Assembly (NCBI RefSeq): GCF_023824315.1
Contig: NZ_CP098732.1
Location: 2,790,001 to 2,854,000 of the forward strand
Direction of reading: 5' to 3'
DNA from: Acinetobacter tibetensis
GTDB taxonomy: Bacteria > Pseudomonadota > Gammaproteobacteria > Pseudomonadales > Moraxellaceae
Length of the DNA: 64,000 nucleotides
The notes below the pieces were generated by a model. It saw nothing but the letters and a program-made list of their open reading frames with translations. It was not told where the DNA came from and did not search any database. Below, one piece after another: positions 1 to 64,000 of this stretch; positions within the stretch are counted from its first letter, which is position 1, and each line of letters begins with the position of its first letter. Both the position numbers and the translations under genes were made by a program.

Positions 1-62
1 GCGGATACTATTATGTGAATGGTGGCCGTCAAGCTTCCGCAGGAGTCACTTTCCGTTATTAA
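1..62 (+). CDS. C-terminal end of an outer-membrane beta-barrel protein (partial)
   Basis: The first bases are the last codons of a gene that begins outside the window. The frame starting at base 3 reads through a Tyr-rich strand and ends GVTFRY followed by TAA at 60-62. A final amphipathic strand ending in an aromatic residue is typical of outer-membrane beta-barrels, including TonB-dependent receptors. The family cannot be fixed from about 19 residues. An intrinsic terminator follows at 107-139. Confidence 0.6.
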   Translation, partial: GYYYVNGGRQASAGVTFRY

Positions 63-106
63 TTTAACTTAAAGACTCAAAAAAATTTTAAAACAGCGCA
101 GTTTAT

Positions 107-139
107 GGATAATGTTTTGACCGGCATTATCCTTTTTTT
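107..139 (+). terminator. Rho-independent terminator after the partial barrel gene
   Basis: An 8-bp perfect stem (GGATAATG at 107-114, CATTATCC at 125-132) is followed by seven T at 133-139. It closes the upstream transcript 22 bases before the adenosyltransferase start. Confidence 0.85.
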
Positions 140-160
140 CATTTAAACCTAGGAAACATT

Positions 161-739
161 ATGGGCCACCGTTTAAGTAAAATTTATACCCGCACAGGTG
201 ATACAGGAACCACAGGACTTGGCGATGGTTCTCGTGTAGCCAAAGATGATCTAAGAATTACCGCACTTGGTGATGTGGATGAACTCAATTCAACGATTGG
301 TGTCCTGCGTGCTCAAATTAGCGCAAGCTCAATCACTGACAAAGCAATCTGGGATAAAAGCTTAAGTCTCATTCAGCATTGGCTTTTCGACTTAGGTGGT
401 GAAGTGTGCATTCCCAACTATCATTTGCTACAGCCGGTTTGCATTGAGTTTCTTGAACAAGAAATTGACCGTATGAATGAAAACTTGCCCATGCTGAAAG
501 AATTTATTCTCCCTTCTGGTTCTTTGGCATGTAGCTATGCACATCAAGCACGAGCAGTATGCCGCCGAGCAGAACGTAGCCTAATGTCGGTACAGACCCG
601 TGATCAGAACATTCAAGCCACTGCATTAAAGCTGCTCAACCGTTTATCCGACTGGTTGTTTGTTGCCTCGCGCGCCTTGCAACGTGCTGAAGGTGGCTCA
701 GAAGTGCTTTGGCAAAAAAATATTAACGACACGATTTAA
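161..739 (+). CDS. PduO-type ATP:cob(I)alamin adenosyltransferase
   Basis: Transfers the 5'-deoxyadenosyl group of ATP to cob(I)alamin or cobinamide, making the coenzyme form of B12 in the cytoplasm. At 192 residues it has the usual length for the PduO/MMAB family. The N-terminal motif IYTRTGDTGTTGL (about 8-20) is the family ATP-binding signature. Further matches are ILPSGS (116-121), RAVCRRAERS (131-140) and the helix LNRLSDWLFV (159-168). The start is supported by an AGGAAAC ribosome site a few bases upstream. It sits alone behind a terminator with no other cobalamin gene nearby, so it probably serves salvage of imported corrinoid. The family assignment is very secure. The symbol is uncertain because several names are used. 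Confidence 0.93.
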   Translation: MGHRLSKIYTRTGDTGTTGLGDGSRVAKDDLRITALGDVDELNSTIGVLRAQISASSITDKAIWDKSLSLIQHWLFDLGGEVCIPNYHLLQPVCIEFLEQEIDRMNENLPMLKEFILPSGSLACSYAHQARAVCRRAERSLMSVQTRDQNIQATALKLLNRLSDWLFVASRALQRAEGGSEVLWQKNINDTI

Positions 740-960
740 AAAACAACCTGATTGAGGCTAGATCATAAATCTTCAGTCTCAATCATCACTTTTGCTCTGT
801 TCAAGTTCATTGAATCGAACTTTGATTTTTATCACTATTCAAACAATCCTATAGCGTTTAAATTTCTAAAAATAAGGATTCAAATACAAGTCAATGGACT
901 GTGAAATTTCACATAACTCCGTAATAATCAAAATAGAGTAATCACTAAGCAGATTTAAAC

Positions 961-1680
961 ATGCAAATTATCGGACATCGCGGCGCACGGGGTGAAGCAC
1001 CTGAAAACACCTTAGGTGGATTTCAATATTTACATGACTTAGGCATCCGTGCTGTCGAGTTCGATGTGCGCCAGCTCAAAGATGACACTTTTGTGGTGAT
1101 GCATGATGATAATTTTTTACGCACCACTTCAATTGAACAAAATCTTTATGCCTGTACAGCTCATGACTTACACCACTTCAATCAAGCTTCTATCTGGATG
1201 GATTGGCAACATGAAAATACGCCAACCCTAGAACAAAGCCTGAATATTCTGCGTGAATTTTCTCACCTAGAAGTAGAAGTGAAAGCCGTGAATGATTTCA
1301 CAGCCGCAGAAAAACTAATTCAAAGTTTAGAACACGCTTTAACAGGGTTTGAGCACAATGCAGTCATCACCAGTTTTGACTTGAAAATTCACCAAGCTTT
1401 ACAACAGTCTAACTCGCGATTTAGACGCGGACTTCTGATTAAAGAAGACATCCGAGAACGTGCGATTGAACAAGCACTGGAATTAGGCTGTAGCCGTATT
1501 GGTTGGATGAACCAATTGGCAAGCGATGCCTTAATTCAAGCCACCCAAGCTGCAGGATTAAAGGTCAGTGTCTGGACCGTCAATGATGTACAGCGTGCCA
1601 AACATTTGCAAACCTGTGGTATTGATGGCCTGATTACCGATTTCCCTAAATTGATGCTGCAACAGCTAAATTTGGACTAA
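961..1680 (+). CDS. Glycerophosphodiester phosphodiesterase, cytosolic GDPD type
   Basis: Hydrolyses glycerophosphodiesters to glycerol-3-phosphate and an alcohol. The 239-residue protein is a single GDPD TIM barrel without signal peptide, so it resembles cytosolic UgpQ more than periplasmic GlpQ. The start IIGHRGARGEAPENTL holds catalytic His6. Glu33 and Asp35 (AVEFDVR) are the metal ligands, and His48 (VMHDD) is the second catalytic histidine. The C-terminal VWTVND and GIDGLITDFP are also family hallmarks. The 221-base region upstream shows no clear operator. No strong Shine-Dalgarno site precedes the ATG. Confidence 0.92.
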   Translation: MQIIGHRGARGEAPENTLGGFQYLHDLGIRAVEFDVRQLKDDTFVVMHDDNFLRTTSIEQNLYACTAHDLHHFNQASIWMDWQHENTPTLEQSLNILREFSHLEVEVKAVNDFTAAEKLIQSLEHALTGFEHNAVITSFDLKIHQALQQSNSRFRRGLLIKEDIRERAIEQALELGCSRIGWMNQLASDALIQATQAAGLKVSVWTVNDVQRAKHLQTCGIDGLITDFPKLMLQQLNLD

Positions 1681-1687
1681 AAATTGG

Positions 1688-1715
1688 TTCGGATAACAAG
1701 CAGAATTGATCCGAA
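1688..1715 (+). other. Weak hairpin after the GDPD gene
   Basis: TTCGGAT (1688-1694) pairs with ATCCGAA (1709-1715) across a 14-base loop. No T-run follows, so it may be a weak or Rho-assisted terminator or chance. Confidence 0.25.
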
Positions 1716-1834
1716 ATTAAGAGGAGTACAGCAGTTGACCTAAAGTACAATAGAAATATATCAAGCAACCAATAAAAATAGCGGATTGATTACGATAAAT
1801 TCAATCTTAGCATGGTCTTATTCTGTTACTGTTT

Positions 1835-1856
1835 AGTACAATACAACTGTACAATA
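1835..1856. promoter_or_regulatory. Possible operator upstream of the desaturase
   Basis: GTACA (1836-1840) and TGTAC (1848-1852) form an inverted repeat with a 7-base spacer. The nonamer AGTACAATA also occurs at 1744-1752 and 1835-1843, and TGTACAATA at 1848-1856. The position, about 120 bases before the desaturase, fits a TetR-type regulator of membrane fluidity. That is inference from layout; I do not recognise the motif. Confidence 0.25.
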
Positions 1857-1972
1857 ATGCTAGAGTACGAATGTTGCTCATGCTAATATGCCAGAATCTT
1901 AATCCTTACAAGTTGTAATGATTTAAGTTCTCAATTTTAACCTGTATCAGGTTTCTAGGAGTGCTGTTGGAG

Positions 1973-3139
1973 ATGAATCCTCCCCTACCTCAAGCCCCAA
2001 TTAACTGGATTGCAATTTTTGCACTGGTTTTTTTACCTATTGTTGCGGTTATCGCTGTTCCACTCTATGCCATTAATCATGATTTTAGCGCAAGCGCGTG
2101 GGTCAGCATGATTGTGTTATTAGGTATAAGTAGTTTGGGTATTACTGCGGGCTATCATCGCTTATGGGCACATCGTGCTTATGAGGCGACGCTACCTTTA
2201 AAAATCATTCTGATGATTATGGGTACTTTTGCAGTTCAGAACAGTATTTTATTCTGGTCTTCTGGTCACCGTACCCATCACCGTCATGTCGATGATGTGG
2301 AAAAAGATCCGTACTCAATCAATAAAGGCTTTTGGTTTGCCCATATGGGGTGGATGTTACATGACTATCCTGCAGCAGAGCCTAATTTTAAAAATGCACC
2401 TGACCTGCTAAATGACAAGTTGGTCATGTTCCAACATAAATATTATGTGCCTTTGGTTATTTTGGTACATACTGGTATTTTATTACCGATTGGTTGGGCG
2501 GTTGGCGATATGTGGGGCGTGTTACTTTTAGGCGGATTAGTACGTTTAATCCTGAGCCATCATGTGACCTTCTTCATTAACTCACTTTGCCATATGTGGG
2601 GTAAACGCCCATATACGGACGAAAATACAGCACGTGACAACTTCTTGCTTGCGATTGCCACTTGGGGCGAGGGTTATCACAACTATCATCATATTTTCCA
2701 ATACGATTATCGTAATGGTGTGAAATGGTGGCAGTATGATCCAACCAAATGGTTAATCTGGTCATGTTCAAAACTCGGTTTAGCGAAAAACTTGCGTCGT
2801 ATTCCAAGCTTTAATATCAAGAAAGCTGAACTTGCGATGAAGTTCAAATACGCTGAACAAGACTTAGAAGTTCATGGTCTAAACGTTAATGACGATATCA
2901 ATTCGGCTAAAGCTCGTATTGCTCAAGAGTATGATGCATTTACTCAAACCTTGAATGACTGGGCAAAGTTGAAAGAACAAGAAATTCAAGCCAAGAAAAC
3001 TGCTGTGGCTGAAAAAATCCATCTAATGGATGAGAAACTCAAAGTTGAATTTCAGTTGGTCGAAAAGCGTTTAGGACATCATCGTGAGACTTTAACCAAG
3101 CTGATGCGTAGCATTAAAAAAGCACCTGTTTCACAGTAA
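1973..3139 (+). CDS. Membrane acyl-CoA (delta-9 type) fatty acid desaturase
   Basis: Introduces a double bond into saturated acyl chains using a di-iron centre and O2, adjusting membrane fluidity. The 388-residue protein has N-terminal membrane helices (about 11-35 and 43-60) and the three histidine boxes: HRLWAH (62-67), HRTHH (99-103) and HNYHH (236-240). This is the stearoyl-CoA desaturase pattern. The last ~100 residues are Lys/Glu-rich and probably coiled, an extension beyond the catalytic core. AGGAG at 1957-1961 serves ATG 1973 or, less likely, TTG 1967. A GTG at 1961 overlaps the ribosome site and is rejected. A terminator follows at 3171. Confidence 0.92.
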   Translation: MNPPLPQAPINWIAIFALVFLPIVAVIAVPLYAINHDFSASAWVSMIVLLGISSLGITAGYHRLWAHRAYEATLPLKIILMIMGTFAVQNSILFWSSGHRTHHRHVDDVEKDPYSINKGFWFAHMGWMLHDYPAAEPNFKNAPDLLNDKLVMFQHKYYVPLVILVHTGILLPIGWAVGDMWGVLLLGGLVRLILSHHVTFFINSLCHMWGKRPYTDENTARDNFLLAIATWGEGYHNYHHIFQYDYRNGVKWWQYDPTKWLIWSCSKLGLAKNLRRIPSFNIKKAELAMKFKYAEQDLEVHGLNVNDDINSAKARIAQEYDAFTQTLNDWAKLKEQEIQAKKTAVAEKIHLMDEKLKVEFQLVEKRLGHHRETLTKLMRSIKKAPVSQ

Positions 3140-3170
3140 TTGCTGTCTAATGAATTGATCATTTCAAAAG

Positions 3171-3194
3171 AAAGCTCCGTAAGGGGCTTTTTTT
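3171..3194 (+). terminator. Rho-independent terminator after the desaturase
   Basis: AAAGCTCC (3171-3178) pairs with GGGGCTTT (3183-3190) with one G-T pair and a 4-base loop. A run of seven T covers 3188-3194. Confidence 0.85.
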
Positions 3195-3224
3195 AGCAAT
3201 ACATAAAACCTAAAGGAAAACCAT

Positions 3225-3554
3225 ATGGATATAATGAACATCCCTTTTGGCATCACCAACTGGGCAGAGATACCAACCACCCGTCATACAGGTGATCAAG
3301 GTTATGCCTTGTGGCGTACTCAGCAATTTGACACGATTCGCGTGCGCATGGTGGAGTATTCGGAGAACTATCTTGCCGACCATTGGTGTTCTAAAGGACA
3401 TATTCTGTTGTGTTTAGAAGGTGAACTCCACACCGAACTAGATGATGGCCGTAGCTTTACCCTCACGGCTGGAATGAGTTACCAAGTTGCGGATCAGGCC
3501 GAAGCCCATCGCTCATCTACCTCAAAAGGTGCCAAGCTGTTTATAGTTGACTAA
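3225..3554 (+). CDS. DHCW-motif cupin-fold protein
   Basis: A 109-residue single-domain cupin. It carries the sequence ADHWCSKGHI (about 51-60), the DHCW-type signature, followed by the beta-rich segment LLCLEGELHTELDDGRSF typical of the jelly-roll fold. A second histidine in EAHRSS near the C-terminus may complete a metal site. Substrate and reaction are unknown for the family as far as I know. A clear ribosome site (AAGGAAAA) precedes the ATG. The gene starts 30 bases after the desaturase terminator, so it should have its own promoter or depend on read-through. Confidence 0.82.
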   Translation: MDIMNIPFGITNWAEIPTTRHTGDQGYALWRTQQFDTIRVRMVEYSENYLADHWCSKGHILLCLEGELHTELDDGRSFTLTAGMSYQVADQAEAHRSSTSKGAKLFIVD

Positions 3555-3632
3555 AATAGTTGGATATATGTCTTAACACGAAAACTTTGCTATATTGATG
3601 GAATCATGGCTTATCCCTTGTGATCCTTCACT

Positions 3633-5078
3633 ATGCAGTTCAATTCACGCTACTCCCTCCTTCCTTCAAAGCTTTATCACCATCAACAACCCTTGCCTCT
3701 GAAAGGGGCAAAAGCAGGTCATTTCAATACCGCTTTGGCAGAACAGTTGCAATGGTCTGAAGCCGACAAACAGTCTTGGGTGGACATTTGTAGCGGACAA
3801 AAAACCTTTGCTGAGTTCCCGCCGCTTGCGATGGTTTATGCTGGGCATCAATTTGGACAATGGGCGGGTCAACTCGGTGATGGGCGCGGTTTACTGATTG
3901 CCCAAATTCTCGATCAAAAACAACAAACCATAGACTTACATTTAAAAGGTGCTGGTTCTACCCCTTACTCGCGTATGGGCGATGGGCGTGCTGTATTACG
4001 CTCGGTTATTCGGGAATATCTGGCAGGTCATGCCCTAAATGCACTGGGGGTTCCCTCTAGCAATGCAGTCGGTTTTACTTCATCTACCCAAGGTGTACAG
4101 CGGGAAAAACTAGAGTTAGGTGCAATGATGCTACGCACATCAGACTGTCATATTCGTTTGGGACATTTTGAGTGGATTAATCAGTATCAATCCGACCTAT
4201 TGGCAGACTTTACGCAAAAATGTCTTGAATGGCACTATCCTGAATGCCTGCTAGCCGAACAACCCATTTTGGCATTTGCCACCCAAGTGGTTCAACGGAC
4301 TGCGGTGATGATTGCCAAATGGCAATTGGTTGGTTTTGCACATGGCGTTATGAACACCGATAATTTGAATATTACGGGTTCAACCCTCGATTTTGGCCCT
4401 TATGGCTTTATGGAACGCTTCCGCCCCAATTGGATCAATAACCACTCCGACTACCAAGGCCGCTATACCTATCAGCAGCAACCGAGCATTGGTCACTGGA
4501 ATTTATGGACATGGCTAAATAACCTCATTCCGCTTTGCCCTCAAGACTATGACAAAGAACAATGGAAGCAAGACCTTGCCACTTGCCTAGAACACTATGA
4601 ACCAACATTCTTGGAGCACTATAAACTAGGTTTAAGTCAGAAAATGGGCTTGCCTCATTTCCATACTGACAGTTTTGACTGTGCCATGGCCTTCTTACGG
4701 ATTCTACAAACCGAACAGCTCGATTACACGCAAAGCTTTATTCGTTTGCAAAATAAACAATATGAAATAATCAAAGACGATTGTCTCGACCGCCGTCAGT
4801 TTGAAAGTTTCCTTGCGCAGTACGAGCAGATTCGTGCCAATCAAGACACAGCAGAACTGGATGCAGCAATGCAACAAGCCAATCCAGTTTATATCCTGCG
4901 CAATCACATGGCGCAAAAAGCGATTGAACGGGCTGAACGAAATGATTTTTCAGAAGTCGATCGACTGTTTAACTTGCTCAGTCAGCCTTTTACACAACAG
5001 CCTGATTTAGAAAATGCTGAAGATTTAGCCCCATTAGCAAATGATGCGCCTGAAGTGATGGTCAGTTGTTCGTCCTAG
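3633..5078 (+). CDS. selO: SelO (YdiU) protein AMPylase, pseudokinase fold
   Basis: SelO transfers AMP from ATP to Ser, Thr or Tyr of target proteins and is linked to redox stress. The 481-residue length matches the family (E. coli about 478). Conserved blocks are visible in order: GHQFGQWAGQLGDGRG (71-86), KGAGSTPYSRMGDGRAVLRS (105-124), then HGVMNTDNLNITG and LDFGPYGF around 237-260, which hold the metal and nucleotide ligands. The protein ends CSS. In eukaryotic SelO the equivalent residue is selenocysteine three from the end; here it is cysteine. It is convergent with the next gene, with only nine bases between stops and no terminator hairpin seen. Confidence 0.95.
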   Translation: MQFNSRYSLLPSKLYHHQQPLPLKGAKAGHFNTALAEQLQWSEADKQSWVDICSGQKTFAEFPPLAMVYAGHQFGQWAGQLGDGRGLLIAQILDQKQQTIDLHLKGAGSTPYSRMGDGRAVLRSVIREYLAGHALNALGVPSSNAVGFTSSTQGVQREKLELGAMMLRTSDCHIRLGHFEWINQYQSDLLADFTQKCLEWHYPECLLAEQPILAFATQVVQRTAVMIAKWQLVGFAHGVMNTDNLNITGSTLDFGPYGFMERFRPNWINNHSDYQGRYTYQQQPSIGHWNLWTWLNNLIPLCPQDYDKEQWKQDLATCLEHYEPTFLEHYKLGLSQKMGLPHFHTDSFDCAMAFLRILQTEQLDYTQSFIRLQNKQYEIIKDDCLDRRQFESFLAQYEQIRANQDTAELDAAMQQANPVYILRNHMAQKAIERAERNDFSEVDRLFNLLSQPFTQQPDLENAEDLAPLANDAPEVMVSCSS

Positions 5079-5087
5079 CACAGCATA

Positions 5088-6158
5088 TTACCAACGATGT
5101 TGGGCATACAAATAAGTCTGAAAACGATGTGCCTGATTGGTCTTTAAATCATCTGTAAGATATTTCAGCCCCCAATTATGATGCTGTAGGGATATGCCAT
5201 AAGCATGTGTCTGCGGTTCAAAATGCGCACCGTATTTTACGGTGCCTTGGTTCCAGTAACTATTCAATTGGGCAAGGGTTAAATATTCATTTGAAAAACT
5301 GCTGATACTTACGCTCCATGGTTGGGTTTCAGCAACATATGTAACTTCAGCACGGAGCTTATAAGGTAAAGTCTGACGATATTGTTGATCTGTGCTAAGT
5401 TGCCCTTTTAAATCCATTCTTGGTCGTGCATTTTGATCATAGCTAAGCATATAGCGTGTATAAGGTGCATCTTCCCAATATAAAAAACCCAATATATCTT
5501 CTGCCGAAAAATACAGCTCCCACTGCTGATATTTCCCTGTTAAGGCAAAATCTAAAGCATAACCGTAACCATTATTCGTTTGCCCATCCCACCCCAATTC
5601 ATCTTCTTTTAATGCTGGTCGATCATAACTGTAATCTAAATATCCATTTAACCAATCAACACGATCCATCAATTCAGGCATATCAATGGTTTGCCCTATA
5701 GCCTTAAAATTTCCGTCTACGTAATGACGTCCTAAAAGTGCAGTAATCCCTGTAACAAGATTCCATTGCGAATTTAACTGCCAATCATAAGCAAAACGCG
5801 CCCCAAGTGTTTCTACATGTTGCGCCTCCAACGCTAATACATAACGCGTATTGGCATCAATTTGCTGTTCATTCTGTGTTTGATAATACAGTCGCGCCAT
5901 ATCCTCACTAAAATGTAATTGATAATCGTACGACCACACCCAACCATAAGACCAATTATCTTTTTGAGTCAATAAACTCATTTTGCCATGTGCAAATGCA
6001 TTCTCGCCTTTTTTTAAATTAGGACTATCCCAATCATTAAGAAATGCATGTATTGAAACTGGCTGACTGTATAGATCAGCATAAACATGATATTGAATCG
6101 CCTCTTGTGAAAAGGCATGTACGGGCAATGACAGCATTAAATACGTAATTTTTTTCAT
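5088..6158 (-). CDS. Predicted outer-membrane beta-barrel protein, unknown function
   Basis: I do not recognise a named family. From ATG 6158 the protein has 356 residues: MKK, a short hydrophobic stretch, then a probable signal-peptidase site near HAFSQ. The rest is rich in Trp, Tyr, Gln and Asn with alternating polar/aromatic strands, and the last residue is Trp (AQHRW). These are features of an outer-membrane barrel. An in-frame TTG at 6182 would add eight residues and disturb the signal peptide, so ATG 6158 is preferred. It lies downstream of the lipoprotein gene on the same strand, separated by a terminator that ends just before this ATG, and no Shine-Dalgarno site is visible. Expression may rely on read-through. 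Confidence 0.7.
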   Translation of the reverse strand: MKKITYLMLSLPVHAFSQEAIQYHVYADLYSQPVSIHAFLNDWDSPNLKKGENAFAHGKMSLLTQKDNWSYGWVWSYDYQLHFSEDMARLYYQTQNEQQIDANTRYVLALEAQHVETLGARFAYDWQLNSQWNLVTGITALLGRHYVDGNFKAIGQTIDMPELMDRVDWLNGYLDYSYDRPALKEDELGWDGQTNNGYGYALDFALTGKYQQWELYFSAEDILGFLYWEDAPYTRYMLSYDQNARPRMDLKGQLSTDQQYRQTLPYKLRAEVTYVAETQPWSVSISSFSNEYLTLAQLNSYWNQGTVKYGAHFEPQTHAYGISLQHHNWGLKYLTDDLKTNQAHRFQTYLYAQHRW

Positions 6159-6164
6159 GCAAAT

Positions 6165-6194
6165 TAAAAAAGAGACAGCCAAGACTGTCTCTTT
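6165..6194 (-). terminator. Rho-independent terminator between the lipoprotein and barrel genes
   Basis: On the minus strand AAAGAGACAG pairs with CTGTCTCTTT (10 bp, loop TCTTGG) and runs into six T. It follows the lipoprotein stop (6209) and ends seven bases before ATG 6158 of the next gene. Confidence 0.85.
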
Positions 6195-6208
6195 AATACC
6201 TATTCAGA

Positions 6209-7618
6209 TTATGGGGTAATGTAAATAAAGCTATTATCAGTAAATTTAGCAACATACTGACCTGAAGAGTTTTTAGTCACAGTCCCGTAGCTACTGTTGC
6301 CTACTTGTACTGCCGCTGACTTAAAGTTTTGAATATCATTAACTTGAACAAAGGCACCATTTGCATGACGGATGGTAGCATCCATGATTTTTTGCTCTTG
6401 GTCCAAATTTCTTGCAATTAAATCGATGCTAAGCGCATTTTGGTCAACCTTTAAAGTCACTGTCGCAGTTCCCTGAACAAACTCAGCTCGTTTTGCACTG
6501 ATATCAAGATTAAATGGCGTTGGAGCAGCATTCGCGCCTTTGAGCTTACCACTGAGCTTCACAGCTAAATTTGCATTGATAAAGTTGGTCGCTGTTTCAC
6601 CTAGGCTTACATCAATCGGTTTACTAAAATCATTATTTAGTTTTATTGTTGCATCAAGATTTAATGATTCTTGTAAATAAGTTACTGTTCCCTTAAGCGT
6701 TAATTCTAAAGGTAGCAATTGTTCAACAGTTTCCACACCAGATTTAAACGTGACTTTTTGTGCTATAGAGGTTAATTCTGTCAAAGCGAACTGCGCACCA
6801 GCACTTTCTAGCATAATCCCTTTTAAACTGATCGTCGCTTTTGCAGGAATATCTTCTCTGTTTTCAATCGTATCATTGCTTGCATAAACAATAGATGCCG
6901 TACTCTCTGCAGTAGCACTGAAACTTGCGGTTTGATTATTTTGGTTTTTGACCGAAATTTTCCCATCTTTCTGTATTTTAAAATTGTAGGTTGTTCGAGG
7001 CGTATCAACAAAAGGGGCGACCAATGTCAAATTAGAAGCAGTGACTTCTGCTTCATCCGCATAAATTGAATATGTTGGATCATTAAACCAAGCCTCTACT
7101 TTAGACCATGCTTGATCTGCAGTGACCTTATCCCAATCATAACCTTGCCAATACTGTAGCTTGGCATTACCTGAAATCGTAATTGTCTCGCCAGCCACTT
7201 TTGCTGTTAAGGTATTACTCACAAACTTATAATCAGCAGAATTCGCTTCTATCAAATCTTGTATTTGTTGAGTGGTATATGACTTTGTTTGGCCTTGTGC
7301 ATCTTCAGCCACGACTTCAGCAATAGCCAATAATAATCCCGTTGCGCGGCTTAAATCCGAGGCTGTTTCATTAATGACTTGGGCTGGAACTTTATACTGT
7401 TCAGAAATATCCTGAAAACCATCATAATAAGCGACTATGCTATTGGTTGTCTGAATCAACTTTTTCGCTTTATCTAAATCTGAAACTGGGGTTGTTGTAC
7501 TCCCATTATCTGTTGTTCCGCCAGTTGTTGGTGTAGAGGATGAACTCCCACCGCCCCCACCACCGCAAGCAACCAGTGAAAAACCACACATAACTACCAG
7601 TAATGTTTTTTTCAACAT
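6209..7618 (-). CDS. Large lipoprotein of unknown function with Gly/Ser-rich linker
   Basis: A 469-residue protein with a lipoprotein signal: MLKK, a hydrophobic core and lipobox LVAC, so lipidation at Cys18. It is followed by six Gly, four Ser and a Thr/Gly linker to about residue 45. The mature part is mostly predicted beta structure (many short alternating Thr/Val/Ser strands such as VAGETITISGNAKLQYW). I see no catalytic motif and do not recognise a family. GAGGG upstream of the ATG is a usable ribosome site. A DnaA-box cluster lies about 200 bases upstream. The neighbouring barrel (5088-6158) suggests a joint surface role, which is inference only. Confidence 0.75.
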   Translation of the reverse strand: MLKKTLLVVMCGFSLVACGGGGGGSSSSTPTTGGTTDNGSTTTPVSDLDKAKKLIQTTNSIVAYYDGFQDISEQYKVPAQVINETASDLSRATGLLLAIAEVVAEDAQGQTKSYTTQQIQDLIEANSADYKFVSNTLTAKVAGETITISGNAKLQYWQGYDWDKVTADQAWSKVEAWFNDPTYSIYADEAEVTASNLTLVAPFVDTPRTTYNFKIQKDGKISVKNQNNQTASFSATAESTASIVYASNDTIENREDIPAKATISLKGIMLESAGAQFALTELTSIAQKVTFKSGVETVEQLLPLELTLKGTVTYLQESLNLDATIKLNNDFSKPIDVSLGETATNFINANLAVKLSGKLKGANAAPTPFNLDISAKRAEFVQGTATVTLKVDQNALSIDLIARNLDQEQKIMDATIRHANGAFVQVNDIQNFKSAAVQVGNSSYGTVTKNSSGQYVAKFTDNSFIYITP

Positions 7619-7814
7619 TATTTATACCCTCGAATAAAATTTTTATATTTAGAATGATTTAAGCCGATGAAAATATATTTTTTTGAATATTAATTCAACT
7701 TTTTATTCAAATATTTGATTGATTTCTTTAAATTTACACTCAGATTTTTTAGCTTTACTTATTTTATTTTTTAGTAAAATTATAAAAAGATTCTTGTTTA
7801 TTTCCTCTACACGG

Positions 7815-7854
7815 TTATCCACATTTTCTGTGGATAACATTGTGATTATCCACA
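7815..7854. promoter_or_regulatory. Cluster of three perfect DnaA boxes
   Basis: The consensus 9-mer TTATCCACA occurs at 7815-7823 (+), 7829-7837 (minus, as TGTGGATAA) and 7846-7854 (+), all without mismatch, separated by 5 and 8 bases. A very AT-rich stretch (7620-7800) adjoins it. The first two boxes form a 10-bp inverted repeat with a 5-base spacer (7814-7838). The site lies between baeR and the lipoprotein gene. dnaA is not in the window, so this is not oriC by gene context; a DnaA-titration, DnaA-reactivation or DnaA-controlled promoter site is possible. Confidence 0.7.
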
Positions 7855-7879
7855 GGAAAACTTCATTTATCCTTAAAGC

Positions 7880-8566
7880 TTAATCTTCTGGATACTCAAA
7901 ACGATAGCCAACACCATACACAGCTTGAATCCATTCATGACGGTTGCCGGTCTCTGCCGCATCCGAAATTTTTCGACGTAAGTTCTTGATATGACTATCA
8001 ATTACACGGTCTGCCACATCAAAACTATCTGGATTAATATGGTCTAATAATTGTACGCGTGAATAAACTTGTCCCACATGTTCAAGGAACAATTCCAATA
8101 GGCGGAATTCGGTTGGGGTTAAGTTGAGGGTCTTTTGTTGATACCAAATGCGTTGTTGTGCTTTATCTACTCGAAATAAGCTGTTTTCTTCAGGCTCAGC
8201 TTTACGCTCTAAACGGCGTAAAACTGCTTGTACACGCGCCACCAATTCTTTCGGGCTAAAAGGCTTACACACATAATCGTCTGCCCCCATATTTAAGCCC
8301 AACACACGATCAATTTCTTCTGTTCGTGCAGTCACCATAATAATCGGCAAGTCAGATTGTTCCCTGACCTTACGACAAATAGTGAGCCCGTCCATACGTG
8401 GCACCATCAAGTCTAAAATCATTAGACTGGGTTTACGTTGCATAAAACTGTCATAGGCTTCCTGCCCATCATGGAACAGGCTCACTTCCAGACCTGCTGC
8501 CTCTAGATAATCACGGACCAATTGAGCCAGTTCAACTTCATCTTCAACCAGCATAATATGCTTCAT
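7880..8566 (-). CDS. baeR: Response regulator BaeR (OmpR family)
   Basis: DNA-binding response regulator of the BaeSR envelope-stress system. In E. coli and A. baumannii it controls efflux pumps and periplasmic quality control. The 228-residue protein has a receiver domain (1-120) with the acidic pair Glu8-Asp9, phospho-acceptor Asp52 (LDLMVPRMDGL) and Lys101 (VCKPF). A winged-helix OmpR domain (about 135-228) holds LTPTEFRLLELF and VDSHIKNLRRKI-like segments. ATG 8566 has a strong AAGGAAAT site; an upstream in-frame ATG (8614) lies inside baeS and is rejected. It follows baeS by 11 bases, so the two are co-transcribed. BfmR was considered, but the kinase partner and the lack of its characteristic N-terminus favour BaeR. 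Confidence 0.88.
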   Translation of the reverse strand: MKHIMLVEDEVELAQLVRDYLEAAGLEVSLFHDGQEAYDSFMQRKPSLMILDLMVPRMDGLTICRKVREQSDLPIIMVTARTEEIDRVLGLNMGADDYVCKPFSPKELVARVQAVLRRLERKAEPEENSLFRVDKAQQRIWYQQKTLNLTPTEFRLLELFLEHVGQVYSRVQLLDHINPDSFDVADRVIDSHIKNLRRKISDAAETGNRHEWIQAVYGVGYRFEYPED

Positions 8567-8577
8567 GAATATTTCCT

Positions 8578-10239
8578 TTATGGTTTCATTTGTTTGGGAA
8601 AAGTGAGTTTGCAACGCAAACCACCCAAGGGTGAATGTTCAAAACCTAAACTTCCACCGAGTGCCTGAGCAATCTTACATGAAAGTGCCAAACCTAGCCC
8701 TGTTCCACCTGTGCTTCGGGTTCGCGAATCATCCACACGATAGAATCTTTCACCCAAATGCCGCAATTGTTCATCAGTCAAGCCATACGGGCTATCATCG
8801 ACATACAGGCTCCACGCTGTTTCTGTTTGCTCAGTGTGAATCTGGATTTCTCCACCCAATTCAGTATAACGAATGCTATTGCTGAGTAAGTTGACCACAA
8901 TTTGTTTGAATCGGTCTGTATCTAATTGTAAGACTGGAGCATCACCCTGCACACTCACATTTAGATTCGCCTGTTCAAACTTCGGTTTGAAGTTTTCCAC
9001 TTCTTGCACGACCACATCCCACGGATTTACAGCAGTAAAATAACACTTCAATTGCTGAGCATCGGCTTGAGCCAAATCAGCTAAATCTTGGGTCAATTTT
9101 TTCAAACTGCTCACTTGACGCATCATGGCATCCAGATGCTCAGGGGTCGCCTTACGGATACCATCTTGCATGGCTTCGATTTGCGCCTGTAACACAGCCA
9201 ATGGCGTTTTTAATTCGTGCGAAGTATCAGCCACCCATTGACGACGTGACGTTTCATGTTGATTTAGAATTTCAGCCAATTGATTCAACTCATTGGACAA
9301 ATCACCTAATTCATCATTACGGTTAATTTTGACTTGATGTTGGTAATTGCCTTGAGTCAGTTCACGTGTACCGTTCAATAAGCGCTGAATCGGTTTCTTA
9401 AAATAAGTTGCCAGCAATAATGCAGCAATTAGACTGGCTAAAATGGTCAAACCATAGACCAAGAACAAATAGCGCTTTTGATTACTAAAGAAGTTGATAC
9501 TTAATGCATCATCCTGATCCAAGACAGGCTTTAACCCTAAATAACCCACCACTTTGTCATCCACAATAATCGGGCGATAGGAAATTTGATCTGAAGAGGG
9601 TTCACCTACCACAAATTGTCGTTTGGCATCATATAAAGATAAACGTGAACTCAAGCCCAAACGGTCTGGCATCGAAATAAATTGCTTTTTCTGATTGCTA
9701 TTTTTTAACTTATTCTGTGCTTGACCTTCTTTACGATCAGGCGGTCGGAAAGCATTTTCATTCGATTTTAAAGGAAATTTTAAACCTTCAAAGGGTTGGT
9801 ATTCAGAAGGTAAATTTAACTCTAACCAACTTAATTCCTCTTGGTCGAGCAACGGTTTTTCCTGATCTGCCCGTGCCAGCGTTGGTGGTAAATTCACAAA
9901 AGTGTGTTCTTCAAAATAACGCTGCTGTAAGGCAATATCATATTGTCGACGTAACCACCAATGCGACAGTCGATCATAATCATCAGGGTCGGCCTGCCCC
10001 TCAATTTGTAAAATCTGAGCTTGTATGGCATTGCCCCAATCATGATAAACCGTGTACACCCCTGCCAAGTTGGAAATCAGATGATCGAGCTTTTGCATTT
10101 CGACATCTGCCACATACTTGGTGAAGTTTTTTTGCATGGTCCAGTGCAACACCCCTAAACTCAGTGTGATAATCACCAAGGTGGTTAGCAATACAGTCAA
10201 GAAGAGGCGTAGCGCAATCGGGACACGTCGAGTATTCAA
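8578..10239 (-). CDS. baeS: Sensor histidine kinase BaeS
   Basis: Inner-membrane kinase that senses envelope damage and toxic compounds and phosphorylates BaeR. The 553 residues are arranged as TM1 (about 10-34), a long periplasmic domain (35-255), TM2 (256-280), HAMP (281-335), HisKA with phospho-acceptor His341 in ADTSHELKTP, and an HATPase with N-box NLLSNSIRYT and G2 box STGGTGLGLAL. The G1 region reads DDSPYGL, close to the DSAPG form of E. coli BaeS and different from the usual DxGxG. The periplasmic domain has a Lys/Gln-rich insert (about 165-187). It is divergent from a small lipoprotein gene at 10373, a likely target or modulator. Confidence 0.88.
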   Translation of the reverse strand: MNTRRVPIALRLFLTVLLTTLVIITLSLGVLHWTMQKNFTKYVADVEMQKLDHLISNLAGVYTVYHDWGNAIQAQILQIEGQADPDDYDRLSHWWLRRQYDIALQQRYFEEHTFVNLPPTLARADQEKPLLDQEELSWLELNLPSEYQPFEGLKFPLKSNENAFRPPDRKEGQAQNKLKNSNQKKQFISMPDRLGLSSRLSLYDAKRQFVVGEPSSDQISYRPIIVDDKVVGYLGLKPVLDQDDALSINFFSNQKRYLFLVYGLTILASLIAALLLATYFKKPIQRLLNGTRELTQGNYQHQVKINRNDELGDLSNELNQLAEILNQHETSRRQWVADTSHELKTPLAVLQAQIEAMQDGIRKATPEHLDAMMRQVSSLKKLTQDLADLAQADAQQLKCYFTAVNPWDVVVQEVENFKPKFEQANLNVSVQGDAPVLQLDTDRFKQIVVNLLSNSIRYTELGGEIQIHTEQTETAWSLYVDDSPYGLTDEQLRHLGERFYRVDDSRTRSTGGTGLGLALSCKIAQALGGSLGFEHSPLGGLRCKLTFPKQMKP

Positions 10240-10372
10240 CAGTGGTGCTCGGTTGTTATTTTGTTAGCACTATTGTAACCAACCTATTTTCAAAAAACCC
10301 TCCATTGTTTCTTCATCTTTATTATTTAATCTTTAAGCACAAATTTAATAATCGCGGCTGGGGTAACTTGTA

Positions 10373-10981
10373 ATGAACTTGACCAAAAAAATTGTATTAG
10401 CAACCTGTGGCGTTTTAAGTGTTGGTGCTTTAACGGCTTGTCAATCACACCCAGAACCACAAGAGCAATCTCATCGTATGATGGATGGTCGTCATGCAGA
10501 TCGTATGACGCCTGAACAACGTGCCGAACATAAACAAATGCGTGCTCAACACAAAGAAATGTTCAAACAGATGAAACAGGCTTGTGAGGGTAAAACTGCT
10601 GGACAAACTGCTCAGGTGAAAGCTGGTACACAAACGATTGATGGTCAGTGTCAGGTGGTATTCCAGCCTGATCAAAAACGCGGTCATGGCATGCGTATGG
10701 GGCAACCTCCTATGCAAGATGATGAAGGTATGATGCGTCCACAACGCGGTGACAAACTAACCGATGCACAACGTCAGCAAATGGTGCAGCAATACGATCA
10801 ACGTTTGAGAGAAAAACAAGCCTTCCAACAAGCCGTAGAAACTGCATGTAAAGGTCAAGCAGATGGTAAAGTGGTGCAAATTAAAGCAGGTGAACAAACC
10901 TTATCGGGTAAATGTGCGGTACGTTTCTTCCCGAATCAGCCGCAACCGAATGCCATGCCTACAGCAAAACCAGCAGCATAA
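10373..10981 (+). CDS. Cys-repeat lipoprotein divergent from baeSR, Spy/CpxP-like motif
   Basis: A 202-residue predicted lipoprotein: MNLTKK, hydrophobic core and lipobox ALTAC (Cys22). The mature protein is rich in Met, Gln and His and contains an internal duplication. A unit with ACEG...VKAGTQTIDGQCQV (about 71-96) recurs as ACKG...IKAGEQTLSGKCAV (about 158-183), each with two cysteines that could pair. MTPEQRAEH and LTDAQRQQM resemble the LTxxQ motif of the periplasmic chaperones Spy and CpxP. In E. coli spy is activated by BaeR, so the divergent position is suggestive. Homology to Spy is not shown; function is inferred from motif and context. A terminator follows. Confidence 0.72.
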   Translation: MNLTKKIVLATCGVLSVGALTACQSHPEPQEQSHRMMDGRHADRMTPEQRAEHKQMRAQHKEMFKQMKQACEGKTAGQTAQVKAGTQTIDGQCQVVFQPDQKRGHGMRMGQPPMQDDEGMMRPQRGDKLTDAQRQQMVQQYDQRLREKQAFQQAVETACKGQADGKVVQIKAGEQTLSGKCAVRFFPNQPQPNAMPTAKPAA

Positions 10982-10994
10982 GCAGATTTACAAC

Positions 10995-11022
10995 AAAAAA
11001 GACGCCGTAAGCGTCTTTTTTT
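10995..11022 (+). terminator. Rho-independent terminator after the Cys-repeat lipoprotein
   Basis: AAAAAAGACGC (10995-11005) pairs with GCGTCTTTTTT (11011-11021) around loop CGTAA; the T-run ends at 11022. Confidence 0.9.
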
Positions 11023-11290
11023 ATGCCTAAATAGCAACATAACTTTTTACGTTTTTTGACTATTTGTATCATTAAAAAAAAACATAAAAACGTTTACACT
11101 CAATGTACTTATAAAATTCAAGCCACCTTTTTTTGACTTTACAGTCACTAAGAAATGGGGGGCAAGTGCTTGTACCTTATAACAAGATGTTGCACGATTA
11201 ACTTGTACTTAAAAACGTGTCATTGAAGGCACGTCACCATGTTTATTAGGATTATAACGCTGGTTAAAACCAGTATTGAGGAAAACCGAC
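11023..11290 (+). promoter_or_regulatory. Leader of the first acyl-CoA dehydrogenase gene, two inverted repeats
   Basis: No full-length gene lies here. Two inverted repeats sit close to the start: ACGTGTC/GGCACGT (11215-11234, loop ATTGAA, one G-T pair) and CTGGTT/AACCAG (11260-11273, spacer AA). The second resembles the TGGT...ACCA half-sites of fatty-acid regulators such as FadR, but is shorter than the E. coli operator, so the match is tentative. Upstream DNA is A/T-rich without a clear promoter. Confidence 0.35.
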
Positions 11291-11319
11291 ATGCCACAAT
11301 ACAAAGCGCCCTTACGTGA
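11239..11319 (+). CDS. Possible 26-codon upstream ORF overlapping the acyl-CoA dehydrogenase start
   Basis: ATG 11239 opens a 26-codon frame ending TGA at 11317-11319. It overlaps the dehydrogenase start (11291) by 29 bases in another frame. GAAGG lies nine bases before its ATG, a plausible ribosome site. The peptide begins MFIRIITLVKTS and has no recognised family. It may be a translational coupling or leader peptide, or chance. Confidence 0.25.
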   Translation: MFIRIITLVKTSIEENRHATIQSALT

Positions 11320-13093
11320 TATGCAGTTTGTTTTGCATGAATTACTAAATGCTGAACAACATTATGCAAAACTTCCTGCTTTCCAAGAAACCGTAAGCCG
11401 TGAATTGGTTGACCAATATTTAGAAGCTGCGGCAGATTTCTGTGAAAATGAATTGTCTCCAATCAATCAAAGCGGTGACCGCGAAGGTTGTACTTGGAAT
11501 GATGGTGTGGTGACTACACCAACTGGTTTTAAAGAAGCGTACCAAAAATATATCGAGTTAGGCTTCCCTTCACTTTCAGCAGAAGAACAATACGGCGGTC
11601 AAGGTTTACCAGTTTCTTTAGGTAACGTGATTTCAGAAATGGTCGGTACTGCAAACTGGGCTTGGGGTATGTATCCTGGGCTTTCTCACGGTGCAGTCCG
11701 TACTTTAGAACACCATGGTTCTACAGAACAGAAAGACGCTTACTTACCAAACCTTGTATCAGGTGTTTGGACAGGGACCATGTGCTTAACTGAATCTCAT
11801 GCAGGTTCTGACTTAGGGATTATCCGCACTAAAGCTGAACCAAATGCTGACGGTAGTTATGCAATTACAGGCGAGAAAATTTTTATCTCTGCTGGTGAGC
11901 ATGACATGGCAGAGAACATTATTCACATTGTACTTGCTCGTCTTCCTGGTGCACCAAAAGGTACCAAAGGGATTTCACTCTTCATCGTGCCAAAATTCAA
12001 CTTAAATGCTGATGGTACTGTGGGTGAGCGTAATGCGGTACGTTGTGGTTCTATCGAACACAAAATGGGTATTCATGGTAACGCAACGTGCGTCATCAAC
12101 TTTGACAACGCAAAAGGTTACTTGATTGGACCTGAAAACCGTGGTCTAAACTGTATGTTTACCTTCATGAACACAGCACGTATTGGTACTGCTGTTCAAG
12201 GTCTTGCTGCATCTGAAGGTTCATTCCAAGGTGCGCTTGCATATGCTAAAGATCGTTTAGCAATGCGTTCACTTTCTGGTCCTAAAGCACCTGAAAAAGA
12301 AGCAGATCCAATTATTGTTCACCCAGCTGTACGCAACATGTTGTTAACGCAAAAATCTTTTGCTGAAGCAGGTCGTGCATTGGTTTACTTGTTGTCTTTC
12401 CATGCCGACATCGTAGAGCAAGGGGCAACTGAAGAAGAGCGTAAATACTCTGACAACATTTTGTCGTTGCTTACTCCAATTGCAAAAGCTTTCTTAACTG
12501 AAACAGGTTCTGAATCTGCAAAACACGGTGTACAAGTGTTTGGTGGTCACGGTTTTATTTCTGAACATGGTATGGAACAAATTGTTCGTGATACCCGTAT
12601 CGCTTGCTTATACGAAGGTACAACCGAAATTCAAGCTTTGGACTTGTTAGGTCGTAAAGTTTTGGGTACTCAAGGTGCAATGTTGAAAGACTTCACCAAG
12701 ATTATTCACAAATTCTGCGAAGCCAACAAAGACAACACTGCAATGAAAGAATTTGTTGAACCGCTTGCTGCACTCAACAAAGAATGGGGCGACCTCACCA
12801 TGCAAATTGGTATGCGCGCTATGCAAAACCCAGATGAAGTCGGTGCTGCTGCTGTAGATTACTTGTATTTCTCTGGCTACGTCACGCTGGGTTACCTCTG
12901 GGCTCAAATGGCGTTGGTTGCACAGCAAACACTTGCTGCGGGTACCTCTGATGTTGACTTCTACAATGCCAAAGTGACCACTGCACACTTCTACTTCAAG
13001 AAAATCTTGCCACGTGTTCGTTCACACGTTGATGTGATTGCTGGTGGTGTAGAGCCATTAATGTCATTAGACGCAGAACACTTCGCGTTCTAA
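11291..13093 (+). CDS. Acyl-CoA dehydrogenase with C-terminal extension domain (DmdC-like), copy 1
   Basis: FAD enzyme that oxidises an acyl-CoA to the enoyl-CoA. The 600-residue length is that of the long DmdC/AcdA-like class, which has an N-terminal helical cap, the core and an extra C-terminal helical domain. Visible signatures are TGTMCLTESHAGSDLG (FAD and substrate loop), ITGEKIFISAGEHD, GSIEHKMGIHGNATC, and FGGHGFISEHGMEQIVRDTRIACLYEGT, where the Glu of YEGT is the probable catalytic base. ATG 11291 follows GAGGAAAACCGAC; the in-frame TTG at 11276 overlaps that site and is rejected. A paralogue follows at 13262. True substrate is unknown; medium or long-chain fatty acyl-CoA is the usual guess. 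Confidence 0.92.
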   Translation: MPQYKAPLRDMQFVLHELLNAEQHYAKLPAFQETVSRELVDQYLEAAADFCENELSPINQSGDREGCTWNDGVVTTPTGFKEAYQKYIELGFPSLSAEEQYGGQGLPVSLGNVISEMVGTANWAWGMYPGLSHGAVRTLEHHGSTEQKDAYLPNLVSGVWTGTMCLTESHAGSDLGIIRTKAEPNADGSYAITGEKIFISAGEHDMAENIIHIVLARLPGAPKGTKGISLFIVPKFNLNADGTVGERNAVRCGSIEHKMGIHGNATCVINFDNAKGYLIGPENRGLNCMFTFMNTARIGTAVQGLAASEGSFQGALAYAKDRLAMRSLSGPKAPEKEADPIIVHPAVRNMLLTQKSFAEAGRALVYLLSFHADIVEQGATEEERKYSDNILSLLTPIAKAFLTETGSESAKHGVQVFGGHGFISEHGMEQIVRDTRIACLYEGTTEIQALDLLGRKVLGTQGAMLKDFTKIIHKFCEANKDNTAMKEFVEPLAALNKEWGDLTMQIGMRAMQNPDEVGAAAVDYLYFSGYVTLGYLWAQMALVAQQTLAAGTSDVDFYNAKVTTAHFYFKKILPRVRSHVDVIAGGVEPLMSLDAEHFAF

Positions 13094-13128
13094 CCATACT
13101 TTAATATTGCTTGCAATGTTAATTTAAG

Positions 13129-13164
13129 AAAAAAGGACTGGTCGGTTTTGACGGTCCTTTTTTT
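13129..13164 (+). terminator. Rho-independent terminator between the two acyl-CoA dehydrogenase genes
   Basis: AAAAAAGGAC pairs with GTCCTTTTTT around an inner GTC/GAC pairing, with the T-run ending at 13164. It suggests the two paralogues are separate transcripts. Confidence 0.85.
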
Positions 13165-13261
13165 ATGTAATCAATGCTAAATTTAATTCTATCAATAATA
13201 CGTGTGAATGCGTGTTATTCCACATTCAGCACATGATGTATACAACAAAGGTGAACTAACT

Positions 13262-15043
13262 ATGCCAATTTATAACGCACCGCTTGCAGATATGAAATTC
13301 ATCTTAAATGATGTTTTTAACGCAGAACAATTCTGGCAGTCGAACGAAAATCTAGCGCATTTAGATGCCGCGACTGCAGAAGCTATTTTGGAAGAAATGG
13401 CAAAATTTGCGCAAAATGTAACGCTTCCGCTAAACCGTACAGGTGATGAGGAAGGTGCAACTTATAACAATGGCACAGTAACGACACCTGCTGGTTTCAA
13501 AGAAGCATTTAAGCAATATGCCCAAGGTGGCTGGATTGGTTTAGGTGCAGAAGAAGAATGGGGTGGTCAAGGCATGCCAAAAATGCTGACTGTACTTTCT
13601 GACGAAATGCTATTCGCAACCAACCCTTCTTTCATGCTTTACCCATTACTTTCTGTGGGTGCTGGTATGGCACTGAACAGTTATGCCTCTCAAGAGCAAA
13701 AAGAAACCTATTTACCTAAAATTTACTCTGGTGAATGGTCAGGCACCATGTGCTTAACAGAACCCCACTCAGGTACAGATTTAGGCATTATCAAAACTAA
13801 AGCTGAACGTAACGAAGACGGTACTTACAACATTACGGGTACTAAAATCTTCATTACTGGCGGTGACCACGACTTAGCTGAAAACATCATTCACTTGGTG
13901 TTGGCGAAAACTCCAGATGCACCTGCGGGTTCACGTGGTATTTCATTATTCATCGTGCCGAAATTCATGGTAAACGAAGATGGTTCAGTGGGTGAGCGTA
14001 ATGCTGCTGGTCCAGGTTCAATCGAACACAAAATGGGGATCAAAGCCTCTGCAACTTGCGTCATGAACTTTGACGGTGCAAAAGGTTACCTCGTCGGTAA
14101 AGAAAACGAAGGTCTTGCAGCAATGTTCGTCATGATGAACTACGAACGTTTATCAATGGGTATTCAAGGTCTTGGCGCATCTGAATTTGCTTACCAAAAT
14201 GCAGCACAATATGCGACGGATCGTTTACAAGGTCGTAGCGCTTCTGGTGTGAAATCTCCAAACAAACCAGCAGACAGTATTTTGGTGCATGGTGATGTAC
14301 GTCGTATGTTGTTAAACGTACGTGCCAACAACGAAGCTTCTCGTGCATTTGCTGTGTATGTGGGTCAACAGTTAGACATCACCAAATTCTCGACTGATGC
14401 GGCAGCGGTGAAAAAAGCCAATGACCGCGTTGCACTTCTTACACCAATTGCGAAAGCTTACTTAACTGACACTGCATTCCAAGCAACGCTTGATGCACAA
14501 ATGTGCTTCGGTGGTCATGGTTATATCCGTGAATGGGGTATGGAACAATGTGTTCGTGACTTACGTATCGCACAAATCTACGAAGGAACCAATGGCGTTC
14601 AATCTCAAGACTTGATCGGTCGTAAAACCATTAAGTGTAACGGTGCCTACATTGCAGAATACATCGAAGAAATTCGTGATTTCGCTAATAGTTTAGATGC
14701 GGACTTAAACTTCATTAAAGACGCAACTTTGGATGCAGCGACAGAAATTGCCGACCTGACTCAATTCGTACTTGCTCAAGCGGCTGAAAGCGTAGAATTC
14801 CCAAATGCAGCAGCAGTAGACTACTTACATGCTGTGGGCTTACTCAGCTTCGCTTATATGTTTGCTCGCATTGCCAATGCAGCAAAAGACAAAGATGGCG
14901 AGTTCTTCCAAAACAAATTGGCACTTGCTCAATACTTCGCACAACGTATTCTTCCAGAATTAGACATGCGTATTGCTAAAGTAAAAGCAGGTTCTGACTT
15001 GATTATGAATTTCAGTGAAAATTACTTCACTAGCCAAGCATAA
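13262..15043 (+). CDS. Acyl-CoA dehydrogenase with C-terminal extension domain (DmdC-like), copy 2
   Basis: Paralogue of the preceding gene, 593 residues with the same domain order. Shared motifs include SGTMCLTEPHSGTDLGI, ITGTKIFITGGDHD, GSIEHKMGIKASATC and FGGHGYIREWGMEQCVRDLRIAQIYEGT with the probable catalytic Glu in YEGT. Differences cluster in the N-terminal cap and the substrate-facing loop (AAGPGSIEHK here, AVRCGSIEHK in copy 1), which suggests different chain-length or branching preference. ATG 13262 follows AAAGGTGAAC; upstream in-frame GTG at 13208 lacks a ribosome site. An imperfect TGAATG/CATTCA inverted repeat lies in the leader around 13206-13232. A terminator follows at 15055. 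Confidence 0.92.
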   Translation: MPIYNAPLADMKFILNDVFNAEQFWQSNENLAHLDAATAEAILEEMAKFAQNVTLPLNRTGDEEGATYNNGTVTTPAGFKEAFKQYAQGGWIGLGAEEEWGGQGMPKMLTVLSDEMLFATNPSFMLYPLLSVGAGMALNSYASQEQKETYLPKIYSGEWSGTMCLTEPHSGTDLGIIKTKAERNEDGTYNITGTKIFITGGDHDLAENIIHLVLAKTPDAPAGSRGISLFIVPKFMVNEDGSVGERNAAGPGSIEHKMGIKASATCVMNFDGAKGYLVGKENEGLAAMFVMMNYERLSMGIQGLGASEFAYQNAAQYATDRLQGRSASGVKSPNKPADSILVHGDVRRMLLNVRANNEASRAFAVYVGQQLDITKFSTDAAAVKKANDRVALLTPIAKAYLTDTAFQATLDAQMCFGGHGYIREWGMEQCVRDLRIAQIYEGTNGVQSQDLIGRKTIKCNGAYIAEYIEEIRDFANSLDADLNFIKDATLDAATEIADLTQFVLAQAAESVEFPNAAAVDYLHAVGLLSFAYMFARIANAAKDKDGEFFQNKLALAQYFAQRILPELDMRIAKVKAGSDLIMNFSENYFTSQA

Positions 15044-15054
15044 TCCTTAAGTGT

Positions 15055-15086
15055 AAAAAAACGCCTGCTCTGTCAGGCGTTTTTTT
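15055..15086 (+). terminator. Rho-independent terminator after copy 2
   Basis: AAAAAAACGCCTG pairs with CAGGCGTTTTTTT around loop CTCTGT; a strong symmetric hairpin with a T-run to 15086. Confidence 0.9.
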
Positions 15087-15160
15087 ATGCCACAATGTTC
15101 ATGTGCATGAAATTTGCTTATGATTGAATAAGTTGTTATTTCAAATAATAGGAGGTAAAG

Positions 15161-15658
15161 ATGTCTGAACGAGATACTAAAGTGGTTAAAATTGAAACCC
15201 TCCTCGACCGATTAGGCAATTTAGCAGTTGAAAGCTTTCACTACATTGCCCTATTCATTATTGGCTGTATGGTGGCATGGTCCGCCGTTCATACCGTAAT
15301 CGAAATCCTCACCGTCAAACAATACGCCACCATTGACGATATTCTGTTGTTATTTATCTATTTAGAATTGGGTGCCATGGTTGGCATTTATTTTAAAACC
15401 AATCACATGCCTGTCCGCTTTCTGATTTATGTGGCAATTACCGCCCTCACCCGTCTTTTAATTTCAGATATTCAACACGATCATAAAGCCGATATGGACT
15501 TGGTAATTATTACAGGTTCAATCTTGATTCTTGCGCTAGCCATTTTAATTGTGCGTTATGCGTCATGGACGTTTCCTTCCGTCATGCGTGATAAACATCA
15601 AGATCAACCCTTACCTCAAGGTAAAACCCCGCGCCCTGAAGATGATGAATTGGCTTAA
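15161..15658 (+). CDS. psiE: PsiE-family membrane protein
   Basis: 165-residue inner-membrane protein with four predicted helices (about 28-48, 60-78, 83-100, 115-135) and charged ends. The pattern YLELGAMVGIYFKTNHMPVRFLIY and the GSILILALAILIVRYAS helix fit the phosphate-starvation-inducible PsiE family, whose biochemical role is unknown. In E. coli psiE is controlled by PhoB and CRP; here I see no Pho box in the 74 bases upstream. A very good AGGAGGTAAAG site precedes the ATG. It stands alone between two terminators. Confidence 0.85.
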   Translation: MSERDTKVVKIETLLDRLGNLAVESFHYIALFIIGCMVAWSAVHTVIEILTVKQYATIDDILLLFIYLELGAMVGIYFKTNHMPVRFLIYVAITALTRLLISDIQHDHKADMDLVIITGSILILALAILIVRYASWTFPSVMRDKHQDQPLPQGKTPRPEDDELA

Positions 15659-15677
15659 TTGAATCTTGTAAATCTAG

Positions 15678-15739
15678 CTTACCTACTTTCGAGCATGACC
15701 TCTGTGGCTGCGTGAAAATCGGAAGTTGGTAAGTTTTTT
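15678..15739 (+). terminator. Imperfect long hairpin with T-run after psiE
   Basis: CTTACCTACTTTC (15678-15690) pairs with GGAAGTTGGTAAG (15721-15733) with two mismatches, followed by six T at 15734-15739. The 30-base interior is long for an intrinsic terminator, so confidence is moderate. Confidence 0.55.
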
Positions 15740-15741
15740 CT

Positions 15742-16155
15742 CTATCTTGGGACTAATACATAGCGACCATTTTCAAAGATCCAGTACATGTTTTGTGGCG
15801 GTTCAGGTAATCCTAAACGTTGCCAATCATTGATAATCCGATAATTTGAACTTTCAATGCGCGAATTGGCATCACCAAAAACATAACTGGTACTTTGATG
15901 ATTGTATTGAGTATAAGTAGGCGCCTGTAAATTAATACTGACATTGGCTTGTGGTCGATTCCAATTGGGTGGCCGATGATCCTGTGGCGGATAAGGTCGG
16001 TTTGGATAAGGCGGTTGCGGTGGATAAGGTCGATAATTCGGGCGTTTGGTACTGGTGCCCTGATAGTTTGACCAGCCATTGGCATCTGCGAAGGCATAGT
16101 TAGAACTCAGCATCAAGATGACTATCCCACATGCAAAACAGGACTTCACTTTCAT
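15742..16155 (-). CDS. RcnB-like exported protein with proline-rich region
   Basis: 137-residue secreted protein: signal peptide to about ALA-type site AFADA (residues 21-25), then a Pro/Tyr/Arg-rich low-complexity part (about 38-68). The C-terminal motif is WQRLGLPEPPQNMYWIFENG, ending YVLVPR. The C-terminal Trp-x-x-x-Gly-Leu-Pro-x-Pro-Pro pattern is that of RcnB-type periplasmic proteins, which in E. coli take part in nickel/cobalt homeostasis. No rcnA or rcnR neighbour is present, so a metal role here is unproven. GGGAG six bases before ATG 16155 supports the start. Confidence 0.72.
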   Translation of the reverse strand: MKVKSCFACGIVILMLSSNYAFADANGWSNYQGTSTKRPNYRPYPPQPPYPNRPYPPQDHRPPNWNRPQANVSINLQAPTYTQYNHQSTSYVFGDANSRIESSNYRIINDWQRLGLPEPPQNMYWIFENGRYVLVPR

Positions 16156-16329
16156 CTGCTGCTCCCAATGATATTTGTTGATATTTTAACCTAAGTTTAT
16201 ACCCAAGCATGCATAAAAATAGCAGGCTGGGCAAAGATTTGTACAGGATGTTATTCCTGCTCTGAATGTGAATTTTGATTGCTACGCTTTATGTTAAAAT
16301 AATTTTTTTCATGGATTAGGTGGAACATT

Positions 16330-16782
16330 GTGGCGGAATTGAACTTTGAACGACTGCATCAATTTTTCTCAAAAGTACCGAGCGTACAAAAAAGATTAAT
16401 CGACTCTTATGGAACAGACGGTCAACATGCGTGGTGGTTTAAATTCCAAATTAATGTCGATCATCCTCTTGCATGGCAAACCGTTCAAGAACTAGGACAT
16501 GTACTGAATTACATTTCAACCAATGAACGTTTACCAACGCAATTTCTTCCAGTTTCGCCTCCACCTTATATGAATGGTGAAGCCAAGGAATTTCTGGCGT
16601 GGGTCATTCAATGTAATCACCCAGATTTTCCACCCGATGTGGTTTGTGACTGGCTTGAAGCCCGTTTACCACAACCTGTCGAAGATGAAACGCAGTGGAA
16701 AATCAAAACGGATCTACATGAATTAGACAATATGACCGACAAAGAGCTGGATCAAATCATTCCACCAAATCCTCAGGTATAA
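16330..16782 (+). CDS. Conserved hypothetical protein (150 aa), GTG start
   Basis: I do not recognise this family. It is a soluble, acidic protein without signal peptide or membrane helix, with a compact Trp/Phe-rich core (AWWFKFQINVDHPLAWQTVQELGHVLNYI) and a charged tail ending DQIIPPNPQV. Two cysteines occur (ACNH- and VVCDW-like contexts near 96-112). The start is GTG 16330, preceded by TAGGTGG. It is followed by a pair of hairpins (16798-16844). Confidence 0.65.
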   Translation: MAELNFERLHQFFSKVPSVQKRLIDSYGTDGQHAWWFKFQINVDHPLAWQTVQELGHVLNYISTNERLPTQFLPVSPPPYMNGEAKEFLAWVIQCNHPDFPPDVVCDWLEARLPQPVEDETQWKIKTDLHELDNMTDKELDQIIPPNPQV

Positions 16783-16797
16783 ACAACACCCCCTCTC

Positions 16798-16844
16798 AAT
16801 TCCTGATCTAAATCAGGAATTCCCTCCCTTTAAATAAAGGGAGG
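16798..16844. repeat. Two tandem perfect hairpins between convergent genes
   Basis: Hairpin 1: AATTCCTGAT (16798-16807) with ATCAGGAATT (16812-16821), loop 4. Hairpin 2: CCTCCCTTT (16823-16831) with AAAGGGAGG (16836-16844), loop 4. Neither is followed by a T-run on either strand. The CCTCCCTTTA...TAAAGGGAGG unit looks like an intergenic repeat family; that impression needs a genome-wide search. Confidence 0.6.
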
Positions 16845-16861
16845 TTAGCAGGGATTAAAAA

Positions 16862-18325
16862 TTAAAACGTCGATAAACCACTCCATTCCATAAAACGATA
16901 CAACGCATATTTCAACTTCGAGTCATCCGCGTACTTGGTATAGTCCACACTCATTTGTTTCCCTTCAAGGTTTGACCATGCTGTATTAAAATACTGATTC
17001 GCATCTTGGAACACTGGGGCCTGAGTCGAACCCAATACACGCAAGTCTGTCTCTAAATTATAATTTTTAATATTTCTCGCAGTAAAATTGGCTGAACCTA
17101 AAATCATCTCACTGCTATTCGCACTCCGCTTCACAATCATTTTACTGTGGCATTGTTCACCTTGGGTATTACACCAACGCACAGCTATGCCCGCTTCATG
17201 TAACTCCGATGCCACCTGACGGTTTGGAATGCCATTTTTTTGACGTCCAAAAGCATCTTTATTCGGGTCAAGTAAAACCCGCAGTTGCACACCACGCTCC
17301 TGTGCTGCAATAAGGGCTTGAATAATTTGTCGTTCAGATAAATAGAACATTGCCAAATCAATCTGATCGTGTTTTTTTGCAGTCGTAATTAAGTTTAACG
17401 TCGCATCTAAAATTGCTTGTTCCGTCAAGACTTGCACTTGGGGTTCTGTTTTGGCGGCTTCAAACTCACCCAGAATAATCACAGGCATGTCACCACCAGA
17501 CATTCGACCGACCGCTTGCTCAGTCTTTAAAATATCGATGGCGGTATTTCCCGTCACCACTAAAGCGATATTAGAATGTCGCGAACTGCCATCATGTGGG
17601 TTCATCGAAGTGACTAAAGCCTTCCACCCCTGTGCAGTATCCACCACCAAAGTTTTACGATGATTGGCTTTAAAATTAAACAAATTAAAATAACTGCGTA
17701 AGGTAATTGGTTCTTTACCGAATGGATTTGGCAACCAACCTTTTTCGGGATTATTGCCTGCATTTTGACAGCACAAATACCAGAAACCTGACCAAGTTGG
17801 ATTTGATGCCCGGAGTGGACGCAAATCGGTTTCAATCACATCAATGCCTGCCTGACGCAGTTGACGATAATGTTCAGGCGCTACGCCACCATAGACTGAA
17901 TTAATGGGATCGGTAATAAATTTAATTTCAACCTGCGGAAACTGACGGCGTTTCGAAATTAAGGCATCGGTTAATTGTTGGGTTAAAGCTTGCTGTTGCA
18001 GCTTCGACTCACCCACTTCTTTATTGAATAAAAACATATCCAATACAATGGTGGTTTGGGCTTCATCAATCATTTTTAACATTTCATTAAAAATGACATG
18101 CTGTTGCTGCTGTTTGCCATCACGGGTTAAATAAGTCTGATCCGCTAAAAACTTCACTTGGGCATGCCGTAGTTTCCCTGTGTAATTTAAACCTTCGGGT
18201 AATGGCTTTAGCGTATGATAAATCCCTGAAGCCAAATAGCCCAGTGCCAAGAAACTGACAATCACCGCAACATAACGCTGCGGTGTCCAATTTAATTTAT
18301 GATGAATTTTTCGGAAAATACGCAT
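16862..18325 (-). CDS. Phospholipase-D family protein (cardiolipin-synthase-like), membrane anchored
   Basis: 487 residues with one N-terminal helix (about 19-38) after a basic start MRIFRKIHHK, then two PLD domains. Motif 1 is complete: HRKTLVVD (H-x-K-x4-D) followed by SMNPHDGSS. Motif 2 reads HSKMIVKR with Lys where the canonical Asp stands, followed by ILGSANFTARN. Such enzymes move phosphatidyl groups or hydrolyse phosphodiesters at the membrane; synthesis of cardiolipin is the usual guess but not shown. Residues CCQNAG and CNTQGEQCHSK suggest disulphides and a periplasmic location. The ATG lies three bases after the terminator of the znuD gene and has no ribosome site, so expression is puzzling. 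Confidence 0.85.
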   Translation of the reverse strand: MRIFRKIHHKLNWTPQRYVAVIVSFLALGYLASGIYHTLKPLPEGLNYTGKLRHAQVKFLADQTYLTRDGKQQQQHVIFNEMLKMIDEAQTTIVLDMFLFNKEVGESKLQQQALTQQLTDALISKRRQFPQVEIKFITDPINSVYGGVAPEHYRQLRQAGIDVIETDLRPLRASNPTWSGFWYLCCQNAGNNPEKGWLPNPFGKEPITLRSYFNLFNFKANHRKTLVVDTAQGWKALVTSMNPHDGSSRHSNIALVVTGNTAIDILKTEQAVGRMSGGDMPVIILGEFEAAKTEPQVQVLTEQAILDATLNLITTAKKHDQIDLAMFYLSERQIIQALIAAQERGVQLRVLLDPNKDAFGRQKNGIPNRQVASELHEAGIAVRWCNTQGEQCHSKMIVKRSANSSEMILGSANFTARNIKNYNLETDLRVLGSTQAPVFQDANQYFNTAWSNLEGKQMSVDYTKYADDSKLKYALYRFMEWSGLSTF

Positions 18326-18327
18326 AA

Positions 18328-18364
18328 GAAAAAACCTAACCCAATAGGTTCAGGCTAGGTTTTC
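18328..18364 (-). terminator. Rho-independent terminator after znuD, touching the next start codon
   Basis: On the minus strand AAAACCTA pairs with TAGGTTTT, with an inner AACC/GGGTT pairing, then six T. It ends three bases before ATG 18325. Confidence 0.75.
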
Positions 18365-18430
18365 TTGACACATTTTTCAAGTGGCTTTGTGTGACATCAC
18401 CTTGAATCCATTCAAAAAGCTGATAGTTCC

Positions 18431-20500
18431 TTAAAAACCGAACTCCAACCCAACTGTGAAGTTCCGCCCCATTTGTGGAAGTGTCGATAAGAATGACGCG
18501 TGGTTATATACGGTTTCATCTAACAGGTTATTGGCTTTGGCATAAACCCGATAATCTGTTTTATCTGAAAGGCGGGCGGCATAAGCTAGACCCAGATTTA
18601 CCATATTGTAGCCATCTGTTTCTGTTTCATAGACTGCAATTTTGTCTTGCTTGAAGGCACGGTAATATTCCGCAGTTCCTGAAAAACCATCACCAAAATC
18701 AGCATCAAAACGTGTTCCTACACGGCCACCAGGAACACGTGGCGCATCCCCTTCAGCATCAATTTTTCCTCGCACATAGTCACCAAATAACGTGGCAGTA
18801 TAGATTGGCGACAGTTGATAGGAGATTTCCCCTTCAGCCCCATAAAAGCGTGCTTTATCTTGCGTATATTGAATTAAACGAAAATCTTCATAACGATCTA
18901 AGGTCTGCGCATAAATATAATCATCAAACCAGTTATGGAACACATGAACATGATAGTTCAGTCGATCAGTATCGTAATGGAAACCCAATTCAAGGTTATT
19001 CGATTTCTCAACAGCTAAATTTTCATTGCCCAACTCATAGGTATTGGTTGCCAGATGCTTACCTTGTGAATATAGCTCCTGCGCCATCGGTAAACGTTCT
19101 TGATGAGAGGCCACCAAAGACAATTTATAATTCGGTGCAAATGCCCAGTTTGCTGCACCTGAATAAGAAAATGCATGATCGTCATAATCTTTTTGTGGCG
19201 AATCAATATCAATACTTTGCTGATCCAAACGTGCTGCCAGTTCAAAATGCACATCGTTCCATTGACGATGCTCTAAAGCAAATAAGCTCCATTTATCTGT
19301 GGTACTTGGCCCAGCAAATAACGCTTCTTCTCCCGTAATATCGAGTTTTTGACGACCAAACTGCGTGCCGATTACCCCTTCCCATGCCCCAATCGGGTTA
19401 TGCAGCAATTCTAAACGCGTGTCATAACCTTCGCTTTTAAAGGTTGTGGCAGCTTGACCTTCTTCAATTTCATCATGTTGATAATCGGTATAACTTGCTT
19501 GTACACGTAGTTTTTGGAAGCCTGCAAATGGGTCTGCCAACTCACTTCTAAAATCATAACGCTCGGATTTTAGATCGACCCAAGGACCAGTTTCATGTAC
19601 GTGCTCGTCATGCGCTGAATCATGTTCGCCATGTGCTGAATGATCATCTTCACCCTCTCCACAGCCAATCAGTACATTTCCTGATGCTTCACAGCTTTCA
19701 TATTCATGATTATGACCTGGCAATCCATATTGATCTTGACGATTGGTATAAGAAATTCCCGTAAAACCACGATCATAAATCCACGACAACCCCAAGGTCA
19801 CATTTTGAGACTCCGCAAAAGTGTTATCTACACGACGTTCTTTTTCACCTTCATGAACATAATCTGGGGCAATATAATTATTTGCATCGCGTTTTAGGCC
19901 TTCAACACGTAATGCAACTTGATCACCCAAACCAACTGTTACCCCTGCTGTAGCTAACTTTTCATCGTTGCCCGTGTTGTAACGTACACCAAGTTTTCCT
20001 TCATAGCCGTTCTCTGGCATCTGGGTGGGAATCTTATTGTCCGTGACATTAACTAAACCACCCACATTTCCAGCACCATACAATAAGGTTGATGGGCCAC
20101 GTACAATTTCAATTTGCTTGGCCAAAGTGGGATCAACCGTCACCGCATGATCGGGCGATAAAGTGGATACATCCATGGTTTCAGAAGCATTTGCCAAGAC
20201 TTTTACACGTGCTGCATCTTGTCCTCGAATCACGGGGCGACTGGCACCTGGACCAAACTGATTGGAATATACGCCGACCTGATCACTTAATGCTTCACCT
20301 ATGGTGGTACCGCCTTGTGCCAACTGATCGCTCTTAATAACATTATCGGCAGCAGAATAATCCACTGCGGTCTGTACCAAAGGATGTGCTGTCACTTGAA
20401 TGGTTTCTAATTTTTGCGTAGATTCATCATCTTGTGCAAATGCAGAAGGTGCGATTACCGCAAGAATCGCAACGGAAAGTAAATTCTTATGAAATAACAT
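18431..20500 (-). CDS. znuD: TonB-dependent zinc receptor, ZnuD type
   Basis: Outer-membrane channel that imports zinc (or zinc-bound ligand) using TonB energy. The 689 residues have a signal peptide (1-22, AFAQ), a TonB box region (LETIQVTA, 31-38), a plug domain (to about 155) and a barrel ending GLEFGF. Residues 263-303 form a His/Asp/Glu-rich loop with Cys270 and Cys280 and repeated HSAHGEHD-type motifs, the hallmark of ZnuD. A Zur-like palindrome lies 33-47 bases upstream of the ATG, in agreement with zinc-repressed expression. Heme uptake has also been discussed for this family, so substrate range may be wider. Confidence 0.9.
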   Translation of the reverse strand: MLFHKNLLSVAILAVIAPSAFAQDDESTQKLETIQVTAHPLVQTAVDYSAADNVIKSDQLAQGGTTIGEALSDQVGVYSNQFGPGASRPVIRGQDAARVKVLANASETMDVSTLSPDHAVTVDPTLAKQIEIVRGPSTLLYGAGNVGGLVNVTDNKIPTQMPENGYEGKLGVRYNTGNDEKLATAGVTVGLGDQVALRVEGLKRDANNYIAPDYVHEGEKERRVDNTFAESQNVTLGLSWIYDRGFTGISYTNRQDQYGLPGHNHEYESCEASGNVLIGCGEGEDDHSAHGEHDSAHDEHVHETGPWVDLKSERYDFRSELADPFAGFQKLRVQASYTDYQHDEIEEGQAATTFKSEGYDTRLELLHNPIGAWEGVIGTQFGRQKLDITGEEALFAGPSTTDKWSLFALEHRQWNDVHFELAARLDQQSIDIDSPQKDYDDHAFSYSGAANWAFAPNYKLSLVASHQERLPMAQELYSQGKHLATNTYELGNENLAVEKSNNLELGFHYDTDRLNYHVHVFHNWFDDYIYAQTLDRYEDFRLIQYTQDKARFYGAEGEISYQLSPIYTATLFGDYVRGKIDAEGDAPRVPGGRVGTRFDADFGDGFSGTAEYYRAFKQDKIAVYETETDGYNMVNLGLAYAARLSDKTDYRVYAKANNLLDETVYNHASFLSTLPQMGRNFTVGLEFGF

Positions 20501-20532
20501 GAGTCAGGTTTGGTCTGGTGAAAGCTATTAAT

Positions 20533-20547
20533 TGTTATAATATAACA
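20533..20547. promoter_or_regulatory. Zur-like operator
   Basis: TGTTATAATATAACA is a 15-bp palindrome around a central A and matches the core of the gammaproteobacterial Zur box (GTTATA-n-TATAAC). It lies between znuD (minus) and the DUF4184-like gene (plus), so either or both could be zinc controlled. Confidence 0.75.
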
Positions 20548-20565
20548 TTGCAATTATTTTGCAAT
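20547..20565. promoter_or_regulatory. Inverted repeat beside the Zur-like box
   Basis: ATTGCAA (20547-20553) and TTGCAAT (20559-20565) form a perfect inverted repeat with a 5-base spacer, abutting the Zur-like box. It may be a second operator or part of the znuD promoter. Confidence 0.35.
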
Positions 20566-20659
20566 AAAAAACAGAATCTACATGCTAAGTTCTTTATCCT
20601 GTTTGAGCGCAATATCTATTTTATCGCCTTATTTCGAATTATGGGATTAACCAGATTTC

Positions 20660-21424
20660 ATGCCCTTTACCCTGTCTCATGCTGTTCTCGCACCTCCTCT
20701 TGCTAAACTCAGCAAAGGATATTTACCCACTGCTGCCCTCGCGATTGGTTGTATGACGCCCGATCTGATACGGCTTTTTACCCAACAAGATGGCGGAAAA
20801 ACCCATCTCTGGAATGCTTTAATTTATCCGAATTTGGCAATTGGACTGATTTTTTGTCTGTTCTGGTATTTACTCTATCGCCCTGTGTTATATCGTTTTT
20901 TAGGATTACAAGATCCATTACAGCTCACACAACTCAAAACAAGCATGGGTTTTATTGTAGGCGTTGTCATTAGCATTTTGGTTGGGGTAAGTACCCATCT
21001 CATTTGGGACGGCCTGACCCATGTCGACTTCAGAACCTTTGCCTTTCATGATTTCCTGAGTCAAAGCATCTCCCTATTCGGGCAGAATTTTCCTGTGCAT
21101 CGTGTGCTTCAAATTGGCACATCAATCGCTGCATTACCCATTCTTGTTTGGATGTGTATCCATTATTTTCAACAGTTCCGACAAAGAGAAAAAGTTTCGC
21201 TCAAGATTAAGCTCTATGCTTGGAGTTTATGTGGCTTAACGTTGCTGAGTGGTATTTATTCAGTTTGGGATTATGCTCGTTATTTTTCTCATGAAATCTG
21301 GGTCGCAGATCTTTACTATTTTACCGGGCGAAGCATCAATGAATTTAGTCAAGCCGCTTTAGTCATCTTCAGCGCAGGCTGTCTTATTTTTATGTTCTTC
21401 GATCAAAAACAGTATTTCAAATAA
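20660..21424 (+). CDS. DUF4184-like integral membrane protein
   Basis: 254-residue membrane protein beginning FTLSHAVLAPPLAKL, which fits the DUF4184 family start (SHA...P...PD), followed by IGCMTPDLIRLF. About six helices are predicted (near 25-40, 62-80, 98-118, 155-175, 190-208, 228-246). Conserved histidines in SHAV, STHLIWDGLTHVDF and VHRV resemble metal-dependent membrane hydrolases of the YdjM/LexA-binding class, but no enzyme activity is established. It is divergent from znuD and may share the Zur-like operator. The ribosome site is weak. Confidence 0.72.
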   Translation: MPFTLSHAVLAPPLAKLSKGYLPTAALAIGCMTPDLIRLFTQQDGGKTHLWNALIYPNLAIGLIFCLFWYLLYRPVLYRFLGLQDPLQLTQLKTSMGFIVGVVISILVGVSTHLIWDGLTHVDFRTFAFHDFLSQSISLFGQNFPVHRVLQIGTSIAALPILVWMCIHYFQQFRQREKVSLKIKLYAWSLCGLTLLSGIYSVWDYARYFSHEIWVADLYYFTGRSINEFSQAALVIFSAGCLIFMFFDQKQYFK

Positions 21425-21585
21425 CCTTTTGTTCCCGAATTTTGCACCGAAACGTCCTGAAATAATGTGGAATTTGGATCTAGTCCTTGTGACAAAATCA
21501 TCAACGAGGCATAATCCTTCCTTTACAGGCGGTACGCTGTTTACGTATGCGCTTCCTTAACCCATATAGTTGGATTTTATACGCT

Positions 21586-23373
21586 ATGATGCGAACTCAT
21601 TACTGCGGTTCTTTAACCGAAGCCCAAATTGATGAAACAGTAACCCTTTGCGGTTGGGTACATCGTCGCCGTGACCACGGTGGTGTTATCTTCCTCGACA
21701 TGCGTGACCGTGATGGTTTAGTTCAAGTCGTTATTGATCCAGATACTCCTGAAGCATTCGCAACTGCGGACAAAGCACGTTCAGAATTCGTATTAAAAAT
21801 TACAGGCCGTGTACGTCGCCGTTATGAAGGCACAGAAAATGCCAATATGGTGAGCGGTCAAATCGAAGTTTTGGGTAAAGACATTGAAGTTCTTGCTCAG
21901 TCTGAAACTCCGCCATTCCCTTTGAATGACGAAAATACCAATATTTCAGAAGAAATTCGTTTGAAATATCGTTTCTTGGATATCCGTCGTCCAGAAATGT
22001 TAGAGCGTTTACGTTTCCGCTCTAAAGTGACTAACTTAATCCGTAATTACTTCGAAGATCACGGTTTCCTTGACGTTGAAACACCAATTTTGACCCGTGC
22101 AACGCCTGAAGGCGCACGTGACTATTTAGTGCCAAGCCGTGTTTCTAATGGTAGCTTCTACGCACTTCCACAATCACCACAATTGTTCAAACAGTTGTTG
22201 ATGGTGGGTGGTATTGATCGTTACTACCAAATCGCGAAATGTTTCCGTGACGAAGATTTGCGTGCAGATCGTCAGCCTGAATTTACCCAAATCGACGTTG
22301 AAACATCGTTCATGAGTGACGATGACATCATGGATTTAATGGAAGGCTTAACGGTTAAAATGTTCAACGAATTATTGAATGTAAAATTCGATAAATTCGA
22401 ACGTATGACTTATGCAGATGCGATGCGTGACTATGCCTCTGACAAACCAGATATGCGTATTCCATTGAAACTGGTTGATGTTGCAGACTTGATGCAAGAC
22501 GTTGAGTTCAAAGTCTTCGCTGGCCCTGCAAAAGATCCTAAAGGTCGTATTGTGGCTTTACGTGTGCCAGGCGCAGGTTCACTACCACGTAGTGCGATTG
22601 ACGAATACACTAAATTTGTTGGCATCTACGGTGCGAAAGGTTTGGCTTATATCAAAGTCAACGAACTTGAAAAAGGCATCGAAGGTCTTCAATCTCCAAT
22701 CGTTAAATTTATCGAGCCAATCGTACTTGATCTATTGAAGCGTGTTGGTGCTGAAAATGGCGACATCGTATTCTTCGGCGCAGACAAAGCCAAAGTTGTA
22801 AATGACGCAATGGGCGCACTTCGTGTGAAGATTGGTCATGACATGAAACTTGCAACTTGTGAGTGGGCGCCGCTTTGGGTGGTTGACTTCCCAATGTTTG
22901 AAGAAACAGATGATGGCAAATGGACTTCTGTGCATCACCCATTCACACTGCCAAAATCAAGTGTTGAAGAAGTGAAGAACAACCCAGGTGCTGCGCTTTC
23001 TGTTGCTTACGACATGGTATTGAATGGTACAGAAGTCGGTGGTGGTTCACTGCGTATCTATACTTTAGAAATGCAAAAAGCCATTTTTGAAGCATTAGGT
23101 ATTGGTGAAGAGGAAGCAGAAGAAAAATTCAGCTTCTTACTCAATGCATTACGTTATGGCGCGCCTCCGCACGGTGGTTTAGCTTTTGGTCTTGACCGTT
23201 TGATCATGTTAATGACAGGCGCATCATCTATTCGTGATGTGATTGCATTCCCGAAAACCAAGACTGCTGAATGCCCATTGACTCAAGCACCTGCACCAGT
23301 TGAAGCCAACCAATTGCGTGACTTAGGTATTCGTTTACGCGAAAAACAAAAAGCTGAAGCAAAAGAAGCATAA
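21586..23373 (+). CDS. aspS: Aspartyl-tRNA synthetase
   Basis: Charges tRNA-Asp, and possibly tRNA-Asn, with aspartate. The 595-residue protein is bacterial-type AspRS: anticodon-binding OB domain (1-110, [14 protein letters not shown]), class II motif 2 ([18 protein letters not shown]), GAD insertion domain (about 290-420) and motif 3 (GLAFGLDRL). It starts MMRTHYCG as in other Pseudomonadales; the frame is open to 21547 but those residues are not family-like. No good ribosome site is seen. His31 in the OB domain is the residue linked to the non-discriminating enzyme of Pseudomonas aeruginosa. It marks one edge of the OC locus. Confidence 0.97.
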
Positions 23374-23388
23374 GCTTTCGCTTCACTC

Positions 23389-23417
23389 AAAACCCTGCCT
23401 TGTGCAGGGTTTTTTTT
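23389..23417 (+). terminator. Rho-independent terminator after aspS
   Basis: AAAACCCTGC (23389-23398) pairs with GCAGGGTTTT around CTTGT, and eight T end at 23417. The 264 bases from here to the next start (23682) are AT-rich and hold no gene I can support. Confidence 0.9.
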
Positions 23418-23681
23418 ATTTTTTAATGAACAACTTTTTTGGACATTGTATTTTTACAGATCATTGCTATTTTTCTTTTGAACTTTTTCTTAATCACGCT
23501 TAGAGTAAACCCCAATAGTCAATATTCTGCTGCGACGGTTTTTGCCCTAATTACGCTATTCAAAAATCCATTTTGCTCTTAAGATGCTCTTCTTTTTTTG
23601 ATTCTATCTATCATAGATTTTAAGTTTCTTTGCAAAATTTTCTCTTACCCTTTCTTGTAAAAAAGATGCTTGAGTCAAAAT

Positions 23682-24566
23682 ATGGCTATTTATTTCCTGC
23701 TTAAATTTATCGCAATTTTACCTTTGTCATTTTTACAAAGAATCGCGCTTTGGATTGCCTATCTACTCTTTCATACAAACTCCTCCATCAAACGAATTAC
23801 AGCGATTAATCTCCGATTAGCATATCCTGAATTAAATGAGCAAGCCTTACAAAGGCGTCTTCGTCTCAGCATTCAAAGCCAATGCATGACCTATATCGAA
23901 TTTGTAAAATGCTGGGGAATGTCACCTCAATACAGCCTAGACTTACTCAAAAATATTCATGGTGCAGAGCTCTTAGAAAAGGCTTTAGCCAATCAAAAGG
24001 GCGTGATTGTGGTCGTTCCTCACTTTGGTTGTTGGGAACTGTTAAATGCTTGGTTAAATATTTATACGCAACCCATGATCATGTACAAACCTGACAAAAT
24101 AAAAGGCGTGAATCGGTATATTTTAAATGCCCGACAGAAATTTAATGCCACCTTGGTACCAACAGATGAAACAGGAATACGTCAAATTTTTAAACATCTA
24201 AAGCAAGGTGGTCTGACTGTCGTTTTGCCTGATCATTTACCTAAAGCATCTGGCGGAATTTATTCACATTTTTTCCAGCAAAATACACTATCGGCAACAT
24301 TGGTTTCGAAAATGGCGGCCAAGACCCAATGCAATGTCATTGGCTTAAGCTGTATCCGTAATCCTGAATTCTCCAGTTTTGATGTATATTGCACCGAATT
24401 GCCTCAAACAATTCTTTCAAAAGATTTACAACAATCTGTGGACAGCTTAAATCTGGCAATGCAAGAGATGATTCAGCTCGCGCCCGAACAGTATATCTGG
24501 TCATACAAACGTTTCAGGAATTGTTATGGCAATGTCAATGTTTACTGTAAACAACCCACGATCTGA
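23682..24566 (+). CDS. LpxL/HtrB-family lipid A acyltransferase-like protein
   Basis: Family members transfer an acyl chain from acyl-ACP to a lipid A precursor at the inner membrane. The 294-residue protein has an N-terminal membrane helix (about 5-28) and the H-x4-E/D catalytic motif as PHFGCWE (His114, Glu119). GGLTVVLPDHLPKASGG and the late YIWSYKRF segment also match the family. It is the aspS-side gene of the OC locus. It could act on lipid A or on another lipid-linked acceptor; its role in outer-core assembly is inferred from position. ATG 23682 is preferred over TTG 23670; ribosome site weak. Confidence 0.85.
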   Translation: MAIYFLLKFIAILPLSFLQRIALWIAYLLFHTNSSIKRITAINLRLAYPELNEQALQRRLRLSIQSQCMTYIEFVKCWGMSPQYSLDLLKNIHGAELLEKALANQKGVIVVVPHFGCWELLNAWLNIYTQPMIMYKPDKIKGVNRYILNARQKFNATLVPTDETGIRQIFKHLKQGGLTVVLPDHLPKASGGIYSHFFQQNTLSATLVSKMAAKTQCNVIGLSCIRNPEFSSFDVYCTELPQTILSKDLQQSVDSLNLAMQEMIQLAPEQYIWSYKRFRNCYGNVNVYCKQPTI

Positions 24567-24694
24567 CTTTTTGTAGATTATAAAAATGAAAGCTCAAATT
24601 TATATAAATTTGTATAACATTGAGCTGATTGTTTTTATTCATTTGAGATCAATTCTGAGCAGTGGCATAATAGCCGCCAGTTTTATATAGATAG

Positions 24695-24925
24695 ATGAGC
24701 AAGCTTATGGCTATGCGTCCTGAAGTCCGCCGTCGTGGTCTTGTGGTAATTGTTTTTGCAGTCGTCCAGTGGTTATTCATGCGCTATATTCTTGCCAATG
24801 GTTTATTTAACTTAGACACCTCTGACCGTATTCTGTATTTCTGTGTGAGTAGTTTAGGGGGGGCCTTTGCCATCTTTGTCGGCTTGATTTACATGGTATT
24901 GAAGGGTAATCCAGAGAAGGATTAA
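24695..24925 (+). CDS. Small inner-membrane protein (76 aa), unknown function
   Basis: Two predicted helices (about 16-36 and 45-66) joined by an acidic turn LDTSDR, with an arginine-rich N-terminus (RPEVRRRG) and a charged tail GNPEKD. In-frame ATG codons at 24695, 24707 and 24713 are possible; none has a clear ribosome site. It precedes the first glycosyltransferase of the OC locus by 15 bases, so they may be co-transcribed. I do not recognise a named family. Confidence 0.6.
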   Translation: MSKLMAMRPEVRRRGLVVIVFAVVQWLFMRYILANGLFNLDTSDRILYFCVSSLGGAFAIFVGLIYMVLKGNPEKD

Positions 24926-24940
24926 TAAATAAAGTACGAA

Positions 24941-26038
24941 ATGAAAAAAATTTTATTTATTGTAGATGATTTAGGAAAAGGTGGAGCCGAAAAGGTAACA
25001 CTTGAACTGGCGCACACTTTAGCAAACAATGAAAATTTAGTAACTCTTGCTGTTTTAAATTCAAGCAAAAATACTCTAGTCGTTGATTCATCTATTGAAT
25101 ATATTGATTTAAATATCAATCCTAAATTCGCATTTGGAAAACTTTGGAAATTCAAAGAACTATCCTTACAAGAACAAAAAATAGTTTCTTCGGTGATTAA
25201 TGAAAAAAAATTTGATCTTATTATTCTAGGTTTTCATAATGGCTATTATTTGGGTAAATATCTGACCCAGAAAAAAAATGTCTGGTATTGGATTCATGGG
25301 GAACTGATTGAGTACCGTCCAACTAAAAGCTTATTTAAACGTATTAAAGAAAATTTTCGACAAATCAAAAATCAATATAAATTTCGTAAACTCTTCGCAC
25401 ATAAAAATCTGATTACAGTTAATAGAGATCTACAAAATAAATATCAATTTTTATTACCCAATAGTAAAGTCATACATATTGCAAATGGTGTTACTATTCA
25501 ATCAGAATGTTATTCTAAATTAGAAAAAAAATGGGATGTCATTTTTGTAGGGCGTTTAACATCTATTAAACAAATCGATCATGCTATTTTAGCTTTTTCT
25601 AAAAGTTGTTTATCTGGAAAGATGGCTATTGTTGGTGATGGTAATGAAAGTGATAAAGCTAAACTTATAGCATTATGTGAAAAACTCAATATTATTGAAC
25701 GTGTTGATTTCTTGGGTTGGATCAATGATCCATATCCTTTCATAGCCCAAGCATCCTGCTTGGTCATGTCTTCAAATTATGAATCTTTCGGTTTAGTAAT
25801 CGCAGAAAGCTTATGTCTAGATACCCCAGTGGTTGCCTACAATTGTTCACAAGGTGTTGCTGATATTTTATCATTACAAACTGATATGCAAGAATATTTG
25901 GTTGAAAAGCAAAACATTGATGAACTTGCACAAAAGTTAGCACAATGTGTGCAATCCCCCTATCCCATCTTAACCAACACTAAGAAAAAATTAAGTATTC
26001 AAAATACAGCCAAGCAATTTATTCAATTAATAGAATAA
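24941..26038 (+). CDS. Glycosyltransferase family 4, OC locus
   Basis: 365-residue GT-B fold enzyme. The N-terminal domain begins ILFIVDDLGKGGAEKVTLEL (a classic GT4 start). The C-terminal domain holds VIFVGRLTSIKQ, AIVGDGNES, FLGWINDP and the E-x7-E motif NYESFGLVIAESLCLDTPVVAY that binds the sugar nucleotide. It probably adds a sugar to the lipooligosaccharide outer core on the cytoplasmic side of the inner membrane; donor and acceptor cannot be read from sequence. Its codon use is strongly AT-biased compared with aspS or glnE, in line with an exchanged locus. Confidence 0.88.
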   Translation: MKKILFIVDDLGKGGAEKVTLELAHTLANNENLVTLAVLNSSKNTLVVDSSIEYIDLNINPKFAFGKLWKFKELSLQEQKIVSSVINEKKFDLIILGFHNGYYLGKYLTQKKNVWYWIHGELIEYRPTKSLFKRIKENFRQIKNQYKFRKLFAHKNLITVNRDLQNKYQFLLPNSKVIHIANGVTIQSECYSKLEKKWDVIFVGRLTSIKQIDHAILAFSKSCLSGKMAIVGDGNESDKAKLIALCEKLNIIERVDFLGWINDPYPFIAQASCLVMSSNYESFGLVIAESLCLDTPVVAYNCSQGVADILSLQTDMQEYLVEKQNIDELAQKLAQCVQSPYPILTNTKKKLSIQNTAKQFIQLIE

Positions 26039-26085
26039 AAACTATCAGCATACTCTCAATTTAATTAGAGTGAAATTCCCCAATT

Positions 26086-27150
26086 CTATAATTTTAAAGT
26101 AGTAATAAATTGATCATACTGTTGGGCTATTATTTTAAATTGATATTTTTCTTTAGCATCTACATATCCCCCTTGAGCAACTTTACAAAGTTGCTCAGGA
26201 TGTTCAATTAAAAAAGCAATATTGTTAGCTAAACTATCAACCTCACCACACTTTGCCATCAAACCATTTTCACCTTGTCGAATAATTTGTTCAACACTAA
26301 TATGATCACTCGCAACAACTGGCTTACCCCATGCAAAAGCATCCAATATGGCTAAAGGTTGAGTATCATTCATGGTAGGCACGAGTGCAATATCAATATC
26401 TTTATAAAATTTACTTTTATCTTTGCCACCAATCCAGCCTAAAAACTCTACTTCACTTTCTAAATTCAAATCTTTTACCTGCTGAATTAAAGCCTTTTTC
26501 TGCTCGCCTTCTCCAGCGATAAGAAGCTTCACTTTATATCCTTGTCGCTTGAGTTGTTCTACCGCAGAAATTGCTAAATGTGTACCTTTATATTCTACCA
26601 ATCTCGTCATGATACCCAGAACAACTGGCTGCCCCAAGCTTTTAGATAAAGATGGTAGATTATCTGGTACGTGAATTAAGTTTGAAATAATAGCCTGTGG
26701 TTTTTTAGTTAAATCGATACCCTTCTTTTTTGAAGCATCTGCAACACACTGTGCTACATAAGGCGTAATATGAATAAATCCATCTGCTCTCACCGTTCTT
26801 TTCACATTATGGCTGTGATTCATCGCAATTACAGGACATTTGATTCGTGCAAAAAACATTGCATTTTTAAATAAATAAACTGCACGTCCGCTGTGGGCAA
26901 TCACGACATCAGGACGATAACTACGCAACCATAAAGCCAATTTTACTGAGGCTAACAGATCATAGAATCCTGAACTGTTGAGATAAAATTTTGGATAATT
27001 TTCAGATTTTAAATTCTTATTTTCCTCACCATATACCAAGACACCCTCATGCCCTTTACTGGCTAAGGCATCAAAAGTATTGAGCATAGCTTGCCAACGA
27101 CCACCTGAAGCATCGCCATATACAGTGTGAATAATTTTTAATTTTTTCAA
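26086..27150 (-). CDS. Glycosyltransferase family 4, OC locus, opposite strand
   Basis: 354-residue GT-B enzyme of family 4. It opens KIIHTVYGDASGGRWQAML and carries the C-terminal motifs VVLGIMTRLVEYKG, LLIAGEGEQK, FLGWIGGKDK and PTMNDTQPLAILDAFAWGKPVVAS with the sugar-nucleotide-binding acidic residues. The middle stretch NHSHNVKRTVRADGFIHITPYV is characteristic of core-sugar transferases acting near the membrane. It is convergent with the previous gene, 47 bases apart, without a clear terminator, and divergent from the ELM1-family gene at 27333. Donor and acceptor unknown. Confidence 0.88.
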   Translation of the reverse strand: MKKLKIIHTVYGDASGGRWQAMLNTFDALASKGHEGVLVYGEENKNLKSENYPKFYLNSSGFYDLLASVKLALWLRSYRPDVVIAHSGRAVYLFKNAMFFARIKCPVIAMNHSHNVKRTVRADGFIHITPYVAQCVADASKKKGIDLTKKPQAIISNLIHVPDNLPSLSKSLGQPVVLGIMTRLVEYKGTHLAISAVEQLKRQGYKVKLLIAGEGEQKKALIQQVKDLNLESEVEFLGWIGGKDKSKFYKDIDIALVPTMNDTQPLAILDAFAWGKPVVASDHISVEQIIRQGENGLMAKCGEVDSLANNIAFLIEHPEQLCKVAQGGYVDAKEKYQFKIIAQQYDQFITTLKL

Positions 27151-27332
27151 GAAAAAGAGCCTTTACGGTAAACTTTACCAATTGTTCATTTGGTCCACAT
27201 TCTAATATTTTCAACCAAGAGAAACCATCACCTATTTTAAAATAATCCTTTGCCTATTCTCGTTAAATCTCACTTCTGACAAGATTATAGAATTTTGTTA
27301 CCATACAAAGCAGATAGATCAAACACTCAAAT

Positions 27333-28301
27333 ATGATGAAAAGCAAACCTAGCCTTGCAGTTCTCCTTATTCACGACCAACGTGCTGGACACCTAAATCC
27401 CAGTCTTGGCGTATATGACTGCCTAGAAACAGCTTATACAACAATCTTAAATAAAGTCGAAACTCCCAGCATAAAGAAATGGCAAATAAGCCTTTTGAAA
27501 AAGCTCAGTTGGTATCCACCTTTATTTGATTTTTGCTCAGCCATTTTTTTCAAAAAAATTCATTCAAAGCAAAATATTGACTGTATTATCTGTTCAGGCA
27601 TGCCAAATTTGCTCTATGGTATTTTTGTCAGTCGCAGATTAAAAGTTCCATTGTTTTACGCAGGTGATTTACGCAAAGTAAATGGACAACTGGTGAACTG
27701 TACAATTACAGCACTAGAACAAAATACTGCTTCGGACCAAGTTGTGCTTGCCACCCCACCAGTTAAAAAAGACTTTATTAATCTGCAACAGGACCAACTC
27801 GACCAAACAACAGCTTTATTGATCTTAGGTGGCCCGACAGATGAGCATCCTTTTACATATGACGATTTTGAAAAAATCATCGATAAATTTATTGCATTTT
27901 GTACTCAAAATCAACTGAAGGGACTCATCACCAATTCACGCCGCACACCGGATTTAGATCGCTATTTTCAAAAAACTGATATCCCTGAAAATATTCAATT
28001 GCATTTAGTTCAAACAAAAAATGCGTTATCTCTGGTTCAGCTCATTCAACAGACCACTTATATTTTTGTCACAGAAGATAGTACCTCAATGCTAGCTGAA
28101 ACCATTCAAAGTGGGCGTTTTATCTGTTCAATTTATAGCTCTGAGTCTGTTTTAGAACCTTTAAATCAGAAATATCTTCAACATAAACTCATGCAGCGAC
28201 AAAATTTAGCAGAAAATTTTCAACGTCCAGAGTATAAAAATACCCAAGATTTGGATTTAACTGGACCAATTGTCCAAGCTTTTAAACGTAATTTAGGATA
28301 A
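27333..28301 (+). CDS. ELM1-family protein (putative sugar transferase), OC locus copy 1
   Basis: 322 residues of the family annotated from its plant member ELM1 and common next to LPS genes in Proteobacteria. It has a GT-B-like look: the start LLIHDQRAGHLNPSLG, the segment LLILGGPTDEHPFTYDD, then TNSRRTPD and VTEDSTSMLAETIQSGRF. The last two motifs recur in the second ELM1-family protein of the window (30056-30949). Sugar transfer is inferred from context and fold. Bacterial relatives near ilvE in A. baumannii are called gtrOC1. It is followed after four bases by a GT2 gene, so the two form an operon. Confidence 0.78.
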   Translation: MMKSKPSLAVLLIHDQRAGHLNPSLGVYDCLETAYTTILNKVETPSIKKWQISLLKKLSWYPPLFDFCSAIFFKKIHSKQNIDCIICSGMPNLLYGIFVSRRLKVPLFYAGDLRKVNGQLVNCTITALEQNTASDQVVLATPPVKKDFINLQQDQLDQTTALLILGGPTDEHPFTYDDFEKIIDKFIAFCTQNQLKGLITNSRRTPDLDRYFQKTDIPENIQLHLVQTKNALSLVQLIQQTTYIFVTEDSTSMLAETIQSGRFICSIYSSESVLEPLNQKYLQHKLMQRQNLAENFQRPEYKNTQDLDLTGPIVQAFKRNLG

Positions 28302-28305
28302 TAAA

Positions 28306-29238
28306 ATGATCTCAGTCATCCTCACTCACTACAATAAGGGTTTATTGCTCAACAGAACGATCGATTCACTACAACCCGAAGATGAAAATTTACATGAAAT
28401 TATCGTGGTGGATGACTATTCTACAGATCCAGAATGGCCAACTAATTATCAATACTTATTGGTCAATTATCCCAAAGTCAAAATTATCCAAAATACAGAC
28501 AATAAAGGTCCCGCAGTTCGCCTGAACCAAGGTGCATTTGCTGCAACTGGCGATTATCTTTTTTTCATGGACTCTGACGATATCCTAGCTCCAAATCGCT
28601 TAAATATGTTTTTACATGAGATGCAAAAACAGCAAGCAGATTTATGTTATGCAGAAAAAGTAAAGATTCACGATTTAAATGAAATTAGAAAACATACTAC
28701 TGGAACCTGGGAATCTAGTACAACTCCCCTAAGCTATGTACTTGAAAATAATATTATGCAGATGTGTGTCATGTGTACTCGTGAATTATTTTTAAAGTCG
28801 AAAGGCTGTAATGAAAATATATTTATTCAAGATGAGTCGCTTGCCCTAAATTTAGCCAAATATTCTCAAAAAATTATTTCTAGCAATTTACATAGTGTTT
28901 TTGTTCTTTTAGATGAAAATGAAACCAAAGCGATTCGTGGAGAAAATCGTTTATCACGCCATTTAGCACAACAACACCACGATATGTTCTTTACGATTGA
29001 TGACTTTATTCGTGATTACCTTGATCTAAATGAACAAGATAAAAAGTTATTAACTAAAAAAGCACTTTCAACATACTGGAAAAGTATTCGTCATACACCA
29101 CAAAAAAAGTTTTCTGACTTTCTGATGTATTTAGCTGCGCAGATTAACCCTATTCAAACCTGGAATAAACACCATCAAAAGCTCACCATATATTTTAATC
29201 AATTAAATCCTGTACGTAAAATTAACCAAAGAGCGTAA
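28306..29238 (+). CDS. Glycosyltransferase family 2, OC locus
   Basis: 310-residue GT-A enzyme. The N-terminal domain shows ISVILTHYNKGLLLNRTIDSL, IIVVDDYSTD, NKGPAVRLNQGAFAATGDYLFFMDSDD with the metal-binding DSDD (DxD). The acceptor part is less conserved, and the protein ends with a basic tail (KINQRA). AGGATAAT before the ATG is the ribosome site. It is convergent with the deacetylase gene: the two stop codons touch, and both lie in a perfect palindrome (29228-29249). Confidence 0.88.
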   Translation: MISVILTHYNKGLLLNRTIDSLQPEDENLHEIIVVDDYSTDPEWPTNYQYLLVNYPKVKIIQNTDNKGPAVRLNQGAFAATGDYLFFMDSDDILAPNRLNMFLHEMQKQQADLCYAEKVKIHDLNEIRKHTTGTWESSTTPLSYVLENNIMQMCVMCTRELFLKSKGCNENIFIQDESLALNLAKYSQKIISSNLHSVFVLLDENETKAIRGENRLSRHLAQQHHDMFFTIDDFIRDYLDLNEQDKKLLTKKALSTYWKSIRHTPQKKFSDFLMYLAAQINPIQTWNKHHQKLTIYFNQLNPVRKINQRA

Positions 29239-29249
29239 TTACGCTCTTT
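29228..29249. terminator. Bidirectional palindrome centred on two touching stop codons
   Basis: An 11+11 base perfect palindrome centred between 29238 and 29239. The + gene stops with TAA at 29236-29238 and the - gene with TAA at 29239-29241 read in reverse. The transcript of either strand can fold into GAGCG/CGCTC hairpins followed by T-rich bases (CTCTTTT on +). Likely a shared, compact terminator. Confidence 0.6.
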
Positions 29250-30045
29250 TACCTAATTTCATTCGCAATTTAACCGCAAAAAGTGAATCTTTCCCACTAA
29301 TTTTGATACGTTGCAGTTGCATAAAGTCTGGTTGTAAACCATCAATACCTTCTACAGTCGTGACTGCATTACTATACCCAGCCTGCCGAGCCAGTTTCAC
29401 GTCTCTATCTGAATAAATCCCAAATGGGTAAGCAAAACTGGTGACTGGTTGAGCTATCAGTTGTTCAAGTTGCTGTTTTGCATCAACCAGTTCACGTAAA
29501 CAATCTGCATCATCCAGTTCATTTAAATTAGCGTGTGTGAGCGTATGCGAACCAATTTCAATCAGCCCACTATCTGCTAATTGCTTAACCTGTGCATCAT
29601 TCAATTTTGGTTCACGCATGAGTTCACCACTATTATGGTGTGCTTTTTTATAAGTCGACCAGTCACGATCATGCCGATCAACCACCACATAAATGGTGGC
29701 TTTGGCTTGATATTTTTCTAAAATTGGATATGCATTTTCCAAGTTATCCAAATAACCATCATCAAAAGTAATCGCTACGGTTTTTTCAGGGTGTTGTCCC
29801 CAATTCTGTTGTAATTCTTGCATCGTAACAAAATGGAAACCTTGTGCACTCATCCATGCAACTTGTTGCTCAAATTGTTCTGGTGTAACTCTCAACTTAT
29901 TAAATTTTGCCCCATCAATATGCTCTCGTACCATGTGATACATCAGCACACGTGGTCGTTTCCAATCTACCGCAGGTTTCCACCACGCATATTTATAACT
30001 AAACATTACAATAAGTAAAACCAGTAAAATTAGAATATAAATCAC
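29239..30045 (-). CDS. Polysaccharide deacetylase (NodB domain), OC locus
   Basis: 268-residue CE4 enzyme that removes N-acetyl groups from sugars. One N-terminal helix (2-18) anchors it in the inner membrane. The NodB domain holds motif 1 AITFDDGY (catalytic Asp and metal Asp), motif 2 GSHTLTHANL (metal histidines) and SFAYPFGIYSD. The Lys/Arg-rich tail RMKLGKRA ends in the shared palindrome. It follows the ELM1-family gene by ten bases on the same strand, so they are co-transcribed. In A. baumannii OC loci a pda gene stands in the same place next to the ilvE-side transferase gene, so pda-type function on a core aminosugar is likely. Confidence 0.88.
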   Translation of the reverse strand: MIYILILLVLLIVMFSYKYAWWKPAVDWKRPRVLMYHMVREHIDGAKFNKLRVTPEQFEQQVAWMSAQGFHFVTMQELQQNWGQHPEKTVAITFDDGYLDNLENAYPILEKYQAKATIYVVVDRHDRDWSTYKKAHHNSGELMREPKLNDAQVKQLADSGLIEIGSHTLTHANLNELDDADCLRELVDAKQQLEQLIAQPVTSFAYPFGIYSDRDVKLARQAGYSNAVTTVEGIDGLQPDFMQLQRIKISGKDSLFAVKLRMKLGKRA

Positions 30046-30055
30046 AGTACCAAAC

Positions 30056-30949
30056 TCAATTTTTTGCTAAAAGATATGTTGCCACACGCTCTGCTTCTTT
30101 AAAAGCATTTGGTTCAGGCAACTGAGCTAACAAGAGCGATTTCGAGACAATTCCTTTCGCCAATAATCCATCTACCGATGTCGTAATACGGTCCTGTTTG
30201 GTTCGATCCATAGCAATGACCCCAACTCGACAACCAGCAGTCAATGCCTCATAAATCATCGAAATGCTATCTTCCGTAACCCAAACCGCCTCTGCCTTTT
30301 GCATTTCTTCAAAAATCCAGCCTTGCGGCGTCTGTTCTACAGGAAAAAAGTGCACATGAGGTAAAAAAGTATATCTCTTCAAACGTTCAACAAACGGCTC
30401 AGGTGTTCGACGCGAAGTGGTAATAATGATTTCATTATTCGGATGTTGCTTCACAATGTGTTCAAGCGATGCAAAGACTTTATCCTCATGCCATTGATGG
30501 CGTTTAGATGAACCACCCAGTGCAATTAAAATCCGCCCCGATTGGTGGCGCTGTTCATTCACAATTGGATTCAGTGCCCCTTGGGTCACAATCACCCGAT
30601 CAGAGGCTGAAATGCCATCATGTTCTGGAATCACACTGTAATTGAACCAAGCGAATGGATAATTCGGTTTCATTAAAATCACAGTTTTGGCCTGAGTATA
30701 AATTTTCCCAAGCAACAACACGCGTAATTGGGTATGACTGCCAACACCAAAAATAAAATCGGGTGCAGTTTTGAGCTGTGGAATAGATCTACGGAATAGT
30801 CCGAGCAAAAGTGGAAATAAAGCTAAATCTTCTATCGAGATTTCTTCAAAGCTGACCGTTTCTGAGGATTGTCTTTGTATAGCTTTAAACAAGCCGAGTG
30901 CTTGTGAACGGTGTCCCGCCTTTCCATCACTAACATAGACAATATGCAT
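30056..30949 (-). CDS. gtrOC1: ELM1-family putative transferase next to ilvE (GtrOC1-like), OC locus copy 2
   Basis: 297 residues, second member of the ELM1 family in the locus. It begins HIVYVSDGKAGHRSQALG and contains FGVGSHTQLR, RILIALGGSSKRHQWHE, ITTSRRTPEPFVERL and VTEDSISMIYEALTAGCRVG. These match the layout of copy 1, but overall identity looks low, so the two probably act on different substrates. The place beside ilvE matches gtrOC1 of A. baumannii OC loci; the symbol rests on that synteny. A terminator stands 28 bases upstream of the start, and no ribosome site is seen, so it may depend on read-through from ilvE. Confidence 0.75.
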   Translation of the reverse strand: MHIVYVSDGKAGHRSQALGLFKAIQRQSSETVSFEEISIEDLALFPLLLGLFRRSIPQLKTAPDFIFGVGSHTQLRVLLLGKIYTQAKTVILMKPNYPFAWFNYSVIPEHDGISASDRVIVTQGALNPIVNEQRHQSGRILIALGGSSKRHQWHEDKVFASLEHIVKQHPNNEIIITTSRRTPEPFVERLKRYTFLPHVHFFPVEQTPQGWIFEEMQKAEAVWVTEDSISMIYEALTAGCRVGVIAMDRTKQDRITTSVDGLLAKGIVSKSLLLAQLPEPNAFKEAERVATYLLAKN

Positions 30950-30976
30950 AAACTTAAACCATGATAAAATTTCAAT

Positions 30977-31006
30977 AAAAAAAGGCGAAACCGAAGTCTC
31001 GCCTTT
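30977..31006 (-). terminator. Rho-independent terminator after ilvE
   Basis: On the minus strand a perfect AAAGGCGA-type stem with a TTCG tetraloop runs into seven T. It separates ilvE from the OC-locus genes. Confidence 0.88.
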
Positions 31007-31024
31007 TGATCTTAACCGATCAAC

Positions 31025-31951
31025 TTAGTTTACGTAAGTCAACCAATGTGCATATTTGTCGTTACGACCTTGAACTGCATCAAAGTAAGTCTTTTGAATT
31101 TCAGTTGTAATCGGACCACGTGCACCGCAACCAATTTGACGGTCATCATATTCACGAATTGGCGTTACTTCCGCAGCAGTACCCGTAAAGAATGCTTCAT
31201 CGGCAATGTAGAATTCGTCACGTGTAATACGACGCTCAACAACTTGATAACCAAGATCTCTAGCAATCGTCATTACGGTTTGGCGTGTAATACCGTCAAG
31301 CGCACCACCAGAGATATCTGGGGTATGTAACACGCCATCTTTAATCAAGAATACGTTTTCGCCAGAACCTTGGCATACATAACCTTGAGGATCCATTAAC
31401 ATTGCTTCATCATAACCAGAATGTGCAACTTCTTGGTGAGCAAGAATTGACAAGGTGTAGTTACCAGATGCTTTTGCTTTACACATCGTCACGTTTGGAT
31501 GGTGATGCGTGAAAGAAGAAGTTTTTACGCGAATCCCTTTCGCCATAGCTTCTTCACCCAAATATGCACCCCAACCCCATGCTGCAACTGCTGCATGAAT
31601 GGTGTTGTTGGTCGCTGCAATACCTAGTTTTTCAGAACCAATCCAGATTAACGGACGTAAATAGCAAGATGCTAATTTATTTTCACGAACCACATCAATT
31701 TGAGCTTGTTCTAGCGTCGCTTGATCAAATGGAACTTTCATTTGATAAATTTTTGCAGAATTAAGCAAACGCTTAGTGTGGTCTTTTAAACGGAAAATCG
31801 CTGTACCTTTTGGTGTCTCGTAAGCACGCACACCTTCAAAGACACCCATACTGTAGTGCAAAGTATGCGTTAAAACGTGAACTTTCGCTTCACGCCAATC
31901 AACCAATTGTCCATCTTGCCAAATAAAACCATCACGATCAGCCAAATTCAT
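31025..31951 (-). CDS. ilvE: Branched-chain amino acid aminotransferase
   Basis: PLP enzyme for the last step of Ile, Leu and Val synthesis and the first step of their breakdown. The 308-residue class IV aminotransferase shows the conserved start GFIWQDGQLVDWREAKVHVLTHTLHYSMGVFEGVRAY, the PLP-lysine segment CKAKASGNYTLS, and GSGENVFLI and EAFFTGTAAEVTPI. ATG 31951 sits eight bases after GGAG. A GTG at 31960 lies too close to that site and is rejected. It follows glnE by 18 bases as an operon. It is the ilvE-side border of the OC locus and ends in a strong terminator. Confidence 0.96.
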   Translation of the reverse strand: MNLADRDGFIWQDGQLVDWREAKVHVLTHTLHYSMGVFEGVRAYETPKGTAIFRLKDHTKRLLNSAKIYQMKVPFDQATLEQAQIDVVRENKLASCYLRPLIWIGSEKLGIAATNNTIHAAVAAWGWGAYLGEEAMAKGIRVKTSSFTHHHPNVTMCKAKASGNYTLSILAHQEVAHSGYDEAMLMDPQGYVCQGSGENVFLIKDGVLHTPDISGGALDGITRQTVMTIARDLGYQVVERRITRDEFYIADEAFFTGTAAEVTPIREYDDRQIGCGARGPITTEIQKTYFDAVQGRNDKYAHWLTYVN

Positions 31952-31969
31952 GGCACACACTCCAAATTT

Positions 31970-34729
31970 TTATATACTGTCATTTTTATCCAACATAGCC
32001 GTAGCGGTTGGATCTATTAATCTTTGCCATAACTTGCAAACGATCACGCGGGTATTGTGCCAGTCCGCAGCATTGACTTGCATGGATTGATTCGCAAGCG
32101 CTAAACGGTGGCTCTCGGCTCGTTCACTGAGATAAGCTTGAATCAATGCTGTTGCATCGTTACTGGATAAGCAACCTGCTTTTGCAGCGTCTTCAAGGAT
32201 TCGTACATTGTCGGAGTAGTGGGCGAGATCGGAATTCGACCCACTCCAGGCTAACACAGCATACTGTGCCATAAATTCAATATCAACGATACCACCTGCA
32301 TCCTGTTTTAAATGAAAAATTCCATCTTTTTGCTGTTCTTTAGAAGAGCCTAAATGGTCTTTCATTTTTTGGCGCATTTTGAGTACTTCTTCGCGCACAT
32401 TTGCCTCATCTCTTGGTTGCGTTAAGATGCGACAGCGCAGTTGCTCGAACTTATCTCGCAACGTTTCTTCACCTGCAATCGAGCGTGCGCGTACCAATGC
32501 CTGATGTTCCCACAACCACGCATTTTTAAGCTGGTATTGTTCAAATGCTTTTAAGCTGGTGACAAGCACACCTGCTTCCCCCGAAGGACGCAAGCGGGTA
32601 TCAATTTCATAGACCCGACCATCTAAAGTTTGTGTCGTCATCAATGAGATAAACTTTTGCGCCACACGCATGGCAAATTCAAAACCACTGATAGATTTTG
32701 GTCCGTCGGTATCTGACTGTTCATCCATATAGTGAATAAACACCAGATCCAAGTCTGAACCATAGCCCAACTCAATGCCACCAAGCTTACCATAGCCCAC
32801 AACGGCAAAAGCCATATGGTCAATGGCACAGCGCTGCCCTTCATTATCGAGTGGAAAACCATGTCTTTTCGCAACCATTTGATATGCCATGTTCAAAGTT
32901 GCATTCACAGACACTTCAGCAATATCGGTTAAGGCATCAGAGACTTTCATGAGTGGACTTTCAGCTAAAACATCGCTGGCTGCTACTGCCAAAACATTAG
33001 ATTTTTTAAATAGACGCAACACTCGCATCAGGTCTTCGACTTCATCCAGTTCAATGCGCAGTAATTGCTGACGTAATGAATCTTGTAAATCCTGACGGCG
33101 GGGCAATTCAAAATCCATCGATAAAAATTCATCTAGCAATACGGGATAATGCGTCAATTCTTCACAAATCCACGGACTCACAGTGGCCATTTTGACTAAA
33201 CGCTGTAGCGCACCTTTACTTTCGATCAACATCACCAGATACACAGTACGACGCATTACCGATTCGACCAAAGGCATTAAACGCAATAAAGCCGTTTGTG
33301 GTTTATCCGACTCTAAAATTGCCTCAATCAAATGCGGCCAGAACATTTTCAAACGTTGTACAGCTTTTGCAGGCAGTTTTTTCAAAGCATTGCCATACCA
33401 AAATTCATGCACTAAATTTTTGGCATCATCATCCAGTACGGCTTGTAAACGTTGTTCTAGCTGACCAAAACTCTCGACCAATGGGTCAGGTTCTTTTTCT
33501 TTAATCAAATGCTCGAATTGATAAATGACTTTAGCGCGCTTTTGATTGAGCACATCCAGAAATGCTTGCCAGTCAGCATAGCCCAAAGTTTCTACCATAC
33601 GTTGGCGCAGTTCAGACTCATAGGGTAAAGATTGCGTCTGTTGATCATTTAAGGCCTGAATGGCATGTTCTACTCGACGCAGAAATAAATAGGCATCTTC
33701 CAGTTCAATCACCACTTGTGGGTCAAGTAATCCGACCTCACCCAAATGATGCAAACTCACCAGACATTGACGATCTTGCAACTCGAGTTTTGAACCGCCA
33801 TAAATTAATTGGAAAACTTGTACGATAAATTCGACTTCACGAATCCCACCTGCACCCAGTTTAATGTCATCTTCAATATTACGACGCGCCACTTCTCGCT
33901 CGATCATGGCTTTCATTTCGCGCATAGCTTCAAATGCGGTGTAATCAACGTAGCGTCGGAATACAAATGGACGCGTCATGGCAAGTAGCTCATCACCTTC
34001 CTTGCCCCCCGTCACAATACGCGCTTTAATCCAAGCATAACGCTCCCATTCGCGTCCGTGCTGGCTCAAATATTTTTCCAAAGCCACATGGCTAATTGCG
34101 AGCGCAGACCCATCTCCCCACGGACGCAGACGCATATCCACACGGAACACAAAACCATCGGCAGTCATGTGATCCAGTAAATAAATCAGCTTTTGCCCCC
34201 AAAGAATACAAAACTGCTGAACATCAATGCATTTACGTCCATTGGTTTCACCTTGCTCATCGAAGGCAAAAATCAGATCGATGTCACTCGATAGGTTTAA
34301 CTCTTGTGCACCATGTTTTCCCATGGCAATCACGATCAAATCTTGGACTTTACCACTATAGCCTATTGGCTCGCCATGCTTAGCAACCAGAGGTTTACGC
34401 GCAAAATCTTTCGCCGCACAAACCATCGCATCCGCAAAATCAGATAACTCCCGTGTTAAGGTCACAACATCGGTCAATTGGTTCGCATCTTGCCAAATCC
34501 AGCGAAACATAAGGCGTGCCCGCAAAATTCGACTTAAGCGTAGCCATGTGGTTTCATCTTCTACGTTGTCTAATTCTTGGTGAACTTGTGCAAAAATTTG
34601 TGGGGTGGTTAATGAAGTCTGAAACTGATCAACGCCATAATCTTGTTCTAATAAGGTTGTATGGATTGCCAAGACCTGTTCTGCATACTGGCTCGCACAC
34701 AACGTTTTTTGCAATTGTTCAGCGTTCAT
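31970..34729 (-). CDS. glnE: Bifunctional glutamine synthetase adenylyltransferase/adenylyl-removing enzyme
   Basis: Adjusts nitrogen assimilation by adding AMP to, or removing it from, glutamine synthetase. The 919-residue length is normal. Two nucleotidyltransferase domains are present in tandem. The N-terminal one has AMGKHGAQELNLSSDIDLIF (deadenylylation) and the C-terminal one GYGKLGGIELGYGSDLDLVF (adenylylation). Each is followed by a helical PII-uridylyltransferase-like domain with GAGGIREVEF and DAGGIVDIEF. Start ATG 34729 is chosen over TTG 34732; GGAG lies 11 bases before the ATG. Operon with ilvE. Confidence 0.96.
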   Translation of the reverse strand: MNAEQLQKTLCASQYAEQVLAIHTTLLEQDYGVDQFQTSLTTPQIFAQVHQELDNVEDETTWLRLSRILRARLMFRWIWQDANQLTDVVTLTRELSDFADAMVCAAKDFARKPLVAKHGEPIGYSGKVQDLIVIAMGKHGAQELNLSSDIDLIFAFDEQGETNGRKCIDVQQFCILWGQKLIYLLDHMTADGFVFRVDMRLRPWGDGSALAISHVALEKYLSQHGREWERYAWIKARIVTGGKEGDELLAMTRPFVFRRYVDYTAFEAMREMKAMIEREVARRNIEDDIKLGAGGIREVEFIVQVFQLIYGGSKLELQDRQCLVSLHHLGEVGLLDPQVVIELEDAYLFLRRVEHAIQALNDQQTQSLPYESELRQRMVETLGYADWQAFLDVLNQKRAKVIYQFEHLIKEKEPDPLVESFGQLEQRLQAVLDDDAKNLVHEFWYGNALKKLPAKAVQRLKMFWPHLIEAILESDKPQTALLRLMPLVESVMRRTVYLVMLIESKGALQRLVKMATVSPWICEELTHYPVLLDEFLSMDFELPRRQDLQDSLRQQLLRIELDEVEDLMRVLRLFKKSNVLAVAASDVLAESPLMKVSDALTDIAEVSVNATLNMAYQMVAKRHGFPLDNEGQRCAIDHMAFAVVGYGKLGGIELGYGSDLDLVFIHYMDEQSDTDGPKSISGFEFAMRVAQKFISLMTTQTLDGRVYEIDTRLRPSGEAGVLVTSLKAFEQYQLKNAWLWEHQALVRARSIAGEETLRDKFEQLRCRILTQPRDEANVREEVLKMRQKMKDHLGSSKEQQKDGIFHLKQDAGGIVDIEFMAQYAVLAWSGSNSDLAHYSDNVRILEDAAKAGCLSSNDATALIQAYLSERAESHRLALANQSMQVNAADWHNTRVIVCKLWQRLIDPTATAMLDKNDSI

Positions 34730-35044
34730 CAAGAGCTACTCTCCTTCTTTGGCACATGCCTGATTCAACTTTTTTAAGCCATCGAGCTTCATGACATCTT
34801 AATTTTAATATCTGGACTCATCATTGCTGTTTTAATCCTGATTCGACCATCAATGGCTCTTTTGATCAGCAAAGTTCTGGTTGAACAATAAGCATATTTC
34901 GAAATAATCTGAGCTGATATTGGGCATAAGTATGACGTCGACTCCAGCTCGAGTGTACTCAATCAAATGCGGGGATACTACCGAATGCGTGTAGTTTTGA
35001 AGGTTTTTTTTGAACAATATGAATCATCTGGAAAAGAGATGTGA
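34730..35044. other. Intergenic region upstream of glnE
   Basis: 315 bases between glnE (start side) and the histidine-kinase gene (end side). It holds the glnE ribosome site near its left edge and presumably the glnE promoter. I see no ORF of convincing length, no strong hairpin, and no recognisable operator. A T8 run at 35006-35013 has no preceding stem. Confidence 0.5.
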
Positions 35045-36307
35045 TTAAGACGAAGTTTCTTTTTTCTTTTGGTTTTGACTCAGGGCTAAATAAGATTCCG
35101 CTCGTGGCAAAGTCACTTTAAATAGAGTACCTTCCCCCTCTTTGGATTGCACTTGAATTTCGCCCTGATTAATTTCTACAAAGCGTTTACACAGTACTAA
35201 ACCAAGCCCCATCCCTTTTTCGCCGTCTGTGCCTTTAAAACTGACCGTTAACCGCGGTTGAAATAGCTGTTCAATTTGTTGCGAAGTCATACCCAAACCT
35301 GTGTCTTGAATCGCAATCTCAACCCCTTTGCTTGTGACTTCAGCAGAAATTTTGACTACGCCAGAACCATCCATATGCGTAAACTTTAACGCATTGGAAA
35401 CTAAATTCTGAATCACCGAAGTGACCATATTAATATCGGCAAAAACTTTGATTTCTTCGGGTACAGCATTAATCAATTGGATCTTCTTTTTAACAGCTAA
35501 GCCATTCAGCACATCAAAAACAATTTTTGAAGCCTGTTTTAACTGGAAATTAATCGGATGGAAGACAAAACGCCCACCTTCTGCCATTGCCCAATTGAGT
35601 AAACTTTCTAATAAGCTATATGTCGATTGCGTCGTGTCATGCAAATAGTCTGCAATATTCTGAATACTGTCTTCATCCAAACTGCTCCGCTCTTGGGCTA
35701 AAACCTCTGAAAATCCAAGCAAGCCATGAAATGGGGCACGTAAATCATGTGCAATAATTTGGAAGAATTTGGTTTTACTAAAATTTAATGCAGACTGCTG
35801 CTCATACATTTCTTTCAGTTCTGCATGATCAATTTTAAGTTCAATATGCTTCATTAAACTGGCAAATAGCTCTTGCAGCATTTGAATTTGATCTTGCGTA
35901 AATGCCTGTGTTTGATGGTCAAACAAAGCCACGTGACCGACCGAATCACCTTCGCTATTTTGTAAATTCAAAACCACTAAACGAGGCTGTGATACCAAGC
36001 CTAAAGTTGAAATTGCTGTTAAGAAAATTGAATAATCAGGATGTCGCTCATCGATATACGCTTGTCTGACCAAACTGGGAAACAATGGGGAACTGGCATA
36101 GGCTTTTAAACCCGACTGCATTGACACCCATGCATAAGGCTCATTATAAAATTGTAAAACAGCATAATCCACAGCAAGCAGTTGCCGCGCCAATTTGAGA
36201 AAACTCGAAATTTGATTCTGTGGTGATGTGATCCCTAACAGCAATGAAAGTCTACAAGCGCTTAACTGCTCGGTTTCTGAGCCAATCTCTAAGAGTTGTA
36301 TGTTCAT
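35045..36307 (-). CDS. Soluble sensor histidine kinase with GAF-like input domain
   Basis: 420 residues without signal peptide or membrane helix. The N-terminal 165 residues look like a GAF domain (AVLQFYNEPYAWVSMQSG, SVGHVALFDHQTQAFTQDQIQMLQELF). A short coiled coil leads to HisKA with FFQIIAHDLRAPFHGLLGFSE (phospho-acceptor His) and an HATPase domain with NLVSNALKF, IQDTGLGM and GMGLGLVLCK. No receiver domain or partner regulator is adjacent, so it is an orphan kinase. The input signal is unknown. ATG 36307 follows GAGG; an upstream in-frame start is rejected. It is divergent from the diguanylate cyclase at 36631. Confidence 0.82.
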   Translation of the reverse strand: MNIQLLEIGSETEQLSACRLSLLLGITSPQNQISSFLKLARQLLAVDYAVLQFYNEPYAWVSMQSGLKAYASSPLFPSLVRQAYIDERHPDYSIFLTAISTLGLVSQPRLVVLNLQNSEGDSVGHVALFDHQTQAFTQDQIQMLQELFASLMKHIELKIDHAELKEMYEQQSALNFSKTKFFQIIAHDLRAPFHGLLGFSEVLAQERSSLDEDSIQNIADYLHDTTQSTYSLLESLLNWAMAEGGRFVFHPINFQLKQASKIVFDVLNGLAVKKKIQLINAVPEEIKVFADINMVTSVIQNLVSNALKFTHMDGSGVVKISAEVTSKGVEIAIQDTGLGMTSQQIEQLFQPRLTVSFKGTDGEKGMGLGLVLCKRFVEINQGEIQVQSKEGEGTLFKVTLPRAESYLALSQNQKKKETSS

Positions 36308-36630
36308 AATTGCCTCGGAGAAAATCAAACATTGCGACAGTCGATTATGCAGATTCAGTTAAACCTTTAATTAAGAACAGATTTTTTAATTATGATACAA
36401 AAAATTAAAATATATTTACAAAAACAATATAATACTTAATTTCTGAGTTGACCAGTCATACATGTGTTAAACGCATAGATAAATTTCATCAAAACTAGAT
36501 TTTTATCTCGTTTCTCTATACATTGTTCAATGTAAAACAAGTTTTATTCAGACTGACTTTCAATCCAATATCGTCACTCGACAGCATTTAGCACATACGA
36601 CATTTTCAACAGCACTTGACCCATATTGTG
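36308..36630. other. Divergent intergenic region between kinase and diguanylate cyclase
   Basis: 323 very AT-rich bases that should hold both promoters. TTGACC occurs at 36447-36452, a possible -35 for the cyclase direction, but no matching -10 is clear. A 15-codon ORF at 36394 has no ribosome site. No operator recognised. Confidence 0.4.
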
Positions 36631-38205
36631 ATGACCATTCTGCAAAGGCTACTTTCAAAACTCAATCTAGATTTGAGAAAGTTAATTCTTTTTCTTGCGA
36701 TGTTTAGTGTGTTTAGCCTATTTGTGATTTCACTGGCCGTCAGCTACTACATTCAGCGCCAACAACTGATTGAAAATTCATTGTCTGTCAATTTTGATTA
36801 TGCTTCAAAAATTGCCCAAGGAACGGACTTACAATTTAAAAGTTTAGTCAAGCAACTGGCATATAGTGCAGACATTCTGGGTCATTCTTTTGATGATTCC
36901 AGCACACTGCAAAATGAAGTCAATCGCTTACGTTATCAATCCGATTTTTTTGACAGTGTCGTCATCATCAATAAACATGGACGCTTTGTCAGTTATGCAC
37001 CAGAGCATTTGGCATTTAATAAACAGCAAGTCAATAAAACCTACGGCATTCAACTGTCATTAGAAAAAAAAGCCCCTGTTATCACACCACCTTATTATTC
37101 AATTCGACATAATTTAATCGTCTTTATCTCCCAACCGATTTTTGACCAAAACCACCAATATCTCGGTTTTATTGGCGGAGCATTGTATTTAAAGAAAAAT
37201 AACTTAATCCGAGAGTTGCTCAGTATCAAATATAATTATCAAAACAGTTATATGTATGTGCTTGATCAATATAATCGCATTATTTTTCATCCTGATCCTA
37301 AACGAATTGGTGAAACGGTCACGCACAACTCGGGGCTTGCCCACATTCAGGCGACCAAGTATGGAAAAATGGAATTGGTAAATAGCCAAGGGCATGAAAA
37401 TCTCGCGGGTTTTGCCTATGTACCGTCAACCAAATGGATCATCGTTTCCCAACAACCCACTGCGGTACTCTTAAAACAAGCCACCAGTATTGTTTATAAA
37501 ATTTTGTTCGGTATGTCGATCTTTTATTTAGTTATTTTCTTTATTGTGTGGCGTATTGCCTATCTCATTTCCAATCCACTAGAACAGCTTGCAAAAATGG
37601 CCAGTGTATTGAATACCCCAGATATCGATCAAAAAATTAAAAGCATTGAACCTTGGTATTTTGAAGTTTTAAAATTCCGCCTATCTTTACTGCTGAGTGC
37701 TCAAAACTTTAAAAAGCGGATTAATGAGCTAAATTACCATGTCAATACTGACCCACTGACGGGCTTTTATAACCGTCGTGGCATGGATGTATTTACTCAA
37801 GAATTGATCAATGCCAAAACCCAATTTTGTGTGATCGCCATTGATATTGATCACTTTAAACAAGTCAATGATACCTATGGACATGACAAAGGCGATTTGG
37901 TCTTACAAAAAGTAGCTGAACTGATTCAGGCCAACTTCCGCGATAATGATGTGTGTTGCCGTTTCGGTGGTGAAGAATTTATTGTTTTAACACCAAGTAC
38001 CGATTTGAATATTGGTTATAAACTCGCAGAACGCCTAAGACTAAAATTAGAATCGACTTTAATTGAAGGGATTGGTCCAATCACCATTTCCATTGGTCTT
38101 GCACATTGGCCTGACACTTCCATTCATATTAAAGCCGTCATGAAACTGGCTGATGAAAACATGTATCAAGCCAAAGCGAATGGGCGTAATCGCATCTGTA
38201 TGTAA
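36631..38205 (+). CDS. Membrane diguanylate cyclase with periplasmic dCache-like sensor
   Basis: Makes cyclic di-GMP from two GTP. From ATG 36631 the 524-residue protein has TM1 (about 19-42), a periplasmic double-Cache-type domain (about 45-290, with PYYSIRHNLIVFISQPIF and YMYVLDQYNRIIFHPD), TM2 (about 295-320), a HAMP-like linker and a GGDEF domain. The active site reads FGGEEF, a functional variant, preceded by DPLTGFYNRRGMD and IDIDHFKQVNDTYGHDKGD. There is no RxxD inhibitory site immediately before the motif (VCCRFGGEEF). TTG 36616 and GTG 36628 are alternative starts; none has a clear ribosome site. Confidence 0.88.
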   Translation: MTILQRLLSKLNLDLRKLILFLAMFSVFSLFVISLAVSYYIQRQQLIENSLSVNFDYASKIAQGTDLQFKSLVKQLAYSADILGHSFDDSSTLQNEVNRLRYQSDFFDSVVIINKHGRFVSYAPEHLAFNKQQVNKTYGIQLSLEKKAPVITPPYYSIRHNLIVFISQPIFDQNHQYLGFIGGALYLKKNNLIRELLSIKYNYQNSYMYVLDQYNRIIFHPDPKRIGETVTHNSGLAHIQATKYGKMELVNSQGHENLAGFAYVPSTKWIIVSQQPTAVLLKQATSIVYKILFGMSIFYLVIFFIVWRIAYLISNPLEQLAKMASVLNTPDIDQKIKSIEPWYFEVLKFRLSLLLSAQNFKKRINELNYHVNTDPLTGFYNRRGMDVFTQELINAKTQFCVIAIDIDHFKQVNDTYGHDKGDLVLQKVAELIQANFRDNDVCCRFGGEEFIVLTPSTDLNIGYKLAERLRLKLESTLIEGIGPITISIGLAHWPDTSIHIKAVMKLADENMYQAKANGRNRICM

Positions 38206-38289
38206 CGTAAACTGGTGCTTGAGAATTGAATCGCGCCGAATAAACGTCATCTTAAGCAATCAAAATCAGATTACCTCCATCCCCACGTT

Positions 38290-40350
38290 TCACGATTTGA
38301 TGGTTAAAAGCTCGAGTTGCTCGACTTCCATGGGCATAGCGAGTAAATAGCCTTGTAATTGTTGACAACCTAAACGCGATAAAATTTCTGCTTGTGAGGC
38401 ACATTCCACCCCTTCAGCTGTCACCACCAAACCGAGTTTAATCGCCAGTTGAATAATACTTTCTAGAATCATTTCTTCTTTAGAATCAACTTCTAAATCA
38501 TAAATAAACTCACGATCTATTTTCAACTCATCCACTGGAAGATTTTTTAAATACAGAAAACTCGAATGGCCTGTACCAAAATCATCAATTGCCAACTTGA
38601 TGCCCATTTGACGCAAACGCTCAAAACTCAAAATACTGGATTCAATATGATGCATCGCTGTCGTTTCTGTAATTTCAATCATCAAATGACTTGGATCAAT
38701 TTGATATTTTTCAAATAACTGTTCTAGGTTGCTAAATAAATGCTTGTGTTCAAATTGCACAGCAGAAAGGTTTACAGCAACAGGGAAAAACGGTGCATTA
38801 TTTTTTTCCCAAATTTGAATCTGACGGCACGCTTGTTCCAGTACCCAATAGCCCACTTCAATAATCAGTCCGGTCTTTTCAGCACCCCGAATAAACATAT
38901 TTGGGGTTAATAGCCCCAAAGTTGGATGCTGCCAACGAATTAATGCTTCCACACCACAAATTTGATGATCGCGAGTAGTAAATTTAGGTTGGTAAAACAA
39001 GATAAATTGCTGCTCTTCCACAGCCTTATATAAATCATTGATTAATTTAGTTAAACTTTTTGTTTCTTGCTGATCTACCGTATAGTTAAACACCGAATAG
39101 GTATTGCGACCCTGATATTTCGAGGAAAGCATTGCCGCATCTGCATTGATTAGTAAATCTTGCAAATTATTGCCATGTTCAGGAAACATCGCGATACCAA
39201 CGCTTGCCGAGATATTAATTTCCTTCCCTGCAATCAAAAAGCTATTTTGAATTTGTTCAAGTGCAACATTTGCCATATGTTCGGCTTGTTCTAAACTCGC
39301 ATCTTCAATCACCATCAAGAATTCATCACCACCAATACGGAGTAATTTTTGATGTTCATTCAATTGGGCATGAATACGGCTTGAAAGCTGAACCAACAAT
39401 TGGTCGCCAACATGATGACCAAAGACATCATTCACCCCCTTAAATCGATCTAAATCAATAAAAAGAAAAGCAATTTTTTGGTCATTATAACGGTGATTGG
39501 TAAATAGAAAGTGCGCATATTCAGCTAAATACAATCGGTTAGGTAATTTGGTCAGATTATCCCGAACCGCTTGTTTCGCCAGCTCTTGGTTTGCCGTATA
39601 TAATTGTAAGTTGCGCTCTTCTAAGCGTTGCTCTAACACCGCGACAAAAAAAGCGGCAATAAAAATCAGAGAAGTCACCAATAATACGGTGAATAAAATT
39701 AAGCTATAACCCGATTGGTTTAAGATGATCAAATCGGTGGCATATTTCACAAACTTGGTAGCAGCCATACCACTAAAATGCATACCGACAATGGTCGTCG
39801 ACATCATTAATGCAATACCCAGTTTTAACCAGAGTTTATATTTGATTGCAGCTTTATATTTAAATGTTAACCAGAAGGTTAAGCCTGAACCACAGATTGC
39901 AAAAATAATTGAAAACACCACCAACATGGCATCGTATTGAATATGATAAGACGGCAATTCTAATGCAAGCATCCCTGTATAGTGCATGCCAGAGATACCC
40001 AATCCCATTAATACCGCCCCCATAATGAGACGTGCAAATGATAAGGTTGGACGGGTAATTAGCCATATGGCAAATGTCGAAGCAATAAATGCAATTAAAT
40101 AAGATGTTAAAGTTAGCCCCAAATCTACAGTAAATGATTCTGGGAAATGGTAGGCGAAAATAGCAATAAAATGCATACACCAAATGGCAACCCCAAGCAC
40201 CAATCCACTGGTCACCAAAATTACGTTGTGAAGCTTCTGCTGTGGCTCACGAAATAATAATTGCTCGAGTGACACGACCATTAAACATGCCAACAAAGCA
40301 AATAAAATAGAACCTATAACTAGGCTTAAATCATAATGTATATGAACCAT
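38290..40350 (-). CDS. MHYT-GGDEF-EAL membrane protein, probable c-di-GMP phosphodiesterase
   Basis: 686 residues. Seven N-terminal helices form an MHYT sensor with three copies of the motif (MHFIAI, MHYTGM, MHFSGM), thought to bind a metal and sense a gas such as O2, CO or NO. Then comes a GGDEF domain with intact IGGDEF and IDLDRFKGVNDVFGHHVGD, and an EAL domain with EALIRW, NLSAVQFEH, EITETT, DDFGTGHSS and KIDREFI. Catalytic residues of both domains look intact, so it may both make and break c-di-GMP; such proteins often act mainly as phosphodiesterases. It is convergent with the cyclase gene at 36631. The C-terminal LGCQQLQGYLLAMPM is the expected EAL end. Confidence 0.9.
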   Translation of the reverse strand: MVHIHYDLSLVIGSILFALLACLMVVSLEQLLFREPQQKLHNVILVTSGLVLGVAIWCMHFIAIFAYHFPESFTVDLGLTLTSYLIAFIASTFAIWLITRPTLSFARLIMGAVLMGLGISGMHYTGMLALELPSYHIQYDAMLVVFSIIFAICGSGLTFWLTFKYKAAIKYKLWLKLGIALMMSTTIVGMHFSGMAATKFVKYATDLIILNQSGYSLILFTVLLVTSLIFIAAFFVAVLEQRLEERNLQLYTANQELAKQAVRDNLTKLPNRLYLAEYAHFLFTNHRYNDQKIAFLFIDLDRFKGVNDVFGHHVGDQLLVQLSSRIHAQLNEHQKLLRIGGDEFLMVIEDASLEQAEHMANVALEQIQNSFLIAGKEINISASVGIAMFPEHGNNLQDLLINADAAMLSSKYQGRNTYSVFNYTVDQQETKSLTKLINDLYKAVEEQQFILFYQPKFTTRDHQICGVEALIRWQHPTLGLLTPNMFIRGAEKTGLIIEVGYWVLEQACRQIQIWEKNNAPFFPVAVNLSAVQFEHKHLFSNLEQLFEKYQIDPSHLMIEITETTAMHHIESSILSFERLRQMGIKLAIDDFGTGHSSFLYLKNLPVDELKIDREFIYDLEVDSKEEMILESIIQLAIKLGLVVTAEGVECASQAEILSRLGCQQLQGYLLAMPMEVEQLELLTIKS

Positions 40351-40570
40351 ATAAAGCTTCCGTTTAGGTCATCTTTTTTTTATCAATACATTCAAAGTCG
40401 AGCTCTCAAGCGATAAAAAACGGTAAGTTTTTTCAAATTTTATAATCCTGTTTAGAATCTAATACTCTATCCTTTTGGTCAAGTGTTTATTCTTGAATAT
40501 TTTGAAAAAATAGTAGCACAATTGACTGTTATCCATTTATTTTTTATGCCTTTTTTAACACTCAGAATAC

Positions 40571-40600
40571 AATAAAGCCAGTCCGATGGGACTGGCTTTA
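40571..40600 (-). terminator. Rho-independent terminator after prc
   Basis: AAAGCCAGTCC (40574-40584) pairs with GGACTGGCTTT (40589-40599), loop of four. On the minus strand it runs into TTTATT. A perfect 11-bp stem. Confidence 0.82.
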
Positions 40601-40624
40601 AATCAGGTCTATCCTGCTAAAGAA

Positions 40625-42814
40625 TCAGGACTTCACTTTCGGTATTTTCGCATAATCCAGCAATACATTCGCCGCTTCGGTCACAAATGCTTCCTCTTCA
40701 GGTAATGCAGGGCGTTGCGTTGCTTTCATTTTGGCACGAGACTCCGCCAATGCATCTAGAGATGCTTGGTAGCTCTCCCAATTTGCATATGGCTTTTGTC
40801 CTGTCGCCTGACGACGTTGGTTTTCCGCCTGTAAAGTTTCTTGCTCTAGTGCTGTCAACTCCGCTTTACGTTGGTCCATATCGAGAACAATACGTTTTTG
40901 TTCATCCGATTTTTTCGCAATCGCTTTGCGCTGTTCCAAATATTTGAACTGTGGCTCAACACTCACGCGTTGTTCAGAAGCTTGATCAAGTTGTTGTACA
41001 TAAGGTTTAACGGAACCTTCTCGCTTAAATGGTGCTGTCGGAATGGTGTCCCATTTCAAGGCATTCTTCGCTTTACGTTCACCAAACTCTTCATTATAGA
41101 TATCCACCAACGTTACATCTGGAATGACACCTTTGTTTTGTGTGCTTCCGCCTGTGATACGGTAGAACTTACGTTGAGTCAAGGTCGCCTGTCCATAAGC
41201 CAAACTGTCCAGTTGGACCTGTGCAGTCCCCTTACCTGTGGTGGTACTCCCAATGACAATGCCACGCTCATAATCTTGAATGGCAGCAGAATAAATTTCA
41301 CTGGCCGAAGCTGAAGCCAAATTAATCAAGATTGCCAACGGACCCGCATAGGTCTGCGCGCCACCGTCATCATCTTCAAACACGCTGACATTGCCATTGC
41401 CATCTCGAATTTGTACCACTGGACCAGACTTAATCACCTGCCCTAGCATACGCGCCACTTCTTCTAAAGAACCACCAGGGTTATTCCGTAAATCAATAAT
41501 GATGCCTTCTACATTTTTCGTTTGCAGATCTTTCAAGGCATTGTTGGTATCTTCTGACACCGAACGATATTCATTGCCCGCACGACGCGCGCGATAGTTC
41601 AAGTAGAAAGATGGGATTTCAATGACACCCATCCGGTGCACTTTACCATCACGTTTCACTTCAACCACACGTGAACGTACTCCAGCATCTTCTTCCTGAA
41701 TCACATCACGTACGATGATGACATTACGTGCTTGGTTCATTGAAGCACCCGCTGCCAATAGACGTACCGTCACTTTGGTGCCACGTTTACCACGAATCAA
41801 CCCCACAATTTCATTGCTTGGCCAACCGACAACATCAATCATTTTTTCGCCGTCTTGCGCCACACCAATAATGCGGTCACCCGACTTCACTTGCCCTGTT
41901 TTACTTGCAGGACCACCATCTACAATGGTTTCAATCTTGGTGTAGTCTTCATTGCCACGTTCTGGGCGAATGGATACCCCAATTCCTTCTAACTGTAAGG
42001 TCGTTTGACGGTTCAATTCCATCGCATCAACAGGTGGGAAATAGTTGCTGTGCGGATCATAGGTCAGCATCATCGCATTTAAGGTTTTATCCAGAACATC
42101 ATCACTTTTGGTACGGCTAATACGTTCCAATTGACGGGTATAGCGTTTAGTCAGGGTTTGTACTGGAGTCAGGTCTTCTGGACTGGTTAGATCCTGTCCA
42201 TTGGCGAGTTCTGGATTATCTTTCAGAACTTTTTGCTTGGCTTGCTCTTCTTGTTTGCTAATGTTCAAATTGATGAGTTGTGACACCAGCATTTTTTGCC
42301 AATAGGCACGCTGCTCTTGAGTATTTTTAAAATAAGCTGCTTTTTCACGATCGACATCAATATAAACATTTGGCTGATTCAAATTTTGCGTTTTTTTCAG
42401 CTCTGCCAACATAAACGCATAAAACTGTGTCAAACGTTCACGATATTGGGCATGAATGGCATAAGGACCAGTTAAATCCCCTGCTTTTAATGCTGCGCCA
42501 AAGGTCGCACCATATTGTTTCTTATATTGCTCAACTTCTGAGTTCAGAAAAATTGTATGGTCTGGATCTAAACTGTCCAGATAAAAATCGAGAATGCGGT
42601 TCGAAGTATCTGCATCCAAACGCATATTTAAATAATGTTGACGGTCAACTAAGGTTGCCAATTGTCGTGAAACTAGCGCTTGTTCTTTTGTTGGCACGAC
42701 AGATTTTGAGACTACAGCGGTATCGTTGGCTGCAATTGCTTGATTGATTGCGTGTGTGAAAAACAAACCACCAGTCGCAATGGCAACTGCACAAGCTATT
42801 GTTTGAAGTTTCAT
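40625..42814 (-). CDS. prc: Carboxy-terminal processing protease Prc (Tsp)
   Basis: Periplasmic serine protease that trims the C-terminus of proteins such as penicillin-binding protein 3 and destroys misfolded or ssrA-tagged proteins. The 729 residues include a signal peptide (about 1-29, ending near AIAAN), an N-terminal helical domain, a PDZ domain (about 275-355 with IVDGGPASKTGQVKSGD) and the S41 protease core. The core has the segment IIIDLRNNPGGSLEEVA, the SASASE nucleophile loop (501-506) and catalytic Lys528 in TTGKGTAQ. The length matches E. coli Prc (about 680) plus a C-terminal Gln/Glu/Lys-rich domain. AAGGAAG upstream is the ribosome site. Confidence 0.95.
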   Translation of the reverse strand: MKLQTIACAVAIATGGLFFTHAINQAIAANDTAVVSKSVVPTKEQALVSRQLATLVDRQHYLNMRLDADTSNRILDFYLDSLDPDHTIFLNSEVEQYKKQYGATFGAALKAGDLTGPYAIHAQYRERLTQFYAFMLAELKKTQNLNQPNVYIDVDREKAAYFKNTQEQRAYWQKMLVSQLINLNISKQEEQAKQKVLKDNPELANGQDLTSPEDLTPVQTLTKRYTRQLERISRTKSDDVLDKTLNAMMLTYDPHSNYFPPVDAMELNRQTTLQLEGIGVSIRPERGNEDYTKIETIVDGGPASKTGQVKSGDRIIGVAQDGEKMIDVVGWPSNEIVGLIRGKRGTKVTVRLLAAGASMNQARNVIIVRDVIQEEDAGVRSRVVEVKRDGKVHRMGVIEIPSFYLNYRARRAGNEYRSVSEDTNNALKDLQTKNVEGIIIDLRNNPGGSLEEVARMLGQVIKSGPVVQIRDGNGNVSVFEDDDGGAQTYAGPLAILINLASASASEIYSAAIQDYERGIVIGSTTTGKGTAQVQLDSLAYGQATLTQRKFYRITGGSTQNKGVIPDVTLVDIYNEEFGERKAKNALKWDTIPTAPFKREGSVKPYVQQLDQASEQRVSVEPQFKYLEQRKAIAKKSDEQKRIVLDMDQRKAELTALEQETLQAENQRRQATGQKPYANWESYQASLDALAESRAKMKATQRPALPEEEAFVTEAANVLLDYAKIPKVKS

Positions 42815-42986
42815 AAATAATTTGTACTTCCTTGGTTTTTGACCAAAATTACTGCGTCGTTATTCAACATGAATGGTGCAGATTCAACATCTTAAACAAC
42901 TAAATATGTTTATGTCGTGTAGTTTTATCATAATCTGTGCTGACAAAATGTAGCAAATCATTGCAGAATTCGGGTATTGTTTCGCG

Positions 42987-43007
42987 GAAGCTGATCCCTT
43001 CAGCTTC
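42987..43007 (+). terminator. Hairpin with short T-run in the nagZ leader
   Basis: GAAGCTGA (42987-42994) pairs with TCAGCTTC (43000-43007), loop five, followed by TTTATTT. It sits 33 bases before the nagZ ATG, where it could act as a leader attenuator or end an unseen upstream transcript. Confidence 0.45.
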
Positions 43008-43039
43008 TTTATTTAAATAATTCAAACACGGACACCGAT

Positions 43040-44059
43040 ATGATTGGCGCATTGATGCTAGACATCGCTGGCACAGAACTTACCCAAGAAGATATTGAAC
43101 TATTGCAAGCTCCGCAAGTCGGTGGCGTGATTTTATTTGCACGAAATATTCAGTCCCCACAACAAGTCCGTGCACTGACCGATCATATGCGTCAAATTCG
43201 TCCTGAAATTTTAATTGCGGTCGATCAGGAAGGTGGACGTGTACAACGTTTAAGACAAGGCTTTACCCTACTTCCTGCCATGGGTCGCTTTGGTGAGTTA
43301 TACCAAAAAGATGCTGAGCAGGCATTAGACCTTGCTGAACAATGTGGTTGGCTCATGGCAACTGAGGTTTTGGCTGTTGGGATTGATTTTAGCTTTGCCC
43401 CTGTGCTCGACTTAAATGACATTAGCGATGTGATTGGTGACCGTGGTTTTGCCAAAAACATGCAAGACATTGTGCCGCTTGCCAGTGCTTTTCTGAACGG
43501 TATGAAACGTGCAGGTATGGCTTCAACAGGCAAACATTTCCCTGGGCATGGTTCAGTGAAGGCAGACTCACATGTCGCGGCTGCCATTGATTCACGTCCT
43601 TATGCGGAAATCTTTGCCAAAGACATGCAAAGTTTTATCCAACTGATGCCTCAGCTTGATGCCTTAATGCCCGCGCACGTGATTTATGAGCAGGTCGATC
43701 CGAACCCAGCAGGTTTCTCTGAGTTCTGGATTCAAAACATTCTTCGTCAAGAATTGAAATTTAATGGCGTGTTGTTCTCCGATGATTTAAGCATGCAGGC
43801 TGCGTGTGTCGTTGGTGGTGCAGATGCCCGTATTCAAGCTGCTCTGAAAGCAGGTTGTGATATGGGGCTGGTGTGTAATGATCGTGCTGCGCAATGTATC
43901 GCTTTGGCAGGCATGACAGAATTACCGCTACCAAATCAACAACGTTTAGAACGTATGCGCGGGAAAATCCCGAATATTCAAATTGGTGAAACTTTAGCGT
44001 TGGGCGCTGAATGGCAACGTGTAAGAGACAACATTACCGCCTTTAGAAATACCAACTAA
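43040..44059 (+). CDS. nagZ: Beta-N-acetylhexosaminidase NagZ
   Basis: Cytoplasmic GH3 enzyme that removes N-acetylglucosamine from anhydromuropeptides during peptidoglycan recycling, which shapes AmpC induction signals in many Gram-negatives. The 339 residues fit NagZ (about 340). Signatures are IAVDQEGGRVQRL (54-73 region), the KHFPGHGSVKADSH loop carrying the catalytic His of NagZ, and FSDDLSMQAA with the nucleophile Asp near 249. The ribosome site is weak (CGGAC), and a hairpin lies in the leader. A terminator follows. Confidence 0.96.
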   Translation: MIGALMLDIAGTELTQEDIELLQAPQVGGVILFARNIQSPQQVRALTDHMRQIRPEILIAVDQEGGRVQRLRQGFTLLPAMGRFGELYQKDAEQALDLAEQCGWLMATEVLAVGIDFSFAPVLDLNDISDVIGDRGFAKNMQDIVPLASAFLNGMKRAGMASTGKHFPGHGSVKADSHVAAAIDSRPYAEIFAKDMQSFIQLMPQLDALMPAHVIYEQVDPNPAGFSEFWIQNILRQELKFNGVLFSDDLSMQAACVVGGADARIQAALKAGCDMGLVCNDRAAQCIALAGMTELPLPNQQRLERMRGKIPNIQIGETLALGAEWQRVRDNITAFRNTN

Positions 44060-44070
44060 CTATTCGACGG

Positions 44071-44099
44071 AAGGAGCACCACAAAGTGCTCCTTTTTCT
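44071..44099 (+). terminator. Rho-independent terminator after nagZ
   Basis: AAGGAGCAC (44071-44079) pairs with GTGCTCCTT (44086-44094), with a T-rich tail to 44099. Confidence 0.85.
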
Positions 44100-44168
44100 T
44101 TATGATGTAAGCACTTTCAGCAACGATTGCTGTACTAAAATCAAAACAAAAAAGTAGGTCAGGAAGAC

Positions 44169-45041
44169 ATGACAGAAGGACTTTCACAACATCGCCATAT
44201 CTCTTTTACAGCCCATTACACAGGTTACATTTGGTATCAAATGGGGATTTCAAATGCCGTTTTTGCCACAGCCAAAGGTAAATTTTTAGCAAAACTGGTG
44301 CATCCTTTAGAATCTTGGGCAGAGCGCTATGTGGGGGGCAGTATGCGCAGTACCTTGAAGCAACGCCACCGTATGATTGATGAACATCTCTATCAATTGA
44401 TTGCACAACACCCGCAGCTACAAGTCTTAGAAATTGCATGTGGGCTTTCACCGCGCGGTTGGAGTTTCCGTCGCAAGTTTCCAAACTTGGTCTATCGAGA
44501 ATTAGACTTGCCCGAAATGGCACACGTCAAAACTCAAGCACTGCAACAACTTGAATCCAATAGCCCTCAGGTATTCAGCGCTGATATTTTTAGCGATGAA
44601 TTTACTCAGGTTTTTCAAAAATTTGACACGCGATTTCCACTGGTGGTGATTAGTGAAGGACTAATTAACTACTTTGATAAAACCCTATTGGCACAATTAT
44701 TCCAAGCAATTAATCACAATGGGCAGCATTTCCCTGAAATTCATTATCTCAGTGATATTTACCCTGAACCCGTCAAAAATAAATTGGCACATATTATTTG
44801 GAGTAGCAGCAAACTGTTAAAAATGATGTCCCGTAGTGCCTTTAGTTTTCACTTTACTCAACCGAATGAGCTTCAGCATTTTTTGCAAGATGCAGGTTTT
44901 CAAACCTCATCCATCATTCAACCCAAACTCTATTTCCAAGCACAAACAGATGAAAACACCTCTGAAGAACATCTGGGCGATTTGGTCTGGATGCTACACG
45001 CCTCAAGTAAACCTGCCTCACAACCCACTTTAAAGTACTAA
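44169..45041 (+). CDS. Class I SAM-dependent methyltransferase (leucine carboxyl methyltransferase-like)
   Basis: 290-residue soluble protein. Motif I reads VLEIACGLSPRGWSFRRKFP (SAM-binding Gly-rich loop), followed by YRELDLPEM, an acidic loop as in the LCMT/PPM family, and VVISEGLINYFDK as motif IV. It ends with a Ser/Pro-rich tail. Its substrate is unknown. AGGAAGAC is a fair ribosome site. It stands alone between nagZ and the hydrolase gene, convergent with the latter. Confidence 0.75.
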   Translation: MTEGLSQHRHISFTAHYTGYIWYQMGISNAVFATAKGKFLAKLVHPLESWAERYVGGSMRSTLKQRHRMIDEHLYQLIAQHPQLQVLEIACGLSPRGWSFRRKFPNLVYRELDLPEMAHVKTQALQQLESNSPQVFSADIFSDEFTQVFQKFDTRFPLVVISEGLINYFDKTLLAQLFQAINHNGQHFPEIHYLSDIYPEPVKNKLAHIIWSSSKLLKMMSRSAFSFHFTQPNELQHFLQDAGFQTSSIIQPKLYFQAQTDENTSEEHLGDLVWMLHASSKPASQPTLKY

Positions 45042-45045
45042 AATA

Positions 45046-45073
45046 AAAAAGGGAGCGATCTATAGCTCCCTTT
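45046..45073 (-). terminator. Bidirectional terminator between convergent genes
   Basis: AAAGGGAGC and GCTCCCTTT form a 9-bp stem with an 8-base loop. The minus strand has the better T-run (TTTTTT then ATTTTA), so it mainly ends the hydrolase transcript, but it can serve both genes. Confidence 0.8.
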
Positions 45074-45111
45074 GATTGACACTTCATTGCAAATTTCTAG
45101 TCACTGGATTT

Positions 45112-46437
45112 TTAAGCACTTGCCGACATCATCAAGGCTTGCTGGCGTTGAATATAGCGCAGTAGACGTTCCGCCACGTCAAAGCTGCCGTGTTTAAATA
45201 GGGCACGAACATGCGTTTCACCTATTTCGAAGATCAAACATTCAATCGCAAAAGAACCTTCCTCATCGTGCAGATGTAAAGCTAAATCACGTGGATATTG
45301 TGCAGCGATTTGACTGTCACCTTGGGTAAAATTGAGTTTTAAACCAAAGAAATTCATATCTTCAATTTCAGTTGCTAGCTGTAAATCTGAATGGCGATGA
45401 GTTAAATGCGTAAATGGTTGACTCACCTGAATTCTTGCTTCGCCACGCCGCTCCATGGTTAATAGCTGTGCCCGTGTCATATTTAGAATGCCATCTAACT
45501 GCTGAATAGACTCGCCACGTAAATAAGTTGCGAATAAATGCATGGTTTCTTTACGGCGTTGTAATTGTGGCACATGATCCGCATTGGCAATCATGGCAAA
45601 TTCCATCTCAGGACATTGCAAGGCAAAATTGGCATTTTCATACGGCAAGGTGAAACTGTCATATTGACCGCAAGCCACTAAAACCTTACAGCTTGGAATT
45701 GGTACATCGGTTAAACGGAGCAAGCGATTACAGTTAATCTCATAGCGTTCTTGCTCGGTTGCAGTAAATTCTGCCATCTGTCGAAAGAACAAACGCTTTG
45801 CTGTTGGCGACATTCGAGTCACATCCAGTTTGGCATGATTCACCAAATACAAAATGACCGCCTGACCGAATTCCTCCATACGCTGTTCTTGCATTAAAAA
45901 TAAGGATTCTTCGAGTAACATGCGCCAGCTTTTGCGTGTTTTTTGCATTACGCCCATCAGAATCATGCGATCAATCAATTCTGGACGTAAATCTGCCAAA
46001 CCCGATGCCAACACGGAACCTAAAGACATTCCCATGACTGAAACTCGCTTCAGCCCGACAATATCCAACCACTGTCCCAACATGACTGCAAGATCACTTA
46101 ACTCTAATGTCCCTGCCGAAAGCCCTGTATCGACATTGCTAATTTGCTGATTTGCACCCATAGATGGTAAATCAATTAAAATGACGGGGCCTGCGGCAAA
46201 CAGTTGCTCTACACAATATTTATAGGAGTTAAAATTTTGGAATGCCCCACCAATAATCACAATGGGCGTACGGTGAAGCGTTTCAGGTTCAGCAATTGCC
46301 ATGTACTCGATTTTCCACCCATCTATCCAAGTGGTTCGAGCTGGCTGTTTAAAGCTGTGCTTATTATATAAATCAAAAAAACCATGACGATTTATTGATG
46401 ACTGTAATTCCGCGTCCAATTGGATAATGGAATTCAT
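45112..46437 (-). CDS. RhlA-like alpha/beta hydrolase with C-terminal PilZ-like domain
   Basis: 441 residues. The first ~310 form an alpha/beta-hydrolase domain with nucleophile Ser138 (GMSLG), Asp260 (CGQYDSF) and His288 (NADHVPQ). The segments IIGGAFQNFNSYKYCVEQL and VILIDLPSMGANQQ resemble RhlA, the enzyme that joins 3-hydroxyacyl chains for rhamnolipid lipids. A second domain (about 325-435) begins ERRGEAR and continues EDMNFFGLKL, which fits the PilZ pattern RxxxR...(D/N)xSxxG except that Asn stands for Ser. Thus c-di-GMP may control a lipid-forming or esterase activity; this is inference. ATG 46437 follows a very strong GGAGG site. Confidence 0.78.
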   Translation of the reverse strand: MNSIIQLDAELQSSINRHGFFDLYNKHSFKQPARTTWIDGWKIEYMAIAEPETLHRTPIVIIGGAFQNFNSYKYCVEQLFAAGPVILIDLPSMGANQQISNVDTGLSAGTLELSDLAVMLGQWLDIVGLKRVSVMGMSLGSVLASGLADLRPELIDRMILMGVMQKTRKSWRMLLEESLFLMQEQRMEEFGQAVILYLVNHAKLDVTRMSPTAKRLFFRQMAEFTATEQERYEINCNRLLRLTDVPIPSCKVLVACGQYDSFTLPYENANFALQCPEMEFAMIANADHVPQLQRRKETMHLFATYLRGESIQQLDGILNMTRAQLLTMERRGEARIQVSQPFTHLTHRHSDLQLATEIEDMNFFGLKLNFTQGDSQIAAQYPRDLALHLHDEEGSFAIECLIFEIGETHVRALFKHGSFDVAERLLRYIQRQQALMMSASA

Positions 46438-46744
46438 ATTCCTTACCTCCATCCTTGTCTTATTTTTATTTTGCAAGACACTACTTTAAGCAACGTATGT
46501 ACCTATTTTTAAGCACAAACTCATTCTATTTTTGTGTAAGACGTCAATGTCATTATCGCTTGTCATAATATACAAAGGTTGTTTTTAGGCGCAACTCATT
46601 CCATGACCGCTTATCTTTTTTTACGGTAAAAGCGATGTAAGACATAGCACATGCTAAATTTTTGCCTATTTTTACCGAGATACTTCATTGTCAGTACACA
46701 GGCTGTTACTATCGGAACTGAAATTTCTAAGTGATCAAACCGCC
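46438..46744. other. Divergent intergenic region between hydrolase and proA
   Basis: 307 bases with the promoters of both genes. The strong ribosome site of the hydrolase lies at its left edge. CGGTAAAA (46624-46631) and TTTTTACCG (46669-46677) form a widely spaced inverted repeat with about 37 bases between, of uncertain meaning. No gene seen. Confidence 0.4.
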
Positions 46745-48010
46745 ATGCAAGAGTCGATTGAACAATATATGCAAACGGTAGGACAACAAGCACGCCAAGC
46801 TTCGCGCGTGTTAGCCAGCGCTTCTACCCAAATGAAAAACAATGCTTTGTCAGCAATTTACACAGCATTACAGAACAATGAGTCTACGATTTTAGCGGCC
46901 AACCAAATAGACATGGATAAAGGCCGTAACAATCAATTAGACAGTGCCTTGCTTGATCGCTTAGAACTTACCCCCACACGCTTTAAAGCGATGCTACAAG
47001 GTCTGAAAGATGTCATCAGTCTGGTCGATCCGATTGGTGAAATCACGGATTTAGCCTACCGTCCTTCTGGCATCCAAATTGGAAAAATGCGCGTGCCACT
47101 GGGTGTGGTCGGTATGATTTATGAATCACGCCCAAATGTAACCTTAGAAGCCGCTTCTCTGGCGTTGAAGTCTGGTAATGCCATTATTTTACGTGGTGGT
47201 TCTGAAGCATTGGAGTCGAATAAAGCCATTGCGGCAGCTATTCAGCATGGCCTCAAAGCATCAGGTTTACCTGAAACTTCAGTTCAAGTGATTAATACAG
47301 TGGATCGTGCAGCAGTAGGTCATTTGATAACCATGTCGGAATATGTGGATGTGATTGTTCCACGTGGAGGCAAAGGTTTAATTGAGCGTATTAGCAATGA
47401 AGCCCGTATTCCTGTGATTAAACATTTAGATGGCAACTGCCATGTCTTTGTGGAAGCGCAGGCAGATTTACACAAGGCGCTACCGATTGCACTGAATGCC
47501 AAAACCCATCGTTATGGCGTGTGTAATGCTATGGAAACACTCTTGGTGGATGAGAACGTTGCCGAAGCGTTTTTACCACGTATTGCAGAGCTATATGCAG
47601 AGAAAAATGTTGAACTGCGTGGTTGCCTTGAAACACAACGGATTTTAGGCAGTGGCGTCAAGCCTGCAAGTGAAGAAGATTGGTACACCGAATATTTAGG
47701 TCCAATTTTGGCAGTTAAAGTCGTATCAGGAATGGATGAAGCCATTGAACATATTAATAAATATGGTTCGCATCATACCGATTCGATTATTACTGAAAAC
47801 TTCAGTTTGGCGCGTCAATTCCTTGCACGAGTCGACTCTAGCTCAGTGATGGTGAATGCCTCTACACGTTTCGCCGATGGTTTTGAATATGGTCTAGGCG
47901 CTGAAATTGGCATCTCTACCGACAAAATTCATGCGCGTGGCCCAGTCGGCTTAGAAGGTTTAACTTCGCAAAAATGGATTGTGTTAGGCGACGGACAAAT
48001 TCGTCAATAA
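46745..48010 (+). CDS. proA: Glutamate-5-semialdehyde dehydrogenase (gamma-glutamyl phosphate reductase)
   Basis: Second step of proline synthesis: NADPH reduction of gamma-glutamyl phosphate to the semialdehyde. The 421-residue length is exactly that of the family. Conserved parts are [56 protein letters not shown], the catalytic Cys in [14 protein letters not shown] and [25 protein letters not shown]. The frame is open upstream to 46688, but ATG 46745 gives the normal N-terminus; ribosome site weak. A long hairpin follows the stop. Confidence 0.96.
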
Positions 48011-48036
48011 TTCCTCTCTATCTAAAGTATCTTTAA

Positions 48037-48066
48037 GTGTTCAGTTTCAACCATGAAGCTGAACAC
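48037..48066 (+). other. 13-bp hairpin after proA
   Basis: GTGTTCAGTTTCA (48037-48049) pairs with TGAAGCTGAACAC (48054-48066) with one G-T pair and loop ACCA. No T-run follows. It may stabilise the 3' end or act as a Rho-type terminator. Confidence 0.5.
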
Positions 48067-48138
48067 AGCGACTACACTCTCCCTGCCCTAAATCTTGTAA
48101 CATGATAAAAAAATTGAAAAAGATAAAAGGGAAATCGC

Positions 48139-48540
48139 ATGTTTTACTATTTGATCATTTGTACCTTTTTACTGGCATTACTGGTTTCTTTTACGGTAAT
48201 GAAAATTTTTTCCAATTCGATTAATGCTATTCTGGCACGCATTATTCACGATCCGATTCATGAAGCTTGGGCAAAATACACCAAATTTGCCGGTATGGTG
48301 GTCGGAACATCTTCAGGCATTCGTATTTACGATATGGAAAAATACATCACGCCGCTGACTTATACCGATAATGACAAGAAAATTGTGATTGAACTGACTC
48401 AAGAGCGCTGGGTACTGGAAATTTATCGGACGATTATTGAAACCTTACAAGGTCTGGCTTGGATGATGCTGGTCTTTTTTATGGTGGCATTAATTGCTTA
48501 TGTGATTGTACGCTGGTCAGAAATCAAGTATCAAAACTAA
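48139..48540 (+). CDS. Small membrane protein (133 aa), unknown function
   Basis: Two predicted helices, at the N-terminus (about 3-24) and near the C-terminus (about 104-124), enclose a soluble middle of about 75 residues (SSGIRIYDMEKYITPLTYTDND...). This arrangement would place the middle domain on one side of the membrane, with both ends on the other. I do not recognise a family. AAAGGGAAATC before the ATG is a good ribosome site. It stands alone between proA and ackA. Confidence 0.68.
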   Translation: MFYYLIICTFLLALLVSFTVMKIFSNSINAILARIIHDPIHEAWAKYTKFAGMVVGTSSGIRIYDMEKYITPLTYTDNDKKIVIELTQERWVLEIYRTIIETLQGLAWMMLVFFMVALIAYVIVRWSEIKYQN

Positions 48541-48843
48541 GCATAAAAACAACATTTAGCACCTGCTCAAAATTCATTTCTCATGCTAGGGTTAAAGACG
48601 TACAGGCAGGAGAATTTATGCTTGGGTACTATTTCATTAATAAATGAAAACCATCAACCAATAAATTCTATTTATTATTATTTCACTGGTCGATAGTGCT
48701 TAAGTCTAATCTCCTAAAGTCTATCTAGGACAGAAAATCAACACATGATAAAACATCATTACTGATCTGGATTGCATTGATAAGTACTGCATAAAGATCA
48801 CTTTAGGGACGACTTATTTCAATTAAAATTCGGGTATATAAAC
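48541..48843. other. Intergenic region upstream of ackA
   Basis: 303 bases. A nine-codon ORF (48618-48647) has a good ribosome site, GGCAGGAG, but no other support. The ackA promoter should be here; I cannot place it. No hairpin or known operator seen. Confidence 0.4.
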
Positions 48844-50067
48844 GTGTCTACATCAGTATTAGTAATTAACTGCGGTTCATCTTCAATTAAATATGCACTT
48901 GTTTCAGAACGCCGTGAAGATCGTATTTTTGGTTTGGCAGAAAACTTAGGCTCTGCTGAAGCCCGCATTAAAGGTGTCACTGTTGGTGGCGCACCACTAG
49001 AACTGTCTATTCCCCATGCGGATCATGAAAAAGCATTAGAAACAATTTTAGAGCGTCTTTCTCACTATAACCCTCAAGCCATTGGTCATCGCGTTGTACA
49101 TGGTGGTACATTGACCAAAGCTGAATTATTGACACCAGAAATTATTGAACGTATTCGTGAAGCGACGCCGCTTGCACCGCTTCACAACCCTGCACACCTT
49201 GTTGGCATTGACGCGACCATGCGTTTATTCCCTGAATTGCCACAAGTTGCTGTATTTGATACTGCATTCCACCAAACCATGCCTGCACATGCTTATCGCT
49301 ATGCGGTGCCTAAATTCCTTTACACTGAACACAATGTCCGTCGCTATGGCTTCCACGGCACCAGCCACGCTTATGTGTCTGAACGTGGTTCAGAGTTGGC
49401 AGGCAGCTTAAAACAAGGCGGCTGGTTGACAGCTCACTTAGGTAACGGTAGCTCGACTTGTGCCATCTGGAATGGTCAAAGTGTTGACACTTCTATGGGC
49501 TTAACGCCACTTGAAGGTATTGTGATGGGGACTCGTAGTGGTGATGTAGACCCGAGCTTACACAGCTTCTTGGCAGCTAACCTTGGTTGGGATGTCTATA
49601 AAATTGACAAGATGCTCAACAAAGAAAGCGGCTTACTTGGCTTATCTGACAATTTGTCTAACGATATGCGTACCTTGATTGAAGCGTCTGAACAAGGCAA
49701 TGAAGATGCGACTTTGGCGATTGAAGTTTTCTGCTATCGCCTTGCAAAATCTCTAGCTGGACTGAGCTGTGGCCTACCGCGTTTAGATGGTTTGTTCTTC
49801 ACAGGCGGTATTGGTGAAAATTCTGCGTATATTCGTGAAAAAACCATGGCGTACTTACCGCACTTTGGTTTTAACCTGAACAAAGAACAAAATAACAACC
49901 TAAAACGTGGTACTGAAGGTCGCATTGATGCAGGGACTGGCCCACAAATTTGGGTGATTCCAACCGATGAAGAAGGTCGTATCGCGAAAGAGACAGCAAT
50001 TGTTGTCGACAATGAGGTTAATCAGACAACTGCAAAAAAGCCTGAATCAACTGCCGCGATTGCTTAA
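48844..50067 (+). CDS. ackA: Acetate kinase
   Basis: Converts acetyl phosphate and ADP to acetate and ATP, or the reverse. The 407 residues carry the ASKHA signature: [15 protein letters not shown] (5-19), [31 protein letters not shown] with catalytic His, and [18 protein letters not shown]. The start is GTG 48844, without a clear ribosome site. The C-terminus is slightly extended by a Thr/Ala/Lys tail ([15 protein letters not shown]). Followed after 50 bases by pta, as in the usual ackA-pta operon. A hairpin covers the stop codon. Confidence 0.96.
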
Positions 50068-50076
50068 GCAATCGCG
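50055..50076 (+). other. Perfect hairpin enclosing the ackA stop codon
   Basis: CGCGATTGC (50055-50063) and GCAATCGCG (50068-50076) pair with loop TTAA, which contains the stop codon TAA. No T-run follows directly. It may slow ribosomes, protect the mRNA or set the ackA:pta ratio. Confidence 0.6.
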
Positions 50077-50117
50077 CCTTGACTGCCTTTCCTTTTTTTA
50101 ATGAATACATAACGACT

Positions 50118-52277
50118 ATGAAAACAATTCTTTTAGTCCCAACTGGTGAAGGCGTTGGCCTAACATCGGCATGTTTAGGTTTAAGCTATGCTTTAGAATG
50201 CCAAGGTGTTAAAGCGGGCTTTCTTAAACCTTTTTCTCAAGAAACTAAAATTGAAGCTGATCGCACCAGTGCACTTTTTCAGCATCTTACCAAAAGTGAA
50301 ACAGTTGAGCCTATTCCTTATGCAACCGTCACTCAGCAATTAAATTGTGGTGAAAGTGATGAACTGTTGGAAGAAGCTGTTCGTCTACATCGTCAAATTG
50401 CAAAGAAGCATGACATTATTATTGTTGAAGGGTTATTACCCAACGCACGTGATGCTTTTGCCTCTGAACTGAATGCCGCGTTAGCAAAAGCATTAGATGC
50501 CAAAGTCATCATCGTGAGCAATGCAGATATTCATAATGCCCCTGCATCGGCTGAAAAAGTCGAAGCTCAACTGCGTCATTTTGGTGGTGCATCGAGTGAC
50601 CGTACTGCTGGGGTGCTATTCATGCGTACCAAAGGCTTGCCTGAAGGTTCTGCACAAATTCCATTGACCTTTGATCCAAGCCTACGCTTAGTAAGTGATA
50701 CCAATAAATTTGTGGCAGATATTCAAAAAACTCATGCCCATATTGGGACAGCACAACTGCCCGTCATTGGTCTGGTGCCATTCAGTAATACACTGAGTGT
50801 ACCGCGCATGTCTGATTTAGCAGCCAATTTACAAGCTGAATGGATTAGCCAAGGTGAAGCGTTACAACGCCGAGTTCTGCACAGCAGCCTGATCGCAGCC
50901 AATATTGAACACGAACTGGATAAGTTTGTTGCAGGTGAGTTAATCATTAGTGCTTCAGACCGTATTGATGTTTTGTTGGCAAGTAGCTTGGCAAGCAGCA
51001 ATGGAACGCCACTCGCAGGTCTACTATTAACTGAACACCATGCACCCAATAGCCAAATTCTAGATTTCTGCCAGACTGCGATTAAGCAAGGCTTACCAAT
51101 CTTACATACCCCACTGAGTACGTTTGAAACGGCGCAAAGCTTAATGAACTTGAGCAATGAAATTCCAGTGGATGACACTGAGCGCGCCGAGCAAGTCACT
51201 CGCTTCGTCTCAAGCCATATTAATGAAGAATGGTTAGCTCAGCTCCTGAAGGGTGCTTATCATCCTCGTCTATCTCCTTCGGCTTTCCGTCATGAACTGG
51301 TGCAAAAATCCATCCATGCCAAAAAGCGCATTGTATTACCTGAAGGTGATGAGCCGCGCACCATTCAAGCCGCTGCAATCTGTCAATCTCGTGGTATTGC
51401 CCAATGTATTCTTTTGGCTAAACCAGAAGCTGTGATTGAGGTGGCAAAAGCCCGCAATATCGAGTTGCCATTTGACCTTGAAATTATTGACCCTGACCTT
51501 ATTCGTGAAAACTATGTCGGGCAAATGGTCGAGTTACGTAAAGGCAAAATCAACGAATTACAGGCACGTGAGCAACTGCAAGATACTGTGGTCTTAGGCA
51601 CTATGATGCTAGCGCTCGATCAAGTTGATGGTTTAGTTTCTGGTGCAGTACATACCACAGCCAATACGGTTCGCCCTGCATTCCAGTTAATTAAAACTGC
51701 CCCAGAATACTCATTGGTTTCTTCAGTATTTTTTATGCTGTTGCCTGATGAAGTCTATGTTTACGGTGACTGTGCGATTAATCCAGATCCAAATGCTGAA
51801 CAACTGGCGGAAATTGCCATTCAATCGGCAGACTCGGCAAAAGCATTTGGTATTGACCCACGTATTGCCATGATTTCCTACTCTACAGGTACATCAGGTG
51901 CAGGTGTAGAAGTCGAAAAAGTGGCCCAAGCGACAGCTATTGCAAAACAGCGTCGCCCTGACCTCTTGATTGATGGTCCATTACAGTACGATGCAGCCTC
52001 TGTGGAAAGTGTTGGCCGCTCTAAAGCACCAGATTCTCCAGTTGCAGGTCGTGCCAATGTCTTTATCTTCCCAGATTTAAATACAGGTAATACCACCTAC
52101 AAAGCAGTACAACGTTCTGCCAATGTCGTAAGCGTCGGCCCAATGTTGCAAGGTTTAAACAAACCTGTAAATGACTTGTCTCGTGGTGCCTTGGTGGATG
52201 ATATTGTGTTCACAATTGCGCTCACTGCGATTCAAGCAGAACAACAAGTTGAAGCCAAAGCCAGCAAAGCGTCTTAA
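50118..52277 (+). CDS. pta: Phosphate acetyltransferase (long form)
   Basis: Exchanges the acetyl group between acetyl-CoA and acetyl phosphate. The 719-residue protein is the long form with three domains: an N-terminal P-loop-like domain (about 1-210, LLVPTGEGVGLTSACLGL), a DRTGG domain (about 215-330) and the catalytic PTA_PTB domain (about 395-715) with RIVLPEGDEPRTIQAA, DGLVSGAVHTTANTVRPAFQ and IDGPLQYDAASVESVGRSKAPDS. An in-frame upstream start at 50079 is not family-like; ATG 50118 follows the hairpin by about 40 bases. It ends in a UUCG-type terminator. Confidence 0.96.
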   Translation: MKTILLVPTGEGVGLTSACLGLSYALECQGVKAGFLKPFSQETKIEADRTSALFQHLTKSETVEPIPYATVTQQLNCGESDELLEEAVRLHRQIAKKHDIIIVEGLLPNARDAFASELNAALAKALDAKVIIVSNADIHNAPASAEKVEAQLRHFGGASSDRTAGVLFMRTKGLPEGSAQIPLTFDPSLRLVSDTNKFVADIQKTHAHIGTAQLPVIGLVPFSNTLSVPRMSDLAANLQAEWISQGEALQRRVLHSSLIAANIEHELDKFVAGELIISASDRIDVLLASSLASSNGTPLAGLLLTEHHAPNSQILDFCQTAIKQGLPILHTPLSTFETAQSLMNLSNEIPVDDTERAEQVTRFVSSHINEEWLAQLLKGAYHPRLSPSAFRHELVQKSIHAKKRIVLPEGDEPRTIQAAAICQSRGIAQCILLAKPEAVIEVAKARNIELPFDLEIIDPDLIRENYVGQMVELRKGKINELQAREQLQDTVVLGTMMLALDQVDGLVSGAVHTTANTVRPAFQLIKTAPEYSLVSSVFFMLLPDEVYVYGDCAINPDPNAEQLAEIAIQSADSAKAFGIDPRIAMISYSTGTSGAGVEVEKVAQATAIAKQRRPDLLIDGPLQYDAASVESVGRSKAPDSPVAGRANVFIFPDLNTGNTTYKAVQRSANVVSVGPMLQGLNKPVNDLSRGALVDDIVFTIALTAIQAEQQVEAKASKAS

Positions 52278-52295
52278 ACAATTTTTCGTTTTTCC

Positions 52296-52324
52296 AAACC
52301 ACTCTTTCGAGAGTGGTTTTTTTT
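52296..52324 (+). terminator. Rho-independent terminator after pta
   Basis: AAACCACTCT (52296-52305) and AGAGTGGTTT (52310-52319) pair around a TTCG tetraloop; the T-run ends at 52324. Confidence 0.92.
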
Positions 52325-52376
52325 GCTTTGATCAATCAATCCAATTACCCATTTACCCCAGAATATCTACAGTGGT

Positions 52377-52985
52377 TCAAACTTTTCTTGCCAACCAAAC
52401 GGTATGCCCCGTACATTCAGGATCTTCCGCCACCATTTTCAACACCTCAAAGCCATATTGAACTAATAAATGGTGGTATTCTTCTGGGGCTAAACTGGCA
52501 TGATACAATGCTTGACCAAACAGCTCCCCTATCGCTTTGCCCTGTGCAGGACCGCTGGTAAACATCAGCACTGTTCCCAGTTTGGCATGTCGTGCAAATT
52601 GCGCAAACATGTGCCGTTGATCGTCTTGCGTCAAATGGAAAAAGCTGTCCCACGCCAAGATTGCATCAAATTTTTGTTCTAGATTGAGTTGGCGCATGTC
52701 CGCCTGAAGCCATGTTTGTTCAGGAAAGTTTGCTCGTGCCATTTGTAACATTAGCTCGGAACTATCTACCCCAGTAATTGCGCAACCCTGTTCAATTAAA
52801 TAAGTAGCAATCGGTTTCCCCGACCCACAGCCTAAATCCAAAACATGTGCTTGATCTGGCAGCAAAGCCAACATGCGATCCAACCACACTTTTTCAAATA
52901 GCCACTCTCCACGCACTGCCATCCATTCACGTGCATACTTTTGATAAAGCTCAATAATATTTTCTGATAGATGATTGTTTGGCAT
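52377..52985 (-). CDS. Class I SAM-dependent methyltransferase (UbiE/Tam-like)
   Basis: 202-residue soluble protein with motif I VLDLGCGSGKP, then GCAITGVDSSELMLQMARANFP (acidic loop), and FDAILAWDSFFHLTQDDQ as motif IV. The fold is the common small-molecule methyltransferase type. The substrate cannot be inferred. ATG 52985 is chosen over GTG 52988. It shares direction with the exporter gene at 53043-53948, which lies 57 bases upstream, so they may be co-transcribed. Confidence 0.82.
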   Translation of the reverse strand: MPNNHLSENIIELYQKYAREWMAVRGEWLFEKVWLDRMLALLPDQAHVLDLGCGSGKPIATYLIEQGCAITGVDSSELMLQMARANFPEQTWLQADMRQLNLEQKFDAILAWDSFFHLTQDDQRHMFAQFARHAKLGTVLMFTSGPAQGKAIGELFGQALYHASLAPEEYHHLLVQYGFEVLKMVAEDPECTGHTVWLARKV

Positions 52986-53042
52986 CACGTTTCTTATTTA
53001 TGTTAAAGACATGAATGATCTGCTTTGTGATCTACCCAAAAC

Positions 53043-53948
53043 TCAGCTTTGTTTTGAAAGTTGTATACCCTTTGACCGTGGTATTTTAACAAAGAAAATC
53101 GCGTTACCACATAAAATCAGGATCACCCCAATCACTGCATTCGAATGCCATTGATAACCTTCCCACACTGTTGAAATCACTAAAGCTACCAACGGAAATA
53201 ACAAAGTACTATATGCCGCCTTGCCCGAACCAATACGCCCCACCAAATAGAAATAGGCCGTAAAACCAATCACCGAACCAAAAATTGCTAAATAAATTAA
53301 AGCCGAAATTGCACTTAAAGGCATCGTTGGAAAAAAGTCGTCCTGTTGGACACATGAAATGAATGCCATTAAAAAAGCACCATAGAACATACCGTAGGCA
53401 TTGGTCGTAAAAATATCCAATCCATTTTTCTGATGGCGCGTACTAATCATATTGCCCAGAGAAAACCCATAAGTTCCGACCATACACAGTGATATTCCGA
53501 GTAAGGTTTGACTGTTTAATCTGGTGCCAATCACATCCTGCCAAAACAAAGCAACAATCCCGAGCACCCCAAGCAAAGCCGCAGGATAGAACCGAGATGG
53601 AATTTGCTGTGCAAAGAACAGTTTGGCATTCAAGGTATTAAAGATCACCGCCATGGAGAAAATCACCGCTTCTAAGCCACTACTCACATATTGCACTGCA
53701 TAATAAAAACAGACAAAGTTAAAACCAAAAATACAGCAGGCCTGTAACATGCAAAACAGATGATCTTTCACTGTCAGTTTTTGCAATTTACGCCACAGCG
53801 CAATAAAAGCAAACAAGACAAGTGCTGAAATAAAAAAACGCCAGAACACCGCCACATTGGCAGATATACCGCTTTGTTGTTGTAGGCTAATAGCAATCCA
53901 TGTTGTGCCCCAAATCACCACAACCAAAGCATATAATAGCGCATTCAT
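53043..53948 (-). CDS. EamA-family drug/metabolite transporter
   Basis: 301-residue inner-membrane protein of ten predicted helices in two EamA repeats (about 4-135 and 148-290). The start NALLYALVVVIWGTTWIAISLQ is typical of the DMT superfamily, and the second repeat carries GSVIGFTAYFYLVGRIGSGKAAYSTLLFPLVALVIS. It probably exports a metabolite or amino acid. It is divergent from an AraC regulator at 54129, a common arrangement for regulator and target; the link is inferred from position. Confidence 0.88.
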   Translation of the reverse strand: MNALLYALVVVIWGTTWIAISLQQQSGISANVAVFWRFFISALVLFAFIALWRKLQKLTVKDHLFCMLQACCIFGFNFVCFYYAVQYVSSGLEAVIFSMAVIFNTLNAKLFFAQQIPSRFYPAALLGVLGIVALFWQDVIGTRLNSQTLLGISLCMVGTYGFSLGNMISTRHQKNGLDIFTTNAYGMFYGAFLMAFISCVQQDDFFPTMPLSAISALIYLAIFGSVIGFTAYFYLVGRIGSGKAAYSTLLFPLVALVISTVWEGYQWHSNAVIGVILILCGNAIFFVKIPRSKGIQLSKQS

Positions 53949-54128
53949 TCAATTTCAACCCAAACTCATAACCTTGAGCACATTATCTCGGAACAAAGAC
54001 ACTCAATACTTACAGCTTCTTGCGGTCACTATCATCAACTTGTGATTTTTTACCGAATTTTGCCTACGGATGACAAGACCGAATAGAAGTCCTACACTAG
54101 TTACTCAATTTGGCACTGCGTGTAGAAG

Positions 54129-55034
54129 ATGAAATATCAGATTCTAGATCAATTACAACAACACAAAGCCCAACTCCTCGACTCAGTCGAATTGGGTTCA
54201 GGCATGCAGCTCGCCATGTGGCAAAATAACCAAGACTGCGTACAGGTCTGTAGCAATCACCACACTTTAAGCATGTACATTCAGGGTGGATATCACAGTT
54301 ATCAAAAAACCGCGCGCGGTTGGCAGAATGGTGGTGGTCCCGACCACATGTGTCTGTTGCCACAGGATTTTGATTCAACATGGGATTTACGTGATCCACT
54401 GACCTTCGTGCATTTATACTACACTGAACAACACTTAAAACGCGTAGCAGAACAAGTCTGGGACCGTGAACCAAGCCAAATACAGTTAAATCCGCAAAGT
54501 TTTGTCGCCGATCCACAAATTGCGATGATTTATCGACACTTTTTACTCAATAGTGCCTGGCAAAACCGTGAAAACCATTTGCAGATGAGTACTGCCACCA
54601 CGCTGCTGCTTAACCATTTAATTAAAAATTATAGTCATACCGAGTGGCAAGCTCCTGAAGTCAAAGGGGGCCTATCACCTTATATCCTAAAACAACTTTT
54701 ACAATGGATTGATCGGCATCTACATTTAAGTTTAACCCTGTCCGATTTAGCACAACAAACTCAGCTCAGTGAGTATCACTTTGCTCATATGTTTAAACAG
54801 TCTATGCATATGCCACCGCATCAATATGTGATGCTACGACGACTGGAATTGGCACATCAGACATTACAAACCACCACTGCCACAATCACAGAAGTTTCAA
54901 CGCAATATGGATTTAGTTCCAGCAGCCATTTTAGTCATCGCTTTAAAAAACACTTTGGCTATTCGCCTTCGCAAATGCTGAAAATGGGAAAAATCCAGCC
55001 TTTAAAAGAGACATTTGAAGATTTGAAGATTTGA
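54129..55034 (+). CDS. AraC-family transcriptional regulator with repeat-derived C-terminus
   Basis: 301 residues. The N-terminal ~185 are a cupin-like sensor region without a recognised ligand motif. The C-terminal ~95 are a double helix-turn-helix AraC domain: LTLSDLAQQTQLSEYHFAHMFKQSMHMPPHQYVMLRRLELA, then ITEVSTQYGFSSSSHFSHRFKKHFGYSPSQ. The last seven residues (FEDLKI and neighbours) come from the first copies of an octamer array, and the stop codon also lies in the array. It may control the divergent EamA exporter at 53043. The gene appears complete otherwise; the domain ends at about residue 283. Confidence 0.88.
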   Translation: MKYQILDQLQQHKAQLLDSVELGSGMQLAMWQNNQDCVQVCSNHHTLSMYIQGGYHSYQKTARGWQNGGGPDHMCLLPQDFDSTWDLRDPLTFVHLYYTEQHLKRVAEQVWDREPSQIQLNPQSFVADPQIAMIYRHFLLNSAWQNRENHLQMSTATTLLLNHLIKNYSHTEWQAPEVKGGLSPYILKQLLQWIDRHLHLSLTLSDLAQQTQLSEYHFAHMFKQSMHMPPHQYVMLRRLELAHQTLQTTTATITEVSTQYGFSSSSHFSHRFKKHFGYSPSQMLKMGKIQPLKETFEDLKI

Positions 55035-55212
55035 AGATTTGAAGATTTGAAGATTTGAAGATTTGAAGATTTGAAGATTTGAAGATTTGAAGATTTGAAG
55101 ATTTGAAGATTTGAAGATTTGAAGATTTGAAGATTTGAAGATTTGAAGATTTGAAGATTTGAAGATTTGAAGATTTGAAGATTTGAAGATTTGAAGATTT
55201 GAAGATTTGAAG
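55013..55212. repeat. Perfect tandem octamer array, 25 copies of ATTTGAAG
   Basis: From 55013 to 55212 the unit ATTTGAAG repeats exactly 25 times (200 bases) without a single mismatch. It begins inside the last codons of the AraC gene. On the + strand every frame meets a TGA within 24 bases. On the - strand all three frames stay open. It ends just before the terminator of a small minus-strand gene. Perfect copies suggest recent slippage or expansion and a copy number that may differ between strains or cells. Confidence 0.97.
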
Positions 55213-55224
55213 AAAGTTTAAAAC

Positions 55225-55260
55225 AAAAAAAGAAGATAAAGCTTAAGCCTGATCTTCTTT
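55225..55260 (-). terminator. Bidirectional terminator between the octamer array and the micropeptide gene
   Basis: AAGAAGAT and ATCTTCTT arms enclose an AGGCTTAAGCTT-type inner pairing. On the minus strand it runs into seven T (A-run 55225-55231). The plus strand has a shorter T-run (CTTTTTG). The micropeptide stop codon lies in the loop. It can also end the AraC transcript. Confidence 0.7.
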
Positions 55261-55329
55261 TTGACCGTAAAACCATGTTGCCGCAATAAAACAACTAAAA
55301 CCAACAACCATTAGAATTGCAGATGCCAT
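55243..55329 (-). CDS. Predicted 28-residue membrane micropeptide with Pho-box promoter
   Basis: ATG 55329 opens 28 codons ending TAA at 55243. It begins MASAILMVVGFSCFIAATW and ends FYGQKEDQA: a single helix of about 18 hydrophobic residues with a charged tail, the layout of small membrane peptides such as those attached to transport or respiratory complexes. Upstream on the same strand are an AGAG ribosome-like site and a complete Pho-type promoter (55370-55391 plus CATAAT). It is followed by a terminator. Promoter, ORF and terminator together make it a credible gene. I do not recognise it, and it is too short for homology by eye. Confidence 0.6.
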   Translation of the reverse strand: MASAILMVVGFSCFIAATWFYGQKEDQA

Positions 55330-55369
55330 AACAAAATGCTCTATTTGGAATGCGCTTATTATGTGAAAG

Positions 55370-55391
55370 TTTTATGACAAATTTATGACAA
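55370..55391 (-). promoter_or_regulatory. Pho box (PhoB-type) with matched -10
   Basis: On the minus strand two direct 11-base repeats, TTGTCATAAAT then TTGTCATAAAA, fit the PhoB consensus (CTGTCATAWAW twice). The second TTGTCA is followed after 11 bases by CATAAT, the same spacing as TTGTCA to TATAGT in the E. coli phoA promoter as I recall it. ATG 55329 lies 40 bases downstream of the box. Confidence 0.75.
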
Positions 55392-55655
55392 TTCCATCAC
55401 TTTGAATTTACTCAAATCACCAACAAAGTAAAGTCAGTTAATTCAACACATTAAATTTAGGTCCTCCATTCACCCTTGTACTTTTTCAATCAATGTTGTC
55501 AGTTGTTCAAATATCGCAACTAAAATATGGTGTTCTTGATAACCGATTTTATCCATTAAACTTTAGCCCAAAAATGCAGCAAAATACCCACAACCGTGAC
55601 GTTATACCTTATAATTTAGCCCGCTAGCTAACAGCCCGCTCAAGAGATATTGGAT

Positions 55656-57182
55656 ATGACAACTATTATCAAGCAAGATGACTTGATCACTTCGGTCAAG
55701 GACGCGCTTCAATTCATTTCGTACTATCACCCGCAAGACTTCATCCAAGCGATGAGCCGTGCGTATGACCGTGAAGAAAACAAAGCTGCGAAAGACGCCA
55801 TTGCACAAATCTTGATTAACTCTCGTATGTGTGCAGAAGGTCATCGTCCAATCTGCCAAGATACTGGTATTGTTAACGTCTTTGTTGAAGTGGGCATGGA
55901 TGTTAAATTCGATTTAACCATGAGCCTCGATGATGCAATCAATGAAGGTGTACGCCAAGGTTACTTAGAAAACTCGAATGTACTTCGTGCATCAGTTTTG
56001 GCTGATCCAGCATTTGGTCGTAAAAACACCAAAGACAACACCCCTGCTGTGATTTACCACAAACTTGTTCCAGGCAACAAAGTGGACATTACGGTTGCAG
56101 CCAAAGGTGGCGGTTCTGAAAACAAATCTAAGCTTGCAATGCTTAATCCATCTGACTCGATTGTAGATTGGGTACTCAAGACTGTTCCAACCATGGGTGC
56201 AGGCTGGTGTCCTCCTGGTATGTTGGGTATTGGTATTGGCGGTACTGCTGAAAAAGCCATGATGCTTGCAAAAGAATCACTCATGGAAGAAATCAACATG
56301 GACGAATTACTTCGTCGTGGGCCTGAAAATAAAATCGAAGAACTTCGTATGGAAATCTTCGAAAAAGTTAATGCTCTCGGTATTGGTGCGCAAGGTCTTG
56401 GCGGTTTAACTACCGTTCTTGATATTAAAATCAAAGACTACCCTTGCCACGCTGCGGGTAAACCAGTCGGCATGATTCCAAACTGTGCAGCAACTCGTCA
56501 CGCACACTTCCAATTAGATGGTTCAGGTGTTGCACACATTCAAGCACCGAAACTTGAAGACTACCCTTCTGTTACTTGGGATTCTTCAAGTTCTAAACGT
56601 GTTGACCTTGATACTATTACTCAAGAAGAAATGAACGCATGGCAACCAGGCGACACATTATTGCTTAACGGTACAATCTATACAGGTCGTGACGCTGCGC
56701 ACAAACGTATGGTTGACATGTTGAACAATGGTGAAGAGCTTCCAGTTGACCTTAAAGGTAAATTTATTTACTACGTTGGCCCTGTCGATCCTGTAGGTGA
56801 TGAAGTGGTTGGCCCTGCTGGTCCTACAACAGCAACTCGTATGGACAAGTTCACTCGCCAAGTTTTAGAAGCGACTGGTATGTTCGGTATGATTGGTAAA
56901 GCTGACCGTGGTCCAGCGGCAGTTGAAGCCATCAAAGATAACAAAGCAACTTACCTTATGGCTGTAGGTGGTGCGGCTTACCTTGTTTCTAAAGCAATTC
57001 GTGAAGCTGAAGTGGTTGCCTTTGCTGACTTAGGTATGGAAGCAATCTACAAATTTGTTGTGAAAGATATGCCTGTATCGGTTGCGGTTGATGTGAATGG
57101 TACATCTGTACATGCAACAGCACCGAAAATCTGGCAAGCGAAAATTGGTAAAATTCCTGTAGTAGATGCTGCAGCAGGCTAA
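55656..57182 (+). CDS. Class I fumarate hydratase ([4Fe-4S] type)
   Basis: Reversible hydration of fumarate to malate in the TCA cycle. The 508-residue single chain holds the alpha region (about 1-280) and beta region (about 300-508) of class I fumarase fused, as in FumA/FumB. Candidate cluster cysteines are in RPICQDTGIVNVFVEVG, GWCPPGMLGIGIGGT and MIPNCAATRHAHF. Later come TGRDAAHKRM and KADRGPAAVEAI, and the end SVHATAPKIWQAKIGKIPV. ATG 55656 follows AAGAGATATT; TTG 55650 is an alternative. Iron-sulphur dependence means sensitivity to oxidants and iron shortage. Confidence 0.93.
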   Translation: MTTIIKQDDLITSVKDALQFISYYHPQDFIQAMSRAYDREENKAAKDAIAQILINSRMCAEGHRPICQDTGIVNVFVEVGMDVKFDLTMSLDDAINEGVRQGYLENSNVLRASVLADPAFGRKNTKDNTPAVIYHKLVPGNKVDITVAAKGGGSENKSKLAMLNPSDSIVDWVLKTVPTMGAGWCPPGMLGIGIGGTAEKAMMLAKESLMEEINMDELLRRGPENKIEELRMEIFEKVNALGIGAQGLGGLTTVLDIKIKDYPCHAAGKPVGMIPNCAATRHAHFQLDGSGVAHIQAPKLEDYPSVTWDSSSSKRVDLDTITQEEMNAWQPGDTLLLNGTIYTGRDAAHKRMVDMLNNGEELPVDLKGKFIYYVGPVDPVGDEVVGPAGPTTATRMDKFTRQVLEATGMFGMIGKADRGPAAVEAIKDNKATYLMAVGGAAYLVSKAIREAEVVAFADLGMEAIYKFVVKDMPVSVAVDVNGTSVHATAPKIWQAKIGKIPVVDAAAG

Positions 57183-57203
57183 ACCCTAAGTTTTGCTTTT
57201 TTC

Positions 57204-57245
57204 AATACCCTTAACATGCTAAGGTCTTGTTAAGGGTATTTTTTT
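57204..57245 (+). terminator. Rho-independent terminator after the fumarase gene
   Basis: AATACCCTTAACA (57204-57216) pairs with TGTTAAGGGTATT (57228-57240), loop 11 bases, T-run to 57245. A perfect 13-bp stem. Confidence 0.9.
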
Positions 57246-57289
57246 GCCCAAAATTTCTCTTTCTAAAACTATCGTTCATTCTAAATATC

Positions 57290-57838
57290 ATGAAAAAATT
57301 AAGCCATATCCTGACAACACTCACACTTTGCACACTCAGTTTCAGCACTTTCGCAAAACCTGCAACTGAAGCATCTGTCGAAAAAGCCCTACTACTTGGT
57401 GACATTAAAGGGACTTTGGCTCAATCTCAAAAAGAAATGCGTCCTGTTTATGAACAACAAGCAGAAGAAATGCTCAAAAATATGTTTAAAACAACCACAC
57501 TGAATACAGAACAACAAAAAGCAGCACAGCAAATTGCCGATATCACTGCATCTTTTAGCAACAAATTGATTTCTGATCCAAAATTTATGCAAATGCTGAA
57601 AGATGTTTATATGCAGACCTTTACTGAAGAAGAAGTACTTGCCAATATTCAGTTCCTTGAAACACCCATTGGACAATCGATTAACAAAAAAAGTAGTAAA
57701 ATGATGAGCGAAATCATGCGTAACAGTATCGAGATGTCGGCTCAAATGATGCAAGATCCTGCAACGCAAGACGAAATCAATCAGCAAGTGGCAAAAACAC
57801 TTGAGCCATTATTCAAACAGTCAAAAAAGAGCAAATAA
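57290..57838 (+). CDS. DUF2059-like exported protein
   Basis: 182-residue secreted protein: signal peptide MKKLSHILTTLTLCTLSFS ending near TFAKP (about residue 22), then an all-helical domain rich in Met, Gln, Glu and Lys. The segment VLANIQFLETPIGQSINKKSSKMMSEIM (YFxTPxG-type) marks the DUF2059 family, whose role is unknown. The frame is open upstream into the terminator, but ATG 57290 gives a proper signal peptide. It is convergent with the DUF2846 gene, five bases between stops. Confidence 0.78.
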   Translation: MKKLSHILTTLTLCTLSFSTFAKPATEASVEKALLLGDIKGTLAQSQKEMRPVYEQQAEEMLKNMFKTTTLNTEQQKAAQQIADITASFSNKLISDPKFMQMLKDVYMQTFTEEEVLANIQFLETPIGQSINKKSSKMMSEIMRNSIEMSAQMMQDPATQDEINQQVAKTLEPLFKQSKKSK

Positions 57839-57843
57839 GCTGA

Positions 57844-58557
57844 TTACCACGTACGAATATCCCAAATTTTAAAGGGTTGTGTAAGTTGCACATCAGATTG
57901 AGCGTCATATTTTGCTGCTTTAATTTTTTGTGCTTTATGACGTAACTCACCTGTTTGCTGGTCTTGTGCGACAAAGTTATAACTTGCAGATTTCAGTTGG
58001 GTAAATGCGATTTCATTTTGCCCAATCGAGTTAGGCACCAAAATTAAGGGACCTGAGACTTCCTTACGTGTACTCAAATTTTCTTCATCATATTTCACGT
58101 AATAGCTCTTACCAGCTTCAACAGTGAAATCCAAATATTTTGGTTTTTGAAAATGCTGAATACCTAAAGGTCGACTACTCGATAAACGATAAGTTCCTGC
58201 AGGAAGCTCCAACCAATAATAATGATTATTCAACAAACTGGGAATGTGCTGTTTATTGATAAAAAGACTGGAAGCCACAATTTCTTGACGATTCCAACGA
58301 CTGTCTGGACGATAGAGATAAACCACAGCAGCCTGATCATGTTGCGCCTGCACAGGATGGTAACGTTGACCTAATTTTTGATTGACCCAACTACCCACCG
58401 AAGTCATCCCAAATCGGTACTGCTCAACAATTCCAGGGGCTTGACTGGTATCCACAGGGTGCAGCGTAGAGCTTAATTCAGGTTGTTCCAAAACTACCTG
58501 CTTATGGCATCCAAATAAAAATAAACTGCTACATAACATAAGATAAAGCGAACGCAT
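57844..58557 (-). CDS. DUF2846-like lipoprotein
   Basis: 237-residue lipoprotein: MRSLYLMLCSSLFLFGC with lipobox LFGC (Cys17). A beta-rich domain (about 75-175) contains AAVVYLYRPDSRWNRQEIV, INKQHIPSLLNNHYYWLELPAGTYRLSS and VEAGKSYYVKYD, the pattern of the DUF2846 family, whose function is unknown. It is minus-strand, upstream of no close gene, and separated from clpX by that gene's terminator. Confidence 0.78.
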   Translation of the reverse strand: MRSLYLMLCSSLFLFGCHKQVVLEQPELSSTLHPVDTSQAPGIVEQYRFGMTSVGSWVNQKLGQRYHPVQAQHDQAAVVYLYRPDSRWNRQEIVASSLFINKQHIPSLLNNHYYWLELPAGTYRLSSSRPLGIQHFQKPKYLDFTVEAGKSYYVKYDEENLSTRKEVSGPLILVPNSIGQNEIAFTQLKSASYNFVAQDQQTGELRHKAQKIKAAKYDAQSDVQLTQPFKIWDIRTW

Positions 58558-58673
58558 GATTTTCCCTCACCACGTATTTTCTTTTATTTATTAGAGTAGA
58601 TCTTGGATATATTCCATTTTCTAGGCATCCTCGCCTTTGCCCAAGAGTAACATTCAGTTTTTGGCTTGCAAAT

Positions 58674-58709
58674 AAAAAACGTGCGGAAATCATAAATTTC
58701 CGCACGTTT
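58674..58709 (-). terminator. Rho-independent terminator after clpX
   Basis: AACGTGCGGAAAT and ATTTCCGCACGTT form a perfect 13-bp stem with loop CATAA; the minus strand runs into TTTTTT. Confidence 0.9.
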
Positions 58710-58724
58710 CAGACGAATAACAAA

Positions 58725-60035
58725 TTAAGCAGATTTTGAGTTAATCACTTTTAAATCAACTTTGTTTGCATCTTCAGTCGCTGTCTTCGGTTGACGTTCA
58801 GGCAGTAATTCAGGTTTAGCAGTACCATTAATCACGGCTTCATTCACCACAACAGTACCCACGTCTGTACGGCTTGGTAAGTCATACATCACTTCAAGTA
58901 AGGCATTTTCCAAAATTGAACGCAGACCACGTGCACCCGTATTACGTTCAAGCGCTTTTTTTGCGACTGCTCGTAATGCCGAATCTTCAAACACAAGGTC
59001 AACATGTTCCATATCGAACAAATGCTGATACTGACGTGTTAATGCATTCTTTGGTTCTGTCAGAATTTGCATTAATGCTTCTTCATCCAGTTCATCCAAT
59101 GTTGCAATAACGGGTAAACGGCCAATGAATTCAGGGATTAAGCCGAACTTCACTAAATCTGTTGCTTCAACTTGACGGAACAAATCTGAAAGCTGTTTGC
59201 TTTCATCTTTTTTCTTCACATCTGCGGTAAAACCAATACCGCCTTTCTCTTGACGCTGCTGCACAATTTTCTCTAGACCAGAGAATGCACCACCACAGAT
59301 AAATAAGATATTCGAAGTATCAATTTGAATGAATTCTTGCTGCGGATGTTTACGACCGCCTTGCGGTGGAATCGAAGCAACCGTACCTTCAATCATTTTC
59401 AGCAAAGCTTGTTGCACACCTTCACCCGAGACATCACGCGTGATCGATGGGTTTTCAGATTTACGTGTGATTTTATCAATCTCATCAATATAGATAATGC
59501 CTTTTTGTGCCTTTTCTACATCGTAATCTGCTTTTTGCAATAACTTTTGCACGATGTTTTCAACATCTTCACCGACGTAACCCGCTTCGGTCAAAGTCGT
59601 TGCATCTGCCATAGCAAATGGGACATCAAGCAAACGCGCTAAGGTTTGAGCAAGTAAGGTTTTACCTGAACCTGTTGGTCCAACCAACAAGATATTACTT
59701 TTCGCAATCTCAACTGCATCATCGTGCTTATGCCCACTATGTGTCGCTTTAAGACGTTTATAGTGATTATAAACTGCAACAGAAAGCGTTTTCTTGGCAA
59801 TATCTTGACCAATGACATATTGGTCTAATGCAGCACGAATTTCTTGAGGTTTCGGCAAAGGCTTCGCAGCCCAGTCACCAGATTCGACCTGTTGGCTGGT
59901 TTGCACTAAGTCTAAGCATACGTCCACACACTCATTACAGATGTATGCGTCCTCACCTGCAATCAGTTTCCCGACTTCAGACTGCGTTTTACCGCAAAAT
60001 GAACAATGCTTTTGTCCTTGAGGATGTTCGGACAT
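58725..60035 (-). CDS. clpX: ATP-dependent Clp protease ATP-binding subunit ClpX
   Basis: Unfolds tagged proteins and feeds them to ClpP. The 436 residues have an N-terminal four-Cys zinc domain (CSFCGKTQ...CNECVDVC, about 11-40), the AAA+ module with Walker [13 protein letters not shown], Walker [11 protein letters not shown], the pore loop GYVGEDV, the ClpP-binding loop (GFTADVK region with IGF) and sensor 2 [17 protein letters not shown] before ATG 60035 supports the start. It follows clpP by 28 bases in an operon. Confidence 0.98.
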
Positions 60036-60063
60036 ATTTACTCCAATACTAAAATCTTAAAAC

Positions 60064-60669
60064 TTATGGACGTTTGCTAAGCACTTCATCCACAAGACCG
60101 TATTCTTTTGCTGCCTGTGCAGTCATAAAGTTGTCACGGTCTGTATCTCTTGCCACAGTTTCATAGTCTTGACCACTATGCTCTGCCATCAAACGGTTTA
60201 AACGCTCTTTAATGAAAAGAATCTCACGTGCATGGATTTCAATATCCGATGCTTGTCCACGGAAACCACCGAGTGGTTGGTGAATCATAACACGCGCATT
60301 TTCTAAACAGTAACGTTTCCCTTTCGCACCTGCATTCAATAAGAATGCACCCATTGATGCAGCTTGACCCATACAGTAAGTCACAACATCTGGCTTGATA
60401 AACTGCATGGTATCGTAAATTGCCATACCTGCTGTTACCGAACCGCCTGGTGAATTAATATATAAGTGAATATCTTTATCTGGGTTCTCTGCTTCTAAAA
60501 ACAACATCTGTGCCACAATTAAATTGGCCATGTTGTCTTCCACTTCACCCGTTAAAAAAATAACGCGTTCACGCAAAAGGCGCGAAAAAATATCAAATGA
60601 ACGTTCACCACGAGACGATTGCTCAACTACAACTGGGACTAACGCGTTTTCAATAGTTGGAACATACAT
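60064..60669 (-). CDS. clpP: ATP-dependent Clp protease proteolytic subunit ClpP
   Basis: Serine peptidase that forms a double heptameric ring and degrades proteins delivered by ClpX or ClpA. The 201-residue protein starts [32 protein letters not shown]. Motifs are [28 protein letters not shown] with the catalytic Ser, and [11 protein letters not shown] with the catalytic His, and a late Asp in RDNFM. AGGAAT upstream is a distant ribosome site. A terminator separates it from tig upstream, so it should have its own promoter within 60670-60818. Confidence 0.98.
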
Positions 60670-60818
60670 ACGTTTATTTATTCCTAGATTTTTTGTGACT
60701 TAACCCATATCCACAATATGAGGGATAATGACCGAAATTGCAAAATATTCCCCATTAAATAACAGATATTTTTTGCATAAGCTTTGTGAATATGGGACAA
60801 GCCGAGATCTGTTGAGAT

Positions 60819-60846
60819 AAAAAAAGGCGCTCAAAGCGCCTTTTTT
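60819..60846 (-). terminator. Rho-independent terminator after tig
   Basis: AAAAAAAGGCGC pairs with GCGCCTTTTTT around loop TCAAA. The T-runs on both strands make it strong either way; it follows the tig stop on the minus strand. Confidence 0.9.
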
Positions 60847-60859
60847 AATTCAAGCTAAA

Positions 60860-62191
60860 TTAGCCTTGTTGACGAGCTTGTTGCTCTTTCAACAACTCTT
60901 CATAGCTCACTGCTTTATCAGTTACTTTCGCAGCTGCTAAAATGTGATCTACAACTTGATCTTCTAATACAACAGCTTCGATTTGTGAACGTTGTTGTTT
61001 GTCATTTTTGAAGTATTCGATGACTTCAGTTGGATCTTCGTAAGAAGAAGCCATGTCTTCGATGTAAGCTTCAACGCGAGCTTGGTCAACTTCAAGTTTA
61101 GCATCAGCTAATACTTTGCTTACCAATACGCCAAGTTTTACAGATTTTTCAGCTTGTTCTTTGAACAATTCGTCTGGAAGCATGCTGCTGTCAAATGCTT
61201 TTGCACCTTGAGCACCAAACTGTTGCGTGAATTGTTGGATCATTTGTTGACGTTGACGGTCAACTTCTTGAGCAACCATTGCAGCAGGAAGTTCAACTTC
61301 GTTTGCAGCAACAAGCGCATCAAAAGTCGCGCCTTTTACTTGGTTACGCAAACCATTTTTCACTTCGCGTTCCATGTTTTTACGCACGTCAGCTTTTAAT
61401 TTTTCAACGCCTTCTTCTTCAGTTAGACCGAAGATTTTAAGGAATTCAGCATCAACTTCAGGAAGTTTTTGTTTTTCAACAAGCTTCACTGTGATTTTGA
61501 ATTGCGCTGCTTTACCAGCAAGGTTTTCAGCTTGGTAGTCTTCAGGGAAAGTTACATCAATAACTTTCTCTTCGCCTTTCTTCATACCAACGATACCGTC
61601 TTCGAAGCCAGGGATCATACGACCAGAACCTAATACCAGTTTAAAGTCTTCAGCAGCACCGCCTTCAAACTTCTCACCATCAACAGTACCTTCAAAGTCG
61701 AAAGTGACTTGCATGTCTTTTTTCGCCATGCCTTTGGTTTCAGCCCAAGAAGCGCGTTGCTTCTGAAGGTTTTCGATCATTTGATCAACGTCTTTGTCTT
61801 CAACTGTAGACGCTTTACGCTCAACTTCTAAACCTTCAAATTTAACGTCAACTTCTGGATAAACTTCAACAGTCGCTTCGTATACAAGCGCGTCGTCTTT
61901 GTTTTCCACTTTATCAATGTTTGGCATGCCAACAGCATTGATCTTTTCTTGTTGAATTGCTTCAAATACTGTGTCACGGATAACGTCATTTACCACTTCT
62001 TGGTAAATACCCGCGCCATATTCACGGCGAACTACGTTTAATGGCACTTTACCTTGACGGAAGCCGTTAATCTTTACAGTTTTAGCAGTGCGTTTTAAAC
62101 GTGCTTCAAATTGCTCGTTCACACGGCTCGTCGGTACAGATACATTTAAACGACGGGCAACGCCCGAAACCGCTTCAGAAGTTACTTGCAT
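60860..62191 (-). CDS. tig: Trigger factor, ribosome-bound chaperone and prolyl isomerase
   Basis: Binds nascent chains at the ribosome exit tunnel. The 443-residue protein has the N-terminal ribosome-binding domain with the signature [17 protein letters not shown], the FKBP-type isomerase domain (about 150-245) with [20 protein letters not shown] and [13 protein letters not shown], and the C-terminal substrate-binding helices rich in Gln and Lys. The order tig-clpP-clpX is conserved in Gram-negatives. Codon use is typical of a highly expressed gene. Confidence 0.97.
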
Positions 62192-62368
62192 GGCTTCCTC
62201 GAAATTTAGTAATTACAGTTTATAAAAAGTGCCACATTATATGACAACATTCAAAGATATACAAAACTGGATGTTTAAACTACAAGATTTTATCTAATTT
62301 CTTTTTGTCTTTTGGTTAATTCTCTAAATTTCCGATCATTTTCTTATTTTAAAATGGCTTTTATTGCA

Positions 62369-62387
62369 AATGATAAGCCTTATCATT
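62369..62387. promoter_or_regulatory. Fur-like box
   Basis: AATGATAAG, C, CTTATCATT is a perfect 19-bp palindrome that matches the core of the Fur consensus (GATAATGATAATCATTATC). It lies 71 bases before the receptor start at 62459, as expected for iron repression of a siderophore receptor. Confidence 0.7.
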
Positions 62388-62458
62388 ATTATGTGAAAAA
62401 ATATCACATTTATATTTATTTTCAGTTATTTATCTCGTCCAACTATGGAATTCTATTT

Positions 62459-64000
62459 ATGAGTAAGTTCAACCTTCGCCCACTCAGTCTTGCAATACTG
62501 GGTTTATCCACCAGTTATGCTTTTGCGGAAAGCAGCTCCGAAAGCTCCTCTTCGACGCATCAACTTTCAACCATTGTGGTTTCCGCAGCGGGGTTTGAAC
62601 AAGATATTAAAAATGCGCCTGCCAGTATCAGCGTGGTCACCAAAGAGGATATTGAAAAGAAAAATGCAACAAGTATTGCAGACCTCCTGGCCGATGTACC
62701 GGGAATTGATATTCGCTCGGGTGTAGGTAAAACCGCGGGCTTAAACATTAAAATGCGTGGTTTGGGGAATGATTACAGCCTGATTTTGATTGATGGACGT
62801 CGCCAAACAACCTCCTCAGATGTTACGCCAAACGGTTTTGGTGAAACTTCAAACAGCTTCCTTCCACCGCTCTCTGCTATTGAACGTATTGAAGTGATTC
62901 GCGGTCCCATGGCAACGCGTTACGGCTCTGAAGCGATGGGTGGTGTCATTAACATTATTACCAAAAAAATCAGTAATGAATGGAATGGTAATGTCACAGT
63001 AAGTGGCAATTTGATGGAACATAAAGCAGAAGCCGACTCATGGAAAACCAGTTTCCTACTTAATGGTCCACTTATTCAAAATCGCCTTGGACTGCAACTT
63101 CGTGGCAGCTATTTAGATCGTCAAAGCTCTGAACGTATCGTTGCTGGCTCGACTTCACGTGATCCTCGTCCGAGTGAAGCGGATAACTATGATGTTGGCG
63201 GTAAATTAAATCTGAGTCTGAATGACCAAAATTCGCTTTGGGTCGATGCCTTCCATTCAAATCAGACTTATAGCAATGCAGATAACCGCCTAGGCACACA
63301 AGATACTTTTACGCGCGCACGTGGCTATAAAGATGAGCTAAAGTTTAACCGCGAACAATATTCACTTGGTCATGATGGTAATTATGACTTCGGGACATGG
63401 AACACCTATATCAGCCAAACCAAAACGGAAACGATTGGGCGTACGATTCCGACCAATACCTTCCCGAATAATGCTTACGCAGGTCGTGATCGTACACTAG
63501 AGAATACGGATTTGGTTGCGGATAGTCATATCATTACAACTCTCAGAAATCACAAATTGACCTTAGGTACAGAATATAAAAAAGCTGAAAGTGTGGATGA
63601 TATTGCAGGTCTAGGAGCTGAGTTTGAGAAGGACTCTTACTCATTCTATGCAGAAGATGAGTGGAACCTGATGGATAATCTGCATTTCACCTTTGGTGGA
63701 CGCTATGAAGACCATTCAGGTTTTGGTGGACATTTTAGTCCACGTGCCTATCTGGTCTGGAATACAACAGATGCTTTAACCCTTAAAGGTGGTGTGAGTA
63801 CGGGTTATAAAGCCCCTTCGGCTAAAGCTTTACACAATGGAATAATCAATTTTAGTGGGCAAGGAACCACTCCTGTTCTAGGCAATCCCGATTTAAAACC
63901 TGAAACCTCGGTTAATTATGAAGTAGGCTTAAATTATCAGCCTTCGGATCGATTCGATTTTAATACCACTGCATTTTTCAATGTTGTTAAAGATAAAACC
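62459..64000 (+). CDS. TonB-dependent siderophore receptor, CirA-like (partial, runs off the window)
   Basis: The frame from ATG 62459 is open for 514 codons to the window edge. A signal peptide (MSKFNLRPLSLAILGLSTS, ending near AFAES) is followed by a plug domain. It contains APASISVVTKEDIEKKNATS, DVPGIDIRSG, LILIDGRRQTTSSDVTPNGF and IERIEVIRGPMATRYGSEA, closely like E. coli CirA and FepA, which take up catecholate iron complexes. The barrel begins near residue 175 (GGVINIITKK) and the C-terminus is missing. A Fur-like box upstream agrees with iron control. Exact ligand unknown. Confidence 0.9.
   Translation, partial: MSKFNLRPLSLAILGLSTSYAFAESSSESSSSTHQLSTIVVSAAGFEQDIKNAPASISVVTKEDIEKKNATSIADLLADVPGIDIRSGVGKTAGLNIKMRGLGNDYSLILIDGRRQTTSSDVTPNGFGETSNSFLPPLSAIERIEVIRGPMATRYGSEAMGGVINIITKKISNEWNGNVTVSGNLMEHKAEADSWKTSFLLNGPLIQNRLGLQLRGSYLDRQSSERIVAGSTSRDPRPSEADNYDVGGKLNLSLNDQNSLWVDAFHSNQTYSNADNRLGTQDTFTRARGYKDELKFNREQYSLGHDGNYDFGTWNTYISQTKTETIGRTIPTNTFPNNAYAGRDRTLENTDLVADSHIITTLRNHKLTLGTEYKKAESVDDIAGLGAEFEKDSYSFYAEDEWNLMDNLHFTFGGRYEDHSGFGGHFSPRAYLVWNTTDALTLKGGVSTGYKAPSAKALHNGIINFSGQGTTPVLGNPDLKPETSVNYEVGLNYQPSDRFDFNTTAFFNVVKDKT

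What the first reader, a model, noticed from the sequence alone, without database searches (positions are those of the whole stretch)
55243..55391. Undescribed 28-residue membrane micropeptide behind a phosphate-type promoter
A full gene cassette is visible: Pho box with two 11-base repeats, a -10 at phoA-like spacing, a 28-codon ORF with one hydrophobic helix and a charged tail, and a terminator. It lies in what would otherwise be called empty sequence. It suggests a small membrane regulator made under phosphate limitation.
Basis: partly seen in the sequence, partly recalled or inferred. Interest (0 to 1): 0.72.

Follow-up and report, generated by a model that had tools for sequence, protein, structure and literature searches.

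The report
Phosphate-controlled membrane micropeptide gene in Acinetobacter
A tiny gene that makes a 28-residue membrane peptide, with what looks like its own phosphate-starvation switch and stop signal, is conserved in many Acinetobacter species but matches no protein family that was searched; what the peptide does is still unknown.

Summary
The finding holds, on the minus strand: Pho box 55390-55372, -10 box 55363-55358, ORF 55329-55243 (MASAILMVVGFSCFIAATWFYGQKEDQA), and a terminator whose stem (55262-55252 with 55237-55227) is built partly from the last sense codons.

Strong homologues occur in 71 of 175 Acinetobacter genomes (own included) and two shorter relatives; nothing convincing appeared in 293 genomes drawn from the order. 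The frame is under protein selection: pN/pS 0.25, against 0.93 and 2.17 in shifted frames. Box and -10 accompany the ORF in 58 of 59 distinct cassettes, also away from fumA. In 40 sampled genomes without the gene the fumA upstream region has neither; in two decayed copies both are damaged. The other two perfect boxes in this genome precede a PHO4 phosphate permease and a T_hemolysin/AMP-binding operon; phoB has a one-mismatch box.

Most likely: a PhoB-induced single-helix peptide that binds an inner-membrane partner. PhoR fits the distribution best, but no partner is proven. A new family of a known kind (small membrane regulators).

The parts
55372..55390 (-). Pho box: two 11-base direct repeats, TGTCATAAATT TGTCATAA
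   Evidence: Sequence; 0 mismatches, one of 3 perfect sites in the genome; conserved with the ORF in 58 of 59 distinct cassettes
55358..55363 (-). -10 hexamer CATAAT, 9 bases after the 18-base Pho box; no -35 box
   Evidence: Last five bases (ATAAT) identical in 58 of 58 aligned cassettes, first base C in 54 of 58; no sigma-70 -35/-10 pair found
55243..55329 (-). 28-codon ORF with stop: MASAILMVVGFSCFIAATWFYGQKEDQA, one hydrophobic stretch
   Evidence: pN/pS 0.247 (bootstrap 0.18-0.31) in frame, 0.93 and 2.17 in shifted frames, third-position excess reached in 0 of 5000 shuffles; homologues
55225..55262 (-). Intrinsic terminator: 11-pair stem (55262-55252 with 55237-55227), stop codon in the loop, T run 55231-55225; 5' arm is codons Gln23 (part) to Asp26
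   Evidence: Fold -14.5 kcal/mol, z -3.7; 52 of 59 cassettes keep the core of both arms and a T run of 5 or more; codons 24-26 show no synonymous change in 53 copies. Not reported by the simple scan
55013..55213 (.). Array of 25 copies of an 8-base unit between the terminator and the end of the AraC-type gene; associated with the cassette, role unknown
   Evidence: four copies of this unit found in 12 of 59 genomes, each time beside the cassette or its decayed copy, apart from one contig-start hit in G057
55656..57182 (+). Divergent neighbour: class I-type fumarate hydratase (context only)
   Evidence: NCBIfam NF004885, TIGR00722 and TIGR00723 over cut-off; near the cassette in 49 of 50 named loci

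Best explanation
A monocistronic gene of the Pho regulon. When phosphate runs low, PhoB~P binds the two repeats, replaces the missing -35 contact and starts a transcript of about 130 nt that ends right behind the stop codon. It is translated into a 24-29-residue single-pass inner-membrane peptide. The peptide has a strongly conserved stretch, I-A-A-T-W-x-Y-G, at one end of the helix and a more variable hydrophobic rest, and acts by binding one specific membrane protein and tuning it during phosphate limitation. Among partners that could be compared, the sensor kinase PhoR fits best (feedback on PhoBR, in the manner of MgrB on PhoQ), because PhoR is present in every genome tested, whereas PstC and the PHO4 permease each fail to reach their family cut-off in a lineage that keeps the peptide or a diverged form of it. 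Shown here: gene, coding selection, box-ORF linkage, terminator fold. Inferred: PhoB binding, translation, membrane insertion, partner binding. PhoR as partner is only the leading guess, roughly 1 in 3.
For: Coding: pN/pS 0.247 in frame against 0.93 and 2.17 shifted, 29 independent pairs from 58 distinct sequences. Box and ORF stay together in 58 of 59 distinct cassettes, and in three genomic contexts: fumA (49 of 50 named loci), glnA (G076, G031), a LysR-type gene (G150). Neither is found upstream of fumA in 40 of 40 sampled genomes without the gene; both are damaged in G080 and G036. Of 5 genome sites with 0-1 mismatch, one precedes PHO4, one phoB-phoR, one the T_hemolysin/AMP-binding operon, one this gene. 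F11, I15, T18, W19, Y21, G22 are the same in 58 of 58 (see the caveat on gathering in the Against line). PhoR over cut-off in 10 of 10 genomes: G000, G031, G076 with the peptide, G143, G150, G171 with a diverged one, G036, G080 with a decayed one, G004, G010 without. PstC not over cut-off in G076. PHO4 not over cut-off in G143, G150, G171. Small proteins that bind PhoR are on record: DUF1127 (PMC12501420, abstract and outline seen).
Against: No expression, translation or localisation data. PhoR is also present in the tested genomes without the peptide, so its presence predicts nothing. The G143/G150/G171 copies are weak matches (E about 2.5e-4) and change I15, A16 and T18, which weakens the argument against PHO4; the PstC argument rests on one genome. 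The sequences were gathered with a pattern that asks for T-W-x-Y-G; all 105 loci put in gave a match, but the diverged copies and two masked ones were not put in, so the invariance is partly by choice. Helical periodicity is only suggestive (288, 691 and 210 of 5000 shuffles as strong for three ranges). The box pattern is not enriched genome-wide at up to 2 mismatches, and one 1-mismatch site has no gene behind it (L176). No clear Pho box was found around own pstC (L281; pstS upstream not fully covered).
Confidence: 0.72

Rival explanations
1. The peptide regulates a transporter rather than PhoR: for example it holds the Pit-type permease (PHO4) or PstCA in an altered state under phosphate limitation, as MgtS does with PitA in E. 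coli.
For: A PHO4 permease gene in the same genome carries one of the three perfect Pho boxes. MgtS (31 aa) is thought to inhibit PitA (PMC10710835, passages read). MgtS and the window peptide share F-S-x-F-[LI]-A-A.
Against: MgtS does not score clearly above chance: 60 of 3000 segment-wise and 9 of 3000 full shuffles of MgtS reach its 7.5 bits, and it was picked by eye; the best of 51 transmembrane windows from this window's proteins has 7.0. The permease is found in 169 of 175 genomes, with or without the peptide, and not over cut-off in G143, G150, G171, which have a diverged peptide. PstC is not over cut-off in G076.
Confidence: 0.25
2. It is a Pho-controlled small RNA and the ORF is incidental, or it is a dual-function RNA.
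For: Compact transcript; codons 24-26 show no synonymous variation, as expected if they form the terminator stem.
Against: Outside the stem, third positions vary and the protein does so less: pN/pS 0.247, third-position excess in 0 of 5000 shuffles. G076 keeps FIAATWFYG without the KED tail or that terminator. No Rfam family in the window at the gathering score.
Confidence: 0.05
3. The Pho box serves the divergent fumarate hydratase gene, and the ORF is hitch-hiking.
For: The box lies about 265 bases upstream of fumA, and fumA is near the cassette in 49 of 50 named loci.
Against: Orientation and spacing to -10 and ATG point at the ORF in 58 of 59 distinct cassettes. In 40 of 40 sampled genomes with fumA but no ORF there is no such box. 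Away from fumA the box goes with the ORF.
Confidence: 0.02
4. The peptide is a membrane-active toxin or a structural subunit of an enzyme complex induced by phosphate limitation, not a regulator.
For: Size and a single helix fit type I toxins and small oxidase subunits (recalled); weak Pfam hits to MWFE (3 of 24 members, best 0.041) and Ibs toxin (1 of 24, 0.088).
Against: Those hits are at chance level. No partner operon is seen; an antisense antitoxin RNA was not looked for beyond Rfam. Purifying selection on a near-exact IAATWxYG motif suits a protein contact better than pore formation (inference). A subunit role in an untested complex is not excluded.
Confidence: 0.2

Closest known systems
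MgtS of E. coli (31 aa; PhoQP control recalled; binds MgtA and PitA per PMC10710835)
   Same: Size, single helix, standing under a nutrient-stress two-component system; F-S-x-F-[LI]-A-A stretch in common with the window peptide
   Different: Profile score not clearly above shuffles; PhoB-type box here; different hosts; partner unknown
MgrB of enterobacteria (feedback on PhoQ; seen only as a title in the reference list of PMC6194859, otherwise recalled)
   Same: Possible logic: regulator-induced membrane peptide acting on its own sensor kinase
   Different: MgrB's sequence was not compared here; PhoBR instead of PhoPQ; no interaction shown
Small DUF1127 proteins that bind PhoR (PMC12501420, abstract and outline)
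   Same: Small proteins tied to phosphate control through PhoR
   Different: No DUF1127 hit among Pfam matches; a single membrane helix instead; this gene itself has a Pho box
E. coli-type Pho box promoters (consensus CTGTCATNNNNCTGTCAT and the olsB box of Acinetobacter, PMC11828411, passages)
   Same: TGTCAT half-sites with an 11-base period; no -35 box
   Different: Ordinary member of the promoter class

Membership tests
Pho regulon (PhoB-controlled gene) | Two 11-base repeats with TGTCAT half-sites at -10-compatible spacing | tested here: met
   perfect site; box-to--10 layout kept within 5 of 29 mismatches in 58 of 59 distinct cassettes
Pho regulon (PhoB-controlled gene) | Like sites precede known phosphate genes in the same genome | tested here: met
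   PHO4 permease (0 mismatches), phoB-phoR (1), polyphosphate kinase (2); but at up to 2 mismatches the pattern is not enriched over its reverse (18 against 15), and no clear box was found around own pstC
Pho regulon (PhoB-controlled gene) | PhoB binding and induction by phosphate limitation | not testable with these tools
   Needs footprinting, transcript measurement and a phoB mutant
MgtS family | Sequence homology to MgtS beyond helix composition | tested here: inconclusive
   7.5 bits, reached by 60 of 3000 segment-wise and 9 of 3000 full shuffles; no NCBIfam hit to an MgtS model
MgtS family | Binding to MgtA or PitA | not testable with these tools
   No complex prediction or binding assay available
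DUF1127 small proteins | DUF1127 domain | tested here: not met
   not among the Pfam hits of the window peptide or the 24 members
Any described family (Pfam, NCBIfam, PHROGs, PDB sequences) | Profile match | tested here: not met
   no hit for the window peptide; in 1-3 of 24 relatives only hits of E 0.03 or worse
Single-pass membrane micropeptide | Insertion in the inner membrane | not testable with these tools
   Hydrophobic stretch of about 18 residues read from the sequence; the peptide is under the 30-residue limit for folding here

The most novel reading that the evidence does not exclude
A family of PhoB-induced single-helix micropeptides that bind PhoR (or another fixed membrane partner) and close a feedback loop on the phosphate response. 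So far seen only in Acinetobacter, it was lost or moved repeatedly and keeps a private Pho box at each site. Its last codons double as the transcription terminator, and in many species it sits beside an 8-base repeat array; the window's unit was found, in 59 genomes searched, only beside this cassette or at one contig start.
Probability: 0.3. Interest if true: 0.68.

Novelty: new member of a known kind. Interest (0 to 1): 0.52.

Why it matters
Small membrane proteins under two-component systems tune sensors and transporters, but I know of none (by recall; listings showed none) with its own Pho box in Acinetobacter. A conserved peptide with its own Pho promoter gives an immediately testable handle on post-translational control of the phosphate response. 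It also shows that box, ORF and terminator can be followed as one unit across species to find genes of under 30 codons.

Tried and rejected
Homology to MgtS: the resemblance was spotted by eye, then calibrated and set aside as evidence.

Pit permease as obligate partner: found in 169 of 175 genomes, so uninformative, and not over cut-off in three genomes with a diverged peptide. The weak PHO4 matches there (19-21 bits, stops inside) may belong to a second PHO4-like gene, which the own genome also has; I do not read them as remains of the permease.

Wider distribution: 293 genomes drawn from the order (own genome and one more of the genus among them) gave 24 with a hit at E up to 0.1, own included; the best other is 0.0017 and covers positions 2-22. 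These weak hits were not inspected for a Pho box. Plasmids and phages gave no match to the window peptide; 35 viral stretches matched a pattern, none confirmed.

Rows dropped or left out: four weak hits in the genus (G047, G077, G097, G122; E 0.013-0.034) have no Pho box (11-12 mismatches of 29) and are not counted. G045 shows box and first codons, then masked letters, and is not counted as intact. L151 (second copy at a contig start in A. bouvetii SFB21, no start codon found) was dropped. The diverged copies (L160-L162) and masked ones (L152, L154) were not put into. L105 has lost most of its first half-site.

Absent-genome sample: 40 genomes, chosen by me from those without the gene whose fumA place one search listed, were looked at; not all without the gene.

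The promoter consensus came from these sequences, so the mismatch counts are partly circular; the absent loci and the whole-genome pattern search are the independent checks.

Structure prediction was not tried (under 30 residues).

Paper searches: (listings only); passages seen; abstract and outline. No paper on this gene was seen in those listings; papers outside that open library were not searched.

Full report
What is there. On the minus strand, between an AraC-type regulator gene and the fumarate hydratase gene, lies a complete small transcription unit. Its Pho box, TGTCATAAATT TGTCATAA, spans 55390-55372. The -10 hexamer CATAAT is at 55363-55358; no -35/-10 pair of the sigma-70 kind was found in 55000-55700. 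The ORF runs from 55329 to 55246 with the stop at 55245-55243 and reads MASAILMVVGFSCFIAATWFYGQKEDQA. The RNA of the last codons and the bases behind them folds to an 11-pair stem with a small inner stem, the stop codon in the loop, and seven T after it (-14.5 kcal/mol, z -3.7); the simple terminator scan does not report it.

Is it a gene? A profile of 24 relatives finds strong matches (E below 1e-13) in 71 of 175 Acinetobacter genomes, own included; two further ones (G076, G031) at 4e-9 and 6e-8; three weak ones (G143, G150, G171) at about 2.5e-4; and four (0.013-0.034) that I discount. Among 293 genomes drawn from the order 24 had a hit at E up to 0.1, one of them the own genome; the best other is 0.0017 and partial, and none was inspected further. 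A scan of named genomes gave 50 loci, all titled Acinetobacter: tandoii, bouvetii, lwoffii, pseudolwoffii, schindleri, indicus, variabilis and others. Over 58 distinct sequences, nearest-neighbour pairs give pS 0.262 and pN 0.065, ratio 0.247 (bootstrap 0.18-0.31); the two shifted frames give 0.93 and 2.17; third codon positions carry more variation (0 of 5000 shuffles reach the excess). So the frame is most likely translated and under selection.

Conserved residues. F11, I15, T18, W19, Y21 and G22 are the same in 58 of 58; residues 9, 13 and 20 vary among mostly hydrophobic ones. The gathering pattern itself asked for T-W-x-Y-G. All 105 loci put in gave a match, but the three diverged copies were not put in: they keep F11, W19, Y21 and G22 and change I15, A16 and T18. 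Helical periodicity peaks near 95-100 degrees but is only suggestive (288, 691 and 210 of 5000 shuffles as strong for three ranges).

Is the Pho box part of it? Over 59 distinct cassettes, 45 match the 29-position box-to--10 consensus with at most one mismatch and 58 with at most five; the exception is a second copy without promoter at a contig start in A. bouvetii SFB21. The distance from -10 to ATG is 26-36 bases, 28 in 27 of the cassettes. In 40 sampled genomes that have fumA but not the gene, the fumA upstream region holds no such site (best 9 mismatches on either strand) and no ORF match (best 2.8 bits). In G080 and G036 the copy has decayed, and both box (5 and 7 mismatches) and frame are damaged.

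The cassette is not tied to one place. 49 of 50 named loci have fumA beside it, but G076 carries a 24-residue version (ending GKS, without the KED tail) between glnA and purU, G031 one like it near glnA, and G150 a diverged version between a LysR-type gene and a lactonase-like gene. G143, G150 and G171 each have three TGTCAT half-sites with one mismatch in 18, 36 bases before the ATG; a site that good was reached in 0 of 300 shuffles of each locus. A FastTree tree of 87 fumA genes (50 from genomes with the gene) needs 12 changes of presence, at least 7 forced by well-supported branches: repeated loss, transfer or both.

Other boxes in the own genome. The exact pattern TGTCATANNNNTGTCATAA occurs three times: before a PHO4-family phosphate permease, before an operon that begins with a T_hemolysin-domain and an AMP-binding gene, and here. 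With one mismatch come phoB-phoR and one site without a gene behind it; with two, a polyphosphate kinase gene and others. With up to two mismatches the count (18) is hardly higher than for the reversed pattern (15), so weaker sites should not be read as regulon members. Around own pstC no site with under 4 mismatches was found.

Terminator and tail. In 52 of 59 cassettes the core of both arms and a T run of at least five are kept. In 53 copies with the full tail, codon 24 is AAA or CAA (one TTA), codon 25 GAA in 53 of 53, codon 26 GAT in 50 of 53 (the rest Glu codons), while the third positions of A16, A17, T18 and G22 vary. In one copy (L022) Asp26 GAT has become GAA and the opposite arm changes from ATC to TTC, which keeps the stem. 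The KED tail is therefore partly conserved for RNA reasons, and the G076 and G031 versions do without it. The functional heart of the peptide is more likely the IAATWxYG stretch (inference).

How it most likely works. Inference: PhoB~P activates the promoter under phosphate limitation; the peptide inserts in the inner membrane and binds a fixed partner. The presence pattern speaks on three candidates. PhoR is over cut-off in 10 of 10 genomes tested, with, without and with decayed or diverged peptide. PstC is over cut-off in 11 of 12, not in G076, which has the peptide with a good box. PHO4 is over cut-off in 7 of 10; G143, G150 and G171 show only sub-threshold matches with stops inside, which may be a second PHO4-like gene that the own genome also has, and these three hold just the diverged peptide. 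A single shared partner would therefore more likely be PhoR, giving feedback on the sensor kinase. PhoR is equally present where the peptide is absent, so this is elimination, not proof; lipid-synthesis or respiratory partners were not tested.

Comparison with the known. No Pfam, NCBIfam, PHROGs or PDB-sequence family matches beyond chance. MgtS of E. coli (sequence) shares F-S-x-F-[LI]-A-A with the window peptide, but its profile score is reached by 60 of 3000 segment-wise and 9 of 3000 full shuffles, so I treat it as an analogue. MgtS acts on PitA and MgtA (PMC10710835, passages). DUF1127 proteins bind PhoR (PMC12501420, abstract and outline). A Pho box before olsB in several Acinetobacter strains is published (PMC11828411, passages). 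None of the listings seen describes this gene. Verdict: a real gene family, undescribed as far as these searches go; a new member of the known kind of stress-induced small membrane proteins.

Side finding. The array of 25 copies of an 8-base unit at 55013-55213 has counterparts in 27 of 47 named loci within 400 nt behind the peptide's stop (two more loci were too short to judge, L151 was not included), with none in random windows of the same loci. Of 59 genomes searched with four copies of this unit, 12 have it; in all 12 it lies beside this cassette (in G036 beside the decayed one), and one extra hit in G057 is at the very start of a contig. Some species have other units at the same place.

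Noticed in passing
window 55013-55213: Perfect array of 25 copies of an 8-base unit directly behind the micropeptide terminator. 27 of 47 named loci have an array there, some with another unit; four copies of this unit were found in 12 of 59 genomes, only beside this cassette or at one contig start.
   Followed up: partly
window 54129-55034: The AraC-type regulator ORF ends inside the 8-base array, so changes in copy number would alter its C-terminus.
   Followed up: no
L173 1501-2340 and onward (own genome C1:1410609): A perfect Pho box precedes an operon starting with a T_hemolysin-domain gene and an AMP-binding gene, with a TauD-family gene behind; it may belong to phosphate-free lipid or metabolite synthesis.
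   Followed up: partly
L187/L188 (own genome C1:3168857-3168897): Two weak Pho-like sites in tandem (2 mismatches each) upstream of a second gene with a sub-threshold PHO4 match.
   Followed up: no
G143, G150, G171 (L300-L302): No PHO4 match over cut-off and no match to the own permease at E 1e-30; only weak matches with stops inside, of unclear identity. These genomes also carry the diverged micropeptide.
   Followed up: partly
L251, L252: In G076 and G031 the 24-residue version of the cassette sits near glnA instead of fumA; in G031 two like pieces flank a 100-N gap, perhaps one gene at a scaffold join.
   Followed up: partly
L151 / L167: A. bouvetii SFB21 has a second copy of the micropeptide region near a contig start, without a start codon or Pho box in the usual place.
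   Followed up: no
L185 1726-2784 (own genome near C1:2095180-2096235): Regularly recurring repeats that translate as FLSCLHGSE look like a CRISPR array (type I-F repeat by recall; not tested).
   Followed up: no
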